Positions 1 through 64,000 of a stretch of 64,000 nucleotides of DNA are shown piece by piece; position 1 is the first letter of the stretch; each line of letters opens with the position of its first letter. A program made the position numbers and the translations under genes. The notes under the pieces were generated by a model that ran no database searches, was not told the origin of the DNA, and saw only the letters and a list, made by a program, of their open reading frames with translations. The DNA is taken from positions 16,935-80,934 of the forward strand of contig PMSN01000010.1 in NCBI GenBank assembly GCA_003167555.1. The letters are read 5' to 3'. The DNA is from Spartobacteria bacterium (GTDB lineage Bacteria > Verrucomicrobiota > Verrucomicrobiia > Chthoniobacterales > UBA10450).

Positions 1-1769
<1,769 letters not shown>

Positions 1770-1776
1770 TTTAGTT

Positions 1777-1869
1777 TGTCATGCTGAGCGCAGTCGAAGC
1801 ATCTCTCGCTGTTTCGCTGGCTCGCATAAACTCAAAGTCAGAGATTCCTCGACTTCGCTCGGAATGACA
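1777..1869. repeat. Family A palindromic element (TGTCATGCTGAGCGCAGTCGAAG...CTTCGCTCGGAATGACA) in the atpA-atpG gap
   Basis: Inverted terminal similarity; same end signature as 8331-8501 and 32165-32317. Confidence 0.8.
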
Positions 1870-1881
1870 GAAAGCTTCTTT

Positions 1882-1902
1882 GAGGTCACAATCTGTGACC
1901 TC
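1882..1902. repeat. Perfect 9-bp-arm hairpin GAGGTCACA-atc-TGTGACCTC
   Basis: Direct inspection; lies between atpA stop and atpG start. Confidence 0.85.
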
Positions 1903-1940
1903 AAACTCTCGACCGACGGTCTCGCTTGCCTTCAGGAAAA

Positions 1941-3473
<1,533 letters not shown>

Positions 3474-3485
3474 AATGTAGTTGGG

Positions 3486-3878
3486 TTAAAGTTGCTGTTG
3501 GAGACGATGCAGGCGATTGCGCACGCTGCTGTCCCACACGTCGCTGCCGACGCGGATGCGCATTCCGCCCAGCAGATCTTTGTTCACAACAAATCGGGTG
3601 GCGAGATCGCTGCCGTATTTGCGTTTCAGGTTCGCGAGCAGGTCCGCCTCCGCTTGCGGCGCCAGTTCCGTCGCGCTCTCGATGGTGGCCGTGCGCTTTT
3701 CCAGTTCGAGCCGGAGCAATCGCTTGTAGCTCTCCAGCACCTTGATGTAATTGCGCGGCTTCTTTTCGATGAGCGATTTCACAAGGGACGCGATCCGGCC
3801 GCTGTCGAGTTGGCCGTCGACAAAGCTCGCGCGCAGCAGTTGCTTCGAAAGCTGTCGCGTCTCTTTGTTGATCTTCAT
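3486..3878 (-). CDS. atpH: ATP synthase subunit delta
   Basis: Operon position; ...VNKDLLGGMRIRVGSDVWDSSVRNRLHRLQQQL C-terminus typical of delta/OSCP. Confidence 0.9.
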   Translation of the reverse strand: MKINKETRQLSKQLLRASFVDGQLDSGRIASLVKSLIEKKPRNYIKVLESYKRLLRLELEKRTATIESATELAPQAEADLLANLKRKYGSDLATRFVVNKDLLGGMRIRVGSDVWDSSVRNRLHRLQQQL

Positions 3879-3892
3879 CGTTTCTTTGTGAT

Positions 3893-4435
3893 TTAGGAGG
3901 CGAGCTGACGGGATGCTTCTTCCTGCAAGCGGCGTTGATCTTCGGAGGTCAGCACCTTGCCGGTGACTTTCGCCGTTGTCTCAACCACGAGGCGGCCCAG
4001 CTCGCGCTTCAATTCCATCATGGTGCGCTCGTGCTCGATGGCGCTCGCTTCGCGCGCCTTCGCCACGATTTGTTCCGCGGCCACGATCGCTTCCTGCTGC
4101 TTGCGATCGGCGAGGTGCGCCGCGCTTTCGCGCGCGTCATCAATCATCTTCTGGGCCTGCGCGTTCGCCTGGGCCAGGATGTCGGCATGGCGCTGCTCCG
4201 CCTCCGCGAGCTGTTGCTTGATTTTTTCCGCGTTGAGCAACCCTTCGGCAATTTTTTGCCGGCGCTCCTCGAGGACCGCCAGAATCGGTTTGTACGCGAA
4301 CTGGCGCAGGACGAGCGCGACGATGACGAAGCTGATGACCTGCGAGAGGAAAATCTTGGTATCAAACCCAAACGTTTCTCCGGTCTCGCGGGCCATGTCG
4401 ACGATGCTGGTCGCAGCAAGAATTGAGATGTTCAT
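3893..4435 (-). CDS. atpF: F0 ATP synthase subunit b
   Basis: Start set at MNISILAATSIVDMARETGETFGFDTKIFLSQVISFVIVALVLRQFAYKPILAVLEERRQKIAEGL; the listed 626-aa ORF is an over-long read-through of this frame. Confidence 0.92.
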   Translation of the reverse strand: MNISILAATSIVDMARETGETFGFDTKIFLSQVISFVIVALVLRQFAYKPILAVLEERRQKIAEGLLNAEKIKQQLAEAEQRHADILAQANAQAQKMIDDARESAAHLADRKQQEAIVAAEQIVAKAREASAIEHERTMMELKRELGRLVVETTAKVTGKVLTSEDQRRLQEEASRQLAS

Positions 4436-4473
4436 GTTAATAAGCAGGTCACGGCAAGTTGGCGCCGGTCCGA

Positions 4474-4713
4474 TTAATGGACGAGGAACAAGGCGTAGAA
4501 CACGATCGCTTCCGCGAGCGCGATGGCCAGAATGGCCTGCACCAGAATCGGAGTCGCCGCGCCTGGATTGCGACCGACCGCCGAAGCCGCGCCCATGCCG
4601 ATGAGGCCGACGCCAATGGCCGCGCCGAGCGCCGCCAGTCCTACGTGAATGCTTCCGCTGATTTCCGCGAGTATTGGTAGTATCATATATTTTTCTGCTG
4701 GTTGTTTCATCAA
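4474..4713 (-). CDS. atpE: F0 ATP synthase subunit c
   Basis: Two-helix proteolipid LGAAIGVGLIGMGAASAVGRNPGA...LAIALAEAIVFYAL with ion-binding Glu. Confidence 0.96.
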   Translation of the reverse strand: MMKQPAEKYMILPILAEISGSIHVGLAALGAAIGVGLIGMGAASAVGRNPGAATPILVQAILAIALAEAIVFYALFLVH

Positions 4714-4752
4714 CGACCTCCGCGGGAACCACGGTCCGATCGCCGAAATTTT

Positions 4753-5670
4753 TTAATGATGCGCCGCCTCCCCGTGTCCCGGTTCGTGTTGCGCGATGAG
4801 GAGAGTGAAGACTGCCGTCAGCAGCATGAAGACCAGCGCCTGGACGAAGCCGACGAGTAGCTCCAAGAAATAAAATGGAATCGGGATCAGCCACGCCAGC
4901 GATGGCACCACGTGGCTCATCGATTCGAGCATGATTTCGCCCGCGTAAATATTGCCGAACAATCGGAAACTGAGCGAGATGGGCCGGAACAAAATCGAAA
5001 CGATCTCGAGCCATCCGACGATGAAAAAGATGAAGATCATCAGGATCTTGAGGAAGCCTGACGTTTCCCCTTTCGGACCGAAGAGATGCATGATGAGCCC
5101 ACCGATGCCATTGGCCTGAATCGCCCAGACGATCCAGCAAACGAAAAAGACCGACGCCATCGCAAAGGTCAGATTTAAATTCGCGTTCGCGCCGCGAAGC
5201 AGCGGCCGATCGATATGGAATGCGCCGGTGGCATCGTGATGGCCCCAGCCGATCGTCCCGACGCCGGGCAGCAGGCCGAACCAGTTCAGAAAAAGAATGA
5301 AAATGAAGATCGTGGCGAAAAACCAGAACGTCTTCTTCACGAGTTGCCGGCCGATCATGTTCTCGAGGAAATTGTAGAGACTCTCGACGAGCCATTCCCA
5401 AAAATTCTGCGCGCCGCTCGGGACTGACTTGATCTTGCGCGTCGCCAGGCGCGCGAAAACGAGAATGCCGGCGGCGACGAACCAAGTCACGACCATCGAA
5501 TTCGTCACGGCAAATTGGCCGACATGGAAAAGGACGTCGGGCTTGAGCGGGATCGAGTGTTCTTCCTTCGCCGGCTCGTTTGCTGGTTCCGTCGCGGCGA
5601 AAGCTGAGAATCCGCCGAAGGCGAAGAGCGCCAGGGCGATCAGAATCAGCGGTGAAAAATAACGCGGCAT
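4753..5670 (-). CDS. atpB: F0 ATP synthase subunit a
   Basis: SLSFRLFGNIYAGEIML motif; start placed at MPRYFSPLILIALALFAFGG (signal-like) rather than at 5796. Confidence 0.95.
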   Translation of the reverse strand: MPRYFSPLILIALALFAFGGFSAFAATEPANEPAKEEHSIPLKPDVLFHVGQFAVTNSMVVTWFVAAGILVFARLATRKIKSVPSGAQNFWEWLVESLYNFLENMIGRQLVKKTFWFFATIFIFILFLNWFGLLPGVGTIGWGHHDATGAFHIDRPLLRGANANLNLTFAMASVFFVCWIVWAIQANGIGGLIMHLFGPKGETSGFLKILMIFIFFIVGWLEIVSILFRPISLSFRLFGNIYAGEIMLESMSHVVPSLAWLIPIPFYFLELLVGFVQALVFMLLTAVFTLLIAQHEPGHGEAAHH

Positions 5671-5832
5671 GAAATGGAGTGTGTTGGAAGCAGCGGCCCG
5701 ATGTTTCCCGTAGGTGCGGCGGCCGCGGAAGCGGAGCACACAACATAAGGGGCGCTTGCGCCGCGCATACCAAAGCGCGTTTTGTCGCGATGACAAGAAA
5801 CTTTCCGCTGAAAGTTCAGCGCCGTCGCTGCG

Positions 5833-7062
5833 CTACTTCACCGAGACCTGTTCGGGGTAGCGCTCCTCGATAACAGGGGTCGACTCAGATTGCGGAATTC
5901 TCTCGTCCGCCCCCGCCAGCGCGACCGCTTCGTCGTAATGGCTTTCGAGCTGACGGATTTGCTCCCGCTGCTCGAAATTCGCCGCAACCGACTCGCTCGC
6001 GAGCGCGCCCATCTCCCGGAAAGCCAGAGGCGAACGCGCGATGTTTTTCATGGCAGTGGCCAGCGCTTCAAAATCGCGTTCTTCCACGAGAAACCCGCAC
6101 CGGCCATCTTCGACGGCCTCCGGAATTCCGCCATGGCGCGTGGCCAGCACAGCCAGCCCGGTTGCCATCGCTTCGAGAATGGAGTTGGGAATGCCTTCCT
6201 GGTTTTGATCGGGCGGCGTCTCGCTCGGGTGCAGGAAAAAATGTGAGGTCGCGTAGAGTTCCAGCAGTTCCGCCTGCGAAAGAAATCCGCGGAAATGGAC
6301 TTTGCCGGAAACGCCCAGTTCCTCCGCCAGTTCTTCCAGGTGCGATTGCAACGGGCCTTTGCCGGCGATGATCAGCTCGGCGTTTGGAAATTCCTTTTGG
6401 AAAATGGCGAAGGCGCAAAGCGATGTGGCCACGCCTTTCTTGGGAATCAGGCGGCACGCTTGCATGAACCTCCAACGCCCATTCTGGGGAGGATCGCGGC
6501 GGACAAAGGGAAATTCGTGCAACGGCACCCCGGTCCGGTTGATCCGCAGGCGCTCGGGCGGGCAACCGAGCGTCAGCAGGCGTTCGGCCAGAGATTTCGA
6601 GCGCGCGAGGACCAGCGGGACGGCGTTAAAGAGATCCCGCAGTTTCGGACCGTAATCGCGGATGTCTTTTTTTTGCGCCACGTCCGCGCCATGAAAGGAA
6701 ACGACACACGGTTTGTGCCAGCGCTCGATGAAAGGCAGCAGGTGCACGCCGGTGTGACCGAAATAAATGTGCATCAGGTCCGCGCCGCGCCGCTCGAGCA
6801 GCTTCGAAAGCATCTGGTATTCGCCGCGATAAACAATCGGCGGCCGCCGCTTCACGAACTTGAGCCAGCCATGCCGGAGCGGATTGCTGTGCGGCTTGGG
6901 AATGAGTTCGATATCGCGGAACGGAAACAACTCGCCGTTCTGCAGCGCCTTGGTCATGACGAACGTCTCGTAGTCGTGCAGCGACCGGACCTGACGGTAG
7001 ATGTGCAACATCTCCGGCTTCAGGAAGGTCGTGCAATAACTGGCTACAACTCGTTTACCCAT
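5833..7062 (-). CDS. Glycosyltransferase family 4 (GT-B)
   Basis: VSFHGADVA...RLIPKKGVATSLCAFAIFQKEFPNAELIIAGKGPL...EGIPNSILEAMATGLAVLATRHGGIPE. Confidence 0.88.
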   Translation of the reverse strand: MGKRVVASYCTTFLKPEMLHIYRQVRSLHDYETFVMTKALQNGELFPFRDIELIPKPHSNPLRHGWLKFVKRRPPIVYRGEYQMLSKLLERRGADLMHIYFGHTGVHLLPFIERWHKPCVVSFHGADVAQKKDIRDYGPKLRDLFNAVPLVLARSKSLAERLLTLGCPPERLRINRTGVPLHEFPFVRRDPPQNGRWRFMQACRLIPKKGVATSLCAFAIFQKEFPNAELIIAGKGPLQSHLEELAEELGVSGKVHFRGFLSQAELLELYATSHFFLHPSETPPDQNQEGIPNSILEAMATGLAVLATRHGGIPEAVEDGRCGFLVEERDFEALATAMKNIARSPLAFREMGALASESVAANFEQREQIRQLESHYDEAVALAGADERIPQSESTPVIEERYPEQVSVK

Positions 7063-7109
7063 GCAAAAGAAACGCGATTGTCCGTTAGGTTGCGTAAATT
7101 GTCCATCTG

Positions 7110-8270
7110 TTAATCGCCTGCCAGGAGATCGGCGGTTTCGAGTTGTTGCTCCCGGCCAGCGGACGCTGTTTCAACGAAGAGCCATCGCTGCAATCGTTCC
7201 TTCAATTTCTCGAGGCCATCTCCGTCTGCGGCTGAGATCGCCACCACTTCCACTCCGGGAAATCGTCGCTCCAGCGCATCCAAATTCTCAGCCGCCTCCG
7301 GCAAGTCCATTTTGTTGGCGACCACATACCATGGCCGCTCGGAAAGCCGCGGATCGTAGAGATCGATCTCGCGCCGGAGATTCTGGAGATCTTCGATCGG
7401 GTGGCGCCCCTCGCTTCCGGCGATATCGACGACAAAAAGCAAAATCCGGCAACGCGTGATGTGCCGCAGAAAATCGTGGCCGAGCCCGACATTGCGATGC
7501 GCGCCCTCGATCAACCCAGGTACGTCGGCAATCGAGGCGCGGCGGTAACCGTCGAAATCGACGACGCCGACCACGGGATGCAGCGTGGTGAAAGGATACG
7601 GCGCGACTTTCGGATGCGCGGCGGAAATTTTCCCGAGCAACGTCGACTTGCCCGCGTTTGGATAACCGACGAGCCCCGCGTCCGCGATCGTGCGCAGTTC
7701 GAGGAGGAAATGGCCTTGCTCCCCCTCTTCGCCTTCGGTGTACTGGACCGGCGCGCGGTTCTTCGAGCTCTTGAAATGGACATTGCCTTTCCCGCCGCCG
7801 CCGCCTTTGCACAAAACGAATTCGTCGCCGTCGTGCGTGAGATCGGCGATCTGTAGCGGCGGTCTCTGACCGCCGTCGCCGTTTTCAGATTCAGGCGACG
7901 ACGCCCGGCGGTCAGAGACCGCCGCTACAGGAACTGCGACTGCGTCATAATCATCATTCCGCGGAATTGGCGCCGCAGCCGGATACACGACCGTGCCGAC
8001 CGGGACCTTGACCACTTTCGGCAGCGCGGCGCGCCCGTGCTTCTTCTTGCCTTGTCCGTGCACGCCGCTCTTCGCCTTGATGATCGGCTCGTAAAAAAGA
8101 TTCGAAAGATTGTCCGTGTGGACATCGGCGCGGAGAATCACGTCGCCGCCGCGCCCGCCATCGCCGCCATCAGGGCCGCCGTGTGGGACAAATTTCTCAC
8201 GCCGGAAACTGACGCACCCTCGTCCGCCGTCTCCGGCCTGGGCAAAAACTTTTATTCGATCGACAAACAT
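7110..8270 (-). CDS. obg: Obg family GTPase with an atypical ~40-aa internal insertion
   Basis: MFVDRIKVFAQAGDGGRGCVSFRREKFVPHGGPDGGDGGRGGDVIL; GYPNAGKSTLL; start moved to 8270. Confidence 0.95.
   Translation of the reverse strand: MFVDRIKVFAQAGDGGRGCVSFRREKFVPHGGPDGGDGGRGGDVILRADVHTDNLSNLFYEPIIKAKSGVHGQGKKKHGRAALPKVVKVPVGTVVYPAAAPIPRNDDYDAVAVPVAAVSDRRASSPESENGDGGQRPPLQIADLTHDGDEFVLCKGGGGGKGNVHFKSSKNRAPVQYTEGEEGEQGHFLLELRTIADAGLVGYPNAGKSTLLGKISAAHPKVAPYPFTTLHPVVGVVDFDGYRRASIADVPGLIEGAHRNVGLGHDFLRHITRCRILLFVVDIAGSEGRHPIEDLQNLRREIDLYDPRLSERPWYVVANKMDLPEAAENLDALERRFPGVEVVAISAADGDGLEKLKERLQRWLFVETASAGREQQLETADLLAGD
7851..7930. repeat. Family C palindrome inside obg CDS: perfect 24-bp arms CTGTAGCGGCGGTCTCTGACCGCC / GGCGGTCAGAGACCGCCGCTACAG, 32-bp loop
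   Basis: Arms 7851-7874 and 7907-7930 are exact reverse complements. Confidence 0.95.
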
Positions 8271-8330
8271 ATTGGGAATGCGGGGAATTTGCGGGGAAGC
8301 GCTCCGCAAGGTGCCATCGTCTCAGCTGCT

Positions 8331-8501
8331 TGTCATCCCGAGCGAAGCGAAGCGGAGTCGAGGGACCCCGTGGCGGTACGGTTGACTCACCGACGCCGAA
8401 AGGCTGGTCGCTCGTACGGACAACCCGGGATTGGACGCAAGCCCATCAACACTGTCGGCTGCGGGATCCCTCGACTCCGCTACGCTTCGCTCGGGATGAC
8501 A
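8331..8501. repeat. Family A palindromic element (TGTCATCCCGAGCGAAGCGAAGCGGAGTCGAGGGA...TCCCTCGACTCCGCTACGCTTCGCTCGGGATGACA)
   Basis: Long near-perfect terminal inverted repeats. Confidence 0.92.
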
Positions 8502-8506
8502 AACGC

Positions 8507-9733
8507 TTATAGCGCGGGCAGTTGATCACGCGTCGCTAACAGCTGTTCGTACAAAGCCTTCGTTTCTGCCGCGATCTTCGACCAGGCGAACTTCTCCTCG
8601 GCGCGTTTGCGTCCGGCTCGGCCGAACTTTGCGCGGAGCGCCGGATCGGCCATCAACTGATTGATCCGCGCGGCAAGATCACGCGCGAATTTCCCGGGGT
8701 CGCGCGGCTCGAAAGGACTCTCGGTCATCTGATCGATCGGAACGAGAAAGCCGGTCTCGCCGTCGGCCACCACTTCCTTGATTCCACCGACGGCAGTTGC
8801 GACCACGGCCGTCTCGCACGCCATCGCTTCGAGGTTGATGATGCCGAAGGGCTCGTAAATCGATGGGCAGCAAAAGACCGCGGCGTTCGAATACAATTCG
8901 CGCACGGTCGCTTTATCGACCATCTCGTCGATCCAGATAACGCCTGCTCGTTTGGCTTTCATCGTCTCGACCGCCTCTTTCATTTCGGCGCCGATCTCCG
9001 GTGTGTCCGGCGCACCGGCACAGAGCACGATTTGAAATCCAGGGTCCATGTATTCGATGGCGCGGACGAAGTGGACGATGCCTTTTTGCCGCGTGATTCT
9101 TCCCACGAAAAGCACGAATGGCTGGCTCGGATCGATCCCATGTTTGTTGCGCGACGCCGTGGAATCCAGTTTTCGATATTCCTCCAGATCGATCCCGTTG
9201 TGGATGACGTGCAGCCTTTCGGGACGAATCTTGAAAAGGCGTTCCAAGTCTCGCTTCGTTTCACCGGAAACGGCGATGACGGCATCGGCCATTTCGAGCG
9301 CGGTCTTTTCCAGCCAGACCGAGAAATCGTAACCGCCGCCGAGTTGCTCGCGTTTCCATGGCCGGAGCGGCTCGAGCGAATGGACCGTGATCACAAGCGG
9401 AATGCCGTAATTCATTTTGGCGAGGATGCCGCCGAAGTGGCTGTACCAAGTGTGGCAATGCACGAGATCGGCATCGATCTCCGCCGTGTTGAAGGCGGTG
9501 CAACGGTGGATCGCGCCGAAGACGGACCGCAGCGGCTTCGGACAAGTGAACCCCGACGCGTCGAGGTCGAATCCAATGACGCGAAGATTTCCCTTCCCCG
9601 ATTTTTGATCGCCAAAACAGCGCACCTCGATCGGCATCGTCTTCGCCAGCTCCCGCGAGAGATAATCGACATGCACGCCCGCGCCGCCATAAACGTAGGG
9701 CGGATATTCGTTCGTGAGAAAGAGCGCTTTCAC
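8507..9733 (-). CDS. glgA: Glycogen synthase-like glycosyltransferase (actinobacterial-type GlgA, GT4)
   Basis: MKALFLTNEYPPYVYGGAGVHVDYLSRELAK...HCHTWYSHFGG...NGIDLEEYRK...CPSIYEPFGIINLEAMACETAVVATAVGGIKEVV. Confidence 0.82.
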   Translation of the reverse strand: MKALFLTNEYPPYVYGGAGVHVDYLSRELAKTMPIEVRCFGDQKSGKGNLRVIGFDLDASGFTCPKPLRSVFGAIHRCTAFNTAEIDADLVHCHTWYSHFGGILAKMNYGIPLVITVHSLEPLRPWKREQLGGGYDFSVWLEKTALEMADAVIAVSGETKRDLERLFKIRPERLHVIHNGIDLEEYRKLDSTASRNKHGIDPSQPFVLFVGRITRQKGIVHFVRAIEYMDPGFQIVLCAGAPDTPEIGAEMKEAVETMKAKRAGVIWIDEMVDKATVRELYSNAAVFCCPSIYEPFGIINLEAMACETAVVATAVGGIKEVVADGETGFLVPIDQMTESPFEPRDPGKFARDLAARINQLMADPALRAKFGRAGRKRAEEKFAWSKIAAETKALYEQLLATRDQLPAL

Positions 9734-9780
9734 GCTGCTCTATTAATCGTGTGCGGGACGGATCGCACGCAGATTCACCA

Positions 9781-10206
9781 TCAGCGTTTCACTTTCAAGA
9801 GCAGCACCGGAATGTCCACGTTGTGCCGAACGCGATCGGCCGTGCTGCCGTAAAGCAAATCGCTGATGAAGCGATGCCCGTGCGTGCTCATCGCGATCAG
9901 CTCGACCGGATGCGCGCGCGCCAGCTTGATAATCTCGGTCGACGGCTCGCCCATCGCCAGGACCGAAGTCACCTCGAATCCTTCCGCCTGTAATTCGCGC
10001 TCGAGATTCGCGAGGTAAGCGCGGTCCTGCTTCATCTCCTCGCTCTCCTGCAATTTGAACGTCTCGAAATTGCGCGCCGCCCAGCCGTCTGCCACGTGCA
10101 CCAGCATCAGCTTCGCATTCGACATCTTCGCGAGCGGGCGGATGTGCTTGAGAATGGTTTGGTCGGTCTCACGATTCTCCACCGGAACCAGGATTGTTTT
10201 ATACAT
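9781..10206 (-). CDS. Universal stress protein (UspA family)
   Basis: MYKTILVPVENRETDQTIL...ELIAMSTHGHRFISDLLYGSTADRVRHNVDIPVLLLK. Confidence 0.92.
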   Translation of the reverse strand: MYKTILVPVENRETDQTILKHIRPLAKMSNAKLMLVHVADGWAARNFETFKLQESEEMKQDRAYLANLERELQAEGFEVTSVLAMGEPSTEIIKLARAHPVELIAMSTHGHRFISDLLYGSTADRVRHNVDIPVLLLKVKR

Positions 10207-10212
10207 ACGGGT

Positions 10213-11571
10213 TTAGGCGAGCCAACTCTGGAGCATTTGCACGAGGAGCCAGGCGTTGAGCGAAGCGATCACGAATGCGATGAACCATGCGAGACATTTC
10301 AGCGTCAGGCCATTCACAAATTCGCCCATCTTCAGTTTATCGCTCGTAAAAATCACGAGCGGAAAAACGGCGAAGCTCAATTGCAAACTCAAGATCACCT
10401 GGCTCAACACAAGCAAATTCGTGGTCCCCTTTTCACCGGAAATGATTGTGACGATGATGGCGGGAATGATCGCGATCGAGCGCGTAATCAAACGCCGCAG
10501 CCACGGTCGAATCCGGATGTTCAGGAAACCTTCCATCACGATCTGGCCGGCGAGCGTTCCCGTGAGGGTCGAGTTTTGCCCCGAGGCGAGCAGGGCCAGT
10601 GCGAAAAGCGTGCTCGCGCCGGTCACGCCGAGAAGGGGCGAAAGAAGTTTGTAAGCGTCCTGGATTTCCGCGACGTCGTTGCGGCCTCGCGTGTAAAAGG
10701 TCGCAGCCGAGACGATCAGGATGGCGGCGTTGATGAAGAGCGCGAACATCAACGCCAGGGTCGAATCGATCGTGGCGAACTTGATCGCTTCGCGTTTGCC
10801 GGCGGCGTTCAGTTCGTAACGCCGGGTCTGCACGATCGAGGAATGGAGATAAAGATTATGCGGCATCACGGTCGCCCCGAGAATTCCGACGGCGATGTAG
10901 AGCATGCCCGGATCGGTGATGATTTTTGCCGAAGGCACAAAGCCCTTCGCGATCCCGAGCAGATTAGGATGGGATACGACCAGTTCCCAACCGAAACATC
11001 CGCCGATCACAAAGATGAGCGCGATCACCAGCGCCTCGATGTAACGGAAACCTTTGTTCTGAAGAAAAAGGACGATGAGAACATCGAGCCCGGTAATGCA
11101 GACGCCGGCGAGAAGCGGAAGGCCGAAGAGCAGATTCAAGGCGATGGCCGAGCCGATGATCTCCGCCAGATCGCACGCCGCGATGGCCAGCTCGCAAATC
11201 ACCCACAACAGGAAGGAGACCGGCCGGCTGTAATGATCGCGGCAGGCTTGCGCCAGATCGCGGCCCGTCACGATCCCCAGTTTGAGCGAAAGCGCCTGGA
11301 GCAGGATGGCGATGAAGTTGGACAACATGATCACCGACAGGAGGGTGAAATTGTATTTCGAGCCACCCGCCAGATCGGTGGCCCAGTTTCCCGGATCCAT
11401 GTAACCCACCGCGACCAGAAACCCGGGACCGGCGAAGGCGAAAAGTTTGCGCAAGAAACCGGCGGAAGGCGGCACGACCAGGCTGCGATGGACCTCGGAC
11501 AAACTGGGCAGAGCCGGCTCCGAGCGGAAACCCGGTTTGGTATGGAGCAGGCCGGACTCGAAATTAGCCAC
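10213..11571 (-). CDS. mntH: Nramp family divalent metal (Mn/Fe) transporter
   Basis: [20 protein letters not shown] (DPGN motif), [11 protein letters not shown] (MPH motif). Confidence 0.95.
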
Positions 11572-11620
11572 GGCTAATTTAGTTGTCCATTACTATTAAT
11601 CTGTCAAACGCAAAGTATTT

Positions 11621-11634
11621 TTTGGTTGACCAAA
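11621..11634. promoter_or_regulatory. Candidate operator palindrome TTTGGT-TG-ACCAAA in mntH/mntR divergent intergenic region
   Basis: Perfect 6-bp arms between divergent transporter and DtxR-family regulator; function inferred. Confidence 0.4.
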
Positions 11635-11652
11635 TAACCGGTTGGCGCGTTC

Positions 11653-12081
11653 TTGGGCGTTGTGCCGGCCAAGACCATTCCTTCGCGCAACTCGGCCGCG
11701 GTCGAGGATTACCTCGAACGCATCCTGGAACTGATCAACACCAAGGGCTACGCCCGCGTGGTCGATATCGCCACCAGTCTCGCCATCTCGCAGGCCAGCG
11801 TCACCAACATGGTCCAGCGCCTCGACGGCGAAGGACTCCTCCAATACGAAAAATATCGCGGCCTCGTCCTCACGACCGCGGGTGAAACTCTCGCGCGTAA
11901 CATCGCCCGGCGGCACCAGCTCCTGACGGATTTCCTGAAACTCCTCGGCGTCGACGATCGAGTGATCGAGCACGACGTCGAGGGAATGGAGCATCACATC
12001 AGCCCTCCGACTCTGCGTGCGATCGAGGCGCTCACGAATCAACTCAAGCGGCGGCCATCGCTGCGCGCGCGGTTGAAATAG
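11653..12081 (+). CDS. mntR: DtxR/MntR family metal-dependent regulator
   Basis: AVEDYLERILELINTKGYARVVDIATSLAISQASVTNMVQRLDGEGLLQYEKYRGLVLTTAGE; start TTG 11653 or GTG 11662 uncertain. Confidence 0.9.
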   Translation: MGVVPAKTIPSRNSAAVEDYLERILELINTKGYARVVDIATSLAISQASVTNMVQRLDGEGLLQYEKYRGLVLTTAGETLARNIARRHQLLTDFLKLLGVDDRVIEHDVEGMEHHISPPTLRAIEALTNQLKRRPSLRARLK

Positions 12082-12101
12082 GGGCGTGGGATCGAGTTTC
12101 T

Positions 12102-12250
12102 GGGTAGCACACCCGCGTCTCGCGTGTCTGGCGATGGCGTCTCGCCATCGCGAACTTCATTAGCGCCGGAAATGAAACCCCACGCCCTGAGCAACACTAT
12201 GCTCGGAATGGAAGTTCGTTTTGGCGAGACGCCGAGATGCGCGCTACCCA
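12102..12250. repeat. Family B palindromic element (GGGTAGCACACCCGCGTCTCGCGTGT...GGCGAGACGCCGAGATGCGCGCTACCC)
   Basis: Inverted termini, similar to 18191-18302. Confidence 0.82.
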
Positions 12251-12312
12251 GACGCCGGATCAAGCGCCAAAAAGCTTTCCCCTGCCTCTCGAACTTCATC
12301 TAATACCGAGCC

Positions 12313-13782
12313 ATGCCGCGCCGTCCGCCGGAATTCCTTGTTCTCGCGCTGGACATCGGAAGCTCGTCCACGCGTTCGGCCTTATTCGATGAAAAAGGAC
12401 GCGTGGTCGCGTCGACCAGCGCGTGCCGGGAATATTCGGTCCGCTACACCGCGGATGGCGGCGCGGAGCTTTCTCCCCTGCTGCTCCGGGGCGCGACTGC
12501 GACCTGTCTTCGGGAAACACTCAAAGCGCGGCGCGATTCTCGTTCGCTGCGACGGATCCCCGTGGTCGCAACGGGCGCTTCCGCGTTCTGGCACAGCCTT
12601 CTTGGCGTCGACGGCAAGGGCCGTCCGATCACGCCGGTGTTTACCTGGGCCGATTCGAGATGCGCGCGGGACGCGGCCCAGTTGCGGGTTGAACTCGACG
12701 AAAGAATAGTCCATGCGCGAACCGGCTGCATGTTGCGCGCTTCGTTCTGGCCGGCAAAACTGCGCTGGCTCCGTCGCACCCAAAGAAGCGTCACCAAACG
12801 CGCGGTGCGCTGGGTCTCGCCCGCTGAGTGGATTTTCGCAGAATTGTTCGGCGTAAGCGGATGCAGTCACTCGATGGCCAGCGCCACCGGACTTTACCAT
12901 CTCCGCGCGAAGCGATGGGACCCGGTTTTATGTGAAGCTTGCGGAATCGAACTCGATCAACTGGGCGAGCTAACCGACGCCGCGCCCGGCGGACCGGCGC
13001 AACTGCAACTGCGCGACACAAAATTTTTTCCCGCCATCGGTGACGGCGCGGCGGGCAATCTCGGCTGCGGCGCGGACCGTGCGGGACGGATTGCGGTCAA
13101 CATCGGGACGAGCGCGGCGGTGCGCATGATGGAGACGAGCGGGGCGCGGCCGGCGCCGTTTGGGTTGTTCCGCTACGCGATCGACCGCGAACGAACTGTT
13201 CTCGGCGGAGCCGTGAGCAACGCCGGAAATCTGCGGCAGTGGTGTTTGCGCGAGCTGCGCCTCAATGAATCCGCTGCGAGCACGGAGAGAATGCTTTCGC
13301 GCACCGCGGCCGCCACCGACGAACTCACGGTTCTGCCCTTCTGGGTGAACGAGCGCGCGCCGACGTGGCCGGAGAATTTGCGGGGCGCTGTCATCGGTCT
13401 GACCCAGGCCAGCTCTGCCGCCCAACTTCTCCGGTCCGCGACCTCGGCGGTTTATTATCGCTTGGGCGAAATCCTCGACCTGATCGAGAGCGCCGCCGGT
13501 CGCTCGAAAGAGGTGATCGTCTCCGGCGGCATTCTCCATTCGGCCGCATCGCTGCGTCTGCTCGCGGATGCAATGGGCCGCGATCTTCGTGTTTCCTCCG
13601 AACCCGAGGCTTCGTTGCGCGGCGCCGCGGTTTATGTTCTGGAAAAACTGGGCTGCAAAGTGGCTCCGCTGCGAAATGGAAACGTCGTGCGACACGACCG
13701 CGCGCTCGCGAAGAAGCATCGCATCCGACGTGAGCGCCAGGTCGCGCTGGAAAAGTTGCTATCGATTAATCTGAACGGATGA
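12313..13782 (+). CDS. FGGY family carbohydrate kinase
   Basis: VLALDIGSSSTRSALFDEKGRVV...; VAVNIGTSAAVRMM; KEVIVSGGILHSAASLRLLADAMG. Confidence 0.88.
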   Translation: MPRRPPEFLVLALDIGSSSTRSALFDEKGRVVASTSACREYSVRYTADGGAELSPLLLRGATATCLRETLKARRDSRSLRRIPVVATGASAFWHSLLGVDGKGRPITPVFTWADSRCARDAAQLRVELDERIVHARTGCMLRASFWPAKLRWLRRTQRSVTKRAVRWVSPAEWIFAELFGVSGCSHSMASATGLYHLRAKRWDPVLCEACGIELDQLGELTDAAPGGPAQLQLRDTKFFPAIGDGAAGNLGCGADRAGRIAVNIGTSAAVRMMETSGARPAPFGLFRYAIDRERTVLGGAVSNAGNLRQWCLRELRLNESAASTERMLSRTAAATDELTVLPFWVNERAPTWPENLRGAVIGLTQASSAAQLLRSATSAVYYRLGEILDLIESAAGRSKEVIVSGGILHSAASLRLLADAMGRDLRVSSEPEASLRGAAVYVLEKLGCKVAPLRNGNVVRHDRALAKKHRIRRERQVALEKLLSINLNG

Positions 13783-13799
13783 ACACGCGGCAAGCTTTG

Positions 13800-13985
13800 T
13801 CATCCCGCCCTTTCGCTGACACTTTCAATTTCGCCGGGGCGGCAATGAATGGTCAGCACGATCGGGCGGCAGCAAACGCTGCAATCTTCGATCAAGGTCT
13901 GCTCCCTTTGCGACGTGTCGACTTGAAGCGGAAACGTCTCACCGCAATGCGGACAGACGACTTCCGTTTCGTGAATCAGTTCCAT
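13800..13985 (-). CDS. CPXCG motif-containing cysteine-rich small protein
   Basis: [42 protein letters not shown]; start placed at M12 of the 72-aa ORF. Confidence 0.82.
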
Positions 13986-14100
13986 GGCGTTGTTTCCGAC
14001 TCGATTCTTGCACAACAACCGCCGTTGACCAGTGCCCCCAAGAGTCCTCTAGTGACACCATTCTTCATCGACAGGAACAAAGCTCGCCGCCGCTAAACTG

Positions 14101-14598
14101 ATGGAATTCGCCCACAACATCTTCAGCGACGAGAGCCTGTGTCATTGGTCATTCTTCTCGTTCGCTGCACAGGGCCGGGACGAAGCGACCACCGCGGACA
14201 GACCCACTCCCCTGCGCGCCGCATCCCGGACGCGTCCGCTTCGGATTCTCCTGGTGGAAGATCACAAGGACACGCTGCGTTCCCTGAAATTTCTCCTCAC
14301 CCGCCTCGGTCACCAGGTCTTGAGCGCCGAGAACATGACCGAAGCGTTGCGCATCTCCGAGGCGGAACAGTTCGATCTCCTTCTCAGCGACATCGGTCTG
14401 CCCGATGGAAGCGGGCTCGAACTCATCCGGCAAATTCGCCAAAAGCGCGAGGTCAACGCCATCGCAGTGAGCGGCTATGGAATGGACGAAGACATCCAGC
14501 GGAGCCAGGAAGCAGGCTTCTTCGAACACCTGACCAAGCCGATCAGCCTCGATCGCTTGCAGGAAGTGATCGATCGAATCGAGTCGCAGTCGCGCTAG
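14101..14598 (+). CDS. Response regulator receiver protein (single REC domain)
   Basis: [36 protein letters not shown]...[18 protein letters not shown]...[12 protein letters not shown]. Confidence 0.9.
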
Positions 14599-16007
14599 AG
14601 CGCGGCGTCGGATTTTTTCGCCGCGTCAGAAACCGCGGCTTCGTTCACTTTGCGGAAATGCAATTGGCCGACGCGCCGTCCATCGGTGTGGGAAATGGTG
14701 ACGAGATAATTTTCTATCCGCACCTGCTCGCCCTGTTTCGGCAAATGCCCGAGCAAGTGTGTGACGTAACCGCCAATCGTGCTCACGTCGGCGCTTTCCA
14801 ATTCCAGCCCGGCCAAGTCGCGCAATTCGTAAAGCCCGAGCGCGCCGTCGACGGCAAATTCATTTTCGTTGATGGTGCGAAACTCTTCCTTCTCGGTATC
14901 GAACTCGTCCTGGATGTCGCCCACGATTTCCTCGAGCACGTTTTCGAGCGTGACCATGCCGACCGTCCCGCCGTATTCATCCACGACGATGGCGAGGTGT
15001 GCGTGTTTGGTGAGAAAAAGATTGAGCAACTTCTCCAGCGACATCATTTCCGGCACCGGGGTCAGATCGCGCTTGATCCGCAGAAGATCGGGGTGCGGAT
15101 CGCGCATCATCGGGACCAGCTCCTTGATGTGAACGAGGCCGACGGTGTTATCGAGATGCCCGCGGCAGAGCGGAAAACGCGTGTGCCGCGATTCGAGCGC
15201 CTTCTTGACGTTCTCTTCGAATGTTTCTTCGAGATCGAGGAAGACCACTTCGCCGCGAGGCGTCATGATATCGCGCACGACGCGCCGGCGCAGATCGAGC
15301 GCATTCACGAGCAGGTCGCGGCCGAGCGACGACACTTCATCCGATTTCTCGCTTTCATCCAAAATGAGCCGCAATTCCTCCTCGCTGTGCGCGAGTTCCG
15401 AACCCGCGACTGACTTGATGCGCAGCAATTTCGCCAGGAAAAAGTTTGACGATTTATTAAGCAGCCAGATGGCGGGCTTGAAGATTATGTAGAAGACCCC
15501 GAGCGGTCGGGCGAGCAGGAGGGAGACTGACAAGGGATTGCCGATGGCGAGGTATTTGGGTGCCAGCTCGCCGAAGACGATGTGGAGAAACGTGATCCCG
15601 ACGAAGGCGAGCGCGATCGAGATGGTCGAGACGAGGGCAGGCGAATGGACATTCACCAGCGCGAAAGCCGGCTGAAGCAGGCGCGCGAGAAATTGCTCGC
15701 CGATCCAGCCCAGCGCGAGACTGGCCAGGGTAATCCCGAGTTGCGTGGCGGAAAGATAAGCGTCGAGATGCCCGCGGACGTGCTTCGCGAAAATCGCGCG
15801 GAGATTCCCCTCCTCCACCAGGGCGTCGAGCTGGCTGGACCGCACTTTGACGATGGCGAATTCCGAGGCCACGAAAAAAGCGTTGAGGACTACCAGAGCA
15901 AAGATCACCGCCAGTTTGCCGACGATTATCGCCGGGGAATCCCAATGCTCCGAGATCGCTTCGGCCAGGGGGACGGCGGCGAGAAATGGAAGTAGCAACG
16001 AATTCAT
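14595..16007 (-). CDS. Hemolysin C / CorC-like protein (DUF21, CBS pair, CorC/HlyC C-terminal domain)
   Basis: [22 protein letters not shown]...[29 protein letters not shown]. Confidence 0.93.
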
Positions 16008-16053
16008 TTAACGGATGCGAGCCCAGCACCCGAAAACCCGCGACCCGGGGTTC

Positions 16054-16323
16054 CTACCAGCTCGATTTGGTCACACCCGGAATGAACCCGGCCGAGGCGA
16101 GCTCTCGGAAAGTCAGGCGCGAAATCTTGAAGCGGCGAATAAACGCACGACGGCGGCCGCTCACTTCGCAACGATTGACCACCCGCGTGGGGCTGGCATC
16201 GCGCGGAAGCTGCGACAGACCCATGTAATCTTTCTTCGCCTTCAGCTCAGCACGCAGGGCCGCGTATTTTTTCACGGTTGCGCGCTTACGGTTGTTGCGA
16301 TTTATCCAGGACGTTTTCGCCAT
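16054..16323 (-). CDS. rpsN: 30S ribosomal protein S14 (zinc-free type)
   Basis: MAKTSWINRNNRKRATVKKYAALRAELK...NRCEVSGRRRAFIRRFKISRLTFRELASAGFIPGVTKSSW; lacks paired CXXC. Confidence 0.95.
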   Translation of the reverse strand: MAKTSWINRNNRKRATVKKYAALRAELKAKKDYMGLSQLPRDASPTRVVNRCEVSGRRRAFIRRFKISRLTFRELASAGFIPGVTKSSW

Positions 16324-16449
16324 AAAGGAACGCGGAAAGTAGCGAAGAACGCCCGGGATGCAACTTCTTTTCTGGGCGCGGGCGATTTCGACGCGTGGCG
16401 AAGGCATCACACTAAGGACACGAAGGCGAACAGGTTTGCTTCTTTCCTA

Positions 16450-16491
16450 GTTGGACGTTGAGCGTTGGGCGTTGGACGTTGGACGTTGGAC
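16450..16491. repeat. 7-bp tandem repeat (GTTGGAC)x~6 immediately upstream of a CDS
   Basis: gttggac gttgagc gttgggc gttggac gttggac gttggac. Confidence 0.9.
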
Positions 16492-16498
16492 GTTTCCG

Positions 16499-17302
16499 AT
16501 GCTTTCGCTCAAGACCGCCACCTTCCCCTCCTCCGCCGCCGAACTCACTCGCCTTCTAAACGAAAGTCTTGGACACCTCTTTCATCTCGACGCCGATCCG
16601 GTCGGAATTCGCGAAGAATCCTATCCGCATCTCGAGGAACTTAGCGTTTCCCTCGACGGTGCCCGGCTCCGCGACAATTCTCCGCGACCCTCTTCTGCCT
16701 CAGGTGCGGCTACGCCTGCTCTCGAAGTCGATCGGCTGACCCTCAACGCCTCCGCGCTCTCGCTTGGTCCCGCAACCGTCGATGTCTCTCTTGCCGCTCA
16801 AGCAGTCCAATTCGTCCAGACGCCGAACGGCGACGACGAAATCATTCTTTCAATCGAGAGCGCCGCCGATGGCAGGATCGAGATCTCGGCCTCGCCGCCC
16901 GAGCTCGAAGCGGTCATCGCCAAAGTGGCGAAAAACGAAGCGGGCAAGCACGGCGTCACGATCGACAGCGTTGAGCTAAAGTTGCGATCGAAAAGCTCGC
17001 GCTCGCTCGCGGCGGAGGTGTGCCTCCGCGCGTGCAAAATATTTCTCAACGCCTCGATCCGAATCACCGGGCAACTCGATCTCGACGAAGAACTCAACGC
17101 CACAATCTCCGGCCTCGATTGCACCGGCGACGGCGCGATTGCCACGCTCGCATGCGGCGTCCTCAAACCGCATCTGCAAAAACTCGACGGCCGCGAGATC
17201 GCACTCATGTCGCTGCCGCTCGGCGAAGTCCGCCTGCGCGACGTGCAGGTCTCCGTCGGGGACAAGCTCTCTGTCACTGCTCAATTCGGTAAAGTAACGT
17301 AA
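16499..17302 (+). CDS. DUF2993-like / LmeA-type lipid-binding protein (putative)
   Basis: Downstream start MLSLKTATFPSSAAELTRLLNESLG; ELEAVIAK, VTIDSVELKLRSKSSRSLAAEVCLRA pattern; fold assignment tentative. Confidence 0.5.
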   Translation: MLSLKTATFPSSAAELTRLLNESLGHLFHLDADPVGIREESYPHLEELSVSLDGARLRDNSPRPSSASGAATPALEVDRLTLNASALSLGPATVDVSLAAQAVQFVQTPNGDDEIILSIESAADGRIEISASPPELEAVIAKVAKNEAGKHGVTIDSVELKLRSKSSRSLAAEVCLRACKIFLNASIRITGQLDLDEELNATISGLDCTGDGAIATLACGVLKPHLQKLDGREIALMSLPLGEVRLRDVQVSVGDKLSVTAQFGKVT

Positions 17303-17349
17303 GCTTCGAGCTTGCGATTCCACCCGACACAAGCGACGCGCTTGTGCTA
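17298..17349. repeat. Double-hairpin repeat (AAGCTtcgAGCTT and CACAAGCG-acg-CGCTTGTG); includes the stop codon of the upstream CDS
   Basis: Two adjacent inverted repeats read directly. Confidence 0.7.
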
Positions 17350-17363
17350 TTCTTTCCGCCCCA

Positions 17364-18167
17364 ATGATCATCAAAATCGGCTTCGATATCGAGTTCGAGC
17401 TTCCTGGCCCGACGCCGATGATCTTGATGCTTTACGTGCATCCCTCGCGCCAACGCGACCTGCGCACCGAGGAAAAAATTGCTGTCGAGCCCAACATCCC
17501 GCTGACCGATTTCACCGACCTCTACGGCAACCGTTGCGCGCGCGTCCTTGCGCCGGCTGGCAACGTGCGCTTCTCGCTCGAAGCCCTGATCGAAGACAGC
17601 GGCCAGCTTGACGAACAATGTCCCGACGCCATCCAGCATGCGGTTGAGGACCTGCCGAGTGACACGCTTCCTTTCCTTCTCACGAGTCGCTACTGCGAGG
17701 TCGACAAGCTTTCCGACATTGCCTGGCAGCTCTTCGGCGCGACTGCTCCCGGCTGGCCGCGCGTCAAAGCCATCTGCGATTGGGTGCACAACCACATCAC
17801 CTTTGGTTACCACTTCGCCGATGCCTCCAAGTCCGCCTTCGATGTTTACAATGATCCGCGCGGCGTCTGCCGCGACTTCAGCCACCTCGCTCTCGCCTTC
17901 TGCCGTTGTATGAACATTCCCGCGCGCTACGTCGCCGGCTACATGGGCGACATCGGTGTGCCGGTCGTGCTCCCGATGGATTTCAGCGGCTGGTTCGAAG
18001 TCTACCTCGGCGGTCGCTGGTATACCTTCGATTCCCGGCACAACATTCCCCGCATCGGTCGCATCGTCATGGCCGTGGGCCGTGACGCCGCCGATGTAGC
18101 TATCACGACCAATTTCGGCCGAGCTGTCTTGAAGAAATTCTTCATCATCAGCGACGAAGTCTCGTAG
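17364..18167 (+). CDS. Transglutaminase-like domain protein
   Basis: WVHNHITFGYHFADASKSAFDVYNDPRGVCRDFSHLALAFCRCMNIPARYVAGYM...WFEVYLGGRWYTFDSRHNIPRIGR. Confidence 0.9.
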   Translation: MIIKIGFDIEFELPGPTPMILMLYVHPSRQRDLRTEEKIAVEPNIPLTDFTDLYGNRCARVLAPAGNVRFSLEALIEDSGQLDEQCPDAIQHAVEDLPSDTLPFLLTSRYCEVDKLSDIAWQLFGATAPGWPRVKAICDWVHNHITFGYHFADASKSAFDVYNDPRGVCRDFSHLALAFCRCMNIPARYVAGYMGDIGVPVVLPMDFSGWFEVYLGGRWYTFDSRHNIPRIGRIVMAVGRDAADVAITTNFGRAVLKKFFIISDEVS

Positions 18168-18190
18168 CGTGTGGTGAAACAATGCTCTCT

Positions 18191-18302
18191 CCGGGTAGCG
18201 CACGCGTCTCGCGTGTTGGCGATGGCGTCCCGCCATCGCGGACTTTTCCTGCATGCCGGCGCTGGATAAAGATTGTTTCGGCGAGACGCGTGTGCTACCC
18301 GG
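18191..18302. repeat. Family B palindromic element (CCGGGTAGC...GCTACCCGG)
   Basis: Perfect 9-bp ends; internal similarity with 12102-12250. Confidence 0.88.
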
Positions 18303-18351
18303 AATGCCGCGCCGCGAGAATCTGCTATACGTTTAAACGCCAGGAGGAAAT

Positions 18352-18714
18352 ATGCCTACCCAAGATAAGTGCTGTACGCTTGCCCCTTACTTCAAGGTCT
18401 CGAGTGGCAAGCTGGAAGCCTTCAAGAAACTTTGCGAGCAATTCGTCGCGAAGACGAGCGGGGAAACAAGGTGTCTTTGCTATGGGTTCTGCTTTGACGG
18501 CGACCAGGTTCATTGCCGCGAAGGCTATGCAGACGCTGAGGGTCTTCTGGCGCACTTGCAGAACGTCGGAGCGTTGCTCGAGGAGGCACTGAAGATCGCC
18601 GAGCTCACGCGCCTTGAGATTCACGGCCCCGAAGACGAACTGGTTAAGCTCCGCGAACCTCTCGCTCATCTGAAGCCACAATTCTTCGTCCTGGAGTATG
18701 GTTTCCGTCGTTAA
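18352..18714 (+). CDS. Antibiotic biosynthesis monooxygenase-like (ABM/dimeric alpha-beta barrel) small protein
   Basis: APYFKVSSGKLEAFKKLCEQFVAKTSGETRCLCYGFCFDGDQVHCREGYADAEGLLAHLQNVG. Confidence 0.6.
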   Translation: MPTQDKCCTLAPYFKVSSGKLEAFKKLCEQFVAKTSGETRCLCYGFCFDGDQVHCREGYADAEGLLAHLQNVGALLEEALKIAELTRLEIHGPEDELVKLREPLAHLKPQFFVLEYGFRR

Positions 18715-18726
18715 GCTGCCTTCGCG

Positions 18727-19179
18727 ATGAAGACAATGAAATCGATCAGATTACTCGTTATCGTAGCCGTCTGCCTTCTGGCCGGAGTTGGAAGAGCCGA
18801 GGCGCAACTAACCAAAATCAGCTTGGAGCGCACTCCGTGTTTCGGAACGTGTCCGGTTTACAAACTGACAGTCCATAGCGATGGGAAGGTGGAGTACGAA
18901 GGGAAGGAGTACGTGAAGGAGAAAGGGTCACGGAGCTCGAAGATCGACCAAAAGCTTTTCCTGAGACTTATGAAGAAGGTCGACGCAATCGGATTCTTCA
19001 AACTCAACGATCGCTATGAAGGCCGCGTGACTGACCTCCCCACTCGAATTACGACGGTAACCAAAGGCGATGTTTCAAAAACGGTGAGGAACTACTACGG
19101 AGGTCCAAAGGGGCTGCGCGACCTTGAGCAGTTGATTGACGAAGTGACCAACTCAGCGCAATGGACCGGCGTTCACTAG
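18727..19179 (+). CDS. Secreted DUF6438-like protein
   Basis: Signal peptide, then LTKISLERTPCFGTCPVYKLTVHSDGKVEYEGKEYVKEKG. Confidence 0.7.
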   Translation: MKTMKSIRLLVIVAVCLLAGVGRAEAQLTKISLERTPCFGTCPVYKLTVHSDGKVEYEGKEYVKEKGSRSSKIDQKLFLRLMKKVDAIGFFKLNDRYEGRVTDLPTRITTVTKGDVSKTVRNYYGGPKGLRDLEQLIDEVTNSAQWTGVH

Positions 19180-19229
19180 GACACCGATGGTCTTATCAAA
19201 AGATGACAGCCTCTTCCGATAAAAGATCT

Positions 19230-20198
19230 TCAGTCGCCGATTAACTCGGAGAATTTCTTCAGATCGATGTTGCCGCCGGAGACGATGGAGACGATCGGGC
19301 CCTGGCCTGCTTTGCCCGTCAATGCGGCCGCGAGCGGCAACGCTCCCGCGCCTTCGGAGATGATTCTTGCCTTTTCCGCCATCAATCGCATCGCCTTCTT
19401 TGTTTCCTCCAGCGTGACGACGATGTAGCCGTCCACGACTGGTTTCATCCGGTCCCACATCCGCGGGAAAACGCTCTGGCCGCCCGCGCCGTCGACGAAG
19501 GATTGTTTCCAGTCCTTAAACACTTGGGGCGATCCTTTCGCGAATGACAGCGCGGCCGGAGCAGCCGTTTCCGGTTCCGCACCGCAGATTTTGATGTCCG
19601 GTCTGAGCGCTTTGATGGCGCTGCCGACACCGGTGATGAGTCCGCCGCCACCTATGCTGGCGATAACCGCGACTGTGTCGGGCGCGTCTTCCAGGATCTC
19701 GAGGCCCATCGTCGCGTGACCGGCGATGAAGTTATGATCGTCGAATGGATGCACGAATGTTCCTTCGACGCCGGGAAAGGAACGTTCGTCGAGAGCTTTC
19801 CAAGCAACCTCATAAGGAACGGGAACGAGCTTCGCGCCGAGTGCTTTCATTCGCTCCACCTTCGAAGCCGGCGCCGTCTCGATCACCACGACGGTGCACG
19901 GAACGCCCGCGCGTCGCGCAGCGTAAGCCACGCCTTGCCCTGCGTTTCCCGCGCTAATCGTCCAGACGCCGCGTTTACGTTCGGAGTCGGATAACATCGC
20001 GACGGCATTCGCCGCGCCGCGCAACTTGTAGGCGTTGATCGGCTGAAGGTTCTCCAGCTTGAGCCGGACGTCGGGATAGCCCGGGCCGAGTTCGAGGCGA
20101 ATGAGCGGCGTGCGGACAATAGTATCTGCTATCCGCGCTCGAGCTTCCCTTATCTCAGACAGTTCTATGGGACGGACAGCTTCAAGAGTCGTTGGCAT
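19230..20198 (-). CDS. PLP-dependent threonine/serine dehydratase
   Basis: RTPLIRLE...KLENLQPINAYKLRGAANAV (SXKxRG-type Lys), GGGGLITG. Confidence 0.9.
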   Translation of the reverse strand: MPTTLEAVRPIELSEIREARARIADTIVRTPLIRLELGPGYPDVRLKLENLQPINAYKLRGAANAVAMLSDSERKRGVWTISAGNAGQGVAYAARRAGVPCTVVVIETAPASKVERMKALGAKLVPVPYEVAWKALDERSFPGVEGTFVHPFDDHNFIAGHATMGLEILEDAPDTVAVIASIGGGGLITGVGSAIKALRPDIKICGAEPETAAPAALSFAKGSPQVFKDWKQSFVDGAGGQSVFPRMWDRMKPVVDGYIVVTLEETKKAMRLMAEKARIISEGAGALPLAAALTGKAGQGPIVSIVSGGNIDLKKFSELIGD

Positions 20199-20218
20199 CG
20201 TGGTCTAATTCTAACCAG

Positions 20219-21325
20219 CTATTGTCTACTCAAGCGCCGGAACATCCAGAAGCCCAGCGCTAGAAAGAGCACGTTGGGGACCCAGACCAGCAGTTCGGGA
20301 TGGAGCTTCGGATTCGCGCGCAAGGTATCGGCGATGATGATGAAGAGGAAATAGAAGACGCCCACGACCAGACTCATCGCGAAACCAGAGGAGGTTTCGC
20401 GGCGATGCGCGGTAATGCCCAACGGCACGCCGACCAAGGCGAAAACCATGCAGGCCAGCGGGAAGGAGAAGCGTTTGTTGATCTCGGTGCGGCTCGAGCT
20501 GCGCATCTTGGAATCGCCGGTTTTCAATTGCTCCAGCAGTTGCTCGAGCGAAAGCATCGAACGGCTGGCGCGCCGCTTTTCCTTTTCGTAAAGGTCCTCC
20601 AGGCTGATGGGAAGCGTGCCTTCCGCCACGTTGACTCCATCGCGCATTCGGCGCAGATCGTAAGGCTCGGTTTCATCGCGTTGCTGGTAACGGGCGTTAT
20701 AAATGTGCATGAGGATGCGATGGTTCGGCAGATCGGTTTCGAGCAGGCCGGTGCGCGCGTGCGTCACTTTCATCGGCATCGCCTCGTCGTTGAATTCGAA
20801 AACGAGGATGTTCTCCAGTTTGTTTCCTTCTTTCTTGCCGACATAAATTTTCCGGCCGGGAAACTGATCGATCACCTGGTCGCTGCCGAACAATGCCATC
20901 GGATTGCGCGTGGCCAGGTTGAAGACGGTGGCGCGCATTTCTTCCTGGGCCGCGGGTGCGACCACAACGTTGAGCCAGAGCGATGCGGCCGTGCTGACGA
21001 GCGCGACCGCCAGGAGCGGAATGCAAATGCGCGTGATGCTGACGCCATTGGAACGAAGCGCGGTCAATTCGTTATCAGCCGAGAGCCGGCCGAAGACGAG
21101 CAGGACCGCGGTGAGCAGGCCCCAGGGAATCGTGAAGATGAGCGAGAACGGCAGGACGTAGGCGACGAAGCCGATGAGGTATTCGACCGGGAGATCGTGG
21201 TTGACGAGAAGCGGGAGGAGTTTGCGAAAGATGTTGCCGACGACGAGGACGAAGCTGAGCACGGCGACGGCGAACAAGAGATTCACCACCAACTGGCGCA
21301 GGATGTAGCGATCGATCAATTTCAC
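20219..21325 (-). CDS. LptF/LptG family permease (YjgP/YjgQ)
   Basis: MKLIDRYILRQLVVNLLFAVAVLSFVLVVGNIFRKL...GVPLGITAHRRETSSGFAMSLVVGVFYFLF. Confidence 0.9.
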   Translation of the reverse strand: MKLIDRYILRQLVVNLLFAVAVLSFVLVVGNIFRKLLPLLVNHDLPVEYLIGFVAYVLPFSLIFTIPWGLLTAVLLVFGRLSADNELTALRSNGVSITRICIPLLAVALVSTAASLWLNVVVAPAAQEEMRATVFNLATRNPMALFGSDQVIDQFPGRKIYVGKKEGNKLENILVFEFNDEAMPMKVTHARTGLLETDLPNHRILMHIYNARYQQRDETEPYDLRRMRDGVNVAEGTLPISLEDLYEKEKRRASRSMLSLEQLLEQLKTGDSKMRSSSRTEINKRFSFPLACMVFALVGVPLGITAHRRETSSGFAMSLVVGVFYFLFIIIADTLRANPKLHPELLVWVPNVLFLALGFWMFRRLSRQ

Positions 21326-21364
21326 GCTGCCGTTTGTTAGTTCGGTTCCGAGAGTGTGGCAAGT

Positions 21365-21428
21365 GCTGTAGCCGCGCCGCTCTGTCGGCGCGCCGAGAGA
21401 ACGCGGGACAGAGCGCCGCGGCTACAGC
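21365..21428. repeat. Family C-like palindrome (GCTGTAGCCGCGCCGCTCTGTC...GACAGAGCGCCGCGGCTACAGC)
   Basis: ~22-bp near-perfect arms; intergenic. Confidence 0.9.
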
Positions 21429-21447
21429 GATCGCGGATATTGCGGAG

Positions 21448-23043
21448 CTAATGATTCCAACCAGGAATCGATTTGCTCAAAACGCCGTCGCGCGTTTGGG
21501 CCGTGGCGGCGAGCTGCGCGTTGAGTTCCTGCAAAAGCGCGCGGTCGGTTTTCCGCACAGCGAATCCCATTTTTTCCAGTTCGAGGCCCGGGACAATCTC
21601 GGCGGTGATATCGGTCTGGGCCAGCTCCGCCCCGATCGATTGCTTCAGCTCGGCGACTTTTTGGAGCGCGTACGGCTTGTCCATTAACGCGCCATCGATC
21701 CGCTCCGCCAGGAGATCGGCAAGCATGCGGTCGTAGGCGCCGCTTCCCGCGTAGGGCACGAAGCGCTCGGTCGCGGTCTCGCCGAGAAGTTTGCGGGCGA
21801 AGGTTTCGTTCGTCGTCTTCTCCGCGGCGCCCACTCGTGGCAGGATCAGTTTGCCTTGCTCGAACGGTTTCACGCCCGGCTTCGCGATCATCGTCTGTGG
21901 ATATTGGAGCGTCGGCTCGGTGAAAAGGAGTCCGTAAGTTTTCTCTCGCTCCGGCGTGATGGAAATGGCCGATGCGATCAGGTCGACACCACCGTCGCGC
22001 TCGAGCAGCCGAAAAAATTCCTCGCCCCAGATCCGCCGCGTGTAAGTGATTGTGGGTTTGGCCGTGATGCCGTGCGCGGCCAGAATGCGCGTGCCGAGGT
22101 CGCGCAGCAGCTCGATCTCGTAGCCGGTCAATTCCGCGCCTTCCTGGCGAACGAAAAATCCATCCGGCTCCGCGGTCCCGACATGAATGGTGCGCGTGGC
22201 GATGATGCGATTCAGCGCGCTCGGAAAATAAACGAAGCTCTGTTCCTTGTTCCACTCGCCAAATCGCTCGCGCTCGCCGGGCCGCTGCCAGATTGGCCGC
22301 ACCTTCCACATCACCTTTCCCTCGATTCGCTGCGGCACGATTGAGTTGCGCGCGGTGCGTTGCACAATCGGCGCCTTGCCCGCCGGCGTCAGCGAAACCT
22401 CGAACGAAAGATTTTCCTGGCTCAGTTCTTTGCTCGTCCATGAGAGGAGCAGCGGGCCGACGATCGAAGCATTGGGCGCCGGATTTTCCAACTGCACCGT
22501 TTGGCCCGCCGGTTTGTGCCGGAGAAACCATGCGCCACCGCCAATCGCAAGCAACGCCGCCAGCGCGACGGAAGCCCAGAGCGCGACCGGCCGCTTTCGC
22601 GCTTTCTTCTCGACAGTCGCGGCTCCGCTCGGCGACGCGGAACGCCGTTGCAGCGCGAGGATAGCGTCCGCGAGTTCGCCGATATGTTTTTCCAGCGGCG
22701 GGTTCATCGCGTCGAGCCAGTGACAACTGCTGATAAAATATTCGAGGTCCTTCGACGGGACGACATCGGCGACGCGGAACGGAATGATCGAGACACCTTT
22801 GTTCACAGCGCGCTCGATTTCGCGCATCACCTGCGGCGAGCCATTCGAATGCTCGGAGAAAATCACCACCATCACCGCGCTGTCGCCGATCCCTTCGATG
22901 ATGGCGGAGCCCCAGGTGCGTCCCGGCCCGATGTCGCGCGGGGCGATCCAGCACCGGATCTTGTTTGCCTCGAGCGTCCCGCAGACGGCGTCGGCGACCT
23001 TCTTGTCTTCCGAGCAGTAGCTGATGAAAGCGTCGTAGGGCAT
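21448..23043 (-). CDS. TIR domain - transmembrane segment - periplasmic amino-acid-binding-like (SBP_bac_3) protein
   Basis: N-term MPYDAFISYCSEDKKVADAVCGTLEANKIRCWIAPRDI...SEHSNGSPQVMREIERAV (TIR); ALWASVALAALLAIGGGAWFL (TM); C-term TIHVGTAEPDGFFVRQEGAELTGYEIELLRDLG...GVDLIASAISITPEREKTYGLLFTEPTLQ (SBP3). Start moved to 23043. Confidence 0.88.
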   Translation of the reverse strand: MPYDAFISYCSEDKKVADAVCGTLEANKIRCWIAPRDIGPGRTWGSAIIEGIGDSAVMVVIFSEHSNGSPQVMREIERAVNKGVSIIPFRVADVVPSKDLEYFISSCHWLDAMNPPLEKHIGELADAILALQRRSASPSGAATVEKKARKRPVALWASVALAALLAIGGGAWFLRHKPAGQTVQLENPAPNASIVGPLLLSWTSKELSQENLSFEVSLTPAGKAPIVQRTARNSIVPQRIEGKVMWKVRPIWQRPGERERFGEWNKEQSFVYFPSALNRIIATRTIHVGTAEPDGFFVRQEGAELTGYEIELLRDLGTRILAAHGITAKPTITYTRRIWGEEFFRLLERDGGVDLIASAISITPEREKTYGLLFTEPTLQYPQTMIAKPGVKPFEQGKLILPRVGAAEKTTNETFARKLLGETATERFVPYAGSGAYDRMLADLLAERIDGALMDKPYALQKVAELKQSIGAELAQTDITAEIVPGLELEKMGFAVRKTDRALLQELNAQLAATAQTRDGVLSKSIPGWNH

Positions 23044-23148
23044 GCGCCCGCGATCATAACGCGCGAGCCGGCACATTGGCAATGCGACCGTCTCCGATGC
23101 GCTCTCGCGATAATTTCCTTTCACGACGCTCCGGCGCAGTCTTAGTTC

Positions 23149-23907
23149 ATGACAACGATGCATCGATTGTTGTCCGTGCTCTTTTTTGCGATCAGTCTGC
23201 CCGCGGCAATGCGTGCGGGTGGAAAGTCCGAGTTAAACAAAAGTGGGCAGTGCCTGGTTGTCCTGACGGATAACTGGGACGCAACGAACGGTATGGTGCG
23301 AACGTTCGAACGGAATAAGGCAACGGGCACTTGGAAAGATCGCGGTCCCGCGTTCCCCGTCGTCGTGGGCAAGAAAGGTTTGGGTCAGGGCCTCGGGCTG
23401 GTCGCAATTGAATTCAAGGGCGCGCCCATGAAAAAGGAGGGCGACAACAAAGCGCCGGCCGGAATTTTCCGGCTCTCATCCGCCTTTGGTTACGCGCCGC
23501 GGCGCTCGGCCCGCTGGATACGACTGCCGTACGTGGCGCTCTCGAAAGAAACGGAAGGCATCGACGATCCGAAGTCGCGCTACTACACGCAATTGGTCGA
23601 CCGTTCCAAGATCGCGCATCCGGATTGGCGCAGTTCCGAACAGATGTTGCGCAAGGACGTGCTCTACAAATGGGGCGTAGTCGTTGAGCATAACGCCCGG
23701 GCAATTCCCGGCGCCGGTTCGTGCATCTTTCTCCACATCTGGAAAGATTCGTCGTCGGCCACGGCCGGTTGCACCGCGATGCGCGAGAAGGATCTCGTCG
23801 CACTGCTCCGCTGGCTGGACCCCAAACGGCGGCCCGTTTTGATCCAGATGCCGAGAGCGGAGTACGCCAGACTGCGAATAAAATACGAGTTACCGGGAGA
23901 TCGTTGA
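23149..23907 (+). CDS. L,D-transpeptidase (YkuD-like) family protein, secreted
   Basis: Signal peptide; APAGIFRLSSAFGYAP; CIFLHIWKDSSSATAGCTAM catalytic Cys region. Confidence 0.82.
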   Translation: MTTMHRLLSVLFFAISLPAAMRAGGKSELNKSGQCLVVLTDNWDATNGMVRTFERNKATGTWKDRGPAFPVVVGKKGLGQGLGLVAIEFKGAPMKKEGDNKAPAGIFRLSSAFGYAPRRSARWIRLPYVALSKETEGIDDPKSRYYTQLVDRSKIAHPDWRSSEQMLRKDVLYKWGVVVEHNARAIPGAGSCIFLHIWKDSSSATAGCTAMREKDLVALLRWLDPKRRPVLIQMPRAEYARLRIKYELPGDR

Positions 23908-23952
23908 ATGGTGCGTTTGCATCCCCCGGAAGTTTGCTACCTTGATGGCCGC

Positions 23953-25251
23953 ATGAAATACGACGTGGCGATCATTGGCGGCGGACCCGCCGGCAGCATC
24001 GCGGCCGCTTTGCTCGCGCGCGCTGGGCGCCGCGCCGTGGTGTTGGAGCGCGACAAGTTCCCGCGCTTCCACATCGGCGAATCGCTTTTGCCCTTTAGCA
24101 TGCAGGCTTTCACCCGGCTCGGCTTGCATGAGAAATTCGCCCGGGCCGGTTTCATGGAAAAATTTGGCGGCGAGATGTACGGGGCGTGCAGCGAGCAGGG
24201 CGTAAAATTTTATTTCGAAGACGGCTTCCGCTCCCAAACCGACCGCTCCTATCAGGTGACGCGCGCGGAGTTCGACAAAGTCCTGCTCGATCACGCTGCG
24301 GAAAGCGGCGCGGAAGTGCGCGAGGAAACATCGGTTGAAAACGTCGCGTTCCCCGACGGCGAAGTGCTATTGCGGATCACTCCGAAGAATGGCGTCAGCG
24401 AAGGAATCTCCGCGCAGTACGTCATCGACGCGAGCGGACGCAATTCAATTGTGGGTTCGCAGTTCAAGCTCAAGAGAAACTACGACCATCTCCAAAAGAT
24501 TTCGCTCTTCGCGCATTACGACGGCGTGGAGCGCGCCGAAGGCCGTGATGGAACTCTCACCCGCATGGTGCGCGCGATCGATCGCTGGTTCTGGGTTATT
24601 CCCCTGACCGCCACACGCACGAGCATCGGCGTCGTGCTGGATCATCCCGTCTTCAAAAAAGCCGGTTTGAGCCCGGAAGAATTTCTCGAGCAGGCGATCG
24701 AGGAGCAGCCGCTGCTCATGCGGAGAATGAGTGTCGCGGAACGAGTCTCGCCGGTTCGCACCGCCGCCGATTTTTCCTATCGCAACACGCGGCTGACCGG
24801 CGAGCGCTGGCTGCTGGCGGGCGACGCGGCGGGTTTCATCGATCCGGTTTTCAGCAGCGGCGTTTTCCTCGCGGTCCTCGCCGGCGAACAATGCGCCGAC
24901 GTTTTGCACGAAGTGCTCGACCATCCGGGCCACGCGCGCCGCCTGTTCGCGCGTTACGCGCGCAACATTAACAAGGCCATGGATGTTTATCTCCGCTTCG
25001 TCAACGCGTGGTACTCGAAGGAATTTATTGAAGTGTTCCTGCATCCGCAGGATTTCCTGCAAATTCCGCCGGCGGTGAACGCCGTCCTGGGCGGCAATGC
25101 CGGGACGAGCTTCGCCATCAAATGGCGCATGTCGGTTTTCTATATGCTCGTTTGGCTGCAGCGCTATTTGCCGCTCTGCCCGCGCCGCAGTCTCGTCCCG
25201 CAGAAGGAAGAGGTTTCGCCAACGCCTGAGCCCGCGTGCGCCATTTCATGA
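23953..25251 (+). CDS. FAD-dependent oxidoreductase (geranylgeranyl reductase / halogenase-like, PHBH fold)
   Basis: MKYDVAIIGGGPAGSIAAALLARAGRRAVVLERDKFPRFHIGESLLP; WLLAGDAAGFIDPVFSSGVFLAV. Confidence 0.9.
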   Translation: MKYDVAIIGGGPAGSIAAALLARAGRRAVVLERDKFPRFHIGESLLPFSMQAFTRLGLHEKFARAGFMEKFGGEMYGACSEQGVKFYFEDGFRSQTDRSYQVTRAEFDKVLLDHAAESGAEVREETSVENVAFPDGEVLLRITPKNGVSEGISAQYVIDASGRNSIVGSQFKLKRNYDHLQKISLFAHYDGVERAEGRDGTLTRMVRAIDRWFWVIPLTATRTSIGVVLDHPVFKKAGLSPEEFLEQAIEEQPLLMRRMSVAERVSPVRTAADFSYRNTRLTGERWLLAGDAAGFIDPVFSSGVFLAVLAGEQCADVLHEVLDHPGHARRLFARYARNINKAMDVYLRFVNAWYSKEFIEVFLHPQDFLQIPPAVNAVLGGNAGTSFAIKWRMSVFYMLVWLQRYLPLCPRRSLVPQKEEVSPTPEPACAIS

Positions 25252-25658
25252 AGATCCTTCTGGTCGCCTTTGCGATTGTCGGCCTAACGAGCTGTGAAAC
25301 AATGCGCCACCAATTCGCGGGCCCGGCGCTCGACTGGCAGGCCCGCAATGGCCAGCTTCTTTACCACGGCCGGAAGACGACCTTGATCGGCGAAGTGCTC
25401 GTGCGGTTTTCGAAAGCGGGCGATCTCGAGCTGACTTTTACGAAGGGTCCCGGCGTGCCGCTTTTGGAAGTGCGGCAGGACGCAAACTTCGCCCGCGTGA
25501 GCGGTCCGCTCGCCCGCGGCTCGTGGTCGGGCCCGACCGGGCAAGCCCCGATGCGGCTGCGCGGATGGCTGGAATTGCGCGAAGTGCTGATGGCCTCGGG
25601 CGAAAAATTATCCGTGCACCACGAGTTCGGCCAGGAGCGTTTCATTTTCCGCTTTTGA
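25248..25658 (+). CDS. Small predicted lipoprotein
   Basis: MKILLVAFAIVGLTSCETMRHQF lipobox LTSC; overlaps previous stop. Confidence 0.7.
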   Translation: MKILLVAFAIVGLTSCETMRHQFAGPALDWQARNGQLLYHGRKTTLIGEVLVRFSKAGDLELTFTKGPGVPLLEVRQDANFARVSGPLARGSWSGPTGQAPMRLRGWLELREVLMASGEKLSVHHEFGQERFIFRF

Positions 25659-25706
25659 CCGGCGCGGGTTGAAACGCGAGCGTCGCGCCTCCCGCCGAAC
25701 GTAGTC

Positions 25707-28238
25707 ATGCCTTTTCATTCTTTCATCGCCAAGCTCGTCACTCAGCGCCGCGCCGCGGTCTGGTGGGCGGTCGCGCTGATCAGCGCCGCTTCGATTTACG
25801 TCCTGGTGACGCGGATGAAGCTCGATACCGAGGTGCTCAACCTTCTCCCGACCGGATTCGAATCGGTCGAGGGCCTGAAAGTTTACAACCGCGATTTTTC
25901 GCAAGTGCGCGAGCTGACTTTCGCTCTGGTCTCGCAGCCCGAGGATGTCGACAAGCTGGAGGAATTCGCGCCGCAGTTTGCGCAACGATTGCGCGAACAG
26001 CCATGGTGCACGCGTGTCCTCGCAGGCGCGCCGATCGAAACACCCGAAGGCATTCGCGATTTACAATCGATCGCCGTTCCGCTCCTGCTGAACCTCGAGC
26101 CGGCCGCGTTCAACGAGACGCTCGCGCTCCTCGAACCGCAGAAAATTCGCGAGCGGTTGCAGAGGCTCCATCAGGAATTGGAAGCGGGCTCGCCGCGGCC
26201 GCAGATCGAATTGGGCCTCGATCCGCTCGGTGTCATCGGGCCGGCATTGAAACCTTTCGCCGGCAACGCCGCCATGGAAGAAGACCAGCCTCTCACGTCG
26301 CCCGACCGTACCATGCGCGTCTTCCTCACGGTCACGAACCAGGCGAGCCTCAGCGCGTTCGATTGCCAGAAACTGATGCGGGAAGTGAAAGCATTTCAGC
26401 AATCCGCGCACGAAGGCTGGGACGGCGGCCCGCTTCAAATCCTCGTGACCGGACGCTCCGCCTACGTCGCGGAGATTTCGTTGAGCATGCGGCACGACAT
26501 CGTCATCACGCTGCTCGGCTCGATCGTTTTGGTGGGCGCGGTTTTCTACATCGGGTTTCATCGCTGGCTGCCGCTCCTCGGAATGGGGTTTTCGCTGCTG
26601 CTCTGCTGCCTCGTCGCGCTCGCCGCGGGCCTCCTGATTTTCCACGAGCTCAACATGGTCACGGTCGGATTTTGCGCGATCCTGATCGGCCTCGGAGTCG
26701 ATTTCGCGATTCTGGTTTTTGGCCGTTACCAGCAAGCGCGCGATGAAGGGAGCGATCACACCGCGGCCGTGAGCGAAGCCGTGCTCACGCTCGGGAAAGC
26801 GATTTTTTTCGGCGCGCTCACGACGGCGGTCGGTTTCATGGCGCTGCTTTTGGCGGGCTCGCGCGGATTCACCCAGCTTGGCGTCTTGATCGCGCTCGGC
26901 ATTAGTTTCGCCGGCATCTTTATGCTGACGGTTTTCTTCCTCGTGCTCCCGCGCAAAGCTTCCACGCCGCGGCGCGACTGGATGTTTGACCTCGTGAAAA
27001 AATACGTGCGTTGGACGGTGCGGCGGCCCGGACCAATGCTCTGGATTTCCATTCCCCTCCTTCTCCTTCTCACGGCGATCGCGCTTTCCCCGCGCCCGCC
27101 GATTATCTTCGACGTGAGCACGCACTCGATGGAACCGAAGCGGAGCGACGCCGGTTACGCCCTCAAGACCATCATGGAAAAAATGCCGGCGCGCTGGGAA
27201 CCGGTCATCGGGATGGTGCAGGCGAAAGATCCGCAACAACTGCACGATTACTGGCAGAAGATCGCCGCGCACTGGACCGAAGTGCAGGCGGCCGGAAAAA
27301 TAAAAGGCTTTTCAACTCCGGCGGCGCTGGCCTTATCGCCCGCGCGTTTGCAAACCAACCGGGAAAGGCTCCGAAGCGCAAATCTCTCGGCCGCGCGGGA
27401 CGCGCTCGAAGCCGCGATCGCAGCGGAAGGTTTCAGCCGCGAGACTTTCGATTCCGCTTTCACGTTGCTCGAACAATTGCAGGGCGCGGCTTATCCGTCC
27501 GTGCAATTGCCGGATTGGCGAACGCAATTGCCGCCGGCCTCGAGCTGGTGGTTTCTGGTCGACCGCTATTTCGCGCACGATCCTCTTCTCGCGACGGGAT
27601 TCGTGACGACGAACGAGCCGGTCGCGACCCAGGAGCAAAAGGAAATGCTGCATCGCGAATTGCCCGTCGCGGGAATCCCGATGGTCCTGTCGGGCTGGAG
27701 TTTTACGCTCACGGATTTGGTGCCGTGGTCGCAGCGCCAGCTCATCTTGATCAGCGCGTTGATGGCGATCTTCGACGTCACGCTGCTCGCGGTGCTTTAT
27801 CGCGACTGGCGTCTCTGGCTGATTCAAGTCGCCACCCTCGCCATGGCCGTCTGCGCGATGATCGCATCGATGAAGGTGCTCCAGATCCCGCTCAATCTGC
27901 TCAACGTCCTTGCCTTTCGGCTCGTCCTCGCCATCGGAGTCGATTACGGAATCTATGTGCTTCTGGTCTGGCAAAAAGCGAGGCAGCTCGATCACGATGT
28001 CGCCGGCGTGGTCAAGCCGGTGATTCTGGCCGGCTTGACGGCGATCTGCGGCTTCGGTTCGCTCGGCGCCGCGAACAATCCGACGCTGGCGGGACTGGGT
28101 TACGCGTGCGCGCTTGGTTTGTTCTGGAGCCTGGCCGCGACGATTTTTTTCACTTTGCCCGCGGCGGCTGCGGCTGAACCGAAGTCGTGGCGCGAAGAAT
28201 CTTTGCAGCCACGCGTCAAAGAACCTGAAAATGTTTAA
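25707..28238 (+). CDS. MMPL/RND family exporter
   Basis: 843 aa, two multi-TM blocks, VGFCAILIGLGVDFAILVFGRYQQARDEG and VLAFRLVLAIGVDYGIYVLLVWQKARQ. Confidence 0.88.
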   Translation: MPFHSFIAKLVTQRRAAVWWAVALISAASIYVLVTRMKLDTEVLNLLPTGFESVEGLKVYNRDFSQVRELTFALVSQPEDVDKLEEFAPQFAQRLREQPWCTRVLAGAPIETPEGIRDLQSIAVPLLLNLEPAAFNETLALLEPQKIRERLQRLHQELEAGSPRPQIELGLDPLGVIGPALKPFAGNAAMEEDQPLTSPDRTMRVFLTVTNQASLSAFDCQKLMREVKAFQQSAHEGWDGGPLQILVTGRSAYVAEISLSMRHDIVITLLGSIVLVGAVFYIGFHRWLPLLGMGFSLLLCCLVALAAGLLIFHELNMVTVGFCAILIGLGVDFAILVFGRYQQARDEGSDHTAAVSEAVLTLGKAIFFGALTTAVGFMALLLAGSRGFTQLGVLIALGISFAGIFMLTVFFLVLPRKASTPRRDWMFDLVKKYVRWTVRRPGPMLWISIPLLLLLTAIALSPRPPIIFDVSTHSMEPKRSDAGYALKTIMEKMPARWEPVIGMVQAKDPQQLHDYWQKIAAHWTEVQAAGKIKGFSTPAALALSPARLQTNRERLRSANLSAARDALEAAIAAEGFSRETFDSAFTLLEQLQGAAYPSVQLPDWRTQLPPASSWWFLVDRYFAHDPLLATGFVTTNEPVATQEQKEMLHRELPVAGIPMVLSGWSFTLTDLVPWSQRQLILISALMAIFDVTLLAVLYRDWRLWLIQVATLAMAVCAMIASMKVLQIPLNLLNVLAFRLVLAIGVDYGIYVLLVWQKARQLDHDVAGVVKPVILAGLTAICGFGSLGAANNPTLAGLGYACALGLFWSLAATIFFTLPAAAAAEPKSWREESLQPRVKEPENV

Positions 28239-28902
28239 GCATCTATCTACCTCTCTTATCCTTGGTTTTCTCTTCCTCGCTCCGCTCGCATCCGCGGATC
28301 CTCTTTCTCCGGCCGACTTGAAAAGCCTGCTCGCCCGCATCCGGGAGAAACGCGCCGCGGCGCCCCAGGTCCAGGCCGATTTCCAGGAAGAAAAAAATGT
28401 CCGGATGCTGAACAAACCGATCGTGAGCTCCGGCAAAATCTGGTTCCAATCTCCGAACAGATTCCGGCGCGAAGCGAAAGGCAACGCGCCCAGCCTCACG
28501 GTCAGCGATGGCCAGCAGTTATGGATTTATTATCCGAACTTCAAATCGGCCGAGCACTACTCGTTAGGCAAACGCTCGCCGCTCGATGCCGGGATCGCCG
28601 CGATCACGGCCAGTTTGAATCTGGAGAACGTCGAAGCCATTTACCACATCACCGGCGCGAAAGAGTCGGACGGATACCTGCTTCAGCTCGCCCCGCGCAA
28701 TCCCTCGATGAAGCGGCTTCTCCAGACCTTCAGCATCAAGATGAACAATGAATTGCAGGTCGTTCGCACTGAGATGGTGCAACCAAACGGCGACCGGATC
28801 GCTACGACCTACTCGAACGAAACGCGCGCGCCCATACCAGCCTCCACCTTCGAGTTTACACCGCCAGCCGGGACTGACGTGACGACGCCGTTGGGCCGGT
28901 AA
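28231..28902 (+). CDS. LolA-like outer-membrane lipoprotein carrier family protein
   Basis: MFKHLSTSLILGFLFLAPLASADPLSPADLKSLLARIREKRAAAPQVQADFQEEKNVRMLNKPIVSSGKIWFQSPNRFRREAK; 8-nt overlap with upstream gene. Confidence 0.82.
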   Translation: MFKHLSTSLILGFLFLAPLASADPLSPADLKSLLARIREKRAAAPQVQADFQEEKNVRMLNKPIVSSGKIWFQSPNRFRREAKGNAPSLTVSDGQQLWIYYPNFKSAEHYSLGKRSPLDAGIAAITASLNLENVEAIYHITGAKESDGYLLQLAPRNPSMKRLLQTFSIKMNNELQVVRTEMVQPNGDRIATTYSNETRAPIPASTFEFTPPAGTDVTTPLGR

Positions 28903-28960
28903 GGCCATTTTTAATCGGTGCTCGACAGATCGTTAGGGGATTGCTAGAACCGGCGGCGCA

Positions 28961-29293
28961 ATGCGGTGGCGTCCCCCTATAACGCTGGTGGCGGTTTCTC
29001 TTCTCCTCGCAGCGGCGGTGCGTGCAGAGCCGGCCAAGCCGCGCGATTCCGCCGGAATCATTTCGCACATCAAACGCGAAGCGGTGGAATCGACGGCAAT
29101 CGCGTCGATCGGCTACAGCAAACGCCTGCACGCTCTCGAAATCGAATTCCGGAATGGCGCGATCTATCGCTATCTCGAAGTCGAACCCCCGGTTCACCGC
29201 GATCTCATGAACGCGAAATCCAAAGCGCGCTTTTACGATGAGAATATCCGGAAGAAATACCGGTCTCTGCACGTGAGGCCGCGAGCAGAGTGA
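28961..29293 (+). CDS. KTSC domain protein, secreted
   Basis: AIASIGYSKRLHALEIEFRNGAIYRYLEVEPPVHRDLMNAKSKARFYDENIRKKY. Confidence 0.8.
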   Translation: MRWRPPITLVAVSLLLAAAVRAEPAKPRDSAGIISHIKREAVESTAIASIGYSKRLHALEIEFRNGAIYRYLEVEPPVHRDLMNAKSKARFYDENIRKKYRSLHVRPRAE

Positions 29294-29508
29294 AGCGCAC
29301 CACGCCGAAACAAGTCCGCCGCGAGATTTTCGTCCTCACGCCGGAGGAAAGAAGGACGGTTTGGTTTGTTCTGGTGGCGTTCGTTCTTGGATTAATCACG
29401 AAGCACTATCGCGACGAACGTTCGACCATCGCGCCAGGAACAGAAATCAAAGCCAGCGCCAGCGTGTCGCCGCTGCCTGAAACCAAACGTCCGCGCTCGC
29501 CCAGGTAG
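29290..29508 (+). CDS. Small single-TM hypothetical protein
   Basis: GTG start overlapping upstream TGA by 4 nt; RTVWFVLVAFVLGLITKHY TM. Confidence 0.55.
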   Translation: MKRTTPKQVRREIFVLTPEERRTVWFVLVAFVLGLITKHYRDERSTIAPGTEIKASASVSPLPETKRPRSPR

Positions 29509-29606
29509 TCTTCCTCCACAAGTTTTGGAAAGACAATCGCCGCTCCGTCTCATAATATAAGCGAGCCGGTCGCACGCCGATAAATTCCTGAACCCTGCTC
29601 AACCTT

Positions 29607-30995
29607 ATGTCGCTCATCTTTGAACGCGTTCTCACCGATGGCATCGCCGCAATCTCCTATCTGATCGGCGATGACGAAGAGGGCACCGCCGCCGTTATCG
29701 ATCCGCGGCCCGATGTCGAGATCTATTTGGAGCTGGCGCGCAAGAATGGCGTTTCGATTACGCACATTTTCGAGACGCACATCCATGCCGATCTCGTGAG
29801 CGGCGCGCGCGAGCTGGCGGACCGCACCGGCACCGCGAAAATCTATGCGAGCCGCGAGGGCGGCGCCGAGTACGGTTTCGCGTGCGAGCCGGTGAAGAAT
29901 GGCGACGAATTTGTTTTCCGCGCGCTCATTCTCACAGCGCGCCACACGCCCGGCCACACGCCCGAGCACATCAGCTACGTCGCCGCGGACGACGAGCATC
30001 CTGATTTTCCGTGGGGCGTTTTCACGGGCGATTCGCTTTTCGTCAACTCAGCCGGCCGCCCGGATCTGCTCGGGCGCGACGCGGACAAACTCGCTTCTCA
30101 GCTTTACGACACGCTCTGGGATTTCTACGGCAAGCTCGATGACGGCGTGATCATTCACCCGTCGCACGGAAGCGGTTCGCCCTGCGGCGCGGACATCGGC
30201 GATCGGCTCGAGAGCACGATGGGATTCGAGAAGCGCTTCAATCCTTACTATCAACGGAAGGAGCGAAAAGATTTTGTCGATTACGCGCTGGCCACTCCGC
30301 CGCCGGAGCCGACCTACTACAAGCGGATGAAAAAACTGAATGCGGCCGGGCCCGCGGTGCTGGGCCGGTTACCGATCATCCCGGCGCTGCCCCCGAGAAA
30401 ATTCAAGGAAATGGTGGAGGCCAAGAGCGCGCAGCTCGTGGACACGCGCACGATGCTGGCGTTCGGCGGCGGCCACATCGATGGCGCGCTCAATATCGCC
30501 GCGTCGCCGATCCTCTCGATCTGGGCCGGCTGGCTCCTTGATCCCGAGAAGCCGATTCTTCTCGTGCTCGAAAGCGACAGCGACGCGGAGAAAGTTTCAC
30601 AGCTCTTCGTGCGCACCGGGTACACGAAATTCGCCGGCTATCTGGTCGGCGGGATGCGGGCGTGGCAGAACGCCGGTTATCCGTTGCGCGAATTGCCGCA
30701 AATGACGGTTCACGATCTGCAAAGTTCGCGAAACGGTTTGCAGTTGGTCGACGTGCGCGGGCCCGCCGAATGGAAAAACGGCCGCATCCCCGGCGCAGTT
30801 CACATTTTCCTCCCGCATTTGCAGAAGCGTTCCGGCGAACTCGATCGCGAGCGGCCCGTGCTCCTCTACTGCGCCACAGGATATCGCGCGAGTCTGGCCG
30901 CGAGTGTGCTCGAGCGCGAGGGCTTCTCCGATGTGCGCAACCTGCCGGGAAGTTTCCACGCCTGGAAGGCCGCCAAGTTCCCGGTCGAGAAATAA
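29607..30995 (+). CDS. MBL-fold hydrolase with C-terminal rhodanese domains (persulfide dioxygenase-like)
   Basis: HIFETHIHADLVSGARELADRTG; TPGHTPEHISYV; two rhodanese-like segments, second with LLYCATGYRASLAASVL. Confidence 0.88.
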   Translation: MSLIFERVLTDGIAAISYLIGDDEEGTAAVIDPRPDVEIYLELARKNGVSITHIFETHIHADLVSGARELADRTGTAKIYASREGGAEYGFACEPVKNGDEFVFRALILTARHTPGHTPEHISYVAADDEHPDFPWGVFTGDSLFVNSAGRPDLLGRDADKLASQLYDTLWDFYGKLDDGVIIHPSHGSGSPCGADIGDRLESTMGFEKRFNPYYQRKERKDFVDYALATPPPEPTYYKRMKKLNAAGPAVLGRLPIIPALPPRKFKEMVEAKSAQLVDTRTMLAFGGGHIDGALNIAASPILSIWAGWLLDPEKPILLVLESDSDAEKVSQLFVRTGYTKFAGYLVGGMRAWQNAGYPLRELPQMTVHDLQSSRNGLQLVDVRGPAEWKNGRIPGAVHIFLPHLQKRSGELDRERPVLLYCATGYRASLAASVLEREGFSDVRNLPGSFHAWKAAKFPVEK

Positions 30996-31009
30996 ATCCG
31001 CGCTAATCT

Positions 31010-32095
31010 GTGAAGTCCGCGGATAAACAAAACGATCTGCTGAATGGCCTGATCGTTCGCGAACAAGAGCCGCTTAACCTCGAGATGCCGTTCTCGACGC
31101 TCAGCGGCTTCACTACGCCTAACGAATCCTTTTACGTTCGTTGCCACTTTCCCATTCCCGAGATCGCCGCCGCGGACTGGCGTTTGAAGGTTGAAGGCGA
31201 AGTCGAAGCCCCGTTTGAACTCGGCTACGACGATCTGCTTCAGATGGAGGCGCGCACCGTTCCCGCCACGCTCGAGTGCGCGGGCAACAATCGCATTTTC
31301 CTCGAGCAGAAAGTCAAAGGCGTGCAATGGGAGCTGGGCGCAGTCGGGAACGCCAGTTGGACCGGCGTGCCGCTTTCCGCGTTGCTCGCCCGCGCGAAGG
31401 TGAAGCCCGGCGCCATCGAGGTGATCCTCGAGGGCGCTGATGAAGGCGAGATCGCAAATCCGCCGCGGCCCGCCGGCAAGATTCGTTTCGCGCGCAGTAT
31501 TCCATTAAGCAAAGCGCAGGATGATGTGCTCCTCGCTTACGAAATGAACGGCGAAAAACTTTCGGCCACGCACGGATTCCCGGTCCGCGCGATCGTGCCC
31601 GGCTGGTACGCGATGGCGTCGATCAAATGGCTGGGCCGAATCATTGCCACGAGCAAGCCGTTCGCCGGCTACTACCAATCGATCGATTATTCCTATTGGG
31701 AGCGAACCAGCGGCGAACTGCCGACGCTTAGACCACTCGCGGAGCAACAGCTCAAAGCTGAAATCGCGCGGCCCGAAAACGGCGCGGCGGTGCCCGCGAG
31801 CGCGACCGTCAAAGTTCACGGCGCGGCGTGGGGGGGAGCCGCGGAAATCGCGAAAGTCGAGATCAGCGCCGACGATGGGAGAACCTGGAGCGCCGCGCAA
31901 CTCCTGGGCGAGCCGGTCAAGGACGCGTGGCGGCTTTGGGAATATGATTGGCGGACGCCCGCCACGCCCGGCCCGCAAACTCTCATGGCCCGCGCGACGG
32001 ACTCGCGCGGCCACACCCAATCTCCCGCGCGCAACGCGGACCACGGCACTTACATGATCAGTCACGTCCTGCCGATCCGGGTCGAAGTGCGTTGA
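31010..32095 (+). CDS. Sulfite oxidase-like molybdopterin oxidoreductase (no obvious signal peptide)
   Basis: SFYVRCHFPIPEI...ATLECAGNNR...GVPLSALLARAKVKPGA...HGFPVRAIVPGWYAMASIKWLGRI; C-term Mo-co dimerisation domain. Confidence 0.88.
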   Translation: MKSADKQNDLLNGLIVREQEPLNLEMPFSTLSGFTTPNESFYVRCHFPIPEIAAADWRLKVEGEVEAPFELGYDDLLQMEARTVPATLECAGNNRIFLEQKVKGVQWELGAVGNASWTGVPLSALLARAKVKPGAIEVILEGADEGEIANPPRPAGKIRFARSIPLSKAQDDVLLAYEMNGEKLSATHGFPVRAIVPGWYAMASIKWLGRIIATSKPFAGYYQSIDYSYWERTSGELPTLRPLAEQQLKAEIARPENGAAVPASATVKVHGAAWGGAAEIAKVEISADDGRTWSAAQLLGEPVKDAWRLWEYDWRTPATPGPQTLMARATDSRGHTQSPARNADHGTYMISHVLPIRVEVR

Positions 32096-32164
32096 TGGTC
32101 CGGTTGGTGAAAATCGTCCGACTACGAGAAACCATCGCTCGACAAGGTATCGCGTCTATCTGCC

Positions 32165-32317
32165 TGTCATCCCGAGCCGCGCAGACGGCGAGGGAACTCA
32201 CAAATGCAATTTGCATCATCTTGAAACATCGGGCGGGATTTGACGAGCACGCCGATGTAACGCGAGAGCGGTAGAGCGCTTGTGGGTCCCTCGCCGTCTG
32301 CGCGGTTCGGGATGACA
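32165..32317. repeat. Family A palindromic element (TGTCATCCCGAGCCGCGCAGACGGCGAGGGA...TCCCTCGCCGTCTGCGCGGTTCGGGATGACA)
   Basis: Near-perfect terminal inverted repeats. Confidence 0.92.
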
Positions 32318-32417
32318 CCGCCTTGGCCGCGGACGATACTCCGGCAGCGTTTTTGTTTGCCGCACCAGAATGCTGGCTTGTGTCGCACCGCCGTCTGGAT
32401 AGCCTGCTGAGCCAGTC

Positions 32418-35400
32418 ATGCAATTGCGTCGTGTTTTTCTCAGGTCAGGGTGGTTAGGCCTCCTCTTCTGTTTCGCAAGCGCGGTGACGGCGCAAGTCAC
32501 GACCGCGCCAAAGCAAGGGATCCGCGAGAACGATCCGCGCCTGCATGCCTTGACGAATGCTCGCATCGTGACGTCGCCTGGAAAAATAATCGAGAAAGGC
32601 ACGATCTTGATTCGCGATGGCGTGATCGTGGCGGCGGGAGCGGATGTGAAAGTCCCGGCCGATGCGCGCGTGTGGGATCTCGCGGGCAAGACAATTTACC
32701 CGGGCTTCATCGACGGATATAGCCGTCTCGGTCTACCGGAAACGCTCCAGCCGGAACCGGCCCGGCCCGACGTCGATTACGACGATCCGAATGCGAAGCC
32801 GAAGGAAGTCCCGCACGAATCGGCCAAGGGAATGCATTCGTGGAATGCGAAAGTCACGCCGGAACGGAGGGCCGCCGATTTCCTGAATCCCGACAAGAAG
32901 TCGATGCGAAAGCTGCGAGATCTTGGTTTTACGAGCGCGCTGGTTGTTCCGGGCCGCGGCATTTTTCGCGGCTCGAGCGCGCTGATCAATCTCCAGGAAG
33001 CGGATGTCACAACGATGGTGGTCGCGCCTTCGGTGGCGCAACACGTCGCGTTCGATTTCTATCGCCGGGACGACGGCGGGTATCCGAATTCGCTCATGGG
33101 TTGCATCGCGCTCATCCGGCAAAATTTTCTCGACGCCTCCTGGTATCAGGCGGCCCAGGATGCGTATCACAAAAATCCGGGAACGACGGAACGGCCGGAG
33201 TCGAACGCGAGTCTGGCGGCGCTGGCGGAGCAAGCGCAACGGAAGCAGCCGACCGTCTTCGAAGCGGACGATGAACTCGAGCTGCTCCGGGCCTTGCGGA
33301 TCGCCGACGAATTCAAACTGAAGCCGCTGCTCTTTGGAAATGGCTACGAATATCGCGTGCGCAAAGCGCTCGCGGAAAAAAAGACGCCGATCATTTTGCC
33401 GCTCGATTTTCCGAAAGCGCCCGAGATCGAGCGGCCGGAGCAAGCATTGGATGTCGAGCTGGATGAACTCCAGCATTGGGACCGCGCACCAAGCAATCCG
33501 GCGCGGCTGGCGGAAAGCGGAATTCCGATCGCTTTCACCGCGGAGAAACTCGAAAAGCCAGAGAAGGAATTTTGGTCGCACGTTCGCCTGGCCGTGCGCC
33601 GCGGACTGAGCGCAGACGCAGCCCTCGCCGCCTTGACCACGACGCCGGCGGAAATGTTCGGGGTGTCCGATCGGCTTGGGACGATCGCGCCGGGCCGCAT
33701 CGCAAACCTGGTGATTGCGAGCGGCGATCTTTTCGGCAGCGAAGCGAAGGTGCTCACGACCTGGATCGACGGATATTATTATGACACCGACCTCGCCGCC
33801 GAACGCGATCCCCGCGGCACCTGGGAAATCGCGACGGAAGGAAAGACGCTGCCGCTGACGATCGAAGGTGAGCTGGAGAAGATGGACGTCAAAGTTGGCG
33901 GCGAAAAAGCAACGCTCTCGACCAAGGAAGACTCCATCCTTCTGGTCGCGCCCGCGAAGCTGTTGGAAAAAGGCGAGGGCTCGATTCGCTTCTCTGGCCG
34001 GATCGCGGGCGAAACAATTACCGGCAGCGGCGAAACTCCGGCGGGCGCTGTGATTCGTTGGAGCGCAAAACGCACGGCTGCTTACACGCCGGCGAAGAAG
34101 CCGGACGAGAAACCTTCGCCGCTGGATAAACCGCTCGATTTTCCTGAGACCTATCCGGCTGGTGCGTTCGGACGCGTCGCGCCGCCGGAGCAGCCGCACT
34201 CCGTGCTCATCCAGGGCGCGACCGTTTGGACTTCCGGCCCGCAAGGCACATTGCAAAATGCGGATCTTCTCGTGACCGATGGAAAGATCGCGGCGGTCGG
34301 CAATGGAGTGAAGGCTCCGTCCGGCGCGACAGTCGTTGACGGCAAGGGCATGCACGTCACGCCGGGCATCGTGGATTGCCATTCGCACACTGCGATCAGC
34401 AAGGGCGTGAACGAAGGCAGTCACGCGGTCACGTGCGAAGTGCGCATCGGCGATGTGATCGATGCGACCGACATTGGGCTTTACCGCGAGCTGGCCGGCG
34501 GCGTCACGTCGGCGAATGTCCTGCACGGCTCGGCGAATCCAATCGGCGGGCAGAATCAGATCATCAAGTTTCGCTGGGGCGCGCTGCCGGAGGAACTGAA
34601 GTTCGCCGATGCGATGCCGGGAGTGAAATTCGCGCTGGGCGAAAACGTAAAGCAGTCGAATTGGGGCGACAAATTCAAAACGCGTTACCCGCAAACGCGG
34701 ATGGGAGTTGAGCAGCTCATTCGCGATCGTTTCCGCGCCGCGCAGGAGTACGACGCGGCGCAGAAAAAGAAGGAGGGCCTGCCGCCGCGCCGCGATCTCC
34801 AGCTCGAAGCGCTTCTCGAGATCGTGAACGGCAAGCGGCTCATCCATTGCCATTCGTATCGCCAGGACGAAGTGCTCATGCTTTTGCGCGTGGCGGAGGA
34901 ATTCAAAATCAAGATCGGCACGTTCCAGCACATTCTGGAGGGCTACAAAGTCGCGGACGAAATCGCGAAGCACGGCGCGGGTGGATCGACGTTTGCCGAT
35001 TGGTGGGCCTACAAATGGGAGGCGTGGGATGCGATCCCGGATAACGCCGCGATGATGCACAGCCGCGGCGTGCTCAGCTCCGTCAATTCCGATAGCGGCG
35101 ACCTCGCGCGCCGGCTCAACACGGAGGCCGGCAAGTCGATGAAATACGGAGGCATGTCGGCGGAGGAAGCGTTGAAGCTCGTGACGATTTATCCGGCCAA
35201 ACAGTTGCACATCGATGGCAAGACCGGCTCGCTCGAAGCGGGCAAGGACGCGGACTTCGTGATCTGGAGCGGCAATCCGCTCTCGAACTACACGAACGTG
35301 AAGCAGACCTGGATCGATGGACGGAAATATTTCGACCGCGCGGAAGACGCCGAAGCGCGCAAGACATTCGCGGCTCAACGCGAAGCGTTAATCCAAAAAG

Positions 35401-35576
35401 CGCTTCCTGAGCGGATGAAGGAATTGGGTTCGGGCGGCAAGGATGGCGATTCGAAGGACAAGAAGGGCGACGAAAAGGAAAAGCCGCCGCGGCACGAGCA
35501 GCATCGCGCGCATGAACTCGAATCGCTCTACGGCGACGGCACGGACAAACACACCTGCACGGAGGAGATCGAGTGA
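32418..35576 (+). CDS. Secreted double amidohydrolase-family protein (two imidazolonepropionase-like modules)
   Basis: N-module IYPGFIDGYSRLG (no HxH); C-module HVTPGIVDCHSHTAISKGV...LIHCHSYRQDEVLML...SGDLARRL. Confidence 0.88.
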   Translation: MQLRRVFLRSGWLGLLFCFASAVTAQVTTAPKQGIRENDPRLHALTNARIVTSPGKIIEKGTILIRDGVIVAAGADVKVPADARVWDLAGKTIYPGFIDGYSRLGLPETLQPEPARPDVDYDDPNAKPKEVPHESAKGMHSWNAKVTPERRAADFLNPDKKSMRKLRDLGFTSALVVPGRGIFRGSSALINLQEADVTTMVVAPSVAQHVAFDFYRRDDGGYPNSLMGCIALIRQNFLDASWYQAAQDAYHKNPGTTERPESNASLAALAEQAQRKQPTVFEADDELELLRALRIADEFKLKPLLFGNGYEYRVRKALAEKKTPIILPLDFPKAPEIERPEQALDVELDELQHWDRAPSNPARLAESGIPIAFTAEKLEKPEKEFWSHVRLAVRRGLSADAALAALTTTPAEMFGVSDRLGTIAPGRIANLVIASGDLFGSEAKVLTTWIDGYYYDTDLAAERDPRGTWEIATEGKTLPLTIEGELEKMDVKVGGEKATLSTKEDSILLVAPAKLLEKGEGSIRFSGRIAGETITGSGETPAGAVIRWSAKRTAAYTPAKKPDEKPSPLDKPLDFPETYPAGAFGRVAPPEQPHSVLIQGATVWTSGPQGTLQNADLLVTDGKIAAVGNGVKAPSGATVVDGKGMHVTPGIVDCHSHTAISKGVNEGSHAVTCEVRIGDVIDATDIGLYRELAGGVTSANVLHGSANPIGGQNQIIKFRWGALPEELKFADAMPGVKFALGENVKQSNWGDKFKTRYPQTRMGVEQLIRDRFRAAQEYDAAQKKKEGLPPRRDLQLEALLEIVNGKRLIHCHSYRQDEVLMLLRVAEEFKIKIGTFQHILEGYKVADEIAKHGAGGSTFADWWAYKWEAWDAIPDNAAMMHSRGVLSSVNSDSGDLARRLNTEAGKSMKYGGMSAEEALKLVTIYPAKQLHIDGKTGSLEAGKDADFVIWSGNPLSNYTNVKQTWIDGRKYFDRAEDAEARKTFAAQREALIQKALPERMKELGSGGKDGDSKDKKGDEKEKPPRHEQHRAHELESLYGDGTDKHTCTEEIE

Positions 35577-36874
35577 AGACGCTTGCGGCTGTGATTCTCT
35601 TCGGCCTCGTCGCGAGCAGTTACGCTTCCGACAACATCCCGTCGCCTCCGCAGGCGAAACCGATCGCGTTGAAAGGCGCCACGATTCATCCGGTGAGCGG
35701 CCCGGAGATTCCATCGGGCACGATCGTTTTCGATAAGGGCAAGATCACCGCCATCGGAGCGGACGCAGCCGTTCCCGCGGGAGCGGAAGTGATCGATGTG
35801 ACGGGCAAGCACGTTTATCCCGGGCTCATCAGCGCCAACAGCGTGCTGGGCTTGATTGAGATCGGCGCCGCGCGCGCGACGGTCGATATCGAAGAGACGG
35901 GCGCGATCAATCCGAACGTCCGCGCCGCCGCGAGCATCAATCCCGATAGCGAATTGCTCCCGGTCGCGCGCAGCAACGGCATTCTCACCGTGCACGCGGT
36001 GCCGGAAGGTGGACTCGTTTCCGGCCAATCGGCCGTCATTCGGATGGATGGCTGGACGCCGGAAGAGATGACCGTGCGCTCTCCCGCCGCGATGCATTTG
36101 CGCTGGCCCAACCTGACGATCAATCGCAATCCGCGCGCGCAGAAATCCGTGAAGGACCAGCAAAAGGACATCGACAAAGCGCTGAAACAAATCCGCGGCG
36201 GCTTCCAGACCGCACGCGCTTATTGGCAGGCGAGAAAAAGCGGAACCCCGGGTTTCAAATCCGATCTGAGATGGGAAGCGTTGATGCCGGTCTTCGATGG
36301 CAGTCTGCCGCTGTTTGTCCACGCGGCCACGGCGGCGCAAATCGAAGGGGCGCTCGCGTGGGCCAAAGAGATGCAGTTCAAAATCGTGTTGGTGGGCGGC
36401 AACGATGCGTGGCGGATGGCGCCGCAACTAAAGGAAAGCGGCACGCCCGTTATCATCGCGCTTTCCACGGCGCTTCCACTCCGGCGCGACGACGGCTACG
36501 ACAGCGCGTTCAGTAATGCCGCGAAATTGCATGAGGCCGGCGTCCCTTTCTGCATCGCGATGAACGGGCGCAACTCGGAAGCGCCGCACGAACGAAACCT
36601 TCCCTATGAAGCATCGATGGCGGCGGCCTTCGGGTTGCCGAAAGAAGAAGCGCTGAAAGCGATCACGCTCTATCCGGCCCAGATCCTCGGCGTCGCCGAT
36701 CAGTTGGGATCGTTGGAGACGGGGAAAGCGGCGACGCTCATCGTGACCAACGGCGACCCGCTCGATTTCCCGACGCACATCGAAGCTGCCTACATCGACG
36801 GCCGCAAGATCGATCTCACCAACCGCCAGACTCGCCTCCGCGACAAATATCTCGAAAAGTATCGGCGCAAATAA
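35573..36874 (+). CDS. Amidohydrolase-family protein lacking the HxH motif
   Basis: GKHVYPGLISANSVLGLIEIG...AFGLPKEEALKAITLYPAQILGVADQLGSLETGKAATLIVTNGDPLD; GTGA overlap with upstream gene. Confidence 0.85.
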   Translation: MKTLAAVILFGLVASSYASDNIPSPPQAKPIALKGATIHPVSGPEIPSGTIVFDKGKITAIGADAAVPAGAEVIDVTGKHVYPGLISANSVLGLIEIGAARATVDIEETGAINPNVRAAASINPDSELLPVARSNGILTVHAVPEGGLVSGQSAVIRMDGWTPEEMTVRSPAAMHLRWPNLTINRNPRAQKSVKDQQKDIDKALKQIRGGFQTARAYWQARKSGTPGFKSDLRWEALMPVFDGSLPLFVHAATAAQIEGALAWAKEMQFKIVLVGGNDAWRMAPQLKESGTPVIIALSTALPLRRDDGYDSAFSNAAKLHEAGVPFCIAMNGRNSEAPHERNLPYEASMAAAFGLPKEEALKAITLYPAQILGVADQLGSLETGKAATLIVTNGDPLDFPTHIEAAYIDGRKIDLTNRQTRLRDKYLEKYRRK

Positions 36875-36921
36875 TTGCGACGATCGCCGCGCGTGGCACA
36901 AAACATTCTGCAAAAAGCCGC

Positions 36922-37281
36922 GTGCGTGTGCTGATTGCGGACGATCAAAAAGGGGTAGGCACGACGCTCGCGACTCTGGTAACTCAATGCGACCACGAGG
37001 TCGTGGAAGTAGTCGGCTCCGGCTTCGATGCGATTCAGGCCTACCACCGTCATCGGCCCGACGTCGTGCTGATGGATTATTACATGCCACGCCTGAACGG
37101 CGCGACGGCTTGCCGGAACATCTTGTCGAAATATCCGACCGCAAACGTCATCCTGGTTTCCGGCGTCGCCGGGGCTGAAGACCTGACCAATTCCGGCGCG
37201 ATCGCCATGCTGTCGAAACCGATCGACCTCGCCCGACTAAAGATTCTGCTGAACGCGCCCCAGCCGAATCTCCCCATGTAG
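36922..37281 (+). CDS. Response regulator receiver protein
   Basis: RVLIADDQKGVGTTLATLVTQCDHEVVEVVGSGFDAIQAYHRHRPDVVLMDYYMPRLNGATACRNI. Confidence 0.88.
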   Translation: MRVLIADDQKGVGTTLATLVTQCDHEVVEVVGSGFDAIQAYHRHRPDVVLMDYYMPRLNGATACRNILSKYPTANVILVSGVAGAEDLTNSGAIAMLSKPIDLARLKILLNAPQPNLPM

Positions 37282-37302
37282 CGGCGGTCTACAACCGCCG
37301 AA
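37278..37302. repeat. Partial Family C element (TGTAGCGGCGGTctacaACCGCC), provides the stop codon of the upstream CDS
   Basis: Matches the outer end of the obg palindrome (TGTAGCGGCGGTCT). Confidence 0.7.
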
Positions 37303-37795
37303 GATATTTCTCGGGGAGCGGATCGTCCGGGCTTTCATGTTGCCAGTAGATCGTGATGATCCACCAACGCGTCCCGTCATTGAATAACTGAATGCTGTTG
37401 ATCCCCCGCATGAACGGCTCTGGGTCGTTCTCGCTGTGACGCGACTCATAGGTGCTCCAGACCTGCGCGATTTGGCCGAACTGTTCCGTCCGCCGCGCCA
37501 CTTCCTTCTCGTAGAATCCGTTTTGCTCGAAGTACGGTTCGACGCGCGAGATGTAACCCTCCATATCGAGAAACTGCGGAGCGATTTCGCTTTTGCCGGT
37601 CGTTCCCGGTTTCGGTGCCGTTGGGATCAAACGCGCGCCCGGAAGGAACAGCGATCGCTCGCGAGCCAAATCACGCTTCTGACCTGCCGGCCCGGAAATC
37701 ACATCGTAGGCCGCGGTAATGATCGCGTCGATCGACGTCACGTCGTTAGGATTCGCACATACGCCGACGGTAGATTGAATGATATTCTTTTTCAT
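37289..37795 (-). CDS. SnoaL/NTF2-like protein
   Basis: MKKNIIQSTVGVCANPNDVTSIDAIITAAYDVISGPAGQ...GINSIQLFNDGTRWWIITIYWQHE. Confidence 0.65.
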   Translation of the reverse strand: MKKNIIQSTVGVCANPNDVTSIDAIITAAYDVISGPAGQKRDLARERSLFLPGARLIPTAPKPGTTGKSEIAPQFLDMEGYISRVEPYFEQNGFYEKEVARRTEQFGQIAQVWSTYESRHSENDPEPFMRGINSIQLFNDGTRWWIITIYWQHESPDDPLPEKYLRRL

Positions 37796-37812
37796 CGGGC
37801 GGTTACTGTTTT

Positions 37813-40440
37813 CTAATAGCGAAACGTGGCTTTGACCCTCCGGGAAACAAAGCAGTAGGGAATCCAAATCGCGGCGGCGACAATCACCTGCACAACGTCT
37901 CTGATGCTGCTGCCGAGCAACTCGGAACCGGCCGCCACTTGCTGCGCCAAGTACGAGTCGAGACTTACGCCGACGAGTAGCAAGAAAAGGAACCAGGCGT
38001 AACAGCGGGGCCAAACGGCGCCTTTCCTGAAGAACAAGACAAGGAGAAGTCCCGAAATCACCAGGCAGATAAGATTGAAAAAAAACTCAAAGAGAAGCAC
38101 CTGCGCCCAATAAGGATGGAAGTGGGCCTGGCCCGGCTGAGTGAAAGACCGCCACGTGTCGAGATTGAAGATAGTCGGGAAAATCGTGACAAGGGAGACC
38201 ATCATGGTGATAGGACGAATCACATGGTGAATACCGACGAGGATGAGCCAGCCTCCGAGTCCTTCCAGCAGACGCGTTGTCGGCGGAGGAGGCGGCAAGG
38301 GTGCAGCTAACTCGCTCTTGTAAACATACAGAGCGCACAACACCATCGTTACGGTCACGACACAACCAGCCAGGAGCGCCACAGGCCAATTAAACTGGCG
38401 AATCCACTTACCAAGTTCGAACGACTGCACTGGCGCCTGATAGGAGAGATTGTAGCCGAGCGTGTCTCTTAGCTTCGACAGCGCTGCGTTGTAAGCCGGA
38501 AGATCGACGGGCGTGACACGATCGGTCAATGCTTCGTAGGCATAGATGAAATGCAAATGGCGGCCCTTCACGCTGGCTTCATCGCTGAAGCGGAAGAACG
38601 CGTTGGTAACGCGGTCATTTTTGATATTAAGCGTCCATTCGTCAAACATCTGCGCGTTAATCTCCTGAATTACGTTAGCCGGATAATTCAAAGCTAGCGG
38701 ATCATCGCGCTGGGACGGGCCGGCTGAACCCATCGCCTCCGCAAGATCGCCCGGATACACGAAAAGTTGATGCTTCTTCGTCTCCTCATTCATTTCCCAA
38801 ATCCCCGGAATGGAATAGAACTCCCTAGTTCGGCAAGCGTTCGCGTCAGGAATTTCTTCGTAAATGAGAGGTTTCTTCACGGTGACGCGGGGAAAACGGC
38901 GCGCGTAATATTGCAAATACTGCTTCTCGATCTTTTCGCGCCCGCTTTCTTGAAATGACGATCGAGTTCTTTCCGCGGAAAGGCCATGCGCTTCAGTGAT
39001 GACTTCGAGTTCCCCGGTTCCCCCTGGCGCTGGCACGCGATAGTTCTCTGTAACTTGTTTTCGGGGGAGAGAATCGCGCGGCGTCGCATATTCCGTCAGC
39101 GTTTTCGTTCCTGCCCGCAGCAGTAATGCCCAACGAAAGTCGCCGACATAGACTTGGGAAAGCGGTCCGCGCTGACTCGACCGCGTAGCATCAAGCCAGT
39201 GAATCTCGTTGCCCTTTCTGACCTGGACAATGGCGTGGTCGAAATCCTCGGGAGCCGGCAGCAAGTCGGCCAGCGTGCCACGGTAATTCGTGCTCACGAG
39301 AGCCGGGATCGCTTCGATGCCGGACTGTTGCAAGAGGGTCACGAGCAGCAAAGCTTTGTCCTTACAATCGCCGAAGCGCCGTCGAAGCACTTCACTGGGC
39401 GCAGTTGGTCGATGTGAACTAACGCCCGATTCGATGCCAAGATAGCGAATGTCTTCCTGCACCAATCGCAGCGCAGCCAGAATCCGTTTCTCGACATCCG
39501 CGATCTGCCGGAGCTTGCCGATTTCGGTTTGTAGATCGGATGAGAGGGGGCCTGTGCTCTGAAAGAGAGGCACCGCCCAATCGACTAACTCCTGCCAGCT
39601 CTCGAATTCGCTGACCTGAAGCCACCCATTGGGATCATAATCTCGCGGAACGTCCGGATCGGTCCGGCGCGCCGGGACATGCGTCTGGTCGCACAACCAT
39701 TCAGTCGTTCCTTTTGCCGTGGTCACGGTGGGCTTGAGCGATCTGTTCTTGTTGAGGAAGTGGAGCTTGCGGTGCGCTGGATAAACGAATCGGGTCACAG
39801 CTCGGTGCACCGGGAAATTCCAATCGGTGTAGTATATTTTCGAATACCGTCCGTTCTTAACCGGGTTAGTTCCTTGGATGGTGTAGGCGAACTCGATGAC
39901 ATCGCCCACTCGTACGTCTTCGATCTCGCACTGAGCCGTGTAAGCGCCGTCGTAAACAAACGATTCCATGTCTTTCTCGCGCTGAAGCAGTTTGATCTGG
40001 CCACGATCGAGCCGGTTCACGCGCACGCCCTTGCGAGTGACGTGAAGAAAATGAAAGATCAGCTCTTGATAGGAAGGGTCGAAGGAGACGGTCACGGCCG
40101 CCCCATTCTGCACACCGTTATCGGAACTAATTTGCCGCGCTTCGTGGTAGTAAAAGGTTTGCAGATCCACATTGTCCTGGCGGTCGACCACCAAGTAGGA
40201 AATGCCGCCGCTCTCTTCATCGTTTCCGCCTGGCATAGGAAGAACCGGCTTCACCCACTCAGGAACGGCAGCAATCCTGAGGGAATTCTCCGGTCCTCCC
40301 GTCTCGGCCGCCAACGCAGGCGAGGCAGCGACACAGGAAAACAACAACGCGACAATGAAACTGGTCGGGCGCGCGATGGCCGCTCTTCTGTTGAATGGGA
40401 AGCGAAGGGAGGTCACTATTAATTGGTCAAACGGCGACAA
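37813..40440 (-). CDS. DUF3857 + transglutaminase-like membrane protein
   Basis: SSHRPTAPSEVLRRRFGDCKDKALLLVTLLQQSGIEAIPALVSTNYRG...FDHAIVQVRKGNEIHWLDAT; C-terminal TM segments. Confidence 0.87.
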   Translation of the reverse strand: MSPFDQLIVTSLRFPFNRRAAIARPTSFIVALLFSCVAASPALAAETGGPENSLRIAAVPEWVKPVLPMPGGNDEESGGISYLVVDRQDNVDLQTFYYHEARQISSDNGVQNGAAVTVSFDPSYQELIFHFLHVTRKGVRVNRLDRGQIKLLQREKDMESFVYDGAYTAQCEIEDVRVGDVIEFAYTIQGTNPVKNGRYSKIYYTDWNFPVHRAVTRFVYPAHRKLHFLNKNRSLKPTVTTAKGTTEWLCDQTHVPARRTDPDVPRDYDPNGWLQVSEFESWQELVDWAVPLFQSTGPLSSDLQTEIGKLRQIADVEKRILAALRLVQEDIRYLGIESGVSSHRPTAPSEVLRRRFGDCKDKALLLVTLLQQSGIEAIPALVSTNYRGTLADLLPAPEDFDHAIVQVRKGNEIHWLDATRSSQRGPLSQVYVGDFRWALLLRAGTKTLTEYATPRDSLPRKQVTENYRVPAPGGTGELEVITEAHGLSAERTRSSFQESGREKIEKQYLQYYARRFPRVTVKKPLIYEEIPDANACRTREFYSIPGIWEMNEETKKHQLFVYPGDLAEAMGSAGPSQRDDPLALNYPANVIQEINAQMFDEWTLNIKNDRVTNAFFRFSDEASVKGRHLHFIYAYEALTDRVTPVDLPAYNAALSKLRDTLGYNLSYQAPVQSFELGKWIRQFNWPVALLAGCVVTVTMVLCALYVYKSELAAPLPPPPPTTRLLEGLGGWLILVGIHHVIRPITMMVSLVTIFPTIFNLDTWRSFTQPGQAHFHPYWAQVLLFEFFFNLICLVISGLLLVLFFRKGAVWPRCYAWFLFLLLVGVSLDSYLAQQVAAGSELLGSSIRDVVQVIVAAAIWIPYCFVSRRVKATFRY

Positions 40441-40500
40441 GCGCGAAGACCGGTAACTCAGCCGTCTGGCGGAATCAACGAAGAACCATCAGGAATCGGA

Positions 40501-42537
40501 CTAGTTTGTTCCAGCAACCGCGGCGGTCTTTAGATACTTGTCGAGAAAATCGAGGATCGCTTTGTTACCGCGAATCTCGTTCGCCCGCTTGCTGAAACCG
40601 TGGCCTTCGTTGTCGAAGACGACGTATTCCACGACGCCGTTCTTTTTCTTGATCGCGTCCACGATCTCGTCGGACTCCGGCTTGATGACGCGCGGATCGT
40701 TGGCGCCCTGCAAGACGATGAGCGGCTTGGTGATCTTGTCGGCGTGGAAGAGCGGCGAAATTTCCCGTAACATCTCCATCTGCGTGTTCGGATCGCCGAT
40801 CTCAGCATAGAGCGATTTCCGTTGCGATTCCCAGTAAGGCGGGATGCTTTGCAAGGTTCGGACCCAGTTCGACACGCCGAAGATATCGACTCCGGCGTTG
40901 AATTCCTCCGGCTTAAAGGCGAGCGCCGCCAGTACCATGTAGCCGCCGTACGAGCCGCCCATGATTCCGATCTTCTTACCGTCCACGTAATCGAGTGACT
41001 GAAGATACTTCTTCGCTTCGACACAATCCCACAGCGGCTCGCGTCCATGCTTCTGATCGTCCGCCTTGTAGAACGTCTTGCCGTAACCGCTCGAGCCGCG
41101 GTTGTTCACGTCGAGCACGGCATAACCGTGGTTCACCAGATACTGCACGCTCGCGATGTAAGGCATCCGCGCCTGGCCTCCCGGGCCGCCATGCACACGC
41201 ACGATGGCCGGCACTTTGTTCTGCGCGCTGGCGCCGTGGGGCTGATAGCGAATGGCGGGAATTTCCGTTCCGTCGAAAGATTTGTAGCGCACCACGCGGG
41301 AGTCGACGAGATCGGCCGCGTTGATTTCCGGGCTCAAGCTTTCCGTGAGCTTGAGCGGTTTCTGCGTCGCGAAATCGTAAACAAACAAATTGCCCGGCGA
41401 GCGCGCGCCGTCGTGATAAAAAGCCATCTTCGTTTCGCTCTCCGAGATATTGACTCCGGTGATATCGCCTTCGGGGAGCGGCGGCAGTGGAACAAGCTTC
41501 CCAGTGGCTTCTTCGGAAATCTTGATCTTCGTCCGCGCGTCTTCATTCGTGGCGACGACGCGATACTTCCCGTTGTGCGAGAACGCCATGTAGGAAACAT
41601 CCCAAGCCGCTTTCTCGGCCACGTCGCGCTTTCCCGTAGTGAGGTCATAACGTGCGATGTATTTGAACTCGCCGCCTTCGTCCGAAAGGAAGTAAAGATT
41701 CTTCGAGTTCACATCGAAAGTCGCGGGGGTGTTGTCCACGTCCCCAGTGTGCGGCGTGATGTTCTTCATCTCTTTCGTAGCGGTGTTGTAGAGATAAACG
41801 TCCGAGTCGGCCGTCGAACTTCCGGGCTTGCCGAAGGCGAGGAACTTCTTGTCGTTCGAGATGTCGCCGAACTGGTAGCCGGTCTCGTCCTGGTAGAGCA
41901 GCACCGGTTTTAGATCGGCGATGCTCATTTCGAAGATGTCGAAAAACTTCGGATCACGCGCGTTGGTCGAGAGGAAGAACGACTTCCGGTCCTGGCTCCA
42001 GCCGAGGAAATTCGCTTTCGTCTTATCGCCGGGAGTCAGGTCGCGCTCCATGCCGTCGAGTTCTTTCAGGTAGAGGTGGTCGTTTTCGTTCCCACCCTTG
42101 TCGTAGCTATAGAGGAACCGCGCGTCGCCGGGGAAATAGGAGACGGCATAAGTGCTCTCCTTCGTGGAATTGGTGAGCTGCTTCGCTTCCCCGCCCGCGA
42201 CCGGCATCGTGTAGACATTGAAGATTCCGGTCTTGTTGCTGTGAAAGAGAATCGATTTCTCGTCGGCGGAGAACGAGCTCCCGCCGATGCGCGTCGTGCT
42301 CATGAATTGCTCGATGGTGTATTGCTTAACGGCGGTGGTGTCGGCTGGCTTCGGCGGCGCTTTCTTTGTGCTCTCCGGTGTCTGTTTCGTGACCAATGCC
42401 TTGTTCGACACGTCGGGTTTCCGTTCGACTGCCGGCTTTTGCGCGCGTGCGTTTGTAACCGCTACTGCTGCACAAAGGGTTACGACCAGCAGAGATTTGT
42501 CGGCCGCACGTTTTAGAAAGAAGTTGTTTGGATTCAT
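40501..42537 (-). CDS. S9 family prolyl oligopeptidase-like peptidase
   Basis: GIMGGSYGGYMVLAALAFKPEEFNAGVDIFGVSN (GxSxGG), WD-like propeller N-terminal half. Confidence 0.92.
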   Translation of the reverse strand: MNPNNFFLKRAADKSLLVVTLCAAVAVTNARAQKPAVERKPDVSNKALVTKQTPESTKKAPPKPADTTAVKQYTIEQFMSTTRIGGSSFSADEKSILFHSNKTGIFNVYTMPVAGGEAKQLTNSTKESTYAVSYFPGDARFLYSYDKGGNENDHLYLKELDGMERDLTPGDKTKANFLGWSQDRKSFFLSTNARDPKFFDIFEMSIADLKPVLLYQDETGYQFGDISNDKKFLAFGKPGSSTADSDVYLYNTATKEMKNITPHTGDVDNTPATFDVNSKNLYFLSDEGGEFKYIARYDLTTGKRDVAEKAAWDVSYMAFSHNGKYRVVATNEDARTKIKISEEATGKLVPLPPLPEGDITGVNISESETKMAFYHDGARSPGNLFVYDFATQKPLKLTESLSPEINAADLVDSRVVRYKSFDGTEIPAIRYQPHGASAQNKVPAIVRVHGGPGGQARMPYIASVQYLVNHGYAVLDVNNRGSSGYGKTFYKADDQKHGREPLWDCVEAKKYLQSLDYVDGKKIGIMGGSYGGYMVLAALAFKPEEFNAGVDIFGVSNWVRTLQSIPPYWESQRKSLYAEIGDPNTQMEMLREISPLFHADKITKPLIVLQGANDPRVIKPESDEIVDAIKKKNGVVEYVVFDNEGHGFSKRANEIRGNKAILDFLDKYLKTAAVAGTN

Positions 42538-42625
42538 TGGATTTCGTTTTCCGGAATTGGATTAAATCGCACCCTCGCGCTGAAAGCGAAGCGTTTTTAA
42601 TCGCTGGATGGATTGCGCTCGCTGG

Positions 42626-42715
42626 CTATGGGAGGACGAATACCTCCACTATGCCGGCACCGCTCGCGCCGTTCACATCCTGGACAATGGCGGTGTAACC
42701 ACCCGACGGGAGATT
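42626..42715 (-). pseudogene. Remnant of the C-terminal secretion-associated module found at 58-64 kb
   Basis: Minus-strand reading between two stops: NLPSGGYTAIVQDVNGASGAGIVEVFVLP*, matching PxGxYTAIVRGxxxxTGxxLVEVYxL. Confidence 0.7.
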
Positions 42716-42750
42716 CTAGAATCGAAAGCCAATTCTTCTCCGATTCGAAA

Positions 42751-43896
42751 TCACGGCGCCGCCTGAATTCCCGCGTCGGTCGCACGCCGGCCAGCCAGGC
42801 GTTTCCCCATGTTTATGGCCGGCAATTCCACCGCGTAGAAGACCGCGGCGCTGACCGCGATCGTTATTAGAAGCGTGGGGATCACGTAGAACGCCAGCGG
42901 CCATCCACGCCAGGAGGCGTTAGCTTCCGCTGCGATCCACAGCGCCAGAGGCGTCATCACCACGAGGTGAAAGAGGTAGATGGAATAGCTGATCTTTCCC
43001 AGCCAGGCGAACGCTCGATTCCGAATTCGCAGCCACGCGACCCATGCGCAAAAGAGCAAAGGCGCCACTACATAAGCCGAGAACCATGTCCGGCTCGGGT
43101 GAATAAGAAAACGGAATTGGCGCGCGCCGCCGAGCGCCACGATCAGCAGAGTCAGCGCAAGCAGCGTCCAGACTTTCCGGTTCCGCCGGATCGACTCGCG
43201 AAACCCTTTTGTTTCATCGTAAACGATCCGGAAATACGCGCCCCAAAACATGATCCCGAGATGGCGCGGCAAATTCTTCCACGCGGCCGAGACGTCGTCT
43301 CCTATCGCTCCAAATTGTTTTGCGCCTTTTACGGCGAACCAGGCCAACGAAAGCGCCACCACAAGTCCCGCCAGAATGCGCGGATTGTCGAGCCAGTTAA
43401 TCCGCCAGATGAGCCAGCACGAAAGATAGAAGGTCAGTTCGGTTCCCAATGTCCAGTAAAGGCCCATGACCGGCGGTTGTCCGAAAACATCCGGGACCAT
43501 GGTGACGTTCGCCGCGACCAATGGCAACGTGATCGGCCAACCTTGCCACCACCAGATGAAGACCAATCCGGCCAGGACCGAGACCCAGTAAGCCGGGAAC
43601 AAGCGAAAGAAGCGCGAGATGATGAAACGCCGTCCGGTTCCTTCCCGCGGCCCGCGCAACGTCCCGTAGATGACGAATCCGCTGATCGCGAAAAACAGAA
43701 CCACGCCTGTGATTCCAAATTCGAAATACCGGGTCCAGGACTTGGCGTCCGCGCTTTCGCCCTGCCGCGCCAACGGGATGAATCTTTCCCAGACATGCGC
43801 GCACGCCACCATCAAGGCGGCGACCGCCCGCAGTGAATCGATGTGGGCGAGTCGATCAGCGGCAGGACGTGAACTCACACTAGCTTCCCATATCAA
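42751..43896 (-). CDS. Acyltransferase 3 family (OafA/YrhL-like) membrane protein
   Basis: RLAHIDSLRAVAALMVACAHVWERF...FFAISGFVIYGTLRG. Confidence 0.9.
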   Translation of the reverse strand: MIWEASVSSRPAADRLAHIDSLRAVAALMVACAHVWERFIPLARQGESADAKSWTRYFEFGITGVVLFFAISGFVIYGTLRGPREGTGRRFIISRFFRLFPAYWVSVLAGLVFIWWWQGWPITLPLVAANVTMVPDVFGQPPVMGLYWTLGTELTFYLSCWLIWRINWLDNPRILAGLVVALSLAWFAVKGAKQFGAIGDDVSAAWKNLPRHLGIMFWGAYFRIVYDETKGFRESIRRNRKVWTLLALTLLIVALGGARQFRFLIHPSRTWFSAYVVAPLLFCAWVAWLRIRNRAFAWLGKISYSIYLFHLVVMTPLALWIAAEANASWRGWPLAFYVIPTLLITIAVSAAVFYAVELPAINMGKRLAGRRATDAGIQAAP

Positions 43897-44902
43897 GCAC
43901 CACGCGGAAACGTGCTTTGCCGCTCATCATTCGCTCGTAGGCTTCGGCGGCTCGCTCGAGTGGAAAGATTTCATTCATCGATTCCACGCCGGCAAGCGCG
44001 CTGAACTTCAGCGTGTCCTGCGAATCAATCGCCGTCCCGGAATACCAGCCTTTCACCGACACTCGACTGCTAAGGAGCAACACCGGATTTACGGTCATCG
44101 GACCCGCCGCACCGATCACGACCAGCACGCCATTCGCGGCGAGACCGCCGAGGACTGCGCTCATCGCGTCGGCATTGGTCACGGTGGCGATGACGACTTT
44201 CGCGCCGCCGAGCTTCTGGAGTTCCGCCGCCGGATCCTGCATCTGACTGTCGATGTAATGGAACGCGCCGAGCTTTTTCGCGAGCGGCTCCTTGTCCTTC
44301 CCGCGCGCGATCGCCACCGTCTTGAATCCCATCTTCGCTGCGAACTGCACGCCAAGATGGCCGAGCCCGCCGATCCCGAGCACGCCGACAAGGTCGCCCG
44401 GACCGGCGCCGCTGTTGCGCAGCGCGTTGAAGGTCGTGATGCCGGCGCAAAGCAGCGGCGCGCTCTCGACCGACGACAAATCTTCCGGCACATGCGCCAG
44501 CGCCTGCGCGGGCGCGGTCATGTATTCCGCGTAACCGCCATCGTATGAAATCCCAGTCGTGAGCAAAGCGATTTGGCAGGCAAAGAAATCACCGCGCCGG
44601 CAATTGTCGCAGTAACCGCAATGTCCGCCGTGCCAGCCGACGCCTACCCGCTCGCCAGTTTTCCATCCCGCTACTGCGGGACCGACCGCGTCGATGAGCC
44701 CGATGACCTCATGCCCCGGTATTCTCGGATATTGAATGCCCGGCCACGTCCCCTCTTTGACCAACGAATCACTGTGACAAACGCCACACGCCTGCACCTT
44801 GATTCGCACCCATCCGCTCTGTGGTTCCGGAATTTCTCGCTCGACCAATTCCAGTGGTCCCTTCGCCACCGGCACCTGCACCGCTCGCATTTTTTTCGCC
44901 AT
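43880..44902 (-). CDS. Zinc-dependent alcohol dehydrogenase
   Basis: ACGVCHSDSLVKEGTWPGIQYPRIPGHEVIGLIDAVG; CGYCDNCRRGDFFAC; GIGGLGHLG. Confidence 0.93.
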   Translation of the reverse strand: MAKKMRAVQVPVAKGPLELVEREIPEPQSGWVRIKVQACGVCHSDSLVKEGTWPGIQYPRIPGHEVIGLIDAVGPAVAGWKTGERVGVGWHGGHCGYCDNCRRGDFFACQIALLTTGISYDGGYAEYMTAPAQALAHVPEDLSSVESAPLLCAGITTFNALRNSGAGPGDLVGVLGIGGLGHLGVQFAAKMGFKTVAIARGKDKEPLAKKLGAFHYIDSQMQDPAAELQKLGGAKVVIATVTNADAMSAVLGGLAANGVLVVIGAAGPMTVNPVLLLSSRVSVKGWYSGTAIDSQDTLKFSALAGVESMNEIFPLERAAEAYERMMSGKARFRVVLDMGS

Positions 44903-45048
44903 GCTTTCCCATCGCCCTGCTCTTCTGAAAAAACAAGAACGTGCGACCAATCTTGAAGCCTGCTCCGCCGCTTTGCTGACGCGGTTCCGCATCCGGACTT
45001 CCCAATCCAAGACGCTTCCGATAAAGCTCGTCGCGGAAAGAGAACCAC

Positions 45049-47115
45049 GTGGGCCCGAAGAACTTCTTCGCCGAGCTGAAGCGGCGCAATGTTTACAAGG
45101 TCGCGGTCGCGTACGCGGTCGTGGCGTGGTTGTTGATTCAAGCAGCTTCGATCCTGTTCCCGACCTACGAAGCGCCGGTCTGGGTGATGAAGGTTTTCGT
45201 GGCGGCCGTTATTCTGGGATTTCCGATCGCGCTTGTGATTGCCTGGGCGTTCGAGATGACGCCGGAAGGGATGAAGCGGACGGAGAACGTTTCGCCCGAT
45301 GAGGTGATCCCGCAGTGGAGCCGCCGGAAGTTCGCGGCCCTGATTATTACCCTGGCTCTGGTCGCAGCGGGTTTGCTGGCGTTCCAATTTTTGCGCCCGA
45401 GATCGACGGAGGTGGTTCGCACGACAACTTCACCTCCGACCACCTCGCCCACCGCGCCGCCGATCCCGGAGAAATCGATCGCAGTCCTTCCATTCGAGAA
45501 TCTGAGCGACGACAAGAGCAACGCTTACTTCGCCGATGGCATTCAGGATGAAATCCTGACGCGCTTGTCCAAGATCGCCGCTCTAAGAGTCATCTCGCGC
45601 ACCTCCACCCAGAAATACAAAAGCGCTCCGGACAATTTGCGGGAGATCGGGAAGCAGCTCGGCGTCGCGAACCTGCTCGAAGGCAGCGTGCAAAAGATTG
45701 GGAACGCCGCGCATATCAACGTCCAGCTCATCCGGGTCGCCACGGACGAACACCTCTGGGCGGAAAGTTACAACCGGAAGCTAGACGATATCTTCGCCGT
45801 CGAAGGGGAAGTCGCGACCGCGATTGCCGATCAGCTGAACGCGAAACTTACTGGCAGCGAAAAGGAATCGTTAACCATCAAGCCTACTTCCAATCCCCAG
45901 GCCTACGATGCCTACTTGCGCGGCCTCGCGTTTCAAGGCCGAATAGACGGAGTTGATTCAAACGTAGCGAAGTCAATCGAAGCCTTTGAAGAGGCGACGC
46001 GACTAGATCCTCAGTTTGCGCTGGCCTGGGCGCAATTGGCTCGGCAAGACAGTATGGCCTATCAAAATTTCGACCGTTCGCCGCAACGGCGAGAGGCGGC
46101 GCGACAGGCAGTCGAAAATGCGGTCAGATTGGCGCCGAACCTGGCTGAGACGCAGTTGGCCGAGGGGCTCTACCAGTCTTCTTTTGAGCGAAACTATGAC
46201 GCCGCCAAAAGCCGCTACGAGGCGGCCCGGCAACGCTTCCCTAACAATGCGTTCGCAACCGCAAGCCTGGGTGGCGTGGCCCGCATCCAAGGTCAGTGGG
46301 ACCAGAGCCACCAGTTTTTCGAGCAGGCCATCGAGCTCGATCCTCAGAACGTTTTCCTACTCGCCGTCGCTTCGCTGACCGATCTGGGAAGGCGCGACGT
46401 TGCTTCCGCGAGAAAGCTTCTCGAGCGCGCCCGCAATCTCAGCCCGCAAAATTCTACGGTTACCGCGATGCTGGCGCTGACCTATCAGATGACCGGCGAC
46501 TTCGCGCAAGCAGAGACGTTGCTCGCCGGTGTCACGCCGGCTGATGGGGACGGCTGGTACTTTGGGGTTATGGCTTACAACGCGATCCTTTTGCGCAAGT
46601 ACGACCCCGCGATCACGATGTTAAAAGCGCAACTGAGCAAGTCACTTCCTGCTAGTAGACTAGGTTCATTTCAGGGTACGTTAGCCGACCTGGAGAGACA
46701 CGCCGGGAACGCCGGCGCGGCGGCGCAAGCCTACGAGCAAGCGCGTCTCAGCTTTGAAACTCTTCTGAGCGAGCAAGCCGACAACGCAACTCTTATTAGC
46801 AGCCTGGCTTGGACTGAAGCGTGTCTGGACCATAAGGACAAAGCACTCGATCTGGCACGAAAAGCCATTGTCGTGGACCCGACGTCGAAGAATGCCTATA
46901 CCGGCCCGGAGCGCGAAGAAATGCTGGCGCGCATCGAGGCGCATTTCGGTGACAAGGACAACGCGATCGCTGCGCTCCAGCACTTACTCAGCATCGCCTA
47001 TGGCCAGCCCCCGGTGACGCCGGCCTTGCTGCGAATCGATCCCGATTGGGACAACCTCCGCGGCGATCCACGCTTCCAGAAATTAGCCGCCGAACCTCTC
47101 AGGCAAACGAAGTGA
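45049..47115 (+). CDS. Membrane-anchored FlgO/TolB-like + TPR protein (paralog 1)
   Basis: FFAELKRRNVYKVAVAYAVVAWLLIQ...KSIAVLPFENLSDDKSNAYFADGIQDEILTRLSKIAALRVISRTSTQKYK; TPRs. Confidence 0.82.
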   Translation: MGPKNFFAELKRRNVYKVAVAYAVVAWLLIQAASILFPTYEAPVWVMKVFVAAVILGFPIALVIAWAFEMTPEGMKRTENVSPDEVIPQWSRRKFAALIITLALVAAGLLAFQFLRPRSTEVVRTTTSPPTTSPTAPPIPEKSIAVLPFENLSDDKSNAYFADGIQDEILTRLSKIAALRVISRTSTQKYKSAPDNLREIGKQLGVANLLEGSVQKIGNAAHINVQLIRVATDEHLWAESYNRKLDDIFAVEGEVATAIADQLNAKLTGSEKESLTIKPTSNPQAYDAYLRGLAFQGRIDGVDSNVAKSIEAFEEATRLDPQFALAWAQLARQDSMAYQNFDRSPQRREAARQAVENAVRLAPNLAETQLAEGLYQSSFERNYDAAKSRYEAARQRFPNNAFATASLGGVARIQGQWDQSHQFFEQAIELDPQNVFLLAVASLTDLGRRDVASARKLLERARNLSPQNSTVTAMLALTYQMTGDFAQAETLLAGVTPADGDGWYFGVMAYNAILLRKYDPAITMLKAQLSKSLPASRLGSFQGTLADLERHAGNAGAAAQAYEQARLSFETLLSEQADNATLISSLAWTEACLDHKDKALDLARKAIVVDPTSKNAYTGPEREEMLARIEAHFGDKDNAIAALQHLLSIAYGQPPVTPALLRIDPDWDNLRGDPRFQKLAAEPLRQTK

Positions 47116-49226
47116 ACCCGCGAAACTTCTTCGCCGAGCTGAAGCGGCGCAATGTCTACCGCGCGGCGGTAGCTTATGGAGTCGTCGCGTGGTTCCTCAC
47201 TCAGCTCACGACGCAGGTCTTTCCCTTCTTCGACATTCCAAACGCAGCGATTCGCTTTGTCGTCATTGCGCTCGCGCTTGGTTTTCCCATCGCGATGTGT
47301 CTCGCCTGGCTCTACGAGTTCACGCCTGAGGGTATTGTTCGCTCCGAAGACCTCGATTCGGCTAAGGTACCGTCTGCACGCCGCGCGACGGGCCGAATTC
47401 TCGATTTCATCATCATCGGCGTGCTCTTGCTGATTATTGCGATGCTGATTTACCAGCGCGTTCCGTCTCGTACCGAAACCGGCGAAACCATTCCGCAAAA
47501 GAGCATCGCGGTGTTGCCCTTCGAAAACCTGAGCAGCGACAAGGAGAACGCCTACTTTGCCGACGGGATTCAGGATGAAATTCTCACCAAGCTCGCCAGC
47601 ATCGCCGACCTCAAAGTCATCTCGCGAATCTCGACGGCAAAGTACAAGAGCAAGCCGGAAGATCTAAAGACCGTCTCACAACAGTTAGGTGTCGCCACGG
47701 TGTTGGAAGGGTCCGTGCAACGAGCTAACGACAAAGTGCGCGTCAACGTGCAACTCATCGACGCACGCACGGACACACACCTCTGGGCGAAGAGCTACGA
47801 CCGCGACTTTAAGGATATCTTCGCGGTAGAGAGCGAAGTCTCGCAGGGGATCGCGGATGCGCTCCAGGCAAAGCTATCGCCTAACGAGACCAGCAATTTG
47901 GCCGCAGCGCCGACGCGAGATCCGGAGGCCTACGATTTATTCTTGAGAGGCGAGTACGAGGAGCACGAGGCTGAAACCTCGCGCAAGCCCGACGCATTCG
48001 ATCGGGCGGCAGCCTGGTATGGGCAGGCGATCGCACGTGCTCCCGACTTCGCGCTCGCCATCGCCCGACTGGTCGAAAGCCGCATTGCACGCCATTGGAC
48101 AGTCGATCGTCTAAGCAATGCTGACTTGGACGAAGTCAAGAAGGCTGCGGACCATGCGCTGGCCGTGGCACCTGATCTGGCGGAGGCGCATACCGCACTG
48201 GGGTCATATTATTTCCTCGGCAAGGAAGATTACGGTCCAGCGCTCGGAGAACTTCAGCGCGCCCTTGAACTGCAACCAAACAACGTCAGAGCTTTGAGAA
48301 CTTTCGCAAGCATCCATGCGCGTCAGGGTCATTGGGAGCGCTGTCTGTCTGAATACGCCCAATGCCAACGGCTAGACCCGCGGGACGCTCAGCTAGTGGC
48401 AAACGTTGGATTGACTTACCTTAATCTGCGGATGTGGAACGACGCGAAGCGCGCCGGTTCACATTCGATAGCGCTGGATCCGCACAACGTGTACGGAATG
48501 CGCGCTGTTCTCTTTAGTTATCTTAATGGAACCGGCGACATCGAAGAGGCAACGCGCGTCCTGAGGACGTTTCCTCCTGGCGCTCTCCTCATCACCAGAG
48601 CGTGGGACCTTGAAAACATCATCGGGGACAGAGCTTATGTAGATGTCATTAAGCGGGACTTCGGAGCTGCTCTGAAACAATGGGAGAAGGAGAACAGCGA
48701 TCCCACCGCAAATCGGGAGCGGCTCTCTGCCAGAGTTGCGATTCATGTGCTGGCTGGTGATACCGCGGAGGCGCACGATGAAATTGAGCGAGCGCGCGGC
48801 CTGGTAGAGGCAAGATTGCGCGAGCAGCCGGAAGACAAGAATGCTCTGACGCAGCTAAGCTGGATCGAGTTGGCGCTGAAGCGCGAGACCGAGGCTCTGA
48901 GGCTGGCGCGGCAGGCGGCTGAGTTATTGCCGCCGGAGAAGGATGCCATGGGCGGCCCGATCGCTCTCGCCGGATTTGCGGAAATCGCGGCGCGCACGGG
49001 CGAGACAAACGAAGCTGTCAAAGCACTTCGACGGTTACTCTCCATTCCCGCCGGCTGGACCGTTTCGATCCAGTCTGGGACCCGATCCGCAACGATCCCG
49101 GCTTCCAACAACTGCTCGCCGGCAAGGAGCAGATCGGGCCTAACAAGTAGCGACGGCTCGAAGATGAAGCGAGCCATGGCGATTATCAAGTTGACCGGAA
49201 GCAAAAGGAACGAACGTTCGCTCTGA
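47112..49226 (+). CDS. Membrane-anchored FlgO/TolB-like + TPR protein (paralog 2), probable 3' frameshift
   Basis: GTG 47112 overlaps previous stop; FFAELKRRNVYRAAVAYGVVAWFLTQ...KSIAVLPFENLSSDKENAYFADGIQDEILTKLASIADLKVISRISTAKYK. Confidence 0.82.
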   Translation: MNPRNFFAELKRRNVYRAAVAYGVVAWFLTQLTTQVFPFFDIPNAAIRFVVIALALGFPIAMCLAWLYEFTPEGIVRSEDLDSAKVPSARRATGRILDFIIIGVLLLIIAMLIYQRVPSRTETGETIPQKSIAVLPFENLSSDKENAYFADGIQDEILTKLASIADLKVISRISTAKYKSKPEDLKTVSQQLGVATVLEGSVQRANDKVRVNVQLIDARTDTHLWAKSYDRDFKDIFAVESEVSQGIADALQAKLSPNETSNLAAAPTRDPEAYDLFLRGEYEEHEAETSRKPDAFDRAAAWYGQAIARAPDFALAIARLVESRIARHWTVDRLSNADLDEVKKAADHALAVAPDLAEAHTALGSYYFLGKEDYGPALGELQRALELQPNNVRALRTFASIHARQGHWERCLSEYAQCQRLDPRDAQLVANVGLTYLNLRMWNDAKRAGSHSIALDPHNVYGMRAVLFSYLNGTGDIEEATRVLRTFPPGALLITRAWDLENIIGDRAYVDVIKRDFGAALKQWEKENSDPTANRERLSARVAIHVLAGDTAEAHDEIERARGLVEARLREQPEDKNALTQLSWIELALKRETEALRLARQAAELLPPEKDAMGGPIALAGFAEIAARTGETNEAVKALRRLLSIPAGWTVSIQSGTRSATIPASNNCSPARSRSGLTSSDGSKMKRAMAIIKLTGSKRNERSL

Positions 49227-49229
49227 GCC

Positions 49230-50162
49230 ATGCATATCAGCGATATCATCAAAAGCGATTCGCCCACGTTTTCGTTCGAATTTTTTCCACCGAAAACGCC
49301 GGCGGCCGCGGAGAGCCTTTACCAGACGATCCGCGAACTGGAATCGTACGGGCCGCACTTCGTCAGCGTTACCTACGGCGCCGGCGGTTCGACGCGCGAT
49401 CTCACCCACGATCTGGTCGAGCGCATCCAGAACACGACCAAGCTCGATCCGATTCCGCACCTGACGTGCGTTTGCCACAGCGAGGCGGAGATCGAATCGA
49501 TACTCCACCGCTACGCGAAATCGTGCATCGGAAACATTCTCGCCCTGGGTGGCGATCCACCACGCGAATGCGCTTACGACAAATCCGGCGATGCGTTCCA
49601 GCACGCGACTGACCTAGTGAAGTTCATTCGGCGCTTCAACGAAAGCGGAGCGCATCCCGATCCGCGCGGCTTCGGGATCGGTGTGGCCGGTTTCCCGGAA
49701 GGCCATCCCGCCACGCCCAATCGCCTGGTGGAAATGGATCATCTCAAAGCCAAGGTCGATGCCGGGGCGAACTACATCGTCACGCAGCTCTTCTTCGATA
49801 ATCGCGACTTCTACGATTTCCGCGAACGTTGCGACCTGGCCGGAATCCGCATCCCCATCATCGCCGGGATCATGCCGATCACGTCGATGAGCGGCTGCCA
49901 ACGCATCGCCGAGCTGGCCGGCGGCGCACGTTTTCCCGCCAAACTTCTGCGGGCGCTCCAGCGCTGCAAAGAAGATCCTCAAGGAGTCACGCGCGTCGGT
50001 GTCCATTTCGCCCTCGAGCAATGCCACGACCTTCTCGACAACCACGTTGCCGGTATTCATTTCTACACGCTGAATCGCTCCGATGCGACGCGCACGATCT
50101 TCGACAGCCTCGGCATCCCGCAGCGCCGGCCTGCAGAAATTTCTACCTCAACTCCCCACTGA
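49230..50162 (+). CDS. metF: Methylenetetrahydrofolate reductase
   Basis: FSFEFFPPKTPAAAESLYQTIRELESYGPHFVSVTYGAGGSTRDLT...NILALGGDPP. Confidence 0.95.
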   Translation: MHISDIIKSDSPTFSFEFFPPKTPAAAESLYQTIRELESYGPHFVSVTYGAGGSTRDLTHDLVERIQNTTKLDPIPHLTCVCHSEAEIESILHRYAKSCIGNILALGGDPPRECAYDKSGDAFQHATDLVKFIRRFNESGAHPDPRGFGIGVAGFPEGHPATPNRLVEMDHLKAKVDAGANYIVTQLFFDNRDFYDFRERCDLAGIRIPIIAGIMPITSMSGCQRIAELAGGARFPAKLLRALQRCKEDPQGVTRVGVHFALEQCHDLLDNHVAGIHFYTLNRSDATRTIFDSLGIPQRRPAEISTSTPH

Positions 50163-50213
50163 CCTCTGCCTTCCGTTCTCCGTTTTCTATTCTCTACTTT
50201 CTACTTCCATCCG
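50162..50213. repeat. Degenerate polypyrimidine spacer (CTGACCTCTGCCTTCCGTTCTCCGTTTTCTATTCTCTACTTTCTACTTCC)
   Basis: Strong C/T bias; similar tract at 51333-51390. Confidence 0.6.
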
Positions 50214-51293
50214 CTACGGCGCCAACAGCCACCGGCCGATGTCGCTGAGCTTTGTGCAGCCGCAAAGCAACATCGCTTCGTCCAGCTCTCGTCGAAGGAT
50301 CGCCAGAACGCTCATGGCACCTTGTTCGCCGGCAACGCATAAACCCCAGAGAACCGGCCGGCCCACCAGCACGGCGCGTGCTCCGAGCGCGATCGCCTTC
50401 AGCACATCGCTGCCGCGCCGAATCCCGCCGTCGACATAGATCTCGCAAAGATCGCCCGCGGCATCGACCACGTGCGGCAGCACTTCGCAAGTGGAAGGCG
50501 CGGTGTCGAGCTGTCGTCCACCGTGATTCGAAACCACCAACGCTTTGGCGCCATGCTCGGCCGCGCGACGCGCGTCGTCGCCGCGGCACACGCCTTTCAC
50601 CACCACTGGGAGTCGCGTGGATTCGCATAACCAATCGAGATCATCGAATCCAAGGTCCGCTTTAAAATTTTCCCTGACATAGGCGGCAAGGCCCGAGCCA
50701 GCCACTTCCGGCATTTGCCCTTTGCCTAACGGCGCCAGATTTTCGACCGCGAGACCGTCCCGCAATCGAAAGCGGTTCCGGGTATCGCGCTCACGAGTAC
50801 CCAGGCCCGGCGCATCCACGGTCAGCACAATCGCCTCAGCTCCCGCAGCCTCGGCGCGTCTTACCAACTCCTGTGTGACCTGCCTGTCCTTATATATATA
50901 GAGCTGAAACCATCGCGGACTCGCTGCCTCCGCAAAGACATGCTCCATCGCAGTATTCGAGAGCGAGCTGAGGACAAACAACGTTCCGGCCGCCTTCGCC
51001 GCCCGCGCGGTCGCCACCTCTCCCTCGTCGCACGCCAGTTTGTGAAAAGCCGTCGGTGCCACTGCGATCGGCATCGAGACAGGTTGCCCGAGCACCGTCG
51101 TGCTCAAATCACGAGCACCGACTCCCGCGAGGACCCGGTAGTGAAGCTTGAGCCGTTCCCAGCCCGCAGTGTTCTCGCGCAGTGTGATTTCATCCAGAGC
51201 GCCGCCGTCGAAATAATCGCACACATCGCTCGACAACTTGCCCCGGGCTGCGCGGGCGTAATCGGCGATATTGAGAAGCGGTTCGGATTCCAA
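50214..51293 (-). CDS. FMN-dependent alpha-hydroxy-acid oxidase/dehydrogenase
   Basis: MPIAVAPTAFHKLACDEGEVATARAAKAAGTLFVLSSLSN; ALVVSNHGGRQLDTAPST; EIYVDGGIRRGSDVLKAIALGARAVLVGRPVLWGL. Confidence 0.95.
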   Translation of the reverse strand: MESEPLLNIADYARAARGKLSSDVCDYFDGGALDEITLRENTAGWERLKLHYRVLAGVGARDLSTTVLGQPVSMPIAVAPTAFHKLACDEGEVATARAAKAAGTLFVLSSLSNTAMEHVFAEAASPRWFQLYIYKDRQVTQELVRRAEAAGAEAIVLTVDAPGLGTRERDTRNRFRLRDGLAVENLAPLGKGQMPEVAGSGLAAYVRENFKADLGFDDLDWLCESTRLPVVVKGVCRGDDARRAAEHGAKALVVSNHGGRQLDTAPSTCEVLPHVVDAAGDLCEIYVDGGIRRGSDVLKAIALGARAVLVGRPVLWGLCVAGEQGAMSVLAILRRELDEAMLLCGCTKLSDIGRWLLAP

Positions 51294-51395
51294 CTTTGTG
51301 ATACTGCTTGGAATTCACTCAGGTGCAACCGACCTCCGTCCTCTGTCCTCCGTTTTCTACTTCCTAATTTTTAATTTCTAATTTGTAATTCGCCC

Positions 51396-51869
51396 GTGAA
51401 ACACACTCTTCTCTCTTCCATCCTCCTGCTCTCATTAACCTGCGGACTCCAGGCGGAGACCACTGCGCCCGACGGCGCCGAGCTAACGAAACTTCTGCGC
51501 GATTTCCTGGCCGGCGCCGGCCGGAACGACATCTCGATGCACGAGCGCTTCTGGGCAGACGATTTGATCTACACAGCGTCCGCCGGCCGCCGCATCGGCA
51601 AAGCCGACATCATGCGTGAGGTCCGCGCGGAGCAGACGCCGAAGCCCGAAGACGGCACCACGGTTTATGCCGCGGAAGACATTCGCATTCAGCAATACGG
51701 TGACACCGCCATTGTCGCCTTTCGCCTGGTCGCCACGACCGACAAAGGCGGCGCGAAAGAGGTAAAGAATTATCTCAACAGTGGAACGTTCCTGAAACGA
51801 GGCGGCAAATGGCAGGCGGTCAACTGGCAGGCCACTGCAATGCCGAAGGCGGAAGAGAAAGCACCCTAA
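51396..51869 (+). CDS. Secreted SnoaL/DUF4440-like (NTF2 fold) protein
   Basis: Signal peptide; HERFWADDLIYTASAGRRIGKADIMREVRAEQ...VNWQATAMPKAEE. Confidence 0.75.
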   Translation: MKHTLLSSILLLSLTCGLQAETTAPDGAELTKLLRDFLAGAGRNDISMHERFWADDLIYTASAGRRIGKADIMREVRAEQTPKPEDGTTVYAAEDIRIQQYGDTAIVAFRLVATTDKGGAKEVKNYLNSGTFLKRGGKWQAVNWQATAMPKAEEKAP

Positions 51870-51898
51870 ACTACATCGCGCGCCTGGTTTGATTTTTT

Positions 51899-53776
51899 TT
51901 AATGGGCGTCGTGATAGGCGGTGTTGTTCTGGTACAACGCAAGCCTTTCCCGCATTCCGCCTGCGTTTGGATCCGCGGACGGAATCATTTCCAGAGCTTT
52001 TTGCTGCCGACGGATCGCCTCGGCGAAGTTGCCAGCCTCCGCTTGCGCGGCGGCTAGCGTGTCGAGAAAAAGAGGATTGCTCCACTTGGTGAGTTCGCAA
52101 GCCTGCGTCGCCAGACTCACCGCCATTTCAGCATTACGAAAGGGCAACTCAGGGCTTGCCGCGAGGGACCAGGCTAGTGAATTGCAGACCTCAGCGTTCG
52201 TACCGACGAGGCGCAGGACCGTTTCGTAATCTCTCCGCGCCTCCTCAGCTCGGCCCAGAGCCTTGCGTGCATTCGCGCGTTGAAGATAGCAGGAGAAGTT
52301 GTCTGGTTTGCGCTTGATGGCTTCGTCGAAATCGGCCACAGCCTCGAGATAGCGTCCGATAGAGAGGTAGGCGTTCCCACGATTCTGGTATGCCTGTTCG
52401 ACTCGCGGATGACTCAGCCTAATCGCTTCGGTGTAATCGGCAATTGCTTCGTCGTAGTTCCGCTTTAGCTGCTGGATGATGCCACGGTTGACATAGGTCG
52501 CGGCCTCCCTTGGCTCCAGCCGAATGGCTTCATTATACTCAGAGAGTGCTTCGTCCAGTTTACCTTGTTCTTTGTAAACATTACCTCGTCCGAAGTGGGC
52601 CTCGCCATTCGCGGGATCGAGCGTGAGCGCGAAATCGTATTGTTCCAGCGCCTTCACGAATTCTTTTTTGTCGACGTAAGCGTGCGCGCGCTTGACGAGA
52701 TATTCCGTAGATCCGCGCCCCAGTTGGATCGCCTTATTGAAATCTGCCAGGGCGCCATCGGCATCATTTTCTCGGAGACGCAGTATACCGCGGCTAAAAT
52801 AGGCGTTCGCATCGCCGGGATCCAAACGAATGGCCCTATCGAGATCGGCGTTTGCCCGTTTCAGGTCCCAGTGCTTTGAGAGAAGATAGCCGCGCTTCAC
52901 CAGGCTCGAAGGAACGTTTGGAGCCAACTTGACGACGACGTCAAGATCCGCCTTCGCCGCCTCGTCTTGCCCCAGTCGGAAACGCATGCTGCCCCGGTTG
53001 TAGTAGTATTCCGGCTGTTTCGGATCTAGTTCGATGGCCCGCGCAAAATCTGCCAGCGCGGCGTTATAGTCCCCCTTGCGCTCATGGGCGATGGCACGGT
53101 CATTGAGCGCGTGCGCGTTCGCCGGCTCCATCTCGAGCACTTTCGTGTAATCCGCGATTGCGAGATCGTATTCGCCAGCCTCGTAATGGGCATAGGCACG
53201 ATCCGCATACGCCGTGGCATCGCCCGGGTCGCGGCGAATCACTTCATTATAATCTGCAATCGCCTGGTTGAAGCTGCCGAGTGATTCATACGCGCTCGCC
53301 CGGAGCCGGTAGACGCTTGCCGAGCCTGGCTCCAGTTCGATCGCGTGCGTCAAATCCTCAGCGGCGTCCCTCCATCGAGCACTCAGGGACAGAATTGCGC
53401 CTCGCATCACATACCAACGCGCCGTTTCTGGATCTGCTTCAATTGCCTTGGTGCAATCTTGAAGAGCTTTTCCTCTGTCCCCCTTCTTCAGCCAAACGGT
53501 GGCCCGGTTCGCATATGAAATTGCGCCCGTTGGCATCAAAGCGATCGCTTCTCCGAATGCCTCGAGTGCTTCCTTGTAGCGTCCATTGGCGAGGTGTCGC
53601 AGCCCGCGCTTGTTGGCTGCAAGCGCGAGCTTTTCTATTCCGTGCTGCGACGCGCGTGTTCTCGTGACCGGAGCATGCTGCGAAGTGCGCGAGTCGGCCG
53701 TCGGCACGACTGTCGCGAGCAAGACCGCGAGCAAGGCGGCGCGGAATCGTTGTTCAAAACGGTTCCGGCTAATCAT
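51899..53776 (-). CDS. TPR-repeat protein
   Basis: More than 10 TPR motifs, e.g. AYADRAYAHYEAGEYDLAIADYTKVLEMEPANAHALNDRAIAHERKGDYNAALADFARAIELDP. Confidence 0.93.
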   Translation of the reverse strand: MISRNRFEQRFRAALLAVLLATVVPTADSRTSQHAPVTRTRASQHGIEKLALAANKRGLRHLANGRYKEALEAFGEAIALMPTGAISYANRATVWLKKGDRGKALQDCTKAIEADPETARWYVMRGAILSLSARWRDAAEDLTHAIELEPGSASVYRLRASAYESLGSFNQAIADYNEVIRRDPGDATAYADRAYAHYEAGEYDLAIADYTKVLEMEPANAHALNDRAIAHERKGDYNAALADFARAIELDPKQPEYYYNRGSMRFRLGQDEAAKADLDVVVKLAPNVPSSLVKRGYLLSKHWDLKRANADLDRAIRLDPGDANAYFSRGILRLRENDADGALADFNKAIQLGRGSTEYLVKRAHAYVDKKEFVKALEQYDFALTLDPANGEAHFGRGNVYKEQGKLDEALSEYNEAIRLEPREAATYVNRGIIQQLKRNYDEAIADYTEAIRLSHPRVEQAYQNRGNAYLSIGRYLEAVADFDEAIKRKPDNFSCYLQRANARKALGRAEEARRDYETVLRLVGTNAEVCNSLAWSLAASPELPFRNAEMAVSLATQACELTKWSNPLFLDTLAAAQAEAGNFAEAIRRQQKALEMIPSADPNAGGMRERLALYQNNTAYHDAH

Positions 53777-53955
53777 TTTCGCGTTGCGATTCTAACCGAT
53801 TCAAACACGCGCCGCTCCGAAGGTGCGAAGAAATCCGGTTATGTCAGTCCCCGGTGTAGTCGTCCAAAAGATGTGAGCGGTCGCGGCCTCAGCTCCTGCC
53901 GCCGTCAGGAATAGCGAAAGCAATGCTCCCAGGGGGAATACCAACCGGAACATTC

Positions 53956-54453
53956 CTACCGCCGCCAGCGGGGACCGGTGAAGGTCGTTTCCTGGTGGAG
54001 GAAACCGGCCGTGATGGAGAATTTGTCGTTCCCGATCGTGCCGATGATGTACGACTCAAAATCCTCGCGCCCGTATTTGCCGCTGGATTTGCCGTAAAGA
54101 AATCCGATTTCGCCGCCGTACTGAATCCGATCGGGGTTGCGCAGATACACGACGTCATCGCGCGAGTTCGTGCGGCTGGGCCCATTGGGGAGTGCGTAGC
54201 TTTGCGATTCCCAGGGACTGAACGGCGGAAGAAAATTCACCTCTGGTCGCATCGAACCGAACGCCGTCGAGAAAAAGAAACGGTCTTGGCCTTCGAGCGA
54301 GATCGGCGGAAGGCCGAGATACGGCCGATCCAGCGCGCTATCGAGCTGGAGTGGTTCCGGCCGCTGCGTCTGCTGCGCCGAGACGGAAACGCAAACCCAA
54401 AGCAATCCAGCCACAGCGAACAGCGCGCCCTTCATCATGGCGGGAATTTTCAT
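53956..54453 (-). CDS. Hypothetical secreted protein
   Basis: Start at MKIPAMMKGALFAVAGLLWVCVSVSAQQ (signal peptide); no family recognised. Confidence 0.5.
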   Translation of the reverse strand: MKIPAMMKGALFAVAGLLWVCVSVSAQQTQRPEPLQLDSALDRPYLGLPPISLEGQDRFFFSTAFGSMRPEVNFLPPFSPWESQSYALPNGPSRTNSRDDVVYLRNPDRIQYGGEIGFLYGKSSGKYGREDFESYIIGTIGNDKFSITAGFLHQETTFTGPRWRR

Positions 54454-54582
54454 CCAAACCGCCGCAAACGCCAGCAAAATCTCCAACCTCGCTGCCCGCC
54501 TGGGTGGCGCGTGCGTCTCGCGGTCGGGATCGCGACCGGGCGGAGCGTTCGTCACGCCGAAACGATCTTCCCGCCGGCCACC

Positions 54583-54665
54583 GGCACATTCCTGAAGCGA
54601 GAGGCAAATGGCCGGCCGTGAGTTGGCAGACCACCGCGATACCAAAGGCCAGAGCCAATGAAGAG
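54583..54665 (+). pseudogene. Frameshifted 3' remnant of a SnoaL-like gene (paralog of 51396-51869)
   Basis: GTFLKREAN + shifted KWPAVSWQTTAIPKARANEE versus GTFLKRGGKWQAVNWQATAMPKAEE of the intact gene. Confidence 0.75.
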
Positions 54666-54808
54666 CGCCCAAGGGGAGGCTGGCTGCGCCGGAGAATGCG
54701 TGCTCTCTGGCTGCGGCCGCACAGTCGCCCTGATCGTAAGCCGTTCAGGATCCTTCCGTCGCCCGACTCGATTCCATCCCTCCCTATTATGGAGTCAATT
54801 TGCCATCT

Positions 54809-54827
54809 ATCGTAAGCCGGTTACGAT
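54809..54827. promoter_or_regulatory. 19-bp palindrome ATCGTAAGCCGGTTACGAT just upstream of the 75-aa ORF
   Basis: 7-bp perfect arms, matches 55107-55125; 6 nt before ATG 54834. Confidence 0.6.
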
Positions 54828-54833
54828 AAGGGC

Positions 54834-55061
54834 ATGAAGTGCAAGCGAATCATCTTGCCGCGGAAGGTCCGCGAGTATTTCGCCGCGATCGGCAAACGCG
54901 GCGGACAGGCAGGACGCCGCGCCCTCACCCGCCCGCAGGCCAAACTGATGGTGGCCATCCGCGAAGCGAAACGCGCGGCCAGGAAAGCGGGCGAGCCGCC
55001 GCCGAAGATCGATCGCAAGAAGCTCGCGTTGCTGCGCAAGCGTGCAATCGCGCGAGGTTAA
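54834..55061 (+). CDS. Small basic hypothetical protein (GKRGGQAG...-type)
   Basis: MKCKRIILPRKVREYFAAIGKRGGQAGRRALTRPQAKLMVAIREAKRAARKAGEPPPKIDRKKLALLRKRAIARG. Confidence 0.6.
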   Translation: MKCKRIILPRKVREYFAAIGKRGGQAGRRALTRPQAKLMVAIREAKRAARKAGEPPPKIDRKKLALLRKRAIARG

Positions 55062-55106
55062 GGAGTTGGGCGCGGTGTCTCAGATCGCCCCGCCCACTTC
55101 CCCACC

Positions 55107-55125
55107 ATCGTAAGCCGCTTACGAT
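55107..55125. repeat. 19-bp palindrome ATCGTAAGC-C-GCTTACGAT downstream of the 75-aa ORF
   Basis: Perfect 9-bp arms. Confidence 0.8.
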
Positions 55126-55131
55126 GGGATC

Positions 55132-55245
55132 TCAGCCACGCGTTAGCGTCACACGGACCGCCTGTGCAGGGCGCGCACCCTGCCGTGGTTCCGGCGAAAG
55201 CGAGCGGATGAAATCAACCACTTGCTGCTCGAGTTCAACCCTCAT
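55132..55245 (-). pseudogene. Truncated RelE/ParE-like toxin (37-aa N-terminal stub)
   Basis: MRVELEQQVVDFIRSLSPEPR then unrelated QGARPAQAVRVTLTRG*; start overlaps antitoxin 3' end. Confidence 0.65.
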
Positions 55246-55495
55246 CGAGAGCGCTCAACGGATAGTACTTTCCGCCGCCGGCCATAGCCGTTCGAATTGC
55301 GGTCATTGCTTTTGGGTCTGCCATCAACTCGAGCGTCTCCACGATCGCCTCCATCCGGGCCGCCGAGAGCAGATATGCGACCGTCTTTTCGCGCCGCGTG
55401 ATCATAACCAGGTTAGTCTCCGCGTCCTTGACCAACGCCGGCAGTTTAGCTTGTGCCTCGGTGACAGAATACGTAGAGTCCATTAATAAGGACAT
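55235..55495 (-). CDS. Phd/YefM family antitoxin
   Basis: MDSTYSVTEAQAKLPALVKDAETNLVMITRREKTVAYLLSAARMEAIVETLELM; ATG at 55483 also possible. Confidence 0.85.
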   Translation of the reverse strand: MSLLMDSTYSVTEAQAKLPALVKDAETNLVMITRREKTVAYLLSAARMEAIVETLELMADPKAMTAIRTAMAGGGKYYPLSALDEG

Positions 55496-55514
55496 TGCTA
55501 TCGAGCAAAATCAC
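55446..55514 (-). pseudogene. PIN-domain toxin N-terminal stub
   Basis: GTG 55514 overlaps the upstream antitoxin stop by 4 nt: VILLDSNVLI then NGLYVFCHRGTS*. Confidence 0.65.
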
Positions 55515-55738
55515 GATTCGCGCGTCATGGCCCGGAGTTCTTCCCAGCTCATCGCCGGTTTAAATTTCCACCTTCGAATCGCTTTGAGCGCCTGCTCCTT
55601 GGTCAGCTTCTTTCGCGGTGTCTTGCGATACACACGCCGAAGGATCACGGCATTATCGGTTTGCTCGCACGCGAATACATCTCCGGGCGCGGCGCCGGGA
55701 ATGACGATCCGTTTTTTCGTGTCGGCCGTCAATGTCAT
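55511..55738 (-). CDS. AbrB/MazE-like antitoxin
   Basis: MTLTADTKKRIVIPGAAPGDVFACEQTDNAVILRRVYRKTPRKKLTKEQALKAIRRWKFKPAMSWEELRAMTRES. Confidence 0.75.
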   Translation of the reverse strand: MTLTADTKKRIVIPGAAPGDVFACEQTDNAVILRRVYRKTPRKKLTKEQALKAIRRWKFKPAMSWEELRAMTRES

Positions 55739-55840
55739 GGTGGGATTATCCCACCGGGCTCAAGAACAGTCAAAGCGGGTGAAAAACGGAACAGCAAAAA
55801 CACTTAGACCCTTTGCGTTTCAGCTTTTTCTTGTCGAATC

Positions 55841-55972
55841 GATTTCCTGGCAAGCTGGAACTTCAAGCACCTGGTCAACGTGAGCCGGGAAACAGTCTTC
55901 AACGGTGTGAACCTGTGGCGCGGATACCGTGCCGGTCCGTATTGTTAATCCACTGGAGCTAATCTATGGAAA
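55841..55972 (+). pseudogene. PIN-domain toxin C-terminal remnant, frameshifted
   Basis: DFLASWNFKHLVNVSRETVFNGVNLWRGY, then in another frame PVRIVNPLELIYG. Confidence 0.65.
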
Positions 55973-56106
55973 CGAAAGTGAAAACGTTTGCTGCCGTGAA
56001 GATGTCGCGCTCCTTGCGCGAAGCCGCCAGTCGCAAGCTGGAAACGATGACCCGCGAGGAACAGCTTGCCTATCTGAAGGAAGGTCGGCGAGTGCCATCG
56101 AGCTGA
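55966..56106 (+). CDS. Small antitoxin-like ORF (46 aa; below the ORF-track cutoff)
   Basis: METKVKTFAAVKMSRSLREAASRKLETMTREEQLAYLKEGRRVPSS; GGAG 5' of ATG; adjacent to PIN remnant. Confidence 0.6.
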   Translation: METKVKTFAAVKMSRSLREAASRKLETMTREEQLAYLKEGRRVPSS

Positions 56107-56145
56107 AGCGGGCCCGCGCGCCGCGTTGGCCACGGCTCCAAGATC

Positions 56146-56967
56146 GTGAACGACAAATTCAACGCCTCGTCGTATATCCTTTCCCCGAAGCGATGGCGAA
56201 TGTCCGAGCATAATTCCAAGATGTTTTTTCCGCGGCGTCTCCACTCTCATCTCATCATCTTCGCCCTGGCGGCCGCCGCTTCTGCCCCGTCTGCCATGGC
56301 GCGTCGGCCGAACCATCTGGTCCTCGCCACTTCCGCGGAGGACCCGGTTCTGCGGGCGCGGATCAGCGGACTCTCCCCAACGGTCAATCCGGAGGAAGCC
56401 CGGCGCGTAGCCTCCATCGCCTACACGACGGGGCGGGAACTGGCGGTGAAGTGGGACATGGTGTCGTCGCCGACCATGCAAAGTTTTCTCATTAACATCG
56501 GAGCGCGGAAAGGAGGGTACTGTTATCAATTTGCAGAACAGTTGCTCTGGCGGTTGGAGGCGCAGAATCTGAAAACGCTCGAGTTCCACTGGGGCGAATC
56601 CGATGCGGGAACCGACACCGAGCATAACGTGATCGTGGTCACCGCCCGAGGGCAGCCGTTTGCGCAGGGGCTAATGCTGGATAACTGGCGGCATTCAGGA
56701 CACCTCCTCTGGGGACCGCTCGAGGGCGACCCTGATCACACCTGGCAGGAAAACAAAGATGCATTCAATAGCCGAGTGAAGCGGAGACCGCCCACGGTGG
56801 ATCGGCATCGGCAGGAGAAAAAGCCCAAACACAAAAGAAAACACCGGCCGCCTAACGACGACTCCTCCAGGAGATCGCCAGTGACGCCGGGCGATTGGGT
56901 CGATCGCCCCTACCTGGTCCAACTTCACGAGGATGCGTCTGACTCTGTGATGATCTCCGGCCTCTGA
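56146..56967 (+). CDS. Hypothetical secreted protein, possible papain/transglutaminase-fold cysteine hydrolase
   Basis: Internal signal peptide; [15 protein letters not shown]...[24 protein letters not shown] (Cys...His...Asp order). Confidence 0.5.
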
Positions 56968-57010
56968 TCTCTACTTTATAATCTCCGCTTTCTCATTACA
57001 GTCTGCGCCT

Positions 57011-58324
57011 ATGCCGTACAAAAACATCACTCCGCCCGCGGGCGGCAAAATTTCGACTGCCGAGGGAAAACTCAATGTGCCGGATCAGCCGGTCATCCCC
57101 TTCATCCGAGGCGACGGCACCGGGCCGGATATCTGGGCCGCGAGCGTGCGCGTGCTCGATGCCGCGGTCGAGAAGGCTTACGGCGGCCAGAAAAAAATTT
57201 CGTGGTTCGAAGTGTTCGCGGGCCAGGCGGCCAAGGATAAGTTCGACGAATGGCTCCCGGACGATACGGTCGAGGCGTTTCGCGAATACCTCGTCGGCAT
57301 CAAAGGTCCGCTCACGACGCCGGTCGGTGGCGGCATTAGCTCGCTCAACGTGGCGCTGCGGCAAATGCTCGATCTCTTCGTTTGCCTGCGCCCCGTCCAA
57401 TATTTCAAGGGCGTCCCCTCGCCCGTGAAACGCCCGGAGAAAGTGGACATGATCATCTTCCGCGAGAACACGGAAGACATCTACGCCGGGATCGAGTACG
57501 CGCCGGGCAGCGAAGAGTCCGCGAAGATTCTGGCATTCATCGAGAAGGAATTTCCCAAGGCGTTCCAGAAGATCCGTTTCGGCACGAAGGAGAAAGCGGC
57601 GGAGTTTTGGAAAAAAGTCGGCGCACCGGAAGGCGACGATGTCTGCGTGGGCATCGGCATCAAACCGGTCAGCCGCGCGGGCAGCGTCCGGCTCATTCAC
57701 AGCGCGATCAGTTACGCGATTAAGTTCCAGCGCAAGAGCGTGACGATGGTGCACAAGGGCAACATCATGAAGTTCACCGAGGGCGCGTTTCGCGATTGGG
57801 GCTACGAGATCGCGAAGGCGTATTTCGGCGCGGAGGAAATCGACGGCGGGCCGTGGTGCAAAATCCCCATGGGCAAACCGGGCGCCGGCCTTGTGATCAA
57901 GGACGCGATCGCGGACATCACGCTCCAACAGGTGTTGACGCGGCCGGAGGATTTCGACGTGATAGCGACGTTGAATTTGAATGGCGATTACCTGAGCGAC
58001 GCGCTCGCGGCGCAAGTGGGCGGCATCGGGATCGCGCCGGGTGGCAACATCAACTACATCACGGGCCACGCTATTTTCGAGGCGACGCACGGGACCGCGC
58101 CGAAGTACGCGAACCTGGACAAGGTGAACCCGGGCTCATTGATTCTTTCCGGCGAGATGATGTTCCGTTACATGGGTTGGACGGAAGCAGCCGACCTGAT
58201 CCTGAAGGGATTGAACGGGGCGATCGCGAGCAAACGCGTCACGTATGATTTCGCGCGTCTCATGGAAGGCGCGACGGAGCTCAAATGTTCGGAGTTCGGC
58301 GATAACGTTATCGGGAATATGTGA
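57011..58324 (+). CDS. icd: NADP-dependent isocitrate dehydrogenase
   Basis: [41 protein letters not shown]. Confidence 0.96.
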
Positions 58325-58331
58325 ACAGCTT

Positions 58332-58391
58332 GGAGGGACGGGCTCTGTCCCGTCCCCATCCTAGGACGACACGGAGGCGTCCCTCCGATCA
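58332..58391. repeat. Family D palindromic element (GGACGGGctctgtCCCGTCC...GGACGACACGGAGGCGTCCCTCC)
   Basis: Related element at 62376-62450. Confidence 0.75.
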
Positions 58392-61300
58392 TTTGATATT
58401 GTAGACTTCCACGACGCCAACTCCCGGACCATTCTTGCCGCGAACTATTGCGGTGTAATTAGCCGGCAGCACGGTGCGGAGGATGGCTGATTCGAGATCG
58501 TTAGTCGGCGCAATGCCGCTCGCCTCGATCTCGGCACGCTCCGGAGAGTCCTTCCAATTGTCGTTTGTCTCGATGGTCGTGCCGTTGGAATCGTGCAGCT
58601 CAAGGATGGGATCGTCGAGCGCGTTGGGCACCTTACCATTAAGCGAGGGACCTATGGCCCGGACGAGCACTTTAGTGGCGGCACTGTTGTTTCCTGCAAT
58701 GAAGCCACCAATCATCACGTTATCGCCGGCGTCGACATAGCCGCGCGAGCTGATGTTTGCCAAAATGGAATTAACACCCTTGGCGAGGTCGTATACCTCC
58801 ACGAGCGCGACGCCGGTGGTGTTATTTATCCCGCGCACAATCGCCGTGTAGTTACCGGGAGTAAGTGTTTGGAGAATGGCAGACTCCTTGTCATCGGTGG
58901 GCGCCAGTCCGTCATTTTCTATCTCCGCCATTTGGGGAGAGTCCTTCCAGTTGTCATTCATCGCTACGAGATTGCCATCGCCATCATGCAGCTCGAGAAA
59001 GGGATCGGCCATGCGTCCTGGGACCGGACCTGTCCCACTATTGAGCGAAGGACCCTTGGCAAAGAGAAGCACTCTCTTGCTGTCGCTGCCGGTGATAATA
59101 AAGCCACCGATGAGAATGTTATCGCCGGTCAACACCTGCGCTCGGGTAGAGATATTGAGCAACTGTGCTGGGGTAGGAGTAGGCGTCGGTGTTGGAGTTG
59201 GCGATGCGGTAGGTGTCGGCGTAGCAGTAGGTGTGGGAGTTGCCGTAGGCGTAGCGGTTGGAGTAGCAGTCGGCGTAGGAGTTGCGGTCGGCGTTGCGGT
59301 TGGAGTAGCAGTCGGCGTAGGAGTTGGCGTCGCGCTTGGATCCGAGGGCAACGGCCAGACATAAGCGCCGCGGCCGCGCGTCCAAACTGAGAGCGTGGTG
59401 AAGCCCCGGTCGATCTGCATGTCCCAGATCATCGAGTGCGGAAGTCCGTTCTCGAAACGCGACCAGGTGGGATTCGCCACCGTGATGTCGTTGGTATAGT
59501 ACAAGCCCCAGTCGGTCCCCGCAAAGACCTGGCGCGGAAACCTGGGATTAACAATGATTGAGTCCACCGGGATATCCGGAAGGTTGCCGGTCTTGTTACT
59601 CCAGGTGAAGGAAGCGCAGTCAGTCGCGCAGCTCACCTGAAACACATGGCCGGGCGTCGCCGGGGTGTTGGCGTTGAAGCCGCCCACCGCTGCGTAGCCG
59701 ATAGGGATATTCGCGGCCGCCACCGAAGGGTCGAGCCCGATGCCCAGCACTGGACGGTTCGGCAGAACGGTGTTGCTCCCGGTCACATCTACCCAGTTGG
59801 CTTGATTCGCCGTGCCCGTGCCGAGGTTAAGCCCGATCCACACGTTGGCGTCGTTCGTGCCAACGATCGCGACGCTGTGATACTTTGGGGAATACTTGAC
59901 CTGATTGATGAACGAGCGATTGCCAAGCGTCCCCTTGGTCATGTTCTGGGTCGCCGGGTTGTTCGTCACGTACCAAGTTGATGCAGGCATCGAACTATTA
60001 CCGCCGGAGATCGTCTCCCAGACTCTCGTCGTACCCGCAATGAGATGACCGCAGCCGCCCGGAACTCCGGCCGCCGGACAATCGTCGCCACCCGAAATGC
60101 CGCCGTGAAAGAGATCGTAGGGCAGGATGAACGACTGTGTGTCACCCGTCCAATTGCCGCGCACGCTGGTCCAGTTCGAAGTCTGGCTCGCGGCCGTGCA
60201 ATTGGACACGCAGCGGTGAAGGCCGCCGCTATTGTTACCTTGGAAGAAGCGCAGACTTGATCCCGTGCCCACTGGGTCGATCCGAGCATAAAAGCCATCG
60301 CCACCCTTGCCCATCTGCCACTGCACCGGCCCGGTGGGGCTGCCCGAAAAAGTAACTGACATGGAGCCGTTGTCCTGTGCGCCGCCGTTTGCCTGCGGAG
60401 CGGCCGAGGCCGCGAAGTTACCGCTGATATCGCCCGAGTAGAACTCGATTGTGTTCAAACCCGTGTCCATGTTGAACCAGGTGGGGGCAATTAACGGAGC
60501 GGCGAGGTTCGCGTCGGTGGCCCCGTGCACGCCGCCATCATTGCCCACAAGGAGTGTGCTGGAGGAGCCAGGCACGAACGCCAGGGCATGCTGGTCTACA
60601 TGGACCCCTTTGTTCACCGAGCCGTAGCCGCAGGTCGTGTCGCTCCAGGCGGGCCTTGGGTTCTGCCAAAACCAGATGTCAAAGGTGTCGAAGAAAGCGC
60701 GGTCGGGGTTGTTCGGATCCACGGCGATCCCCTGGTCGTACCAGTTCTGTGGATAGTCCCCGGTCGAGCCCTGGCAGTCTAACAACGAAGCGCCCGTCGA
60801 GCCGGGAATCTGAGTCCAGGTCACGCCGCCGTCTGTAGTGCGGTAGGCGCCGAGCTGGCAGCCATTCGTATTGCCACAGCCAGTATTTGAGTTAGGAGTG
60901 ATGGACTGGACCTGGGCATAAATGTAATTCGAATTGCTCGGCGCCACGGCGATGTCGACGCGGCCAAGCTGATTGCCGTTAGTAGAGTCAACGTAGGCCG
61001 TGCCGCTGCCGGCATTGAGGCCCGTCCAGCCATTGGCCTCGGTGGCAATCGAGCTAAAGTCTGTCGGACAGCCGCTGGCGGGCAACGTCCCTTTGTAGAT
61101 TCCGTTCGCCCCATTCTGATTGAGGTTATACTGCACGGTAGTGGCAAAGCCGCGCACGCCGACTGCGGCGATGATGCGCGTGCTGCCTCCGGTGTCGCTC
61201 AGGGCGAGGCCGGTAATGTCCTGGCGCATCGTACTGAAACTGTTAGTGGTGCAGGGACCGGCCCAGTTAGTCCCTCCATCATACGAGAAGTAAAGGCCCG

Positions 61301-62183
61301 TCTTCGTGCCGGCCACGACGTTACTGCTGTTACGCGGGTCGACGCGCACTTTGCCCACGGCCTGGTATTGCGGGAATTGGCCCGCCGGAAGTGGTAAGCT
61401 AGGACCAAACACATTTGCTCCCTGCAGCGTCCAGGTGGCGCCAGCATCGGTCGACTTAAGAATACCCTGACTGCCCATTGAGAAGGAGCCATAGTTCAGG
61501 TCGCCTGTGCCTGCATAGATCGTGTTGTGATTGTTCGGATCGATGGTGAGCGAGTCGATGCTGATGGTGCTAAGAAGCGGATCGTCCGTGACCACACTCC
61601 ACGAAGTGGAAGCGCTGCAGCAGGTCGTCGTCTTCCAGACGCCCCCGCCCACGCTAGCCAGATAGGCGACATTGGTCGTCACCGGATCAATTACGATGTC
61701 ATTGACCCGGCCCTCAGCCGTCCCGTAGTCAAAGCAGCCTGAGCAGCCGGTGGTGCGCAGAGGTCGCGGGCCAAGCGCGGTAAAACTGTTAGGGTCCAGT
61801 GCCAGCGGCGAATTGCTCAGATTAAGTTTGGTCGCTTGGAGGCCCCAGGGAATGCTCCGCGTGATGCCGGCATCAGCCACGGCGGCGCGACGCACCCACG
61901 CCGGATCGAAAAGGCCAGTAGGATAGGTCAACCGGTTATGCCAGTCGATTTCCATCCGGTCCAGGTCGTCCGCTCCGCCGCCGGGCACCGGCATATAGCG
62001 CTCCAGTCGATCCGCGTCCCTGTGCCCTTCTTGACAGCTCGCACCGGCCGGGCAACCGCCCGCCTTCCACGGCATCCCGGTGAAACTGAGCGTCGCCAGG
62101 AGAACGCCAGCTGAACAAAGAAGGAAAGCGAAAAAGATGCGCGGATTACAGCCGCCAGACTCGGATGAGGTTTTCCTTTGCAC
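58389..62183 (-). CDS. Large secreted BNR/sialidase-like repeat protein with Pro-Thr linker and two ~120-aa C-terminal modules
   Basis: Signal region; repeated STDGGxTW-like motifs (STDAGATWTLQG, SYDGGTNWAGP, TTDGGVTWTQIPG); TPTPTATPTAT linker; two tandem NIStR...GDN..IGGFI...ND NWKD...YTAIVRG...VEVY modules. Confidence 0.88.
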   Translation of the reverse strand: MQRKTSSESGGCNPRIFFAFLLCSAGVLLATLSFTGMPWKAGGCPAGASCQEGHRDADRLERYMPVPGGGADDLDRMEIDWHNRLTYPTGLFDPAWVRRAAVADAGITRSIPWGLQATKLNLSNSPLALDPNSFTALGPRPLRTTGCSGCFDYGTAEGRVNDIVIDPVTTNVAYLASVGGGVWKTTTCCSASTSWSVVTDDPLLSTISIDSLTIDPNNHNTIYAGTGDLNYGSFSMGSQGILKSTDAGATWTLQGANVFGPSLPLPAGQFPQYQAVGKVRVDPRNSSNVVAGTKTGLYFSYDGGTNWAGPCTTNSFSTMRQDITGLALSDTGGSTRIIAAVGVRGFATTVQYNLNQNGANGIYKGTLPASGCPTDFSSIATEANGWTGLNAGSGTAYVDSTNGNQLGRVDIAVAPSNSNYIYAQVQSITPNSNTGCGNTNGCQLGAYRTTDGGVTWTQIPGSTGASLLDCQGSTGDYPQNWYDQGIAVDPNNPDRAFFDTFDIWFWQNPRPAWSDTTCGYGSVNKGVHVDQHALAFVPGSSSTLLVGNDGGVHGATDANLAAPLIAPTWFNMDTGLNTIEFYSGDISGNFAASAAPQANGGAQDNGSMSVTFSGSPTGPVQWQMGKGGDGFYARIDPVGTGSSLRFFQGNNSGGLHRCVSNCTAASQTSNWTSVRGNWTGDTQSFILPYDLFHGGISGGDDCPAAGVPGGCGHLIAGTTRVWETISGGNSSMPASTWYVTNNPATQNMTKGTLGNRSFINQVKYSPKYHSVAIVGTNDANVWIGLNLGTGTANQANWVDVTGSNTVLPNRPVLGIGLDPSVAAANIPIGYAAVGGFNANTPATPGHVFQVSCATDCASFTWSNKTGNLPDIPVDSIIVNPRFPRQVFAGTDWGLYYTNDITVANPTWSRFENGLPHSMIWDMQIDRGFTTLSVWTRGRGAYVWPLPSDPSATPTPTPTATPTATPTATPTPTATPTATPTATPTPTATPTPTASPTPTPTPTPTPAQLLNISTRAQVLTGDNILIGGFIITGSDSKRVLLFAKGPSLNSGTGPVPGRMADPFLELHDGDGNLVAMNDNWKDSPQMAEIENDGLAPTDDKESAILQTLTPGNYTAIVRGINNTTGVALVEVYDLAKGVNSILANISSRGYVDAGDNVMIGGFIAGNNSAATKVLVRAIGPSLNGKVPNALDDPILELHDSNGTTIETNDNWKDSPERAEIEASGIAPTNDLESAILRTVLPANYTAIVRGKNGPGVGVVEVYNIK
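59166..59345. repeat. Low-complexity coding repeat (TPTPTATPTAT linker)
   Basis: 6/12-bp-like periodic ggagtwgsngtmggcgt units on + strand. Confidence 0.9.
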
Positions 62184-62375
62184 GAGTTAGTCAGGAGTGA
62201 AGGCAGCGGGACTTAGCGATTCGAGAATTTGAGATGGAAGAGACGTTAATTTTGGCCGATTGCCAGCCGTAACTAGACTGCGCAAAATATATCCGGAACG
62301 TCCAGCCAATTTCCAAACAAATATGAAAATGCGGTCCCGCAGCTCGGTGGCATCGTCACCGCAAGCTGCAGGGGA

Positions 62376-62450
62376 TCTGGGGCGGACTCTGGCCCGCACC
62401 CATATTTTGAGCGACGTATTTTGGGACGACACGCAGATCGTCCCTCCAAT
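62376..62450. repeat. Family D element (second copy), 3' of the truncated paralog
   Basis: GGGGCGGACTCTGGCCCGC...GGGACGACACGCAGATCGTCCCTCC resembles 58332-58391. Confidence 0.65.
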
Positions 62451-63030
62451 CATCTAATATTATAGACCTCCACGAGCGCAACACCGGTGGTGTCATTCTT
62501 GCCTCGGACGATCGCTGTGTAGTTGTCCGGCGCCAGAGTCCGGACAAGGGCGGACTCGAGATCGTTGGTCGGCGGAATGCCGGTCTGCTCAATCTCCGCT
62601 CGCTGATTGTCCTTCCAGTTGTCGTTAGTCGCTATGGTGGCGCCGTTGCGATCGTGCAGCTCGAGGAAAGGATCGTCCATGGCATTAGGCACCTTACCCT
62701 TGAGAGAAGGACCGATCGCGCGGATCAATATCCTGGTAGAGGCGGAGTTATTTCCGGCAATAAAGCCGCCTATCATTACATTGTCACCCGTTTCGACAAA
62801 GCCGCGGGTGCTGATGTTCGCCAGAAGTGAGCTAACGTTCTTCTGGATGTCGTACGCCTCCACCAAGGCGATGCCGGTGCTGTTATCCTTGCCCCGCACG
62901 ATGGCGGTGTAGCGACCGGGATCAAGACTCCGCAAGATCGCGGACTCCCTGTCATCGCTCGGCGCCAACTGAGCAAAACGTCAGAGCCAGAAAGACGCGC
63001 GGATTAGAGAAGCCCGATTCAGGATTCGTT
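62450..63030 (-). pseudogene. Deleted paralog of 58389-62183: N-terminal leader joined out of frame to the C-terminal modules
   Basis: Leader NPESGFSNPRVFLALTFCSVGAER* (cf. SSESGGCNPRIFFAFLLCSAG) abuts LAPSDDRESAILRSLDPGRYTAIVRG...VEVYNIR in a different frame. Confidence 0.75.
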
Positions 63031-63155
63031 CGTATGGGATTTAATGGAGACCGTCGATCGCGAGAAGGCCCGCGCCGATCGTATTGAATTCAACATGGAT
63101 AATTGCCGTGGCAGCTCCAACATCGGAACCACCAGGCAGTCCAAAGAAAACGCAG

Positions 63156-64000
63156 TTAATTGTCGAGCTTATAAGCCTCGGCCAGTCCTATACCCGTCGT
63201 GTTATTCACGCCGCGCACGACTGTCGTGTAATTGCCGGGCGTAAGCGTCATGAGGATCGCCGACTCGCGATCGTCGGGAGGCGCCAGGCCGGTGGATTGG
63301 ATCTCCGCTGAGTTAGCCGCATCCTTCCAGTTGTCGTTACTGAGAAGCAGCGTGCCGTTCCCGTCATGCAGTTCCAGCGTTGGATCCTGCAACGCCCCAG
63401 GAACGGGCGTGCCGTTGATCTTCACCGATGGGCCTAGAGCGCGGAAGAGAACCCGTTTGGGAGTGCCGCCGCTCAGGATCAAACCATCGATAAGAACGTT
63501 GTCGCCGGTTTGGACATCCGCTCGCACGGAGAGGTTGCCCAGCTCATCTGGATTCGTGGCCTGGAGATCGTAAACTTCGATCAAGCCGATGCCAGTGCTG
63601 TTGTCCGAACCCGCAACTACCGCAGTATAGCTTCCCGCCGGCAATGTTACGATAATGGCTGACTCGCGATCATCCGCTGGCGCGAGGCCGCTCTGCTGAA
63701 TTTCTTGTTCCTGCGTATCACGCCAATCGTCATTCGATTGGATTATCTTTCCGTCATTAGAGTGCAGTTCAAGAGTAGGATCTTGCAGTCTGCCGGGAAC
63801 AGGAACGCCGTTCGCTTTCATCGATGGACCCATGGCGCGCACAATAATCCTCTTGGTGGCACTGCCGCTGATGATGAATCCGCCGATGCCGACCTTATCC
63901 CCGGTTTGCACGAGAACGCGTCCGGAAATGTTCACTAGTCGAACGTTTGCGGGAGTGGCACTTGGGGTGGGCGTCGGAGTAGGTGTGACTGTCGGCGTCG
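63156..64000 (-). CDS. C-terminal part of another secreted protein with Pro-Thr linker and two ~120-aa modules (truncated by window end)
   Basis: Reading open to 64000: TPTVTPTPTPTPSATPANVRLVNISGRVLVQTGDKVGIGGF...; ends KLDN*. Confidence 0.85.
   Translation of the reverse strand, partial: TPTVTPTPTPTPSATPANVRLVNISGRVLVQTGDKVGIGGFIISGSATKRIIVRAMGPSMKANGVPVPGRLQDPTLELHSNDGKIIQSNDDWRDTQEQEIQQSGLAPADDRESAIIVTLPAGSYTAVVAGSDNSTGIGLIEVYDLQATNPDELGNLSVRADVQTGDNVLIDGLILSGGTPKRVLFRALGPSVKINGTPVPGALQDPTLELHDGNGTLLLSNDNWKDAANSAEIQSTGLAPPDDRESAILMTLTPGNYTTVVRGVNNTTGIGLAEAYKLDN

What the first reader, a model, noticed from the sequence alone, without database searches (positions are those of the whole stretch)
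21448..23043. TIR - transmembrane - solute-binding-protein fusion: a receptor-like prokaryotic TIR protein
Seen: an N-terminal TIR-like domain (DAFISYCSEDKKVA...; Glu in SPQVMREIERAV where the NADase catalytic Glu is expected), one hydrophobic segment, a beta-rich spacer (QLENPAPNASIVGPLLLSWTS...), then a complete SBP_bac_3/amino-acid-binding-like domain. Known: bacterial TIR domains are often NAD-consuming effectors or signal producers, and SBP3 domains sense small polar ligands. Inference: extracytoplasmic ligand binding may gate cytosolic TIR activity, an analogue of receptor TIR proteins. No dedicated effector gene is adjacent. The divergent neighbour is a cell-wall L,D-transpeptidase with ~105 bp between them.
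Basis: partly seen in the sequence, partly recalled or inferred. Interest (0 to 1): 0.78.

Follow-up and report, generated by a model that had tools for sequence, protein, structure and literature searches.

The report
Bacterial TIR receptor with solute-binding sensor
A verrucomicrobial bacterium encodes a single-pass membrane protein that joins a TIR domain (an immune-type domain that may cut NAD) inside the cell to an amino-acid-binding sensor outside it, and the same sensor occurs elsewhere joined to a caspase-type enzyme, which suggests a plug-in sensor for bacterial danger or cell-death signalling; no activity has been tested.

Summary
The gene at 21448-23043 (minus strand, 531 aa) encodes TIR_2 (6-113, E 1.3e-20), one TM helix with a basic N-side flank (153-171), an Fn3-like sandwich (about 181-273) and an SBP_bac_3 domain (about 274-531, E 1.1e-9). 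It is a real, conserved fusion: an 86%-identical full-length orthologue exists, another is split across contigs, one is frameshifted and one is reduced to its last 44 codons, all beside the same YkuD and LptG genes; a further congener has that junction empty. dN/dS is about 0.06 for TIR and SBP. The putative catalytic Glu (E75) is invariant in 29 TIRs of the genus, and the ligand-contact residues of HisJ are present. Most likely a one-component transmembrane receptor in which an amino-acid-like ligand gates TIR activity. NADase activity, ligand and output are untested. I found no published TIR-SBP fusion; caspase-TM-PBP fusions are published.

The parts
21448..23043 (-). TIR-TM-Fn3-SBP3 gene, 531 aa, ATG to stop TAG included
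   Evidence: orthologues start at the same Met
22645..23043 (-). TIR_2 domain, predicted cytosolic (aa 1-133; Pfam 6-113), WIAPRD loop aa 32-37, putative catalytic E75
22531..22587 (-). single transmembrane helix (aa 153-171), KKARKR on its N-side, predicted N-in/C-out
   Evidence: hydropathy and charge only
22225..22503 (-). Fn3/Ig-like beta sandwich (aa 181-273)
   Evidence: confident part of models; Foldseek Fn3 hits
21451..22224 (-). SBP_bac_3 domain (aa 274-531) with HisJ-type ligand-residue equivalents S361, R366, T411, D455
23053..23082 (-). sigma70-like promoter TTGCCA-18-TATGAT, ends about 10 nt before the ATG; similar stretch in other genomes of the genus
   Evidence: 1 found, 0.2 expected in shuffles
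23149..23907 (+). divergent YkuD (L,D-transpeptidase-like) gene; possible functional partner
   Evidence: linkage
20219..21325 (-). LptF/LptG permease gene, the other flank of the site; not claimed as part of the function

Best explanation
It is a one-component, single-pass transmembrane receptor. The C-terminal SBP3 clamshell, held off the membrane by an Fn3 domain, binds an alpha-amino-acid-like small molecule in the periplasm. Closure of the clamshell changes dimer or cluster geometry through the TM helix, so that the cytosolic TIR domains assemble and act, most likely by cleaving NAD+ (either to make a nucleotide signal or to stop growth). Shown here: domains, single hydrophobic segment, conservation and selection, conserved key residues, and re-use of both halves with other partners. 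Inferred: topology in the membrane, amino-acid-like ligand, ligand-driven TIR assembly, NAD+ cleavage, and the biological output (stress or danger sensing).
For: Pfam domains over cut-off. Both end domains are under strong purifying selection (dN/dS 0.056 TIR, 0.063 SBP) while the linker/TM is loose (0.35). E75 is invariant in 29 TIRs. S361/R366/T411/D455 align with HisJ S72/R77/T121/D161 and are kept in the Nitrospira-binned homologue. 25 of 33 sampled TIR ORFs of the genus have one hydrophobic segment after the TIR and differing outer regions, e.g. OmpH (L006), SH3_3 (L032). The Fn3-SBP half is re-used with an N-terminal caspase, the pattern expected of a sensor module attached to alternative effectors.
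Against: No activity or ligand data. No confident structural model of TIR or SBP. In the caspase version the N-terminus looks like a signal peptide and no TM lies between caspase and sensor, so that effector would be outside the cytoplasm and the sensor is not shown to signal across a membrane there. The gene is frameshifted in one congener, deleted in another and absent from its site in a third, so the function is dispensable.
Confidence: 0.55

Rival explanations
1. The same receptor, but the TIR is a scaffold (adaptor) that recruits another protein rather than an NAD+-cleaving enzyme.
For: Many TIR domains work by assembly (general knowledge); 6-25 TIR_2 matches per genome could be mutual partners.
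Against: E75 and its surroundings are invariant in all 29 aligned TIRs of the genus, as expected of a catalytic residue, though a structural role is not excluded.
Confidence: 0.22
2. Cell-wall damage sensor (a special case of the receptor reading): the SBP binds a D-amino acid or peptidoglycan fragment released or consumed by the neighbouring L,D-transpeptidase-like enzyme, so TIR (or caspase) activity reports on wall integrity.
For: Divergent YkuD gene 105 bp away; a YkuD gene also lies near the caspase-SBP gene, and that YkuD has no match in 60 other genomes of its family. It is 40-47% identical to the junction YkuDs versus 35-38% to their paralogues, about what the faster YkuD rate within the genus predicts for joint transfer. 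A phage-type lysozyme gene lies upstream of the caspase gene.
Against: YkuD stays in congeners that lack the TIR gene. The promoter is separate. Transposase-like ORFs lie between YkuD and the sensor gene in L002. The closest named SBPs are amino-acid importers; nothing here fixes the ligand. One contig only.
Confidence: 0.2
3. Nutrient (L-amino-acid) receptor unrelated to danger or defence, in which TIR tunes NAD+ metabolism or gene expression.
For: Best-scoring SBP models are Lys/Arg/Orn and His binding proteins; surroundings look like core genes, no defence island; PADLOC hits are weak and TIR-only.
Against: TIR and caspase are both effector-type domains in known conflict systems; one sensor attached to both is easier to explain as danger signalling.
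Confidence: 0.15
4. Chance or artefact: assembly chimera or recent non-functional fusion.
For: The TIR form was found in one genus only; one copy frameshifted, one deleted.
Against: Separate genomes carry it at the same site with dN/dS about 0.06 at dS about 1.
Confidence: 0.03

Closest known systems
Caspase-TM-extracellular PBP proteins of 'System 4' (EACC1 system), Kaur et al. 2020, PMC7159879
   Same: Effector-type domain joined to a periplasmic-binding-protein domain; the caspase of the L002 homologue matches the EACC1-associated type (below the model's cut-off).
   Different: Here the effector is TIR; neighbours are LptG and YkuD, not an EACC1 gene; SBP family 3 with Fn3; Verrucomicrobiota rather than mainly Actinobacteria.
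Toll/IL-1 receptor family
   Same: Single-pass protein with an outer sensor and a cytosolic TIR (layout as described in PMC7075850).
   Different: Inverted order (TIR N-terminal), SBP/Fn3 instead of LRR or Ig ectodomain, no known adaptor; analogy only.
SBP_bac_3 sensor proteins (SBP3 domains in histidine kinases, MltF)
   Same: SBP3 domain used as a sensor rather than for uptake (general knowledge).
   Different: The output domain is TIR.
Bacterial TIR effectors such as ThsB (Thoeris), Cat1, SpbK (PMC12847820)
   Same: TIR domain with Glu at the putative catalytic position; Cat1 aligns through this region, weakly.
   Different: Those respond to intracellular cues and have no SBP sensor; the ThsB model matched weakly and below cut-off.

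Membership tests
TIR domain (Pfam TIR_2, PF13676) | Score over curated cut-off across the domain | tested here: met
   74.6 bits vs 28, positions 2-109 of 122
TIR domain (Pfam TIR_2, PF13676) | NAD+-cleaving activity (of the enzymatic TIRs) | not testable with these tools
   E75 conserved in 29 of 29 aligned TIRs; activity needs an assay
SBP_bac_3 (PF00497) | Score over curated cut-off | tested here: met
   38.6 bits vs 26.4; PDB alignments along most of the domain
SBP_bac_3 (PF00497) | Amino-acid-coordinating residues of HisJ type | tested here: met
   S361, R366, T411, D455 by alignment; the role of the HisJ residues is from general knowledge
Toll-like receptor | N-terminal LRR ectodomain, C-terminal cytosolic TIR | tested here: not met
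   TIR is N-terminal; the outer part is Fn3-SBP3
Thoeris (ThsA/ThsB) | ThsB-type TIR over cut-off and an adjacent ThsA effector | tested here: not met
   ThsB_TIR 18.3 vs 21.2 bits; neighbours are LptG and YkuD
Kaur 'System 4' (EACC1) | Caspase gene with an upstream EACC1 gene | tested here: not met
   Window protein has TIR, not caspase; neighbours are LptG and YkuD
Kaur 'System 4' (EACC1), for the L002 homologue | Caspase of EACC1 type plus adjacent EACC1 gene | tested here: inconclusive
   caspase_w_EACC1 72.5 bits, cut-off 140; no EACC1 search was done

The most novel reading that the evidence does not exclude
A modular family of bacterial transmembrane danger receptors: one TIR-TM chassis paired with many interchangeable periplasmic sensors in one lineage, with at least one of those sensors (Fn3-SBP3) also joined to a caspase elsewhere, and that sensor travelling with an L,D-transpeptidase because it monitors the cell wall.
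Probability: 0.2. Interest if true: 0.85.

Novelty: new variant of a known kind. Interest (0 to 1): 0.6.

Why it matters
Well-studied bacterial TIR proteins act on intracellular cues (general knowledge). A TIR protein with a periplasmic small-molecule sensor would give bacteria a Toll-receptor-like layout and make the question 'can extracellular signals gate bacterial TIR activity?' directly testable with one protein and a ligand screen. The TIR/caspase exchange on one sensor would tie two death-type effectors to the same input.

Tried and rejected
AlphaFold models of the whole protein and of Fn3-SBP: mean pLDDT 42.9 and 45.7, only the Fn3 part usable. Searches without a relative of the query (protein, sensor or TIR profile): plasmids with the whole protein, viral contigs with SBP and TIR profiles, 389 other genomes sampled in the phylum, 294 other genomes sampled in the phylum of the Nitrospira-binned MAG. 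A profile search of 385 genomes of the class gave, outside the genus, only a 48-residue piece near a contig end (G922, 48% identity) and a generic SBP. Rejected: assembly artefact (orthologues); defence-island membership (core-gene surroundings by eye; PADLOC hits weak and TIR-only). Ten paper searches found no TIR-SBP protein; they cover only the held open-access library.

Full report
OBSERVATION. The 531-aa ORF at 21448-23043 minus is as described. Pfam gives TIR_2 at 6-113 (1.3e-20), SBP_bac_3 at 296-516 (1.1e-9) and TIR at 3-81 (5e-7), all over curated cut-offs. PDB sequence matches to the C-terminal part are amino-acid binding proteins (ancestral AncCDT-1, a cationic amino-acid binding protein, histidine-binding protein), and to the TIR part a bacterial TIR protein and, weakly, Cat1. 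A single hydrophobic stretch lies at 153-171 with KKARKR before it; all four Cys are in the TIR part. That supports N-in/C-out, but only by hydropathy and charge. The spacer is an Fn3/Ig-like sandwich: residues about 191-280 are the better part of the model and Foldseek matches it to Fn3 domains. The rest of both models is unreliable.

IT IS A CONSERVED FUSION. L001, from a Spartobacteria MAG, is a full-length 86%-identical orthologue in the same place. Of the eight genomes of the genus held (own included), G412 has the gene split over two contigs, G411 has a reading-frame change in the Fn3 part, and G409 keeps only the last 44 codons, with a promoter-like stretch similar to that of the intact copies still in front of the remnant. 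G413 has YkuD and LptG adjacent with no gene between; G415 has them on different contigs; in G414 neither the junction YkuD nor LptG was found, so absence there says little. So the gene is accessory at one junction. Pairwise dN/dS against L001 is 0.056 (TIR), 0.141 (Fn3), 0.063 (SBP) and 0.35 (linker and TM), dS about 1: both end domains are held by selection.

KEY RESIDUES. E75 is invariant in all 29 aligned TIRs of the genus, as are W32, R36, N67, S69, R90, H108 and W109. By phmmer alignment S361, R366, T411 and D455 correspond to HisJ S72, R77, T121 and D161, which from general knowledge contact the alpha-carboxylate and alpha-amino groups of the ligand. All four are unchanged in the two homologues. 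This points to an amino-acid-like ligand; it does not identify it.

MODULARITY, TIR SIDE. The genomes of the genus have 6-25 TIR_2 matches each. Of 33 distinct TIR ORFs recovered from the loci I fetched (window gene and its orthologues included), 25 have exactly one hydrophobic segment, at about 150-257, followed in nearly all by a further region (sequences). Pfam finds OmpH in L006 and SH3_3 in L032; the outer region of L019 has no Pfam hit. The beta or NTF2-like character of others is my reading of the sequence only. One ORF has several hydrophobic segments (L036) and seven have none.

MODULARITY, SENSOR SIDE. In a 20.8-kb contig binned as Nitrospira sp. LK70 (L002), residues 177-531 recur at 66% identity behind a signal-peptide-like N-terminus and a Peptidase_C14 domain (5.2e-16) with YYAGHG and VADSC motifs, i.e. 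the His and Cys expected of a caspase. The best NCBIfam match of the caspase is the EACC1-associated type, below that model's cut-off. No hydrophobic segment lies between caspase and sensor, so there the effector would be outside the cytoplasm. Kaur et al. (PMC7159879, section 33) already report caspase-type proteins with TM helices and a downstream extracellular PBP domain. The contig carries transposase-like genes and could be mis-binned; the pairing of domains does not depend on the name.

THE YkuD LINK. A YkuD gene is divergent, 105 bp from the window gene, and a YkuD gene lies about 3.5 kb past the L002 sensor gene with transposase-like ORFs between. The L002 YkuD has no match at 1e-10 in 60 other genomes of its family and is somewhat closer to the junction YkuDs (40-47%) than to their paralogues (35-38%). 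Within the genus YkuD changes faster than the SBP (dN 0.33 vs 0.07), so 42% beside 66% is compatible with joint transfer. This is suggestive and rests on one contig; YkuD also persists without the TIR gene.

HOW IT MOST LIKELY WORKS. Ligand in the periplasm, closure of the SBP clamshell, change in dimer or cluster geometry through the TM helix, TIR assembly, NAD+ cleavage, then a nucleotide signal or growth arrest. 'Sensor outside, TIR inside' rests on sequence; every step after ligand binding is inference from how TIR proteins work in general. The gene has its own sigma70-like promoter ending about 10 nt before the ATG, so the message may be nearly leaderless. The rival confidences in this report overlap: the cell-wall reading is a special case of the receptor reading.

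NOVELTY. TIR domains and SBP3 sensors are known, and caspase-TM-PBP fusions are published. Ten searches of the held open-access library found no TIR-SBP protein and no account of an expanded TIR-TM-periplasmic family; a subscription paper could exist. I rate it a new variant of a known kind.

Noticed in passing
L006, L021, L032, L033, L067, L069, L074, L086, L095 and others: Expanded congeneric family of TIR_2-TM proteins with varied outer regions (OmpH, SH3_3, unclassified domains); 6-25 TIR_2 matches per genome.
   Followed up: partly
L094:5994-9482: A 1161-aa protein in a congener with TIR, WD40-like repeats and a GTPase/COR-like region (by eye), reminiscent of conflict-system proteins.
   Followed up: no
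L002:1925-4832: Upstream of the caspase-SBP gene: a phage-type lysozyme gene and a second secreted caspase gene with a weak DUF4384 match.
   Followed up: no
window 45049-49226: Two consecutive long ORFs with near-identical starts (FFAELKRRNVYKVAVAY...), apparently duplicated membrane-anchored proteins.
   Followed up: no
window 23908-28238: FAD-dependent oxidoreductase-like gene, small lipoprotein-like gene and large RND/MMPL-like gene (by eye) next to YkuD; the two large genes are in the same order in L001.
   Followed up: no
L119 (G922 contig C42), other family of the order: 48-residue piece 48% identical to the SBP C-terminus near a contig end, with an in-frame stop not far upstream: a remnant or a distant relative.
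   Followed up: partly
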